DNA from: Mariprofundus sp.
Lineage (GTDB): Bacteria > Pseudomonadota > Zetaproteobacteria > Mariprofundales > Mariprofundaceae
DNA: 36,055 bases
Assembly: GCA_030951025.1 (NCBI GenBank)
Contig: JAUZQK010000109.1
Span: 1-36,055 of the forward strand
Reading direction: 5' to 3'
The notes beneath the pieces were generated by a model. That model was not told the origin of the DNA and ran no database searches. It was given only the letters and a program-made list of their open reading frames with translations. The first letter of the stretch is position 1. Every line of letters starts with the position of its first letter. Below are positions 1-36,055 of this stretch, one piece after another. The translations under genes and the position numbers were made by a program.

Positions 1-76
1 CATAAATCAGCGTATTGGCAGTACCAAGGTCAATAGAAATATCACGGGAAAAAAGCCCAAATAAACGTTGCAGCAT
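1..76 (-). CDS. mreB: Rod shape-determining protein MreB, N-terminal fragment (runs off the window)
   Basis: Only the first 25 codons are inside the window; the rest lies before base 1. The translation begins MLQRLFGLFSRD and continues SIDLGTANTLIY, which is the N-terminal phosphate-1 region of the bacterial actin MreB. MreB polymerises under the inner membrane and directs lateral wall synthesis in rod-shaped cells. A GGAG motif sits 5 bases before the ATG at 76-74. The call rests on a short but very characteristic stretch. Downstream mreC/mreD would be expected but cannot be seen. Confidence 0.85.
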   Translation of the reverse strand, partial: MLQRLFGLFSRDISIDLGTANTLIY

Positions 77-168
77 AAACACTCCGCTACTCAAAAACTA
101 AGCGGCGAGGATAGTGTTACAGGCCCTGCAGGTAAAGCAACAAGCAAGTATTTGGAAACATTGAGCTA

Positions 169-945
169 TTACTGAGAAATATCAGCATCTTCGAATTTTA
201 CCCAGACAGGAGCGTGATCGCTGGGTCGCTCCAGAGCCCTGTATGATGTGGCAATACCGCCATCAACAGCCTGCATCGCCGAACTCACCAGCAGATGATC
301 AATGCGGATGCCCCAGTGTCGCCGAAAGGCATTCATGCGGTAATCCCACCAACTGTGCATGGCCTGATCCGGATGCAACTGCCGGATAGCATCACTCAAG
401 CCGAACTCCAGCAACGATTGAAACCATTCGCGTTCAGGCGTGGAGCACATGATCTTTTCAACCCAGCGATCAGGATCATGAATATCCAAATCCGCCGGTG
501 CGATATTATAATCACCCAGCACCACCAGCTTCGGATGCACGGCCAATTCGCTTTGGAGATACTGGCGAAAAGCCTTCAACCAAGACATTTTATAGACAAA
601 CTTATCTGAACCTACGGCCTGCCCATTGGGAATATAGATATTAATAATGCGCACGCCATCCACCGTCGCCGCCAGTAAACGACGCTGCGGATCATCCAGA
701 TCCGGCACATCAAACACGGGATCAATCGCTTCATTCCGACTTAAGATAGCTACACCATTGTACGTCTTCTGACCGGCAAAAATGACCTGGTAACCGGCAG
801 CATTGATCGCCTCGAACGGGAAATTCGCATCGATCGTCTTGGTTTCCTGCAAAGCCAGCACATCAGGCTGTTCAGACTCTAGAAAGGCCAACACATGCGG
901 CAGGCGCACATTTAATGAGTTCACATTCCACGTTACAATTTTCAT
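169..945 (-). CDS. xthA: Exodeoxyribonuclease III
   Basis: This is a 258-residue protein of the endonuclease/exonuclease/phosphatase superfamily, which cuts DNA 5' of abasic sites and degrades 3' ends during base excision repair. The start MKIVTWNVNSLNVR at 945 is the usual family start. The metal and catalytic motifs are present in order: N7 in WNVNS, LQETK, a GDYNIAP block, and the C-terminal RIDHLL and SDHAPV with the catalytic histidine. The frame stays open upstream to 1074, but that extension has no family counterpart and contains a terminator-like hairpin, so I reject it. No strong Shine-Dalgarno is seen. It lies upstream of mreB on the same strand, about 90 bases away. Confidence 0.9.
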   Translation of the reverse strand: MKIVTWNVNSLNVRLPHVLAFLESEQPDVLALQETKTIDANFPFEAINAAGYQVIFAGQKTYNGVAILSRNEAIDPVFDVPDLDDPQRRLLAATVDGVRIINIYIPNGQAVGSDKFVYKMSWLKAFRQYLQSELAVHPKLVVLGDYNIAPADLDIHDPDRWVEKIMCSTPEREWFQSLLEFGLSDAIRQLHPDQAMHSWWDYRMNAFRRHWGIRIDHLLVSSAMQAVDGGIATSYRALERPSDHAPVWVKFEDADISQ

Positions 946-1008
946 GCGAGTATGATGACTGAGCCATGCCTTGGCCTCAAGCACCACGGCATCCTTCTTG
1001 CTCAGGTT

Positions 1009-1020
1009 ATTATATATAAT
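1009..1020. promoter_or_regulatory. Palindromic double -10 box between xthA and the 71-codon gene
   Basis: The 12-base palindrome ATTATATATAAT contains a perfect TATAAT hexamer on each strand (1015-1020 on plus, 1014-1009 on minus). It lies between xthA (minus) and the gene at 1093 (plus), so it could serve divergent promoters. No good -35 box is seen at the right distance on either side, so the promoter function is inferred. Confidence 0.35.
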
Positions 1021-1033
1021 ATAGATAGATGAT

Positions 1034-1056
1034 AAAAAACAGAGCATCGATGCTCT
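1034..1056 (-). terminator. Small palindrome with a T-run, possible weak minus-strand terminator
   Basis: AGAGCATCGATGCTCT (1041-1056) is a perfect 16-base palindrome that can fold as a 6-bp stem with a TCGA loop. Read on the minus strand it is followed by six T residues (1039-1034). It would stop read-through from the cspA side before xthA. On the plus strand it would lie in the 5' leader of the gene at 1093. The stem is short, so the terminator call is tentative. Confidence 0.35.
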
Positions 1057-1092
1057 GCGAAGGATATGAAACAATAAACAGGAGATACGACC

Positions 1093-1308
1093 ATGGATGC
1101 CAACAGAGCCCGTACCATATCAAATGCATTTGCCCGCATCAGCGTTTTCGCTGTTGAAAACACCCCGCGCGGCGTGTGTGTGCATTATCTGAACAATCAT
1201 GCTTACTTTGTGCGCGAAGCCTGCTTTTGGGCATTCGCCTTTAATTTGGGACGTGTCAGCCACGCAGAAGGTCAAGTCGCAGAAATAGAAGCCGAACTCA
1301 GCGCTTAA
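1093..1308 (+). CDS. Hypothetical protein, 71 residues
   Basis: I do not recognise this family. The start is well supported: AGGAGA at 1080-1085 is 7 bases before the ATG. The product is soluble-looking, with a central aromatic block (HYLNNHAYFVREACFWAFAFNL) and an acidic C-terminus (GQVAEIEAELSA). Two cysteines and three histidines are present without a clear metal-site spacing. It stands alone between divergent xthA and convergent cspA. The strong ribosome site and the divergent promoter-like sequence upstream argue that it is real. Confidence 0.55.
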   Translation: MDANRARTISNAFARISVFAVENTPRGVCVHYLNNHAYFVREACFWAFAFNLGRVSHAEGQVAEIEAELSA

Positions 1309-1347
1309 CTCACAGCGTTATTCGACAGGGTGCAGTGAATTCAAGGC

Positions 1348-1379
1348 AAAAAAAACCCCGCCTGCGTACAGACGGGGTT
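1348..1379 (-). terminator. Rho-independent terminator of the cold-shock gene
   Basis: On the minus strand, AACCCCG (1379-1373) pairs with CGGGGTT (1360-1354) across a 12-base loop and runs directly into a tract of T (1355-1348). It begins 27 bases past the cold-shock stop codon. There is no T-run on the plus strand. Confidence 0.85.
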
Positions 1380-1406
1380 AGGAATTAGATTTCCTGGTTG
1401 TGTGTC

Positions 1407-1610
1407 TTACAGACCCATTACGTTGCGGGCTTGTGGACCTTTCTGACCGTCTTCGATTTCGAATTCGACTTTCTGACCTTCAGCCAAAGACTTGAAGCCT
1501 TCAGTCTGAATTGCTGAGAAATGTACGAAAACGTCGTCGCCGCCGTCGTCCTGTGCGATAAAGCCGAAGCCTTTAGTGTCGTTAAACCATTTAACTGTTC
1601 CTGTAGCCAT
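1407..1610 (-). CDS. cspA: Cold-shock domain protein (CspA family)
   Basis: This is a 67-residue single cold-shock domain, the standard size for the CspA family of RNA chaperones. RNP1 is seen as KGFGFI and RNP2 as VFVHF, after the typical opening GTVKWFND. These proteins bind single-stranded RNA or DNA and melt structured mRNA. A GAGG sits about 10 bases before the ATG at 1610. The gene has its own strong terminator just downstream. Which Csp paralogue it is cannot be told from sequence alone, and cold induction is not shown. Confidence 0.9.
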
Positions 1611-1891
1611 TTTTCTTGTACCTCGATTTTTGATTTAGCATCATGTTGATTAAGATTGTTACTGAGAAAATCGAGAAGAAACTACCAGATTGGTCAAAAA
1701 ACACCTTCCACAACCATGTCTTGCACGACGTACTGTAGGGCGGTCTTTTGAAGAATACCAGCAAAAACAATTTATTTATTTAGAAACCCCCCAGACCTGC
1801 GCTGTCTGTACTGCCATGGCGTTGCTGTGTGGTTTTTCAGCCGACAGCTTTTTATGCTTGGTTTCCGTCATCTATTTCTTAGGGTGTGCTC

Positions 1892-4800
1892 ATGACAGCT
1901 CTCATCCCACCCACCCATATCATCAGCTTGAAAGGCAGTGATGCACTACCCGACTTTCGCCGCAACAAGTTACTGAAAAGCCTTGCCAGACAAGGGATTC
2001 ATGACATTGAGATACAAGCCCATTACATCCATATCGCCGAAGTCAGTGATGATTGGCAAGACCCACACACCGAGCAACTGGCCACACTGCTCGGTCATGC
2101 GGCTGAGTCTTTTGATGATCACAGTGCTGATGGACTGGTGCTGGTAACACCTCGCATCGGCACAATCAGCCCCTGGTCATCAAAAGCCACCGACATTGCC
2201 AGCCTGTGCGGTTTAAACGCGCTATTGCGACTTGAACGCGGCATTGCCTATCACATAACAGGCCTCAAGCATGCCCAACACAATCGCGCTGCAATATTAT
2301 TACATGATCGCATGACAGAGTCTGTATTGTCCGATGTGAACGAGCTGGTGCAATTATTTGCCCATCATACTGCCACCCCTCTGGTTAGTATTGATATACT
2401 CGGTGGTGGCCGCAGCGCACTGGAAGTGGCCAACCGTGAATTGGGGCTGGCACTGGCAGGCGATGAAGTGGATTATCTGCTGGAGAACTTCATACAATTA
2501 AAGCGCAATCCATCCGATGCCGAACTGATGATGTTTGCCCAGGCCAATTCCGAACATTGCCGTCATAAAATCTTCAATGCCGAATGGATTATTGATGGCG
2601 CAGAGCAGGATCGCTCGCTGTTCGCCATGATTCGTAATACCCACAAGCTTAACCCGGCCGGTACGTTGGTGGCGTACAGTGACAATTCATCGGTCATCGA
2701 AGGCGGTGAAAGCAAGCGCTTTTATCCCGATGTTGATGGCCATTACCGTGCCCATGAAAACACCACCCATATATTAATGAAGGTCGAAACACACAATCAC
2801 CCGACTGCTATTTCTCCTTTTGCCGGTGCAGCCACAGGTTCAGGTGGTGAGATTCGCGATGAAGGAGCAACAGGCATCGGCTCCAAGCCGAAAGCGGGAT
2901 TATGCGGCTTTTCCGTGTCCAATCTGCGTATTCCTGATTTTGAGCAGCCGTGGGAAGTCGATCACGGCAAACCCGAACGCATTGTATCCGCCCTCGATAT
3001 CATGCTCGATGGGCCAATTGGTGCAGCAGCTTTTAACAATGAATTCGGCCGCCCCAACCTGTGTGGTTATTTCCGCACCTATGAGCAGGATATCTCCGAC
3101 GATGCCAACAAGCCCGAACTGCGTGGTTACCACAAACCGATCATGATTGCCGGTGGCGTGGGCAATATCGATGCCCGTCATGTGCATAAAAGTGCAGTGC
3201 CGGAAGGCAGCTTGATTATCCAGCTCGGCGGGCCAGCCATGTTGATTGGTCTCGGTGGCGGAGCGGCTTCGAGTATGGACACCGGAGCCAATGCCGAATC
3301 ACTCGATTTTGATTCTGTGCAACGCGGCAACCCTGAAATGGAACGCCGCTGTCAGGAAGTGCTGGATCGCTGCTGGCAAATGGGTGATGCCAATCCGATC
3401 TTGTTTATCCACGATATCGGCGCAGGTGGTTTATCCAATGCGGTACCTGAGTTGGTTGATGATGCTGGCCGTGGCGGCTGGATTGATTTGCGTGCCGTGC
3501 ATAATATGGAGCCGGGCATGAGTCCGATGCAGATTTGGTGCAATGAGGCGCAGGAGCGCTATATGTTGGCCATCGCACCTGAATCACGGGCTTTATTCAC
3601 GGCCATGTGTGAGCGCGAACGCTGTTTGTTTGCGGTCTTGGGTGAAGCCAAAGAGCAACGTGATCTGGTGGTGAATGACCCATTACTGGGCAATCAACCG
3701 GTCAATCTATCACTCAATATATTGCTGGGCAAAACACCCAAAATGACCCGCGATGTGCGCCATACAGTCTCCTCATCAACGCCGCTGGATGTGGACTCCA
3801 TCAAGCTGGACGATGCCATCAAACGTATTTTATCATTGCCGGCAGTGGCCAGCAAAGCGTTTCTCATCAACATCGCTGATCGTTCGGTCACAGGCATGGT
3901 TGCCCGTGACCAAATGGTGGGGCCATGGCAAGTGCCGGTCGCCGATGTGGCCACCACCACACGTGATTATCATGGCTACCACGGTGAAGCGATGAGCATG
4001 GGTGAGCGCACGCCGATTGCAGTGCTCGATGCGGCCGCATCAGGACGCATGGCAGTTGGTGAAGCACTGAGCAATATTGCAGCAGCTCCCATCGCGCACA
4101 TTGGCGATATCAAACTCTCCGCCAACTGGATGGCTGCCTGTGGTCATGATGGCGAAGATGCCCGTTTATACGATACGGTGAAAGCCGTCGGCATGGAATT
4201 ATGCCCGGCTCTCGGCATTGCCATTCCAGTCGGCAAAGACAGTTTATCGATGAAATCAGTGTGGCAGGATAACGATCAGAAGCAGGAAATGATTTCACCG
4301 CTATCACTGATCGTTTCAGCTTTTGCGCCACTCACCGATGTGCGCCAAACCCTGACCCCTGAGCTGAAGCTCAATCAGGGTGATAGCGATTTATTACTAC
4401 TTGATCTCGGTGACGGTCAACACCGTCTCGGTGGCTCAGCACTGGCTCAAGTGTATGGTAAAACCGCCCGCATCGTGCCCGATGTCGATGACCCAGCCAT
4501 ATTAAAGTCGTTTTTCACCGCCATTCAAACATTAAACCAACGTGGCCTTATTCTAGCTTACCATGATCGTTCTGATGGTGGTGTATTTACAACCCTGGTT
4601 GAAATGGCCTTTGCAGCACGCTGTGGTTTAAAAGTGCATTTGGAAAGCATGGGGGATGATATTATACCGGCTCTGTTCAATGAGGAGCTCGGTGCAGTGC
4701 TGCAAATTAAACGCAGTGACCGTGAAGCGGTCTTATCCGAGCTCAGCAATGCAGGACTGGCTCATCTCACCCATATTATCGGCCATCCAAGCACCCATCA

Positions 4801-5812
4801 GCAGGTAATCCTGAATCATCACGACAACACAGTATTTGAATCCAGTGTACTGTCATTGCAACAGCACTGGTCTGAAACCAGCTTTAGAATGCAATCCTTA
4901 CGTGATAATCCGGACTGCGCCAAAGAAGCCTTTGCCAGCATTACAGATGCATCGGATACTGGATTGTTCGCCGAACTGACATTTGATCCATGCGATGATA
5001 TTTGCGCTCCATTTATCAACAAATCCCGCCCCAAGGTCGCGGTATTGCGTGAGCAGGGTGTGAATGGACAAGTCGAAATGGCAGCCGCCTTTGATCGTGC
5101 CGGCTTTGATTGCAGCGATGTACACATGTCCGATATTATTGCCGGACGCATCGATCTGGCTGACTTCCAGGGGCTAGTGGCTTGCGGAGGCTTCTCCTTT
5201 GGTGATGTACTCGGAGCCGGACGCGGCTGGGCCAACTCGGTATTATATAACAATCGTGCCCGCGAACAGTTTAACAGCTTCTTTCATCGCCCCGACACCT
5301 TTGCCCTCGGTGTGTGCAATGGTTGCCAAATGATGTCCGGCTTAAAATCCATGATCCCCGGTGCCGAACACTGGCCACGTTTTGAACGCAATCGTTCCGA
5401 ACAGTTTGAAGCGCGTTTGTTACAGGTTGAAGTGCTTGAGTCGCCATCTATTTTCCTGACTGGCATGGTCGGTTCAAAATTACCCTTGGTAGTGGCGCAC
5501 GGCGAAGGGCGTGTCGTATTTGATTCAGATGCGCAACAACAGCAAGCCCTGGGGGCGTTGCAATACCTGGGCGCTGATGGCCGGCCGGCCAAGACCTATC
5601 CGCACAACCCCAATGGTTCACCCGATGCATTGACCGGCTTCACCACCGCCGATGGTCGTTTTACCATCATGATGCCGCACCCCGAACGCCTGTTTCGCAG
5701 CTCTCAATATTCATGGCATCCGGAGAACTGGGGGGAAGATGGGCCATGGTTACGCATGTTCCGCAATGCACGCCTTTGGATTGCCATGCAATCGGGTCAT
5801 GGTGGTAGCTAG
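1892..5812 (+). CDS. purL: Phosphoribosylformylglycinamidine synthase, single-chain (large type)
   Basis: This enzyme converts FGAR, ATP and glutamine to FGAM, the fourth step of purine synthesis. At 1306 residues it matches the fused proteobacterial form. The N-terminal FGAR domain is followed by the linker motif ANSEHCRHK, two AIRS-like halves ([19 protein letters not shown]; a second half from about residue 640) and a C-terminal class I glutaminase with nucleophile C1142 in GVCNGCQM and PHPERLFR near the end. I chose ATG 1892, with AGGG at 1881-1884, over the in-frame GTG at 1886. pyrG follows after 33 bases. Confidence 0.97.
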
Positions 5813-8331
<2,519 letters not shown>

Positions 8332-8423
8332 TACCTGTTGAATCACAGACTCAGTCGCCGCGCAGGGATCAACGACATATAGGCCAATGATAGATTAGGC
8401 CACGCCACAACAGACAACGAAAC

Positions 8424-8451
8424 TTGACCCATCAAATGCTTTCATGATAAT
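8424..8451 (+). promoter_or_regulatory. Candidate sigma-70 promoter for the DUF177-rpmF-plsX-fab cluster
   Basis: TTGACC (8424-8429) and GATAAT (8446-8451) are separated by 16 bases, 33 bases before the DUF177 start codon. It is the best promoter-like sequence in the kdsA-DUF177 gap, where the gene set changes from nucleotide/LPS genes to the lipid cluster. Confidence 0.5.
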
Positions 8452-8483
8452 GCGCGCCTGCTCGAATTTGCCTTGGAGGAAAA

Positions 8484-9026
8484 ATGCAGCGACACTGGTT
8501 AGTGACATTGCAGAATCTTTCAAGCTCTGGCAGAAGCTGGGATGAAGATGTAAGCGGCACTTTATTGCAAGATAAACAATATGGTTCAGTCAATGTCTTG
8601 CCCGGCTTGAAGGGTGATATTCATTGGCAGTTGTCCGCACAGCGCCAAGGCAAAGCCTTTCGCTTGCATGGAGCATGGCAGGCTTGTCTGGGGCGAGAAT
8701 GCAGTCGCTGCAATGCTGCGTTTGATTGGCATCTGGCTGGGAAAACGGAACGTGAGTTTCAGTTTATGGCCAGGCATGGTGCCGAAGCGAATGACGACGA
8801 TGAGCAAAGCTGTGAATATATTGAGCATCCCGGCGAGCTGAATTTGATTGATGTATTGCGTGAAGATGTATGGCTGGCCTGGAAGGCTGATGTCGTGTGC
8901 AGTGAAACATGTCAGGGGCTGTGTCAGGGTTGCGGTGTGAATTTGAATGTTGATGATTGTCAGTGCAAACAGGATGACAGCAACAATCCCTTCGCGGCAT
9001 TGCGCGGATTAAATCTCAAGGATTGA
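8484..9026 (+). CDS. yceD: DUF177 / YceD family protein
   Basis: This is a 180-residue member of the YceD (DUF177) family. The position immediately before rpmF and plsX is strongly conserved in proteobacteria. In plants and bacteria family members have been linked to 23S rRNA accumulation, but the molecular role here is inferred only from the family. Cysteines form an early pair (ECSRC) and a C-terminal cluster (CSETCQGLCQGCGV...CQC) suited to a metal site. The start has AGGA 6 bases upstream. It is probably the first gene of the fab operon. Confidence 0.85.
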   Translation: MQRHWLVTLQNLSSSGRSWDEDVSGTLLQDKQYGSVNVLPGLKGDIHWQLSAQRQGKAFRLHGAWQACLGRECSRCNAAFDWHLAGKTEREFQFMARHGAEANDDDEQSCEYIEHPGELNLIDVLREDVWLAWKADVVCSETCQGLCQGCGVNLNVDDCQCKQDDSNNPFAALRGLNLKD

Positions 9027-9131
9027 ATCCGGCAAAAGATTAAACGATTGAAGCAGGGAAACTGATTCGCTGCTTTAAGCTAATATAGTTTTTAAGGTTT
9101 GATCACTTGATCAGCCTTGCAGGAGAGTAAG

Positions 9132-9314
9132 ATGGCAGTACCAAAGAGAAAAACCAGTGTATCCAAACGTAAAATGCGTCGTTCGCATCATGCGATAGTT
9201 CCAGCCGGCATGTCTGAATGCCCGGAATGCAGCGAAATGATGCGTCCACATCACGCCTGCCCGCATTGCGGCACCTATAAAGGTCGTGCAGTAAAACCTT
9301 CCGCTGAAGATTAA
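9132..9314 (+). CDS. rpmF: 50S ribosomal protein L32
   Basis: This is a 60-residue L32. It opens MAVPKRKTSVSKRKMRRSH and has the zinc-ribbon pattern CPEC...CPHCG, so this copy is the zinc-binding type. The frame is open from 9117, but ATG 9132 has AGGAGAG (9120-9126) at the right distance and matches the family start. rpmF between the DUF177 gene and plsX is the usual order, linking ribosome supply with lipid synthesis genes. Confidence 0.96.
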   Translation: MAVPKRKTSVSKRKMRRSHHAIVPAGMSECPECSEMMRPHHACPHCGTYKGRAVKPSAED

Positions 9315-9340
9315 TTAAGGCTTGTTAAAAGACCATCACC

Positions 9341-10405
9341 TTGGCTGAGTCTGATATCAGTTCCAGTACAACTGCCCCGCCCAAGAGCGATATTCGTTTA
9401 TTGGTCGATGGGCATGGCGGTGATGCGGCGCCAAACATGGTGATTGAAGCGCTTGAAATGGCGCTGAACAAGACATTCACACGCCAGTTCTCTGCTTCCA
9501 TTAGCTTTGGTATTATTGGTCAGGAAGCAGTCATTCGGCCGCTGTTGCAACAACATGGCCTTGAAGATCGTATCAGCCTGATTGCCTGCAGCGATATTGT
9601 CGAGATGTGCGATTCACCATCGCATGCCCTGCGGCGCAAGAAAGATTCATCCATTCACGTTGGCGCACGTCTGCTGCGTGATGGCGAGTGGGATGGCTTG
9701 GTCAGTGCAGGCAATACCGGTGCGCTGATGGCGATTTCAAAATTGATATTGCGCATGGTACCGGGCATTGATCGCCCTGCCATCGCCTCGATGATTCCAG
9801 CCGTTGATAATGGCCGCACTTTAATGCTCGATGCCGGTGCCAATTCTGAATGTACATCCGATCATCTGGTGCAGTTTGCCATCATGGGCAGCTGTTATCT
9901 GCAAGCTGCGGAAGGCATTGAAAGTCCTCGCATCGGCCTGCTGAATATCGGCAGCGAAGATATCAAGGGTACGGATGTCATCAAACTAACCTCAACAAAA
10001 CTGGCTGAAACCGAGCTTAATTATATTGGCAATGTTGAAGGCACGGATTTATTCGGCAACAACGTCGATGTCGTGGTTTGTGATGGGTTTGTGGGCAATG
10101 TGGCGTTAAAAACCATGGAAGGTACGGCGCGCTTTCTGGCCAACAGCATGAAGCAGGAGCTCACTTCCGGCATCATCTCAAAAATCGGTGCCTTGATTGC
10201 AAGCCGTGCATTAAAGCGCTTTAAAGACAAGGTCAATCCAGGCAAATACAATGGCGCTCCACTGCTGGGGCTCAATGGCATTGTAGTGAAGAGTCATGGT
10301 GGCGCGGATGCAGAGAGTTTTGTCAGTGCTATCGGCGTGGCTTGCCGCGAAATCAGTGAAAACTTAACCGACCGTATTTCCGAATCGGTACAGGAGCAGG
10401 TGTAA
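9341..10405 (+). CDS. plsX: Phosphate acyltransferase PlsX
   Basis: PlsX turns acyl-ACP into acyl-phosphate, feeding phospholipid synthesis by PlsY. The 354-residue protein carries the N-terminal VDGHGGDAAP motif (commonly DxMGGD), SAGNTGALMA and the C-terminal GAPLLGLNGIVVKSHG. The start must be TTG at 9341: an in-frame TAA lies at 9326-9328, and no ATG or GTG occurs before the conserved domain, which starts near residue 17. No convincing Shine-Dalgarno precedes it, which suggests weak initiation. fabH follows 2 bases after the stop. Confidence 0.94.
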   Translation: MAESDISSSTTAPPKSDIRLLVDGHGGDAAPNMVIEALEMALNKTFTRQFSASISFGIIGQEAVIRPLLQQHGLEDRISLIACSDIVEMCDSPSHALRRKKDSSIHVGARLLRDGEWDGLVSAGNTGALMAISKLILRMVPGIDRPAIASMIPAVDNGRTLMLDAGANSECTSDHLVQFAIMGSCYLQAAEGIESPRIGLLNIGSEDIKGTDVIKLTSTKLAETELNYIGNVEGTDLFGNNVDVVVCDGFVGNVALKTMEGTARFLANSMKQELTSGIISKIGALIASRALKRFKDKVNPGKYNGAPLLGLNGIVVKSHGGADAESFVSAIGVACREISENLTDRISESVQEQV

Positions 10406-10407
10406 TC

Positions 10408-11442
10408 ATGAGCACAGCATCAGTTCACATCACCGGCATCGGCGGTTATTTGCCGCAGCGTATTCTAAAAAACTCCGATCTTGAGAAAATGATCGATACA
10501 ACCGATCAATGGATTTCAGAACGCACCGGCATTCATCAACGTCATATTATTGCCGAAGATCAAATGACCTCCGACATGGCTGCTGAAGCGGTGAAAATTG
10601 CGCTGGCTGATGCAGGCTTAACAATCGATGATATCGATGCGCTGGTGGTTGCAACCACAACACCCGATATGATTTTTCCATCGACTGCAACGATTGTGCA
10701 AGCCAAGCTCGGTGGCAAGGATTTTCCCGCCTGGGATATTCAGGCCGTATGTTCCGGTTTTGTCTATGGCTTGGCGCAACTCGAAGGCATGATGCGTGGT
10801 GGCATGTTTAAACGTGTGGTGCTGGTGGGTGCGGAAGCGATGTCCCGCATTGTGGACTGGACAGACCGTGGTACGTGTATTTTGTTTGGTGATGGCGCGG
10901 GCGCTGTTGTGCTGGAAGCACGCGATAGTGCGGCTGAGAATGGCTTGATTGGCTCGGTATTGCATGCTGATGGTTCATATCGTGATTTATTAAAAGCTGA
11001 GCATCCGCATCAACCATCGAGCCCGGCACTGCATCATCCCGCCCTGCATCACGCTGCTGCGGACTTCTCCATTGACTCTGCAGGTACCGCCGCCGTTGAA
11101 ATGAAGGGTAATGAAGTCTTTCGTGTTGCCGTCAGCAAGCTTGGTGGCGTGGTTACTGAGATCCTCGCCAAATATGAATTAACAGATAATGACATCGACT
11201 GGCTGGTACCGCACCAGGCCAATATCCGCATTATTCAAGCGACCGCCAAAAAACTGGGCATGGGCCTGGATCGGGTCGCTTTAACGGTATCAAAACACGG
11301 CAACACATCATCAGCCAGTGTGCCGCTGGCGCTGAACGACTTGTATCGTTCCGGTCGCCTTGAAACCGGTCAGCTCATTTTACTCGAAGCCTTTGCCGGT
11401 GGTTTTGCATGGGGAGCGAATCTCCTGCGCTGGTCAAAATAA
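10408..11442 (+). CDS. fabH: 3-oxoacyl-ACP synthase III (FabH)
   Basis: FabH starts fatty acid synthesis by joining acetyl-CoA with malonyl-ACP. The catalytic triad is seen as C115 (QAVCSGF), H269 (VPHQAN) and N299 (KHGNTSS). At 344 residues it is roughly 20-25 longer than usual. The excess is a His/Pro/Ala-rich insert at about residues 197-225, containing the repeat PALHHPALHH, placed between the usual GSYRDLL and the VEMKGNEVF motif. The insert probably sits on a surface loop. plsX-fabH-fabD are closely spaced. Confidence 0.95.
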   Translation: MSTASVHITGIGGYLPQRILKNSDLEKMIDTTDQWISERTGIHQRHIIAEDQMTSDMAAEAVKIALADAGLTIDDIDALVVATTTPDMIFPSTATIVQAKLGGKDFPAWDIQAVCSGFVYGLAQLEGMMRGGMFKRVVLVGAEAMSRIVDWTDRGTCILFGDGAGAVVLEARDSAAENGLIGSVLHADGSYRDLLKAEHPHQPSSPALHHPALHHAAADFSIDSAGTAAVEMKGNEVFRVAVSKLGGVVTEILAKYELTDNDIDWLVPHQANIRIIQATAKKLGMGLDRVALTVSKHGNTSSASVPLALNDLYRSGRLETGQLILLEAFAGGFAWGANLLRWSK

Positions 11443-11460
11443 TTTAATCAGGACTGCCCT

Positions 11461-12489
11461 ATGACATCCACAAATAAGACATCCACAGATAAGATTTCCA
11501 CAGATATGACATCCACAGATAAGACTGCCACAGATCCGACCACTCCGACTGCTCCATTCGTATTCCTATTCCCCGGTCAGGGCTCACAATCCAAAGGCAT
11601 GCTTGATGCATTTGATGACAGCGCCGTAGTACAACAAACCCTGCAAGAGGCTTCCGATGCATTGGGCTATGATATGGCTGCATTGATTCGTGATGATGCC
11701 GATAATCAACTGGCTCAAACTGAATACACCCAGCCTGCATTATTGACTGCTTCAACAGCTGTATTACGTTTATGGCAAGAGCTTGGTGGAGCAACACCCG
11801 CGCAAGTCGCAGGCCATTCTCTCGGTGAATATTCCGCCCTCGTTGCAGCTGGATCGCTTGATTTCACCGATGCAGTACAACTGGTGGCCTTTCGTGGCAA
11901 GGCCATGACTGAAGCCGTACCTGCAGGTATCGGCAGCATGGCCGCCATCCTTGGCCTGTCCGATGAAAGCATTGAAGAGCTATGTGCAGAAGCCTCAGAT
12001 GAGAGCAACAAGGTATGGGCAGCCAATTACAATTGTCCGGGTCAATTGGTGGTGGCCGGACACACTGCGGCGGTTGAACGCTTGATGATCAATGCTAAAG
12101 CAGCTGGTGCAAAACGCACGCTACCGCTGGCGGTCAGCGCGCCATCACATACACCGCTAATGCAGCCTGCTGCCGATGCCATGGCGGCTCGCTTGATGGA
12201 AATCACCATTCAATCGCCAACCATCCCGGTCTGGGGCAATGCCAATGCCAGCCCCGAGCAGGATGTGCAGAATATTCGTCAGGCACTGGTTGCCCAGCTG
12301 ATATCACCTGTGCGCTGGACTGAGACCATTCAAAAACTGGCTGCTGGCGGTATCACGCAAGCGGTTGAAATGGGGCCTGGCAAAGTCTTATCCGGCCTGG
12401 TTCGACGCATTGAGCGCAATATGACGGTCGGAGTGAGCATCAATCCAGATCAGTTGCAGACAAGCTTAAACACAATTGCAGGGGAGTAA
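11461..12489 (+). CDS. fabD: Malonyl-CoA:ACP transacylase
   Basis: FabD moves malonyl from CoA to ACP. The 342-residue product has FPGQGSQ at 38-43, nucleophile S120 in GHSLGEYSAL and H230 in SAPSHTPL. The first 30 or so residues are a Thr/Ser/Asp/Lys low-complexity tail (TSTDK-type repeats), absent from typical FabD, which starts about two residues before FVFPGQG. The ATG at 11461 has AGGA at 11450-11453 with 7-base spacing, so the repeat is likely translated. The next in-frame ATG (11506) lies inside the repeat and has no ribosome site. Confidence 0.95.
   Translation: MTSTNKTSTDKISTDMTSTDKTATDPTTPTAPFVFLFPGQGSQSKGMLDAFDDSAVVQQTLQEASDALGYDMAALIRDDADNQLAQTEYTQPALLTASTAVLRLWQELGGATPAQVAGHSLGEYSALVAAGSLDFTDAVQLVAFRGKAMTEAVPAGIGSMAAILGLSDESIEELCAEASDESNKVWAANYNCPGQLVVAGHTAAVERLMINAKAAGAKRTLPLAVSAPSHTPLMQPAADAMAARLMEITIQSPTIPVWGNANASPEQDVQNIRQALVAQLISPVRWTETIQKLAAGGITQAVEMGPGKVLSGLVRRIERNMTVGVSINPDQLQTSLNTIAGE
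11464..11538 (+). repeat. Five-copy 15-base tandem repeat inside fabD
   Basis: Five adjacent 15-base units begin at 11464, 11479, 11494, 11509 and 11524. The core is ACATCCACAGATAAG; copies 2 and 4 are identical and the others differ by a few bases. Each unit encodes a pentapeptide: TSTNK, TSTDK, ISTDM, TSTDK, TATDP. The 15-base period keeps the frame when copies are gained or lost. Confidence 0.9.
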
Positions 12490-12492
12490 GTC

Positions 12493-13233
12493 ATGAGTGA
12501 TTCAAAAACAGCATTGGTCACCGGTGCCAGCCGTGGCATTGGTTTTGTCGTTGCCAGCACATTGGCTGAAGCAGGTTATAATTTGGCCATCTGTGGCACC
12601 CGCCAGGAAACCATCGATCAGGCCGCGACAAAAATCCGCGAGGCATCAGGCGTTGAAGTGTTGGCCAGCGCGGTGGATGTCTCCGATCGTGGGCAGATTC
12701 AAGCCTTTGTGCAGGAAACCGCCAAACACTTTGGCAAACTCGATGTATTGGTCAACAACGCCGGCATCACACGCGATAATCTGTCCATGCGCATGAAAGA
12801 AGATGAATGGAATGCGGTGATCGATACCAACTTAACATCCGTATTCAACGCCATGCAGGCAGCCATCAAGCCGATGATGCGTGCGCGTGGTGGTCGCATC
12901 ATCAATATCTCATCGGTAGTAGCAGGCATGGGCAATCCGGGTCAGCTCAATTACTGTGCCAGCAAGGGCGGTGTGGAAGCCATGACCCGTTCGTTGGCGC
13001 GTGAAATCGGTTCACGCAACATCACCGTCAATGCCGTTGCACCGGGCTTCATTGCCACCGACATGACCGCTGATCTGGGTGATGATGCACACGCCAAGCT
13101 CACCAGTCAGATTCCACTGGGCCGCTTGGGTGAGCCGAAAGATATTGCTGCCGCCGTTGCTTTTCTGGCCAGCGATGCTGCTGCTTATATTACTGGTCAG
13201 GTATTGCATGTGAATGGCGGCATGCACATGTAA
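12493..13233 (+). CDS. fabG: 3-oxoacyl-ACP reductase (FabG)
   Basis: FabG is the NADPH-dependent ketoreductase of the elongation cycle. The 246-residue SDR protein shows the nucleotide motif TGASRGIG, NNAG at 88-91 and the catalytic set N113, S141, Y154 and K158 (YCASK). The C-terminus VNGGMHM is typical. GGGGAG lies 8 bases before the ATG, and fabD ends 3 bases upstream. Its place between fabD and acpP supports the assignment over other SDR enzymes. Confidence 0.95.
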   Translation: MSDSKTALVTGASRGIGFVVASTLAEAGYNLAICGTRQETIDQAATKIREASGVEVLASAVDVSDRGQIQAFVQETAKHFGKLDVLVNNAGITRDNLSMRMKEDEWNAVIDTNLTSVFNAMQAAIKPMMRARGGRIINISSVVAGMGNPGQLNYCASKGGVEAMTRSLAREIGSRNITVNAVAPGFIATDMTADLGDDAHAKLTSQIPLGRLGEPKDIAAAVAFLASDAAAYITGQVLHVNGGMHM

Positions 13234-13326
13234 CAGCCCGTTAAACCTGGTCTCAAGCTTGCGTGGCGCTTGTCTGAACAAAGACCTTATGATAGAAGCC
13301 GCACTACAAAAATTTCGGGAGGACTT

Positions 13327-13566
13327 ATGTCTGCAGAAATCGAAGCTAAAATTATTAAAATCGTATCCGATCAGTTGAATGTTGATGAAGGTGAAATCAG
13401 CCCTGACTCTTCTTTTGTTGATGATCTCGGTGCTGATTCATTGGATACAGTTGAACTGGTCATGGCATTTGAAGAAGAATTCGGTGTTGAAATTCCAGAT
13501 GAAGATGCTGAAGGCATCCAGAGCGTTCAGAACGCTATCGACTACGTCGCAGCTAAAGCTGAATAA
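13327..13566 (+). CDS. acpP: Acyl carrier protein
   Basis: This is a 79-residue, strongly acidic carrier protein. The phosphopantetheine attachment site is S38 in [14 protein letters not shown] chose ATG 13327, preceded by GGGAGGA, over the open upstream frame at 13270, because MSAEIEAKI is the normal start. A 93-base gap after fabG may hold a promoter for high ACP output, but I see no clear one. The stop codon abuts the fabF start with no bases between. Confidence 0.97.
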
Positions 13567-14811
13567 ATGAGCAAACGTGTTGTTGTCACGGGCGTTGGGC
13601 TGGTAACACCGCTCGGTACCGGGACAGATCTCACTTGGAATAATCTGATTGCCGGTAAATCAGGCATCGCCCGGATCAGTCACTTTGATGCAGTGGAAAC
13701 AGGCATGGCCTGTACCATTGCAGGCGAAGTGCTGGATTTTGAAGTGGGTGATTTCATCAATCGTAAAGATGCACGCAAAATGGATAAGTTTATCCAGTTT
13801 GGTGTGGCTGCATCATTGATGGCGCTAGAGCAATCGGGTTTAACCATCGATGATTCCAATGCTGAACGTGTTGGTGTTGCTGTTGGTGCAGGCATTGGTG
13901 GCCTGGTGACCATTGAGAAAACAATGCGTGCCTATCAAGCTGGTGGAGCACGCAAGATTTCACCGTTTTTCATCCCACAAACCATTATCAATATGACATC
14001 CGGCTGGGTATCTATGTTGAGTGGTGCCAAGGGGCCAAATGTTGCAACCGTAACGGCTTGCGCTACCGGTACCCATGCTATCGGTGATGCCTTTGAGATT
14101 ATTGCTCGCGGCGATGCCGATGCGATGATTGCTGGTGGTTCAGAAGCCTGTGTATGCGAACTCGGTGTCGGCGGCTTCTCGGCTGCACGTGCTTTATCGA
14201 CTCGCAATGATGAGCCTGAACGTGCGTCCCGCCCCTGGGATGCAGATCGTGATGGTTTTGTGATGGGTGAAGGTGGTGGTGTACTGGTGCTTGAATCGCT
14301 GGATTCTGCTCAGGCACGCGGGGCTGAAATTCTGGCTGAAGTGATTGGTTATGGCATGAGCGGTGACGCATTCCACATGACTACCCCATCACCACAAGGC
14401 GAGGGTGGTGGCCGCTGCATGAAAGCCGCTTTACATCGCGCTGGCATTAAGCCTGAAGATGTTGATTATATCAATGCCCACGGCACTTCAACACCGGCAG
14501 GTGATATTTGTGAAACACAGGGCATCAAATCTGTATTCGGTGATCATGCGAAGAAGTTGATGGTGTCATCAACAAAATCCATGACCGGTCATTTGCTCGG
14601 TGCAGCAGGTGGTATTGAAGCTGCATTTTCGGTACTTGCCTTGCATAACGGCATTATTCCACCAACCATCAATATGGATAATCAGGATCCTGAATGTGAT
14701 CTCGATTATGTACCGAACGAAGCACGTGATGCAGATATCAACATCGCAGTGTCCAATTCCTTTGGTTTCGGCGGCACCAATGCTACTGTCATCATGCGCA
14801 AGTTCGACTGA
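13567..14811 (+). CDS. fabF: 3-oxoacyl-ACP synthase II (FabF)
   Basis: FabF performs chain elongation by condensing acyl-ACP with malonyl-ACP. The 414-residue enzyme has the Cys-His-His set at C165 (TACATGTH), H305 (NAHGTSTP) and H342 (MTGHLLGAAGG). Cys-His-His separates it from FabH. It begins directly after the acpP stop (TAAATG), so translation is probably coupled. A strong terminator follows at 14876-14906. Confidence 0.96.
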   Translation: MSKRVVVTGVGLVTPLGTGTDLTWNNLIAGKSGIARISHFDAVETGMACTIAGEVLDFEVGDFINRKDARKMDKFIQFGVAASLMALEQSGLTIDDSNAERVGVAVGAGIGGLVTIEKTMRAYQAGGARKISPFFIPQTIINMTSGWVSMLSGAKGPNVATVTACATGTHAIGDAFEIIARGDADAMIAGGSEACVCELGVGGFSAARALSTRNDEPERASRPWDADRDGFVMGEGGGVLVLESLDSAQARGAEILAEVIGYGMSGDAFHMTTPSPQGEGGGRCMKAALHRAGIKPEDVDYINAHGTSTPAGDICETQGIKSVFGDHAKKLMVSSTKSMTGHLLGAAGGIEAAFSVLALHNGIIPPTINMDNQDPECDLDYVPNEARDADINIAVSNSFGFGGTNATVIMRKFD

Positions 14812-14836
14812 CCATCCGCGTTAAACATGCATTGAT

Positions 14837-16207
14837 GTGATTTTCCATGTCATCTCAAATGAAAAGATAAACAAGGGTCGTAAGTTTTCTGCTTACGGCC
14901 TTTTTTCATCTGCGCCTGCACAATTCTCCGCCCTACTTGAAAACCCCAATGGTGAAGGGAAACAATTCGTTGTCTCCAAACAGGGGCGCTCTGTTTCACT
15001 CGATCATGTATCACTGGATCAAACAGATGACGGCCTCGCCGCTGAACAGTTTTTCAAGCAATGGAAATCTGCCCTGCAAGCCCAACCGAGCGATTCACCG
15101 GCCATTCGCTGTCTGGCTTATGCAGCTTACGAAGCTGGGGCGCTGATTGAATCCCTGCCCCAGGCCAAAACCGATGTGCCGGGTCCCGTGTTGTGGACAC
15201 TATATCCCGATTTCTCCTTTTGCTTTGTTGATGATCACATTCATATTGCCGCCACAAACAATAAGACCCTGCAAGCAGCTCTGACATTACTCAACGCATC
15301 ACCCCCGCGTGCGGCCAAAACCGACAGCGCCTTCAATACAACAGCAATCACAGCCGCCGCCAGCGATGAGGATTACAAAGCTGCCGTCGAGCAGGTCAAG
15401 GCGTACATCACAGCCGGAGATGTATTTCAGGCCAATATTGCCCGCTTCTGGAGCACGCCATTTAACACAAGCGATTTACTCGCTTTGTATGATCAACTGC
15501 GTCAGGTCAATACAGCCCCCTTCTCATCCTTTGTTGATATTGATAGCGCAGCCGGACAGCTATACCTCATTTCTGCATCGCCAGAGCGCTTGTTTCGCCT
15601 GCATAGCAATGGCGAAGTCGATACAAGACCCATCGCAGGCACGAGAAGGCGCGATGCCGGCGATAAAGATGATTCATTACGGGCTGAGTTGTTATTATCG
15701 GAAAAAGAGCGTGCCGAACATATCATGCTGGTTGATCTCGAACGCAATGATTTGGGGCGTGTATGCAAACCCGGCAGTGTGGAAGTAAACGAACACATGG
15801 TGATCGAGCAATATGCCACAGTGCAACATATTGTATCCAATGTACGGGCCAATCTTGAGCCGGGGCGTGATGTGATTGACCTGTTCAAAGCCATGTTTCC
15901 CGGCGGCACCATCACCGGTTGTCCGAAAGTGCGCTGCATGGAGATTATCCACGAGCTAGAACACAATGCACGCGGCGCTTATACCGGCGGCTTGGGTTAT
16001 GTGGCCTGGGATGGCTCGGCTGACATGAATATATTAATCCGCAGCTTCTGGCATCACGATGATCAGCTACACTGGGCTGCCGGCGCAGGCATTGTGGCTG
16101 ATTCCGACGCTGAACATGAGCTCATTGAAACAGAACACAAAGCTGAAGGTTTATTGCGTGCTTTGTTCTCCGCAGATCAGAGAGCATCCAACAACAACAG
16201 CGCCTGA
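14837..16207 (+). CDS. pabB: Aminodeoxychorismate synthase component I-like (PabB)
   Basis: This 456-residue protein of the chorismate-utilising family probably makes 4-amino-4-deoxychorismate for folate, using ammonia from a glutaminase partner. Motifs are GDVFQANIARFW, RPIAGTRRR, HIMLVDLERNDLGRVC and GGTITGCPKVRCMEII. It is more PabB-like than TrpE-like, and a separate trpE lies at 31.3 kb. A267 occupies the position of the E. coli PabB active lysine. GTG 14837 is the only canonical start before the conserved region. It lacks a ribosome site, and the fab terminator lies inside its first 25 codons. An anthranilate or isochorismate role is not excluded. Confidence 0.75.
   Translation: MIFHVISNEKINKGRKFSAYGLFSSAPAQFSALLENPNGEGKQFVVSKQGRSVSLDHVSLDQTDDGLAAEQFFKQWKSALQAQPSDSPAIRCLAYAAYEAGALIESLPQAKTDVPGPVLWTLYPDFSFCFVDDHIHIAATNNKTLQAALTLLNASPPRAAKTDSAFNTTAITAAASDEDYKAAVEQVKAYITAGDVFQANIARFWSTPFNTSDLLALYDQLRQVNTAPFSSFVDIDSAAGQLYLISASPERLFRLHSNGEVDTRPIAGTRRRDAGDKDDSLRAELLLSEKERAEHIMLVDLERNDLGRVCKPGSVEVNEHMVIEQYATVQHIVSNVRANLEPGRDVIDLFKAMFPGGTITGCPKVRCMEIIHELEHNARGAYTGGLGYVAWDGSADMNILIRSFWHHDDQLHWAAGAGIVADSDAEHELIETEHKAEGLLRALFSADQRASNNNSA
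14876..14906 (+). terminator. Rho-independent terminator after fabF, inside the 5' end of pabB
   Basis: GGTCGTAAG (14876-14884) pairs over 9 positions (one G-T) with CTTACGGCC (14892-14900) across a 7-base loop. Six T residues (14901-14906) follow, and an A-rich stretch precedes. It lies 65 bases past fabF, but also within codons 14-24 of pabB if that gene starts at 14837. Confidence 0.85.
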
Positions 16208-16231
16208 AACAGGCCGTTAAACCCCTATCTC

Positions 16232-17164
16232 TCAATCGCTTAAAAGAAACTCCAACAAGGCCTTTTGCGCATGCAAACGATTCTCCGCCTGATCCCAAAC
16301 CACCGATTGCGCTCCATCAATCACCGCGCCTGAAACCTCTTCACCACGATGGGCGGGTAAACAATGCATGAACAACGCATCCGGATTGGCATGTGCCATG
16401 ACCCGTTCAGTCACACAGAAACCGGCAAAGGCTGTTTCACGCGCACTTTGCTCTGCTTCTTGCCCCATTGATGCCCACACATCTGTACTGACCAGATCGG
16501 CTTTATGTGCTGCCACAAGCGGGTCGTTTGATTTGCTAATATCAGCACCCAGCTCACGCGCTGCAGCCAATAGCTTTTCATCCGGCCGATAAGCTTTTGG
16601 ACAAGCGATTTTTAATTTGTAACCAAACGAAACCGCACCATTAATCCACGAATGCGCCATATTGTTGCCATCGCCAATCCAGGCCACGGTTTTGCCCTCA
16701 ATCGAGCCACGATGCTCTTCATAGGTGAGCACATCAGCTAAAATCTGACATGGGTGGGTCAAATCCGTTAAACCATTAATCACAGGCACCTTTGAGTGTT
16801 TAGCAAACTGCTGCAAGATATTGTGGCCGAATGTACGAATCATAATACCATCACACATACGCGATAATACCCGCGCGGAATCGGCAATCGGCTCACCACG
16901 CCCAAGCTGGGTGGTATCAGAATGCAAAAACAAAGCATGGCCACCGAGTTGGTACATGCCGACTTCAAACGAAACGCGGGTACGGGTGCTGGCCTTATCA
17001 AAAATCATGCCCAGGGTTTTGCCTTTCAACGGCTGATGCGATTCCCCCGCTTTGAGCTTGCGCTTGATGATCACGGCGCGATCCAGAATATGTCGCGCTT
17101 CCTCTTCACTTACGTCCAATAATGTTAAAAAATGTCTCATGCCCACAGTCTCATGCCCACTCAT
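16232..17164 (-). CDS. argF: Ornithine carbamoyltransferase
   Basis: It joins ornithine with carbamoyl phosphate to give citrulline in arginine synthesis. The 310-residue enzyme has the carbamoyl-phosphate motif S59-T-R-T-R63, HPCQILAD and the ornithine-site motif MHCLPAHRGEEV. Its ATG overlaps the argD stop (ATGA at 17164-17161). A GGGGGGAG in the end of argD supports this start over the internal M at 17140. It converges on pabB with a 24-base gap that has no visible terminator. Confidence 0.95.
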   Translation of the reverse strand: MSGHETVGMRHFLTLLDVSEEEARHILDRAVIIKRKLKAGESHQPLKGKTLGMIFDKASTRTRVSFEVGMYQLGGHALFLHSDTTQLGRGEPIADSARVLSRMCDGIMIRTFGHNILQQFAKHSKVPVINGLTDLTHPCQILADVLTYEEHRGSIEGKTVAWIGDGNNMAHSWINGAVSFGYKLKIACPKAYRPDEKLLAAARELGADISKSNDPLVAAHKADLVSTDVWASMGQEAEQSARETAFAGFCVTERVMAHANPDALFMHCLPAHRGEEVSGAVIDGAQSVVWDQAENRLHAQKALLEFLLSD

Positions 17165-18324
17165 CCGGTAACTCCCCCCAATACAGCGCCAACCGTAGCC
17201 AGTGCTTCATCCACTTCTTCTGCTGATACATTCAATGGCGGCAAGAAGCGTAACACATTCGGCCCTGCCATGAGTATCAATAAACCCTTTTCTCGGGCTG
17301 CAAGCATCAATGGTGCGGCTTCGATATGCAGCTCAACACCATTGAGCAAACCCTGCCCGCGCACATCCTTAATCACATCGTAACGTGATGCCAGCTCACG
17401 CAACCCTTGCCGCAGCTGTTCACCACGTTGTTTCACATTCGCCAGTAAGTTTTCTGACTCAATCTCTGCCAGCACGGTCAAGGCGGCCGCGCAGGAGAGA
17501 GGATTACCACCAAAGGTCGAACCGTGTGTGCCAGGGCCAAAGGCTGCCGCAACCTGATCACTGGCCAATAGCGCACCAATCGGCACACCACCGCCGAGAC
17601 CTTTCGCCAAGGTTAAAATATCCGGCCTGATACCCGCCAGCTCAAAAGCAAACATGCTACCACAGCGACCAATACCGGTTTGCACTTCATCCAGCATCAA
17701 CAAAATGCCATGCTCATCACAGAGCTGACGCACAGCTTGCAAATAGGATGCATCGGCAATATTGACACCACCCTCTCCCTGCAACGGCTCCAGCAAAACA
17801 GCTGCTGTCTGATCATTGATTGCCAGTTTGAGTGCTTCGATATCATTCAGCGGCACATGCGCAAAACCCGCCGGCAACGGATCAAAACCAATTTTAACTT
17901 TATCTTGGCCTGTGGCTGTCAAGGTTGATAATAAACGACCGTGAAACGATTGTGTGGCTGAAATCACCGTGCGTCTCTTCGAACCCTGATCATGAAAGTG
18001 CTTGCGCACCAACTTAATGCCTGCCTCATTGGCTTCAGCGCCTGAATTACAAAAGAAGGTCGCATTCAAGCCCGATAAATCGGCCAGTCGATCGGCCAGC
18101 TGTTGCTGTTTCGGAATATGAAACAGATTCGAGCAATGCAGCATTTCAGCCGCTTGCGCCGCCAGCGCCTTATTCATGGCTGGGTGTGCATGCCCCAGCG
18201 AATTTACCGCAATGCCCGCGATAAAGTCGAGATAGACTCGACCCTGATCATCCCACACGCGGCAACCTTTGCCGCGCACAAGCGTCAGCGGAAAACGTGC
18301 ATAGGTATTCATAATAGTGCTCAT
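17161..18324 (-). CDS. argD: Acetylornithine aminotransferase
   Basis: This PLP-dependent class III aminotransferase interconverts N-acetylglutamate semialdehyde and N-acetylornithine. The 387-residue protein has NSGAEANEAGIK, the DEVQTGIGR motif and the Schiff-base lysine in LTLAKGLGGGVPIGA. The adjacent coupled argF makes ArgD more likely than GabT or another relative; a succinyldiaminopimelate side activity is possible. Two of the three operator palindromes lie 119-187 bases upstream and could affect its transcription. No strong Shine-Dalgarno is seen before ATG 18324. Confidence 0.93.
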   Translation of the reverse strand: MSTIMNTYARFPLTLVRGKGCRVWDDQGRVYLDFIAGIAVNSLGHAHPAMNKALAAQAAEMLHCSNLFHIPKQQQLADRLADLSGLNATFFCNSGAEANEAGIKLVRKHFHDQGSKRRTVISATQSFHGRLLSTLTATGQDKVKIGFDPLPAGFAHVPLNDIEALKLAINDQTAAVLLEPLQGEGGVNIADASYLQAVRQLCDEHGILLMLDEVQTGIGRCGSMFAFELAGIRPDILTLAKGLGGGVPIGALLASDQVAAAFGPGTHGSTFGGNPLSCAAALTVLAEIESENLLANVKQRGEQLRQGLRELASRYDVIKDVRGQGLLNGVELHIEAAPLMLAAREKGLLILMAGPNVLRFLPPLNVSAEEVDEALATVGAVLGGVTG

Positions 18325-18442
18325 CGGCGAAGCCTAATTCAGCCAGACAATATGCGCTAGAAAAAGGCTGATCATTACAACGCTGCCATGACAAATCAAT
18401 CAATCTGCATTCCTCCAGCCCTGTGAACACACGCAAATCATC

Positions 18443-18462
18443 AGTCAATAAATACATTGACT
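18443..18462. promoter_or_regulatory. Operator palindrome 1
   Basis: AGTCAAT-N6-ATTGACT, the first of three identical-arm palindromes in the argD to Xre intergenic space. The 371-base gap (18325-18695) otherwise holds no gene I can support. Confidence 0.75.
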
Positions 18463-18491
18463 ATATTAGCTGGCTAAATTGGATAATTTCA

Positions 18492-18511
18492 AGTCAATGA
18501 ATTAATTGACT
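18492..18511. promoter_or_regulatory. Operator palindrome 2, overlapping a -35 box
   Basis: AGTCAAT-N6-ATTGACT, 49 bases from palindrome 1 (start to start). Its right arm contains TTGACT (18506-18511). That could be the -35 of a plus-strand promoter with an ATATAA or TATAAA -10 after 17-18 bases, so a bound repressor would block polymerase. Confidence 0.75.
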
Positions 18512-18650
18512 ATATCCGTAAGCTATGAATATAAAAGTCTTTAAATTAGCTTAACCCTTTCATTAACATAAAAACACAGCTACCGCCACCGCTCATATCG
18601 AGCTAAGCAAGTTGGTAGAAACAGAATAAAGTTGACCAATGGCGTGACAT

Positions 18651-18670
18651 AGTCAATATTTTGATTGACT
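18651..18670. promoter_or_regulatory. Operator palindrome 3 at the regulator start
   Basis: AGTCAAT-N6-ATTGACT. Symmetry extends outward to ACATAGTCAAT/ATTGACTATGT (18647-18674), 28 bases in all. It ends about 22 bases before the regulator ATG, which suggests autoregulation. Confidence 0.75.
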
Positions 18671-18695
18671 ATGTATGTGCTGATAAGGAGAAACC

Positions 18696-19301
18696 ATGAA
18701 ACGCTCAAGCGATGAGCCCGATTTATTGGAGTTTATGATCCATCCACCGAATGGATGGCTGCGCCATAAACGCGATAAACTCGGCATCACCGGCTCACAG
18801 CTTGCGGCCAAAATAGGCGTGAGCAAACAACGTATTTCAGCGCTTGAGAAAGCTGAACGCACAGGCGCAGCCAGTTTAAAAAGTATGCGCCAAGCCGCTG
18901 CCGCACTGGGATGCGATTTTGTTTATGCCCTATTGCCCAAGGGTAGTTTACAAACATCGCATCGCGCATCGGAGCTTCAGGTTTTCGATCCGCTAGAATG
19001 CATCCAATCCTCACAAGGCATGCGGCAACTCACACAACTGTGTCTAGCCTTTCACATTAAAAATTTGGGTCTGTATGGTTCTGCCGCACGTGATCAATTG
19101 CATGCCAATAGCGATATCAACCTGTTGGCTGAATTTCAACAGCCAGATCGTTCACCAGACATGAAACAAATCGAAGAACTGGAATTACAGTTCGGGCGAC
19201 TGTTCGGCCGCAAAACCACGCTTGCAAAGCAAGCCATTCTCGATGACCCCCAACAGGCAGATCATATCATGGCTGACTTAAAGCTAATTTACGCCAGTTA
19301 A
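18696..19301 (+). CDS. Xre-type HTH fused to a nucleotidyltransferase-like domain
   Basis: This is a 201-residue protein. Residues 20-85 form an Xre helix-turn-helix like the 'mobile mystery protein A' group (WLRHKRDKLGITGSQLAAKIGVS...CDFVYALLPKGSL). Residues 115-201 resemble a minimal nucleotidyltransferase (MNT): GLYGSAARD and NSDINLLAEF. The usual DxD metal pair reads D140-x-N142, so adenylyl or nucleotidyl transfer may be lost. AAGGAG lies before the ATG. Three palindromes upstream are the likely binding sites. No HEPN or Fic toxin partner is adjacent. It probably acts as a DNA-binding regulator; an antitoxin-like role is a guess. Confidence 0.7.
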   Translation: MKRSSDEPDLLEFMIHPPNGWLRHKRDKLGITGSQLAAKIGVSKQRISALEKAERTGAASLKSMRQAAAALGCDFVYALLPKGSLQTSHRASELQVFDPLECIQSSQGMRQLTQLCLAFHIKNLGLYGSAARDQLHANSDINLLAEFQQPDRSPDMKQIEELELQFGRLFGRKTTLAKQAILDDPQQADHIMADLKLIYAS

Positions 19302-19394
19302 TACATGTACTACGCGTGAGCCAAATCACATTCATGCAATGCCGACGCACTAAACTCCGCCCTATTAAGGGGAAAGCGTTCAACGGAGGAACAC

Positions 19395-19511
19395 ATGAAC
19401 ACTATATATCAACACGACGACGAACATCAGATCAAAAGCGATTCCATCCTCATTGCCGTGCAGATTTCCACAGCAATGATGGCATTGGCAGCTTTGGGCA
19501 TGCTCAATTAG
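19395..19511 (+). CDS. Small putative membrane peptide, 38 residues
   Basis: This tiny ORF starts at ATG 19395 with a strong GGAGG (19385-19389) at good spacing. The N-terminal half is polar and His/Asp-rich (YQHDDEHQIKSD). The C-terminal half, SILIAVQISTAMMALAALGML, is one hydrophobic segment long enough to span a membrane, and the protein ends 2 residues later. It lies 93 bases after the Xre/NTase gene and just before an inverted repeat. The family is unknown to me. The ribosome site and amphipathic layout are the only support. Confidence 0.5.
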   Translation: MNTIYQHDDEHQIKSDSILIAVQISTAMMALAALGMLN

Positions 19512-19526
19512 GCAATCAGCATAAAT

Positions 19527-19586
19527 TGGAAGCCCGGCTTCAGCTGTTCCCAGAGCCACATCGGCACGGCTGAAGCCGCACTTCCA
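19527..19586. repeat. Long imperfect inverted repeat between the small ORF and the hybrid kinase gene
   Basis: TGGAAG-cc-CGGCTTCAGC (19527-19544) is complementary to GCTGAAGCCG-ca-CTTCCA (19569-19586), giving 16 paired bases and a 2-base internal mismatch around a 24-base loop. No T-run follows on either strand. It may act as a two-way transcription barrier between convergent genes or be a solo repeat-element copy. Confidence 0.75.
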
Positions 19587-19595
19587 GACTGATTC

Positions 19596-21716
19596 TTATT
19601 CATTCTCGCCCATGGATTTTAACACATCATTGAGCTGCTCCAGCTTCCATGGTTTTTGTAAAACCAATGGTGCTTTACCCGCTGGCCAGTCGATTCCTGA
19701 TGCATCGGCCAAATCATAACCCGTCATCAAGATTATTTTCACACTGTCACCGCTTTGCTGCCAAATCATCTGCGCCAATTCGCCACCACCGAGCTTGGGC
19801 ATCACACAATCAAGAATCGCCATGCGAATATCGGCTTTGTGTTCCTGATAACATTGCAATGCCTCTTCGCCATCACTGGCCATCAGCACCCGATAACCGG
19901 CACCTTGCAGGGTTTCAGCAATAGATTCACAAAAAGGCTGATTATCATCGGCCAATAAAATTAATTGACCATTGCCCGGATGAATCATCACATCCGATGC
20001 TAGCTTTAGCTGCTGAGATGACGCGATGAGTGGCAGATAGATATCAAAGCTGGTGCCCTTATCCGGTTCACTGCTCAGGCCAATCCAGCCCCCATGCAGT
20101 TCCACACAGCCCATCACCATCGATAAACCAATACCAGTGCCTTTACCGGCTGCCTTGGTGGTGAAATAAGGTTCAAATACCCGTGCCTGGGTAGTCTGAT
20201 CCATACCTAAGCCATTATCAGTGACTGAGATATGCACACAGTATTGCAACAGATTATGATTGTTGCTTGTTAGTGCCTGTTGCACCTCTTTATCTACACT
20301 CACTATTGGAACGGCAAGAATTGATACACTCACCACGCCTTGATATCCCGAATGCGCCTTTTGTGCATCCTCAATGGCGTGACGGGCGTTATTCACTAAA
20401 TTGAATAAACTGCTTTGCAACAATGAAGGATCACCATGAATCATCATGCTGCTGGCATCAACATCGGTAATCAGCTGAATATTTTCAGGCGTACTGGTTT
20501 CTAACAGTTTGAATGTTTCTTTAGCCAGCAGTTGTAGATCAAAATCCTGCCGCTCAACGGTCTGTTTGCGTGCAAACACCAACATCTGACGAATCAGATT
20601 GGCTCCACGGTAGCCTTGCGCCTCAATCGATTCAATGCGACTTATAGCACTGTTGTCTTCATCCATATTTTTCTTCAGCAGATACAAATTGCCCATCATC
20701 GCAGCCAGCATATTATTAAAATCATGTGCAATGCCGCCAGCCAACGTGCCGACAGCTTCCATTTTTTGGGCATGAACCAACTTATTGCCCATTTCAATTT
20801 CTTCTGTCATATCCCGAATCACGGCGATATACATGCGTTGCCCATCCTCATTCTCGATGACCGTGATATTGGTCATCGCATCATAAGGCTCTTGATCAGC
20901 GCGCTGCCAGCGATTGCGGCCTGACCATTGCCCCTCTTTCAACAGCGCATTTTGCACCAACTCCTCGGTCCATATTTCATCACACCAGAAATGCCAAACC
21001 GAAGTGCCTTCCAACTGCTCCTTATCCAGCCCCACATGCCGGATAAATGCCTGATTGATAAAATCAATGCGCCCCTGTTGATCAAACATGCAAATCAAAT
21101 CACAGGCTTGATCGACCGCACCAACCAGATGGTCGAGCTGTGCATTCAGGGCGCGTGTTTCTGATACATCATGCAATAAAGCCAGCCAATAATTGGCTTT
21201 ATCCCCATCGATAGAGATCGGACTAAGGTGTAAATCATTCCAGAAGATCGAACCATCTTTACGTTTGTTTTTTAACAATGCGCGCACCGGCTGCACCGCT
21301 TTGAGTGCTGCAGATATTTTATCCTGATCGGGCTGACGTTCAATGCCCTGGGCTAAAAAACCAGGCGACTTGCCTTTGATTTCAGCCATGGAATAACCGG
21401 TAATCTCCGAAAAAGCAGCATTCACATAAACAATTGCATGATCATGGGTCGGATCGGTAATGACCAAACCAGCGTGAGAATGCTCAGCAATATTACGAAA
21501 AAATGCATCTTGCTCTCGGGCTTGGGTCAATGGTCGTACAATCCAAAGCTGAGCTACAACGGCAGTGATCAGGCCAAGCAACACAACATCGAGCATATCG
21601 ACAAACCACGGTGTTGGACCATCAATCAACACATGAAAAGCTGACATAATCAACAGTTCTGAAATCATCACAACAGCCAATAACTTTATAGCGGGGAGAT
21701 AGCGGGGCATACTCAT
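19596..21716 (-). CDS. Hybrid sensor histidine kinase (2 TM, PAS-PAS-HisKA-HATPase-REC)
   Basis: This is a 706-residue signalling kinase. Two membrane segments lie near residues 8-30 and 42-60 with almost no periplasmic loop. They are followed by PAS domains at about 75-185 and 200-305. HisKA carries H331 (GGIAHDFNNML), HATPase runs about 430-565 (FNLVNNARHAI; DNGLGMD; GTGIGLSMV), and a C-terminal receiver has D636 (ILDCVMP). Sensing is therefore probably cytoplasmic or within the membrane. It lies 84 bases downstream of the response-regulator gene on the same strand. The ligand is unknown. Its receiver may act through phosphorelay. Confidence 0.92.
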   Translation of the reverse strand: MSMPRYLPAIKLLAVVMISELLIMSAFHVLIDGPTPWFVDMLDVVLLGLITAVVAQLWIVRPLTQAREQDAFFRNIAEHSHAGLVITDPTHDHAIVYVNAAFSEITGYSMAEIKGKSPGFLAQGIERQPDQDKISAALKAVQPVRALLKNKRKDGSIFWNDLHLSPISIDGDKANYWLALLHDVSETRALNAQLDHLVGAVDQACDLICMFDQQGRIDFINQAFIRHVGLDKEQLEGTSVWHFWCDEIWTEELVQNALLKEGQWSGRNRWQRADQEPYDAMTNITVIENEDGQRMYIAVIRDMTEEIEMGNKLVHAQKMEAVGTLAGGIAHDFNNMLAAMMGNLYLLKKNMDEDNSAISRIESIEAQGYRGANLIRQMLVFARKQTVERQDFDLQLLAKETFKLLETSTPENIQLITDVDASSMMIHGDPSLLQSSLFNLVNNARHAIEDAQKAHSGYQGVVSVSILAVPIVSVDKEVQQALTSNNHNLLQYCVHISVTDNGLGMDQTTQARVFEPYFTTKAAGKGTGIGLSMVMGCVELHGGWIGLSSEPDKGTSFDIYLPLIASSQQLKLASDVMIHPGNGQLILLADDNQPFCESIAETLQGAGYRVLMASDGEEALQCYQEHKADIRMAILDCVMPKLGGGELAQMIWQQSGDSVKIILMTGYDLADASGIDWPAGKAPLVLQKPWKLEQLNDVLKSMGENE

Positions 21717-21800
21717 GGGCTCAAGGCTGCCTATTTAGCCATAATATAAATATGGGGTAAATTCACCGCCAGCTATGAGAAATTTCCTTACATCAGCATA

Positions 21801-22433
21801 TCAGGCACTAATGATATTCAGCCGAATCGCCAAACGTGCCAGTTCAGCCCCTGTTTTTACGGCCAGCTTATTGAATACCCGGGTTTGATGGGTGCCTACC
21901 GTCTTCGGACTGAGATGCAAAATATCCGCAATCTCTTTGACATCCCTGCCTTGAGCCAGCAGGAGAAACACCTCGAACTCCCGAGCCGTCAATAAGTCCT
22001 GTGGATTATCCTTGTTATCACGCAAATCGCTCATCATCTGTTGTGCCAGGATTGGGGCCACCCATGTTTCACCCGCCGTCACCATGCGAATCGCCTGCGC
22101 CATCAATTCAGGATCATCCGATTTGCTGATATAACCCATCGCCCCAGAAGTCATCGCACGGCGGACAAAAGCCACATCATCAAACATGCTCATCACCAAC
22201 ACCTTGGCATGCTTATCGCGCGCCAACAAACGACGCATGAAACCGAAACCACCCTCTCCCGGCATGGAAATATCAGTCACCACCACATCGGCTTGCTTGA
22301 TCAGATCATCCGCATAAGCGCCTTCACCATCCGCAGCCTCACCGATCACGTGTATATCTGTTTCGGTTTCAAGCAATCGGCAAAAACCGGCTCGCACCAT
22401 GGCGTGATCATCAACCAGATAGACTGAAATCAT
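21801..22433 (-). CDS. NarL/FixJ (LuxR-type) response regulator
   Basis: This 210-residue regulator has a receiver domain with the acidic pair D8/D9, phospho-acceptor D54 (VVTDISMP) and K104 (GYISKSD), then a LuxR-type HTH at about 145-205 (LTAREFEVFLLLAQGRDVKEIADILHLSPKTVGTHQTRV). Its ATG overlaps the stop of the upstream kinase gene by 4 bases (22433-22430), so that HisKA_3 kinase is the likely partner. The receiver start (MISVYLVDDHAMVRAGF) recalls UvrY/GacA, but the kinase partner differs from BarA, so I give no gene name. Confidence 0.92.
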   Translation of the reverse strand: MISVYLVDDHAMVRAGFCRLLETETDIHVIGEAADGEGAYADDLIKQADVVVTDISMPGEGGFGFMRRLLARDKHAKVLVMSMFDDVAFVRRAMTSGAMGYISKSDDPELMAQAIRMVTAGETWVAPILAQQMMSDLRDNKDNPQDLLTAREFEVFLLLAQGRDVKEIADILHLSPKTVGTHQTRVFNKLAVKTGAELARLAIRLNIISA

Positions 22434-24208
22434 CGCATCTGCCCAAGCGGAATATGCACATCAATCAACACCCCGGCTCCCAAAGCCGATTCAATCTGGA
22501 TCGTGCCATGCAATAGCTCGGTTCGTTCGCGCATGCCCAGCAGCCCCAAGCCACTTTCCTGCACCGCATCCATGCCGCAGCCATTATCATGGATCGACAA
22601 ATGCAGCGTTGCATCGCACAACGATAAGCCTACGTTGACCCGGCTGGCCTGAGAATGTTTGGCCACATTGGTCAAGGCTTCCTGCACGATCCTGAATAGA
22701 TGTATATTTTGCTCATCACTCAAGACCACGCTGGCAAACAAATCGTCTGCATGCGCAAAATCAACGATCATGTCCTCACGTTGCGCAAATGTTTTCAGCA
22801 TATCATCGAGTGTCGCAGGCAAACCCAGCCGTTCCAGACTGGCCGGCCTTAAGGCAAGCAATTGATTGCGTACCGCATGCTGAATATGGCGGGTAATATC
22901 ACGAATGTGTTGCATGCCTGCCTGTGCCTTTTCATCACACAGATCTTTGGCTATCGCCGCCGCATAAGCCTGAATCGATGTTAATGATTGACCCATATCA
23001 TCATGCAGCGAACGCGCCAGTTTATGGCGTTCCTCCTCCTGAGCCCCCAATTGTAATCGCAACAATTCGCGCTTCTCGATCAGCAACTGCTCACGCTGCA
23101 TCTCGGAACGCGCCCACAACCAGGCCAACACCAACCACAATGCCAGCACCAACACACTGCTTGCCACAAATAACGTAGAGACATTATCCACACCATCATG
23201 CAAGGCATCGTTTGAAACATAAGACACAACAATCCAGTCACCGGCTCCCGCAGCCCGAGGCTCTGTTTCACCGATCAAGGCATAAGGTGAAACCGTCGCA
23301 AAGGTAAACAAACCCTGCTCAGTCAGCACTTGACCATCGCGCTGATCAACCATCATATTCCATGCCTCGGGAAAGCGGCTAGCCAGGTTTTGATCTTCAC
23401 GCTCCTCAAGCACGGAGCCCCATGTGCTGCTTGCATCTGCGGCATGGAAGAAAAAGCTATTGGCATTCAATAACATATTCTCACCCCTCACATCAGTCGC
23501 ATCCAGATAACGATCAATCAACACTTTACCCAAAAAATTCAACACCACGATGCCCAGCTGTTCACCATCCGCAGCAAATACAGGGGCAGCAAATCGCAAG
23601 ACGGGTTTTAATGGTTTTTCAATCTGCCCATGTTCGATATTCAGTGTGAATTTGGAAATAAACACAGCCCCATCCGGCAGTCCCATCGTTTGCCAGAAAT
23701 AAGCATGTTTACTTTTATCCTGCAAATCTGCTGCTGCGGTCATGAATGTATCCGATGAACTCATCTGTGATGCTCTCATCTGTGATTCTCTCCGCTTTGA
23801 TTCTCTCAAATTGGCACGCACGACTTCACGACCATGGCGATTCAACAACCGCACCTGATCATACACCCCCATATACTTGGAAAAAGCATGAAAATCATGG
23901 CTGAGTTCATCGAGGGCATGTGCATCGTCACCCTGCAATACACTGCGCACTTCACTGTGCTGAGCCAAAAAGCGCACATGCATAGCAGCCTGCTTGATCT
24001 CCACACGCACATTCTTGGCCTGACTCTCAACATGGTGGGCTGTCTCCATACGCACACTCTCTAAATACGCATCCCACTGCGATTGAAGCAACAAATAGCT
24101 GCTCAACAGCATCACCACAATCATGGGCAGACTGAGCCACAAAAAGCGCCACCACATGCTTCTGGGGCGTTTGACATCAACAAGATGATTTCGTTTTTTC
24201 ACCATCAT
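22430..24208 (-). CDS. Sensor histidine kinase, HisKA_3 (NarX/DegS-like) with a periplasmic sensor
   Basis: This 592-residue kinase has a first TM near 21-42 and a periplasmic region of about 300 residues, probably Cache-like (RVRLLNRHGREVVRAN-type core, then FAAPVFAADGEQLGIVVLNF). TM2 lies at about 346-367. The HisKA_3 dimerisation domain carries H402 (RSLHDDMGQSLTSIQAY), and a C-terminal HATPase has DNGCGMD and GLGLLGMRER. HisKA_3 kinases pair with LuxR-type regulators, and the coupled downstream gene is one. The ligand is unknown. Start ATG 24208 or 24205 cannot be separated. Confidence 0.9.
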   Translation of the reverse strand: MMVKKRNHLVDVKRPRSMWWRFLWLSLPMIVVMLLSSYLLLQSQWDAYLESVRMETAHHVESQAKNVRVEIKQAAMHVRFLAQHSEVRSVLQGDDAHALDELSHDFHAFSKYMGVYDQVRLLNRHGREVVRANLRESKRRESQMRASQMSSSDTFMTAAADLQDKSKHAYFWQTMGLPDGAVFISKFTLNIEHGQIEKPLKPVLRFAAPVFAADGEQLGIVVLNFLGKVLIDRYLDATDVRGENMLLNANSFFFHAADASSTWGSVLEEREDQNLASRFPEAWNMMVDQRDGQVLTEQGLFTFATVSPYALIGETEPRAAGAGDWIVVSYVSNDALHDGVDNVSTLFVASSVLVLALWLVLAWLWARSEMQREQLLIEKRELLRLQLGAQEEERHKLARSLHDDMGQSLTSIQAYAAAIAKDLCDEKAQAGMQHIRDITRHIQHAVRNQLLALRPASLERLGLPATLDDMLKTFAQREDMIVDFAHADDLFASVVLSDEQNIHLFRIVQEALTNVAKHSQASRVNVGLSLCDATLHLSIHDNGCGMDAVQESGLGLLGMRERTELLHGTIQIESALGAGVLIDVHIPLGQMR

Positions 24209-24314
24209 CTAAGCTTAACAAGGATTTACAAAAACATCACAGTTTTATATTCCATCATTCATCAGATTAACCTCATCTATTTGACCTCACCCGTTTGACA
24301 GGCAGCTTATCGCC

Positions 24315-27074
24315 ATGCCTCATTTAGTATTGATTGATGGACCCAATTATGTATTTCGCGCCTTTCATGCTGTGCGCCATAACCTCGCCAACTCAAAAGG
24401 TGAACCGACCAATGCCGTATTCGGCTATGTGCAAATGTTGCGCAGCATCTTGAAGGATTTAAGCCCCACCCATGTAGCCGTGGTCTTTGATCCAAAGGGC
24501 GGCACATTCCGCAATCGAATGTATGCCGATTATAAAGCCCATCGCCCGCCCATGCCCGAAGATCTGGCCGTGCAATGGCCTGCCGTATTTGAAGTCACCG
24601 ATGCGTTTAACTTAAACCGCATCTGCATCGAGGATTATGAGGCGGATGATGTCATCGCCACCCTGGCCAAGCAGGCCGAAGCCAAAGGCTGGGACGTGAC
24701 CATGGTTTCAACCGATAAAGATTTGATGCAACTGGTCAATGAGCGTGTCTGGATGCTCGATACCATGCGTAAAAAAGATTATGGGCCGGAAGAAGTCAAA
24801 GAGAAATGGGGTGTAGGCCCGGATCGCATCCATGATCTGTTGGCGCTGGCTGGTGATTCGGCAGATAACATCCCCGGTGTACCCGGCATCGGTCCGAAAA
24901 CAGCAGTATTATTACTCGAAGCCTATGGTGATCTGGAAGGTGTATTGAGCCATGCACATGAAATAAAACAAAACAAACGGCGTGAAAATCTGATTGAATT
25001 TGCTGATGATGCACGATTATCCTATCGTCTGGTGGCGCTCGATGAGCAGGTGGATGTGGGCGTGACGCTGGAGAGTCTGGCGGTATCGCAGCCTGACCGT
25101 GCCAAGCTGGCGACATTATTTGAGCGCCTGGAGTTTCGTCGTTTGCTGGCTGAATTCAGTGATGCAGATGACTCCGGGAATAATCCAGTTGAGCCCGCCG
25201 CAACCGAAACTATCAAGCAATCCGCAGAGCCCATCGCCGCAAGCCTGCCTGCTCGCAACGCTATTTTAGTTGATGATCAAGCTGGCCTACAGCAGCTATT
25301 AAAGGCTCTTGATCAAGCTGAGCTGATTGCCCTCGATACAGAAACCACATCGTTAAATACCCATGATGCTGATCTCGTAGGTTTATCTTTTTCGGTCAAA
25401 GCTGGTGAAGCGTATTATGTGCCGCTGGCGCATCGGGCTACGGATTTACTTGAACCCAAACCCAAGCAATTACCGATCGCTGAGGTGCTGGCCGCATTAA
25501 AGCCTGTATTGCAAGATGCCAACAAGAAAAAGTGCGGTCACAATCTCAAATATGATCTGCAAGTGCTGCGCCGGGCTGGCATTGAGCTGGCTGGTATCGC
25601 GGCTGATTCGATGCTGTTGGCCTATTGTTTGTATCCGGCCAAATACGCCCCGAAAATGGATAGCGTGGCAGCCGATTATCTGAATTATGCATGCATCTCC
25701 TATGAAGCGGTGGCAGGCAAGGGAGCCAAGCAAATCTGTTTTGATCAGGTGAATATTGCTGAAGCACTGCCCTATGCCGCCGAAGATGCTGATATTGCGT
25801 TGCGCTTAACGCACCGACTGCAAGAAAGGCTAAGTCAGGAGCAGCGTTTACAGCGCCATGATTCGATTGAACTGCCTTTGGCCGCCGTGTTGGCCGATAT
25901 GGAATGGAAAGGTGTGTTTATTGATGTGGCCACACTGGCTGAGCTCTCCACCTCCTTCGGGCAACGCATTGCGCAGCTGGAAACTGAAATCCACGCTGCT
26001 GCAGGCCAGATATTCAATATTCAATCACCCAAACAACTGGGCATCTTATTGTTTGAAACACTCGGCATTGCCGGTGGTAAAAAAACCAAATCCGGCCAGT
26101 GGGCAACCGGACAGGAAGTATTGGAAAAGCTGGCGGATGAACATGAAATACCGCGTTTGATTCTGCAAGTGCGCCAGCTGGCCAAATTAAAATCGACCTA
26201 TACCGATGCCTTGCAAAAGCTGGTGCATGTCAAAAGCAAACGTGTACATACCTCCTACAATCAAGCCATTACGACGACCGGGCGCTTATCGTCATCAGAG
26301 CCCAATTTGCAGAATATTCCGATTCGCAGTCCGGAAGGGCGTGAGATTCGCAAGGCATTCATTGCTGAAGCTGGCAATGTATTGATTGCAGCTGATTATT
26401 CCCAAATCGAGCTGCGCTTGATGGCGCACTTCTCCGATGATGCAGTGCTCAAACAAGCCTTTGCCGATGGCAAGGATATTCATGCTGCTACGGCTGCGAC
26501 GGTAAATGATATTGATCTGGTCGATGTGACAGGTGAGATGCGCCGCAATGCAAAAATCATCAACTTCGGTATTTTGTATGGCATGAGTGCTTTTGGCTTG
26601 GCCAAACAGTTGGGTGTGGGGCGCAGCGAAGCAAAAGTATTTATCGAAACCTATTTTGCCCGTTACCCCAGCGTACGCGCTTTTATGGATCGCACACTGG
26701 AGGATGCCAAAGAGAAGGGGTTTGTGGAAACCCTGCTCGGTCATCGTGTCTATGTGCCTGAAATCAACAGCAGCAACGGCATGCGCAAATCCTATGCTGA
26801 ACGCACTGCCATCAATGCGCCACTGCAAGGCTCGGCGGCAGACATCATCAAGGTTGCCATGATCAATCTGCACCAACGCCTGAAAGTCGAAGCGCCTGAA
26901 GCTGCAATTATTCTGCAAGTGCATGATGAATTGATTGTTGAAGCACCACAGCCTGAAGCTGAAGCCGTATCGGCCATCATGCGGGAGAGCATGCAATCAG
27001 CCGTTCAGTTGAATGTGCCGCTGATCGTTGATATCGGCATCGGCAACAACTGGCTTGAGGCGCATACTTTGTAG
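24315..27074 (+). CDS. polA: DNA polymerase I
   Basis: This is a full-length 919-residue Pol I for Okazaki fragment processing and repair synthesis. The N-terminal 5' nuclease domain (about 1-290) has LIDGPNYVFRAFHA, EDYEADDVIATLA and GDSADNIPGVPGIG. The 3'-5' exonuclease (about 315-490) keeps its metal ligands in LDTETTSLN and YAAEDADIALR, so proofreading is probably active. The polymerase domain has motif A DYSQIELRLMAHF, motif B RRNAKIINFGILYG and motif C QVHDELIVEA. It converges on cysE with a 38-base gap and no clear terminator. Confidence 0.97.
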   Translation: MPHLVLIDGPNYVFRAFHAVRHNLANSKGEPTNAVFGYVQMLRSILKDLSPTHVAVVFDPKGGTFRNRMYADYKAHRPPMPEDLAVQWPAVFEVTDAFNLNRICIEDYEADDVIATLAKQAEAKGWDVTMVSTDKDLMQLVNERVWMLDTMRKKDYGPEEVKEKWGVGPDRIHDLLALAGDSADNIPGVPGIGPKTAVLLLEAYGDLEGVLSHAHEIKQNKRRENLIEFADDARLSYRLVALDEQVDVGVTLESLAVSQPDRAKLATLFERLEFRRLLAEFSDADDSGNNPVEPAATETIKQSAEPIAASLPARNAILVDDQAGLQQLLKALDQAELIALDTETTSLNTHDADLVGLSFSVKAGEAYYVPLAHRATDLLEPKPKQLPIAEVLAALKPVLQDANKKKCGHNLKYDLQVLRRAGIELAGIAADSMLLAYCLYPAKYAPKMDSVAADYLNYACISYEAVAGKGAKQICFDQVNIAEALPYAAEDADIALRLTHRLQERLSQEQRLQRHDSIELPLAAVLADMEWKGVFIDVATLAELSTSFGQRIAQLETEIHAAAGQIFNIQSPKQLGILLFETLGIAGGKKTKSGQWATGQEVLEKLADEHEIPRLILQVRQLAKLKSTYTDALQKLVHVKSKRVHTSYNQAITTTGRLSSSEPNLQNIPIRSPEGREIRKAFIAEAGNVLIAADYSQIELRLMAHFSDDAVLKQAFADGKDIHAATAATVNDIDLVDVTGEMRRNAKIINFGILYGMSAFGLAKQLGVGRSEAKVFIETYFARYPSVRAFMDRTLEDAKEKGFVETLLGHRVYVPEINSSNGMRKSYAERTAINAPLQGSAADIIKVAMINLHQRLKVEAPEAAIILQVHDELIVEAPQPEAEAVSAIMRESMQSAVQLNVPLIVDIGIGNNWLEAHTL

Positions 27075-27112
27075 TCCGCAACACAGAATCAAGAGCACAC
27101 CTTATGCGTTGC

Positions 27113-27853
27113 TTAAATACCGCCACCCAAAAAGCGTTCCAGCTTTTCCTGCTCGGAGATACGATCTTTATCCAGCTCATCCACAGCTTCGGCTTGTTCG
27201 CCTTCGGGTTTCGGGTGAAAGGCATCGACTCGTGCGTTCACATCATCAATCATCTTCAATACATGGCCGAGCGCTTCGGATACCGGGTTGGCCAGCAAAT
27301 GATGATCGAGATTAATTTTACCATCTTCAATCAGCGATTCGGTTGTTGCTACGACTGTGCCCGGAATACCCACCACGGTTGAATGTTCAGGCACATCTTT
27401 GAACACCACAGAGTTCGCACCGATGCGTGACTGTTTACCAATCACGATTGCACCAAGCACCTTGGCACCGGCACCGACAATCACCCCATCGCGCAGGGTG
27501 GGGTGACGTTTTTTCTTTTGCCAGGTTGTGCCACCGAGTGTTACACCGTGGTAGAGCGTCACATCATCACCGATTTCGGTGGTTTCGCCGATCACAATGC
27601 CCATGCCATGATCAATAAAAAAGCGCCGCCCAATACTGGCTCCGGGATGGATTTCAATGCCGGTAAACCAGCGTGCCAGATGCATCAAAAAACGTGCCAT
27701 CCAACGCCAATGGTTGCGCCACAAGACATGAGCCATGCGATACATCCAGATGGCGTGTAGCCCCGGATAGCAGGTTAATACTTCCCAGGATGAACGGGCA
27801 GCCGGATCGCGGTCAAATGCGGTGCGAATATCTTCTTGAATGTGCTTTATCAT
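27113..27853 (-). CDS. cysE: Serine O-acetyltransferase
   Basis: It makes O-acetylserine from serine and acetyl-CoA, the first step of cysteine synthesis. The 246-residue protein has an N-terminal helical part ([24 protein letters not shown]-like YRMAHVLW) and a left-handed beta-helix with [29 protein letters not shown] and GVTLGGT. It is shorter at the N-terminus than the E. coli enzyme, like many EpsC-type enzymes. The C-terminal acidic tail after GIPGTVV is typical of variants that may bind CysK. Its ATG overlaps the M16 peptidase stop by 4 bases. Confidence 0.94.
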
Positions 27854-29121
27854 GCCGGAATTCTAGCACAAATTTTTTCCAGCGCCTGTTCAGGTGCGGC
27901 AATACTCCACAAGGCGGGCGCGGATAAACGATCAGTCGCCCATTGGCGCACTGTTTCAACATCCACCGCCTGAATTTGCTCCAGCCACTGCATGGGTGAA
28001 AGCAGACTTGCTTCATCAAAGCGCGAACCCAGGTAAAGCATTTGTCCTTCCACTGAATCCAGCCCCATACGAAATTGCACCTGCAACTGCCGCTTTGACC
28101 GTTGCACATCATCGGCGCTTATATTTACGGCAAAGTCCGCCAGCAATTCAGCCAACAGACTAACGCACTCAGCCGCCCGATCCGGCTCCGTGCCGCAGGT
28201 AATGCTCCATGTGCCCGTATCAACCAGGGCATTCAGATGCGAGCCTATACCATAAGCCAGACCGCGCTTTTCTCTTATTTCACGAAACAAACATGAACTC
28301 ATGCCGCCGCCCAACACTTGATTGGCCAACCATGCAACCGGCCGTTGTGCAGATGCAGCTGTCACTCCGGCAAACGAGGCAATGATCTGCGCCTGCTCGC
28401 CGTTGCGCGCCAATGCCTGCACACCGCTAGCCAGGCCTGCGACAGGCTGGCGTGATGTGTTTTCCATATCATTCGTAAGCTCAAGGCCGCCCCAATCCCG
28501 TTCAGCTACCGCCGCAATCAAATCATCGTGTTCAATGTGACCGGCTGCCACAATCAACAAACGCGGCGCACGATACCAGTGCTGTAAATACTGCGATAAA
28601 TCCTTTGCACTCAAGGCTGACAAGCTTGCATGGCTGCCCAAAACAGGCCGCGCCAGACTATGGCCGGGAAACAAGGCTTCCAGATGCTGATCCATCACCC
28701 ATTCTTCCGGTGAATCCTCAACCATGGCCATTTCGGCAAAAATCACTTCACGCTCGCGCTGCCATTCGGCTTCAGGCAAGGCTGGTTCACGCACCATCTG
28801 CATGAGAATATCCAGCGCTTCCTGCCAGTGCTCATGCAAGACATGCAAATGAAAACAGGTACGTTCACGCGATGTAAACGCATTGGCATTACCGCCCAGC
28901 TCATCCAGCTTTTCAGCCAGCTGATGCACATCCATCTGCTGCGTGCCTTTAAACAGCATATGTTCCAGTGCATGGCTAATGCCCGACAAACGTGCCACTT
29001 CATCGCGGCTACCGACATCAATAAAGATGCCCAGCGCCACACTCTGGCTCTGCTGCATGGCATGACTCAGCACCAACGGCCCGTTTGAAATTTGTGTCTC
29101 TTGATAAAACAAAGAATTCAT
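27850..29121 (-). CDS. M16 family zinc peptidase
   Basis: This 423-residue processing-peptidase-like protein has the inverted zinc motif H50-A-L-E53-H54 ([12 protein letters not shown]) and the third ligand E130 ([14 protein letters not shown]), with 75 residues between H54 and E130. The active-site half is followed by an M16_C domain with [23 protein letters not shown]. It is probably a soluble metallo-oligopeptidase; the substrate is unknown. No signal peptide is seen. I chose ATG 29121, with GGAG 5 bases upstream, over the in-frame GTG at 29127. It is translationally coupled to cysE. Confidence 0.92.
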
Positions 29122-29223
29122 CAGCACTCCATAATCCGTTGATGTTTATAACTTTTTGATGACCTTTCTTTTTTGGTATCCACCGTTGGTGTGATACAAT
29201 TTGTACCAGATGGTGTACTTATA

Positions 29224-29796
29224 CTACGTGTCACACCTTTCAACATCATTTTCCGGTCTAGTCAGGTGAAGAGATAGCTTAGCCATAAAGAAGTAGTAAC
29301 CATTTCGAGTTAAGCTTGTTCTATTGCTACCTACATGCTTATGAATATATTCAGATGACACGGAACAAGCAGTATCTAGCTGGGCGATATAACTACCAGA
29401 TAAAGTTGGTACATTTGGCAAAAACAACACATCAGTAACTGTATTATCTTTAATCGACTGCAATTTAGAGCCGCCAAACTCTTCTTCAGAAAATGGAAGC
29501 AATGGAACAATCGTATAAGATGGCTTTCTGATTTTTCCACAATCCTTACTCATATCGCAAGTGTTGCTAAGTAGTATGGCAGGCAATGGAACCTTTGTTC
29601 GCTTCACCTCACCATCTTTATTGATATAACAAGCAGGTAGAGCCTTAATAATATCACCTTGTGCTAAGTGTTCAAAGGCAGAAGCATACAGCCATTTTTC
29701 TAGATAAGGGTTTGCCTCTGAGTATCTTTTTAACTCACGAAAAACACCGTCTGACACCGAGGGAAATAGACTGCGGTACAGTTCCTCAAAAGGCAT
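29224..29796 (-). CDS. Hypothetical protein, third gene of the TIGR04255 cassette
   Basis: This 190-residue protein is from a family I cannot name. It opens MPFEELYRSLFPSVSDGVF. It contains LPAILLSNTCDMSKDC in the middle, a short Cys-Asp core that could be a conserved active or metal site, then TIVPLLPFSEEE. No membrane segment or signal peptide is seen. Its ATG overlaps the stop of the preceding gene by one base (TAATG), so expression is coupled. The coding sequence is AT-richer than the core genes nearby, which fits acquisition from elsewhere. Confidence 0.65.
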   Translation of the reverse strand: MPFEELYRSLFPSVSDGVFRELKRYSEANPYLEKWLYASAFEHLAQGDIIKALPACYINKDGEVKRTKVPLPAILLSNTCDMSKDCGKIRKPSYTIVPLLPFSEEEFGGSKLQSIKDNTVTDVLFLPNVPTLSGSYIAQLDTACSVSSEYIHKHVGSNRTSLTRNGYYFFMAKLSLHLTRPENDVERCDT

Positions 29797-30167
29797 TACT
29801 CGAAATATCTATCCATCAATGTTGCAATTACTTCTTGTTCGTATTCGTTTGAGCTTCTTGCATTTGGAAAGAGTAAATCCAAACCTGACGCTGCCTCTGT
29901 TGTTTCTACAAGAACCTGAGGTTCAGAAACAAATAGCAACTGCGTACCACCTTCAACCTCAGATATGGAGGCAACATCATAGTAAGAGGCTTCCTGTGCC
30001 CTTTTGGTCACAGCTGCCGATGACAAGCTAGGCATAAACATTGAAATAGAACACACCAATGCAAGAGTGGCCTTTGAAGCCACGTTAAATGACTCAACTG
30101 GAGCTGACTCACCAATCAAGGGCATGCTTATTGCACCGCCAGAGCTAACAATATTATGGTTAAACAT
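29796..30167 (-). CDS. Hypothetical protein, second gene of the TIGR04255 cassette
   Basis: This 123-residue protein of unknown family has a hydrophobic stretch near residues 32-52 (LALVCSISMFMPSLSSAAV) that could be a membrane segment or a late signal-like region. An acidic, Ser-rich C-terminal half follows. The start at 30167 has a strong GGGGGTGAAGG region formed by the end of the upstream gene, and the two genes overlap by 8 bases. Overlaps on both sides mark it as a real cassette member. Function is unknown. Confidence 0.6.
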   Translation of the reverse strand: MFNHNIVSSGGAISMPLIGESAPVESFNVASKATLALVCSISMFMPSLSSAAVTKRAQEASYYDVASISEVEGGTQLLFVSEPQVLVETTEAASGLDLLFPNARSSNEYEQEVIATLMDRYFE

Positions 30168-30885
30168 CCTTCACCCCCATTACCTTTCGCAACTCATTAG
30201 TAGCCAACGTTTCGTATGCTTCAATCAGATTATAGTGTAAAACATCAAGCAATTCACCTATCTCGTGAGCCCCATACTCGGAAACAGATTCCCTTGAAGA
30301 ATCAATATCAACAAATAGGGCTCCACCTTGCGGCGACTCCGTTGCCACTGTTACTGACAGTCTATTTTCATCTATAGGCACAGAAACCATGGAATGAACC
30401 CCGTTTAGATGATTCAACACGACCTCTGATACATAGGGTGATTTTGATAGCCAATGACTATAATCCAATCCGCTATCAAGTTCAGGCATCCGGTTAACAT
30501 ACCTAAGCCCCACCCTCTCAAGAGAAAAGGAACCAACGTTGCCGAATTCTTCATATGCTGCGGAGATTTTAGGCTTAAACATACCCCAACCTTGATAAGG
30601 TTCCAAAACGTTTACGGTCAAAAGGTTAGGCTGAAGTTGAACCAACGACTTACCATTATCTGACTTGAAAAGCATATGCGCATTCTCATTTACAACGCTT
30701 TGACCTTGCTGACCATCGGGGCCAATCTTGATGCCCAATGAGATTTGCTTACGCTCTTCTTTGTTTGGGTACTCACTTTGGATTTGATTCCAAAAAGCGC
30801 CATAAATAGTGGAATCCCAATTGTCAGATTGAGCAAAACGGAACTCGCAGAGAGCCTCGATTATTGTTGGTTCATTGTAGTTCAT
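30160..30885 (-). CDS. TIGR04255 family protein
   Basis: This 241-residue member of the sporadically distributed TIGR04255 family is recognised by the N-terminal signature PTIIEALCEFRF and later GLRYVNRMP. The biochemical role of the family is not established. It is the first gene of a three-gene minus-strand cassette (30885 to 29224) with overlapping reading frames, next to tRNA-Ala. A small hairpin (30886-30901) lies between a possible AAGGA and the start codon. Patchy family distribution, cassette layout and composition fit an accessory, possibly defence-related, module. That role is inference only. Confidence 0.8.
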   Translation of the reverse strand: MNYNEPTIIEALCEFRFAQSDNWDSTIYGAFWNQIQSEYPNKEERKQISLGIKIGPDGQQGQSVVNENAHMLFKSDNGKSLVQLQPNLLTVNVLEPYQGWGMFKPKISAAYEEFGNVGSFSLERVGLRYVNRMPELDSGLDYSHWLSKSPYVSEVVLNHLNGVHSMVSVPIDENRLSVTVATESPQGGALFVDIDSSRESVSEYGAHEIGELLDVLHYNLIEAYETLATNELRKVMGVKDV

Positions 30886-31185
30886 ATGATTTTCGAATCA
30901 TCCTTGCAAACCCTCATACTTTCAAGCAAAACATGATCAACCCTCACGGCCATTACTCACGTATCATATTATAGATGGTTTGGCTCAATATTCCAGTCCA
31001 TCTGGAATCAGGGATGGCTCTTCGATAGTAGAAAATATACTCTTCGGAGCGATGAAGAAAACACCATTTACTCCCCATTTTGAAACTTCCTGTATCACAA
31101 AAAAGTACACCCACTCTGTACGAGCGGGTGTGAAATTTTGCATCATCTTTAGGAAGCCCCTGACTAATAAGGGATATCTAGAATT
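30886..31185. other. 300-base gap between the TIGR04255 gene and tRNA-Ala
   Basis: No convincing gene is present. It holds a 16-base hairpin at 30886-30901 (ATGATT/AATCAT), a 7-bp inverted repeat ATTCCAG-TCCAT-CTGGAAT at 30990-31008, and the tRNA terminator at 31099-31131. Open frames here are short or run through the tRNA gene. The cassette promoter should lie here on the minus strand, but I cannot place it. Confidence 0.6.
31099..31131 (-). terminator. Rho-independent terminator of tRNA-Ala
   Basis: ACACCCACTC (31107-31116) pairs with GAGCGGGTGT (31122-31131), with one mismatch and a 5-base loop. On the minus strand, six T residues follow (31104-31099). It lies 55 bases past the tRNA 3' end. 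Confidence 0.75.
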
Positions 31186-31261
31186 TGGTGGAGCCAAACG
31201 GGATCGAACCGTTGACCTCTACGCTGCCAGCGTAGCGCTCTCCCAGCTGAGCTATGGCCCC
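31186..31261 (-). tRNA. tRNA-Ala (anticodon GGC)
   Basis: This 76-base tRNA has an encoded CCA end (31188-31186). The acceptor stem GGGGCCA pairs with TGGCTCC (one G-T). The D arm reads TAGCTCAGCTGGGAGAGC, the anticodon stem is CTACG/CGTAG with loop CTGGCAG, and the T loop is GGTTCGATCC. The anticodon GGC lies at 31228-31226 and reads GCC and GCU. It is divergent from trpE and adjoins the accessory cassette. Confidence 0.97.
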
Positions 31262-31335
31262 ATGGCCTCGGTACAGATTTCACAATCTTGTCCCGAAGGC
31301 GGCGCATTTCGCCATAGCAGGGTAAGATTGTCAAC

Positions 31336-32838
31336 ATGAGTTCATCCAATACATCTGCTTCCACGCCCACTTCAGCATCGGTGCAATTGTTTCGCCGCAC
31401 CTTATCCGCCGATTGTCTGACTCCGCCGGGTGTGTTTTCCCGCCTCGTCGATCGGGGTGATTGTTTTATGTTTGAATCTGCCGAAGGTGGTGAACGCTGG
31501 GGTCGTTACAGTATTTTGGGCATTAGCCCTGCTTGCCGAGCCACATCGAACGGCAACCACACCCGTTTACAGTTTCGTGATGGTCATGAAGAAAGCTTTG
31601 ATGGGGGTATTCTGGACTGGTTACGCGAGCACATCATCGAGCAGGATTTTATTGCCGCCGATGATTTACCCTTTGCCGGTGGTGCAGTCGGTTATTTCGG
31701 TTATCAACTGGTATCCCATTTCGAAGATATTCCGGCTGATTTGCCCGATCCGGTCAATGCACCGGAATCGGCCTATCTGCTGGTCGATCGTTTTATGGTG
31801 TTTGATAATCTCAAGGGCACGTTAACCTGTTGTGTGCGGCTGCCCTCTGATCAAGCCGATGAAGCGAGGCGTGTATTAAACGGTATGGAGGCCAGTCTAT
31901 CTGAAGGCGAAATGGCCAAGGTACTCAATCTCGATGCCGATACCACGCTATCGAGTGCGCCAGTAGCGCAAACGTCACAAGCTGATTTTGAGGCGGCCGT
32001 GAGTAAAGCACGCGAATATATTCTTGCCGGTGATATTTTTCAGGTGGTGTTGAGCCAGCGTTTCTCCAAGCCTTTAAACTGTGCTCCGTTTGATATTTAC
32101 CGTGCCGTACGCCATATCAATCCATCGCCCTATTTGTTTTATCTGCATATCGGTGAGACCACGCTGGTCGGCTCATCACCGGAAATTCTGGTTCGCCGTG
32201 AAATGGAAAAGGCAGTTGTGCGCCCCATTGCTGGCACCCGTCCACGTGGCCACAATATCGAAGCAGATATTGCGCTGGAGAAAGAACTCTTGGCCGATGC
32301 CAAAGAATTGGCCGAACATCTAATGCTGGTCGATTTGGGTCGCAATGACATGGGGCGTGTATGCCGTTATGGCAGCATCGAACTCACCGAGTCCATGCAG
32401 GTTGAACGCTATTCGCATGTTATGCACATTGTATCGCAGGTTGAAGGCGATCTGCAGCAGGATGCCGGTAGTCTGGATTTGCTGGCTGCAACTTTTCCTG
32501 CTGGCACAGTATCCGGTGCGCCTAAAGTACGTGCAATGGAAATCATCCATGAACTGGAGCCTGTAGCGCGTGGGCCTTATGCCGGCACAGTCGGTTATAT
32601 CGGCTTTGGTGGCCAGCGCATGGATACGTGCATCGCTATTCGCACTGCTGTGATTCACGATGGTCAGGTACATATTCAGGCTGGTGCTGGCATCGTGGCT
32701 GATTCGGTGCCTGAAAAAGAGCATCAGGAATGTGTCAATAAAGCCACCGCCATGTTCCGCGCTGTGGCACTGGCTGAAGCCCAGACCAAGGTAAACAACA
32801 GCGATGACGAGGCAACAGTGCAGGGACAACAAACATGA
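31336..32838 (+). CDS. trpE: Anthranilate synthase component I
   Basis: It makes anthranilate from chorismate with the TrpG glutaminase, the first step of tryptophan synthesis. The 500-residue protein has the N-terminal feedback element ([16 protein letters not shown]), [38 protein letters not shown] and [15 protein letters not shown]. The first 15 residues are Ser/Thr-rich and not conserved. No good Shine-Dalgarno lies close to ATG 31336; an AGGG is 13 bases upstream. The gene shares a 74-base divergent gap with tRNA-Ala, and no trp leader peptide is visible. It overlaps trpG by ATGA. Confidence 0.95.
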
Positions 32839-33401
32839 TTCTGGTCATTGATAACTACGATTCATTCACCTTCAATCTGGTGCAATATCTCGGTGAACTG
32901 GGTGAAAGCCCCAAGGTGATTCGCAACGACAAAATCACGCTGGATGAAATCACCGCGCTGGCTCCCGATCATATTCTGGTTTCTCCAGGTCCCCGCACAC
33001 CTTATGAAGCCGGCATCTCAATGGCTGTCATCAAACAGTTTTCCGGCCATATTCCGATCCTGGGTGTGTGCTTGGGTCATCAATCCATTGCCGCTGTATT
33101 TGGCGGGCAAGTGATCCGTGCGCCGCGCTTGATGCACGGCAAGACCAGTCTGATCGAACACGATGGCATGGGCATGTTTGCCAAGCTCCCCTCTCCGTTC
33201 ACTGCCACCCGCTATCACTCCTTAATTGTGCCTGAACCCTTGCCCGATTGCTTAATACGTACAGCCTGGACGGCTGAAGATGAGTTAATGGGTTTGCGCC
33301 ACCGTGAGCACCCGACCTTTGGCCTGCAGTTTCATCCCGAATCCATTCTCACCGAGCACGGCCACCACATGCTAAAAAACTTTCTGGAAACCACCGCATG
33401 A
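32835..33401 (+). CDS. trpG: Anthranilate synthase component II (glutamine amidotransferase)
   Basis: This 188-residue class I glutaminase supplies ammonia to TrpE. Nucleophile C79 lies in [10 protein letters not shown], and the His-Glu pair is in [13 protein letters not shown]. The start overlaps the trpE stop by 4 bases. No other pabA-like gene is in the window, so this subunit may also serve PabB, as in several bacteria; that is inference. The gap to trpD is filled by an inverted repeat. Confidence 0.95.
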
Positions 33402-33421
33402 TCGATGAGTCAAAAACATTC

Positions 33422-33516
33422 ACCACAGAGTACGCAGAGCTACGCAGAGTAAACCTTAAAAAAATCATAGGGAATGCTTTTGACTTTACTCTGCGTAACT
33501 CTGCGTCCTCTGCGGT
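33422..33516. repeat. Bare 95-base inverted-repeat element in the trpG-trpD gap
   Basis: The left arm 33422-33453 and right arm 33485-33516 are 32 bases each and match at 29 positions when one is reverse complemented. Each arm contains three 7-mers of CGCAGAG type, starting at 33424, 33433 and 33443 on the left (steps of 9 and 10). The 31-base centre is AT-rich and holds no gene. The outer ends are ACC.../...GGT. It is related to the arms flanking the gene at 34637. Confidence 0.85.
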
Positions 33517-33534
33517 AAATAAAAGGGACATACA

Positions 33535-34566
33535 ATGAGTTCAACCATCGTTCAAATCATCGAAGGCCTTCAAGCCGGTAAAACAATCACGACTGAGGCT
33601 GCTGAAGCCGCCTTTACCAGCATCATGCATGGTGAAGCTAGCCAGGCTCAAATCGCAGCGATTTTGATGGGCTTGTCCATACGCGGAGAATCGGCGGAAG
33701 TGGTCGCCGGTGCCGCCAAAGCCATGCGTGCAGCAGCGACCCGGATCAAGCCCAAGGCTACCGGCCTGATGGACACCTGTGGCACCGGAGGCGATGGTGC
33801 CAAGACATTTAATATCTCCACCGCCGTTTCGATTGTCGTGGCCGCCTGTGGCTTAGCTGTGGCCAAGCATGGTAATCGCGCCATGTCTTCCAAGTCCGGC
33901 GCTGCCGATGTGCTGGAAGCGCTTGGTGTGAATCTGGATATCAGCCCACAACAGGTGGCCGATTGCATTGATGAGACCGGCATCGGCTTCCTGTTTGCCC
34001 AACACCTGCATCCGGCCATGCGCCATGCAGGCCCTGTACGGCGTGAATTGGGCATTCGTACCATCTTTAATATTCTAGGGCCATTAACCAACCCTGCTGG
34101 TGCAGACTACCAAGTGCTGGGTGTGTACAGCAAAGATAAACTGGAACTGGTGGCCAACGCCCTGCTGCAGCTCGGCAGCAAACGCGCGCTCATTGTACAT
34201 GGCCGTGACGGCCTCGATGAAATCACCACCACCGACATCACCGATGCCATTCTTATCGAAGCTGGACAGACACCCATTCATTTTGAAATTGATCCTGAAG
34301 CCTTCGGCATGCCTTATACTGTTAGCGAAGCATTGGCCGGTGATGATGCTGCCACCAATGCCGATATTCTAAGGCATATCTTCGCAGGCCAACCGGGAGC
34401 CGGTCGCGATATTGTATTATTGAATGCTGGTGCTGCCCTGTGGGTTGCTGGACGCGTCAACGGCATTGGTGAAGGCATTGGCATGGCAGCACGCGCCATC
34501 GACAGCGGCAAGGTGCAATCCACACTCGATGCGTTGATTGCTTTTACGCAACAGGCTTCTCGTTGA
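33535..34566 (+). CDS. trpD: Anthranilate phosphoribosyltransferase
   Basis: It joins anthranilate to PRPP in tryptophan synthesis. The 343-residue protein has the PRPP motif DTCGTGGDGAKTFNIST, KHGNRAMSSKSGAADVLEALG and the RRELGIRTIFNILGPLTNPA block. AGGG (33524-33527) lies 7 bases before the ATG, just outside the repeat element that fills the trpG gap. Its TGA stop abuts the left arm of the following element with no base between. Confidence 0.95.
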   Translation: MSSTIVQIIEGLQAGKTITTEAAEAAFTSIMHGEASQAQIAAILMGLSIRGESAEVVAGAAKAMRAAATRIKPKATGLMDTCGTGGDGAKTFNISTAVSIVVAACGLAVAKHGNRAMSSKSGAADVLEALGVNLDISPQQVADCIDETGIGFLFAQHLHPAMRHAGPVRRELGIRTIFNILGPLTNPAGADYQVLGVYSKDKLELVANALLQLGSKRALIVHGRDGLDEITTTDITDAILIEAGQTPIHFEIDPEAFGMPYTVSEALAGDDAATNADILRHIFAGQPGAGRDIVLLNAGAALWVAGRVNGIGEGIGMAARAIDSGKVQSTLDALIAFTQQASR

Positions 34567-35078
34567 ACCGCAAAGTACGCAATGGTGCGCAAAGAAAAAC
34601 CAAGAATTTCTTTTTAATGAATGTAGAAGTGCAAATATGACTTCAAAGCAAACGAATAACGAAGCTCAATACATCAATGCATTAAGTCGAAAGATATTAG
34701 ATGCGGCCATGACCGTTCATAGCACCCTCGGACCCGGATTACTTGAATCAGCTTATGAGCACTGTCTTTTGTATGAACTAGGTAAGCACAGCGTACAAGC
34801 CCTGTCACAGGTTCAGCTACCAATTGTGTATGACCAGCAAAAAATTGAAGCAGGATATCGGATTGATATATTGGTCGAAAACAAGATTATTGTGGAACTA
34901 AAGGTTGTCGAACGGTTGTTGCCTATTCATGAAGCTCAACTACTTTCCTACCTTAAATTGGCAGATAAGCGCTTAGGGTTGCTCATTAATTTTAACGTCA
35001 ATCAATTACGACATGGCATCAAAAGGATGGTCAATGATTTCTGATTTTAACTTTGCGTACCTTTGCGTACTTCGCGGT
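34567..35078 (+). mobile_element. 512-base inverted-repeat unit carrying a GxxExxY gene, inside the trp cluster
   Basis: The left arm 34567-34594 and right arm 35051-35078 are 28 bases, match at 25 positions in inverted orientation, and start ACCGC. Each arm has three 7-mers of CGCAAAG type; left starts are 34569, 34578 and 34588 (steps 9 and 10), and the right arm mirrors this. They enclose one gene. The unit begins immediately after the trpD stop and ends 8 bases before the trpC start. No transposase gene or target duplication is seen, so the mobile-element label is inferred. Confidence 0.6.
34637..35044 (+). CDS. GxxExxY family protein (PD-(D/E)XK nuclease-like)
   Basis: This is a 135-residue protein. 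The signature G-LL-E-SA-Y (GPGLLESAYEHCL) identifies the GxxExxY family. RIDILVENKIIVELKVV has the D...ExK arrangement of PD-(D/E)XK nucleases, to which this family is assigned. Activity has not been shown, to my knowledge. I chose ATG 34637 over the open frame from 34538, because the family begins here and the upstream part runs through the repeat arm and trpD. The ribosome site is weak. Being flanked by inverted arms suggests it is cargo or the enzyme of the element. Confidence 0.85.
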   Translation: MTSKQTNNEAQYINALSRKILDAAMTVHSTLGPGLLESAYEHCLLYELGKHSVQALSQVQLPIVYDQQKIEAGYRIDILVENKIIVELKVVERLLPIHEAQLLSYLKLADKRLGLLINFNVNQLRHGIKRMVNDF

Positions 35079-35086
35079 GAAAAAAA

Positions 35087-35875
35087 ATGAGTTCTATTTT
35101 AAATGAAATCGCTGCATACAAGCGCGAGTGGGTTGCGCAGTGCAAGCAGCAACGATCCGAATCCGAGTTATTACAACTGGCAAAGCGCGCCACGCCATTG
35201 GATTTTACCGGTGCTTTAACAAACAAGATCGATCACCAACAGAGCGCCGTCATTGCCGAAGTAAAAAAAGCCAGCCCATCCAAGGGCATTATTCGCGCTG
35301 ACTTTGATCCGGTTGCTATCGCCCGGTCGTATGAGGCCGGTGGTGCATGCTGTTTATCCGTGCTGACCGATGTGAAATATTTTCAGGGTGATGATGCGTA
35401 TGTTCGCGCTATTCGTCAGGCTGTGGACATCCCCATTCTGCGTAAAGACTTTATGCTTGATCCGTATCAAATCATCGAAGCCAAAGCCATGGGAGCGGAT
35501 GCCATTTTGATTATACTCGCCATGCTGGATGATGTGCTGGCGGCTGAACTGACCGCCTGTGCTCTGGATCTTGGTTTGTCTGTTTTGCCTGAAGTGCATA
35601 ATGCAGAAGAATTAGAACGCGCCCTGAAACTCGACACCCAACTCATGGGCCTCAACAACCGCAACCTGCATACGTTTGAAACATCGTTAGATACGACGAT
35701 CTCATTATTAAGCCACATCAGTCAAGATAAAACGATCATCACCGAATCCGGTATTTTCACAGCCGATGATATCGCAACAATGAACCAAGCTGATGTGTAT
35801 GGTTTTCTTATTGGCGAATCGTTAATGCGTCAAAATGATCCGGGCTTGGCTTTGCAGCAATTACTGAATCATTAA
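35087..35875 (+). CDS. trpC: Indole-3-glycerol phosphate synthase
   Basis: It closes the indole ring from CdRP. The 262-residue TIM-barrel protein has the family motifs [50 protein letters not shown] and ESGIFTADD. There is no fused trpF domain. The only ribosome-site candidate, GGTGA at 35076-35080, straddles the right end of the preceding repeat unit, with 6 bases to the ATG. The next trp genes lie outside the window, or the cluster ends here. Confidence 0.95.
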
Positions 35876-35927
35876 AGACTTTACCGCAGCACCCCAGGGT
35901 GGCCTCTCTTGCTACGCATTCACCTTC

Positions 35928-35953
35928 AGGACGCAAGGGACGCAGAGGAGAGT
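35928..35953 (+). repeat. Decayed copy of the CGCAGAG repeat arm after trpC
   Basis: ACGCAAGGGACGCAGAGGAG resembles the arm sequence of the trpG-trpD element, with 7-mers at 35932 and 35941 (step 9) and an A-run following as there. The third unit is not clear. ACCGCAG at 35883 may be another remnant. The 180 bases after trpC (35876-36055) hold no gene I can support. Confidence 0.5.
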
Positions 35954-36011
35954 CAAAAAAAGCTATAGAAGAAGGAAACGCAACCCTTTAACTCATAGAT
36001 AAAAACATAAA

Positions 36012-36042
36012 TTAGCCACGAATTACACGAATGGACACGAAT
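36012..36042 (+). repeat. Second repeat family: triple CACGAAT arm at the window end
   Basis: CACGAAT occurs three times, starting at 36017, 36026 and 36036 (steps 9 and 10), after TTAGC. A possible inverted partner would lie beyond the window. The sequence differs from the CGCAGAG family but the architecture is the same. Confidence 0.7.
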
Positions 36043-36055
36043 AAGGCAATAACCA

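Follow-up and report, generated by a model that had tools for sequence, protein, structure and literature searches.

Among described systems, REPtrons and TIRtrons consist of a gene for a RAYT or TIRYT tyrosine transposase located between REPs or terminal inverted repeats (PMC3733652). Paired repeats have also been described in Geobacter metallireducens, where 21 pairs of sites, in which TCTCCGTS[Y] is repeated three times in tandem, on opposite strands, were read as sites of a global regulator (Aklujkar et al. 2009, PMC2700814). In the accessible part of that report, the paired sites (classes 1 to 3) look like the same kind of arm as those described here; they are read there as IHF/HU sites, neither tied to a gene nor proposed to be mobile in that part. 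The literature that we searched, which left most subscription journals and bioRxiv outside its scope, contained no function or repeat association for GxxExxY proteins (TIGR04256/PF13366) and no paper linking Geobacter-type triads to GxxExxY, and within the same limit an earlier report cannot be excluded. The 15- to 16-mers of the arms had no match in this literature, and on a link between a repeat and a nuclease only unrelated studies or work on REPs and RAYTs was found there.

The unit in the trp operon

The window, which is the whole 36,055-nucleotide stretch that was analyzed from a contig of Mariprofundus sp., an iron-oxidizing zetaproteobacterium, carries a GxxExxY gene between two inverted arms in the trp operon, with further arms nearby:

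34567 to 34594, plus strand: left arm, ACCGCAAAGTACGCAATGGTGCGCAAAG, three tandem units of the CGCAAAG type with spacings of 2 and 3 nt and ACC at the outer end
34637 to 35044, plus strand: GxxExxY gene, 135 aa, modeled PD-(D/E)XK nuclease fold with E37, D77, E87-x-K89, and Q101-x3-Y105
35051 to 35078, minus strand: right arm, inverted triad, reverse complement ACCGCGAAGTACGCAAAGGTACGCAAAG, GGT at the outer end
33422 to 33449, plus strand: left arm of a copy without a gene (bare copy), in the trpG-trpD interval
33489 to 33516, minus strand: right arm of that bare copy, with 39 nt separating the arms
35883 to 35947, plus strand: solitary interrupted arm 3' of trpC, its first unit split by the insert CACCCCAGGGTGG...TTCACCTTCA, which is also present in other arms of the genome
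36015 to 36042, plus strand: triad of another class (GAAT), GCCACGAATTACACGAATGGACACGAAT, close to the end of the contig, with its partner outside the window

The whole trpD-trpC unit (arm, gene, inverted arm) measures 512 bp. Its arms match at 25 of 28 positions, and a repeat search extended the inverted match to 34567 to 34606 and 35039 to 35078 (80% over 40 nt). The ungapped inverted-repeat score of the unit is 22.0; shuffled flanks scored no higher than 14.2 in 420 trials. The left arm directly adjoins the TGA stop of trpD (34564 to 34566), and 8 nt separate the right arm from the trpC ATG at 35087. The sequence-only reading had described inverted 28-base arms around a single gene, fitted between the trpD stop and the trpC ribosome site, with a bare copy nearby, and this layout was confirmed. 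The gene start was taken as 34637; a longer ORF of 168 aa starts within trpD. Any partner arm or gene of the GAAT-class triad would be on an unjoined contig. The 2.2-Mb source genome contains 30 two-unit CGCARAG matches versus 0 for a reversed control pattern. It has a second intact unit (L006 on contig C107, score 19.8), and at L008 on contig C37 the gene is 5' truncated and the right arm is kept.

The protein was assigned to TIGR04256 (GxxExxY; E = 7e-44, 148.9 bits versus a cutoff of 35) and to PF13366 (PDDEXK_3; E = 3e-42, 144.3 bits versus a cutoff of 22). Its AlphaFold2 model (pLDDT 95.7, pTM 0.89) resembles small viral PD-(D/E)XK nucleases (best E value of 5e-10) and, at weak Foldseek E values against the PDB (2e-3 at best), Cas4 SSO0001, LHK-Exo, lambda exonuclease, and the Cas4-like ACE1, with SSO0001 and lambda-type exonucleases as the best hits there; a search by sequence found no relatives of solved structure. 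E37, D77, E87, K89, and Q101 are invariant in 59 sequences, the catalytic residues are nearly invariant in 92 armed elements, and dN/dS values of 0.04 to 0.31 indicate purifying selection on the gene. The protein models as a minimal single-domain nuclease of the Cas4/lambda exonuclease/RecB branch of PD-(D/E)XK, its activity being inferred, and the earlier description of the gene as PD-(D/E)XK-like holds on the PF13366 match, the E...D...ExK order, and the modeled fold. It shares with Cas4, lambda exonuclease, and RecB-type enzymes the fold and the catalytic order E...D...ExK plus QxxxY; unlike them, it is a 135-aa single domain flanked by arms and located outside a CRISPR or Red-type locus. 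Weak matches to Cas4 profiles (best E value of 0.0028, PADLOC) are in line with the fold. Cas4 proper was rejected on the absence of an Fe-S cysteine cluster (the only cysteine is C43), the trp operon context, and the weakness of these matches.

As in REPtrons and TIRtrons, a low-copy gene of nuclease type lies inside inverted short repeats, many gene-less repeats are found in the genome, and the position is near the 3' end of the upstream ORF; the REPtron criterion of a gene between inverted copies of a genome-dispersed repeat is met. Unlike REPtrons, in which RAYT is an HUH/Y1 enzyme and each REP is palindromic with a GTAG-type tag, the unit encodes a PD-(D/E)XK nuclease and its arm is a nonpalindromic triad of direct repeats. 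A RAYT/HUH gene, i.e., a REPtron proper, was ruled out, as only PF13366 matches. Terminal inverted repeats with short gene-less derivatives also satisfy the DDE/MITE criterion, and the bare copies resemble MITEs in that they are short, lack a gene, end in inverted repeats, and have conserved interiors, but they differ from MITEs in lacking a target-site duplication and in having a parent element that is not a DDE transposon. No target-site duplication flush with the arms was evident (0 of 76 for k = 3, 2 of 76 for k = 4, and 0 of 76 for k = 5), and these counts rule out a classic IS or MITE with target duplication. A homing endonuclease element was likewise dismissed, given that the units lie between genes, mostly right after stop codons, at many unrelated sites.

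Arms and gene across bacteria

Full-length PF13366 genes were taken from 398 genomes of the phylum, 63 of which were GxxExxY positive, and from 80 loci of other public genomes. An inverted repeat was sought, without any arm pattern, in 300 nt of sequence on each side, upstream of the domain and downstream of the stop. Inverted arms surrounded 98 of 140 nonredundant GxxExxY genes (70%) from about ten phyla: 47 of 60 in the family of the window and 51 of 80 elsewhere, in Acidobacteria, Planctomycetes, Bacteroidota, Chloroflexi, Cyanobacteria, Alpha- and Deltaproteobacteria, Nitrospinota, Cloacimonadota, and others. The controls gave 4 of 183 for other ORFs of the same loci (Fisher P = 3e-43), 1 of 420 for shuffled flanks, and 29 of 420 for swapped partners, which excludes chance matches as an explanation of the arms. 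An association of arms with GxxExxY genes elsewhere, set as a check by the sequence-only reading, is widespread, and many genes outside the 98 inverted pairs have triad doublets. Strong inverted arms were lacking around 42 of the 140 genes; in many of these the triads are one-sided or direct, and some of the genes may have decayed or been adopted by the host. Genomes contain few GxxExxY genes (1 to 5).

Most arms have the common skeleton ACC-RC-NNA(G/T), repeating about every 8 to 10 bp. The unit varies (CGCAGAG, CACGAAG, CACAAAG, CACTAAG, CACCAAG, CACAGAT, CACGAAT, CACGGAA), as does the spacing. Direct, not inverted, triads surround the gene at L206 and L225, an arrangement common to two lineages with unrelated outer flanks. 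At L181 and L218 the arm units are odd (CTACGGAACGACGG; CACTGAGACGGTGAGGCAGTGAG) and the ACC-outward layout is kept, and at L096 and L224 complete bare hairpins, not single arms, are found on each side of the gene.

Elements of a deltaproteobacterium (L163), an unclassified bacterium (L164), and a member of the Nitrospinota (L166) are 81 to 87% identical in nucleotide sequence from outer arm to outer arm, and outside the arms their flanks contain nothing recognizably homologous. In this comparison no second gene accompanied the unit, as cross-phylum homology stopped at the arms. Sequence comparison shows arms and gene to be one unit: homology stops where the outer arms end, and different phyla carry the unit at unrelated sites.

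Arm divergence and protein divergence were correlated across the 98 elements (Mantel rho = 0.37), within the family (0.54), and after dereplication at 60% identity (0.32), and in each case none of 2,000 permutations was as high. Arm class mapped on the protein tree changed 18 times versus 46 times when shuffled. The split of AG from AT/AA arms (last letters of the unit) falls at a fully supported branch (100*), with 2 changes in all and AA forming one clade. Single genomes contain several arm classes, each matching its own protein, and because both classes can coexist in a genome, each paired with the protein that belongs to it, host lineage does not explain arm class. Arms also matched their own partners better than they matched same-class arms of other elements (24.6 versus 12.5 in the largest class). 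The alignments show that arms and protein diverge together. Residues that separate AG from AT/AA proteins include 35, 38, 39, 104, and 108, which adjoin E37 and Y105; these are candidates rather than proof, because only two deep clades are separated. Sampling of the AT/AA class was confined almost entirely to a single bacterial family. Contaminating contigs are possible in metagenome bins, and the distinct flanks argue for distinct sites.

Of the genus, 11 species have the trpD-trpC unit, in some of them deleted or frameshifted. The site is empty in 6 members of the genus and three outgroups, in which the two genes are 0 to 32 bp apart or overlap, and it is occupied by a different gene and arm pair in two near relatives. 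Between genomes G011 and G006 the flanks of the site are 90 to 93% identical and arms and gene have been replaced jointly. The gene at this site has either been replaced or diverged more quickly than the flanking DNA. An empty site, which the earlier interpretation had proposed to seek in the trp clusters of relatives, was thus found in the 6 congeners; the unit is not universal, and where the gene is not replaced its divergence exceeds that of the flanks. The proposal that arms and nuclease-like gene form one unit is upheld by the shared boundaries, the joint replacement, and the co-divergence.

Other sites are occupied in one genome and empty in another. A unit lies downstream of radA in Bacteroides finegoldii, and the Parabacteroides site is empty; Sphingomonas parapaucimobilis has a GxxExxY gene between fabD and fabG with only the left triad, and the fabD-fabG junction of S. 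paeninsulae is shorter and of empty length. Among ACC-ended elements, 63 of 77 lie within 80 nt downstream of a codirectional ORF, and 11 abut the stop codon. The exact preinsertion sequence could not be fixed because no genome pair was close enough. General mobile-element criteria are met, namely, occupied and empty orthologous sites and the same unit at unrelated sites, and genome comparison shows the unit to have moved between genomes.

Across the family (74 genomes), the median number of CGC-class arm doublets was 10 where a GxxExxY gene was present versus 0 where it was not (P = 1.5e-6). GAT-class doublets tracked the AT-class gene (P = 6e-6 overall and 4e-4 among gene-bearing genomes). 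The number of CGC-class arms did not differ significantly between genomes with an AG-class gene and those with AT/AA genes only (P = 0.15); G013 and G007 were counted there as AT/AA only, yet they carry degraded AG-class genes at trpD-trpC. The gene-bearing genome G005 and two genomes with gene fragments were filed as having none in the arm-number comparison, and the P values were not corrected for phylogeny, although the genomes share ancestry. Bare copies are about 70 to 250 bp long, can form stems, and have interiors that are conserved within a genome. One between dnaX and ybaB occurs in G011, G006, G013, G000, and G135; G009 is among the genomes that lack it, and in G007 only a possible footprint is left. 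These counts show that gene-less arm pairs are numerous mainly where a gene of matching class is or recently was present, and the suggestion that bare copies are nonautonomous relatives stands, arm numbers following the resident gene types.

How the unit may spread

We consider it likely that the arms and gene are a minimal mobile (selfish) unit, REPtron-like and about 0.45 to 0.55 kb long, whose nuclease recognizes its own arms; the action of the enzyme on the arms is inferred. The protein would bind the triads of its own arms, for which there are no binding data, probably as several protomers along repeats of near-helical period or with the arms paired as a hairpin or cruciform. The nuclease may then cut at the outer ends and promote copying or excision. 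Joining would be left to host replication or repair; target duplication was not seen. Bare copies would be internally deleted derivatives mobilized in trans. The unit would settle just 3' of the stop codons of codirectional genes and as a result would share the transcript of the host operon and cause little harm. The earlier idea that the protein binds or cuts the arms has only indirect support, from co-divergence and the conserved active site, and biochemistry is lacking. The argument for mobility is limited in the same way, as it depends on sequence comparisons alone and there is no experimental evidence of cutting, binding, or movement.

No strand-transfer activity is obvious for a single-domain nuclease of 135 aa, which counts against reading the locus as a mobile unit. 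The gene was found on 8 of 72,556 plasmids, in 0 of 50,697 phage records, and in one viral contig, itself armed. This near absence, with the few genes per genome, is a poor fit to a highly active transposon, and phage or plasmid cargo is excluded by it. The wider proposal is a new autonomous class of mobile element in at least ten bacterial phyla, in which a lone Cas4/RecB-type PD-(D/E)XK gene would direct the movement of triad-armed DNA, with arm sequence and nuclease specificity coevolving; the DNA so moved would include large gene-less families that lie in operons of many environmental bacteria. We lean toward it, with considerable reservation.

GxxExxY might bind or process the arms while another enzyme, such as host recombination or an unrelated transposase, mobilizes them in trans, with the gene as an accessory, regulator, or immunity factor. 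Cas4-like nucleases have an accessory role in CRISPR adaptation, and such a role would suit a tiny single-domain protein with no known strand-transfer domain and the absence of target duplications. We regard it as unlikely, since no second gene goes with the unit, homology between phyla stops at the arms, and the catalytic residues hardly ever vary. Passive spread, in which recombination-prone arms let host homologous recombination swap cassettes and the nuclease has a separate host or defense role, would account for whole-unit replacement at one site in close relatives and is compatible with the weak Cas4 profile matches and purifying selection. However, there are empty sites with no resident arm for recombination, the arms swapped at one site are differently spaced and thus limited in homology, and decaying and deleted copies are common, unlike what is expected of a needed host gene. 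We judge passive spread alone to be very improbable.

We give the least credence to arms that are host regulator sites (IHF/HU type, as in Geobacter) or operon RNA hairpins, with GxxExxY a mere passenger. Bare arm pairs are indeed scattered intergenically and able to form stems, and such pairs were interpreted as regulator sites in the accessible part of Aklujkar et al. 2009 (PMC2700814). This reading leaves unexplained why arms surround 70% of GxxExxY genes and only about 2% of other ORFs, why arm class changes with the protein inside single genomes, why cross-phylum homology covers exactly arm, gene, and arm, and why arm number is near zero in genomes without the gene.

A mobile unit driven by its own nuclease, the reading that we prefer, would if true give a function to a very widespread uncharacterized protein family. 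It would also explain triad repeats scattered in many environmental genomes, which were earlier read as regulator sites, and would add an enzyme type to the drivers of stand-alone mobile elements. Kinds of mobile element are defined by their enzyme, and for that reason we rate the unit as new in kind despite its REPtron-like layout; we know of no PD-(D/E)XK nuclease of this type that drives a stand-alone mobile element. Were the enzyme only accessory, the novelty would be less and the unit a variant of an existing kind. The covariation of arms and protein, with the candidate residues 35, 38, 39, 104, and 108 near the active site, opens recognition to direct in vitro tests on a protein of 135 aa and a 28-bp DNA.

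Repeats within and beside the arms

A second repeat of about 50 bp, CACCCCAGGGTGG...CTCTCTTGC..CGCAATTCACCTTCA, interrupts the outermost unit of left arms at 35883 to 35947 of the window, at L014, L020, L024, L034, and L036 of the source genome, and at L044 of G011. A third repeat, GACGTGCAGGATGCACAAATGCCGCAGGCGCATGGATGCGCAGGCGCGGCC, is found in the outermost right-arm unit at L040, L043, and L055 (trpD-trpC) and at L022 (source genome). The ends of arms look like hot spots for insertion. On their outer side, bare copies have an additional conserved flank (TTGAATAACAGATTCAAAA in G000, AATCGCATTAAA in G011) at L016, L018, L021, L024, L025, L035, and L036 of the source genome and at L231 to L249 of G011, which suggests larger composite repeats.
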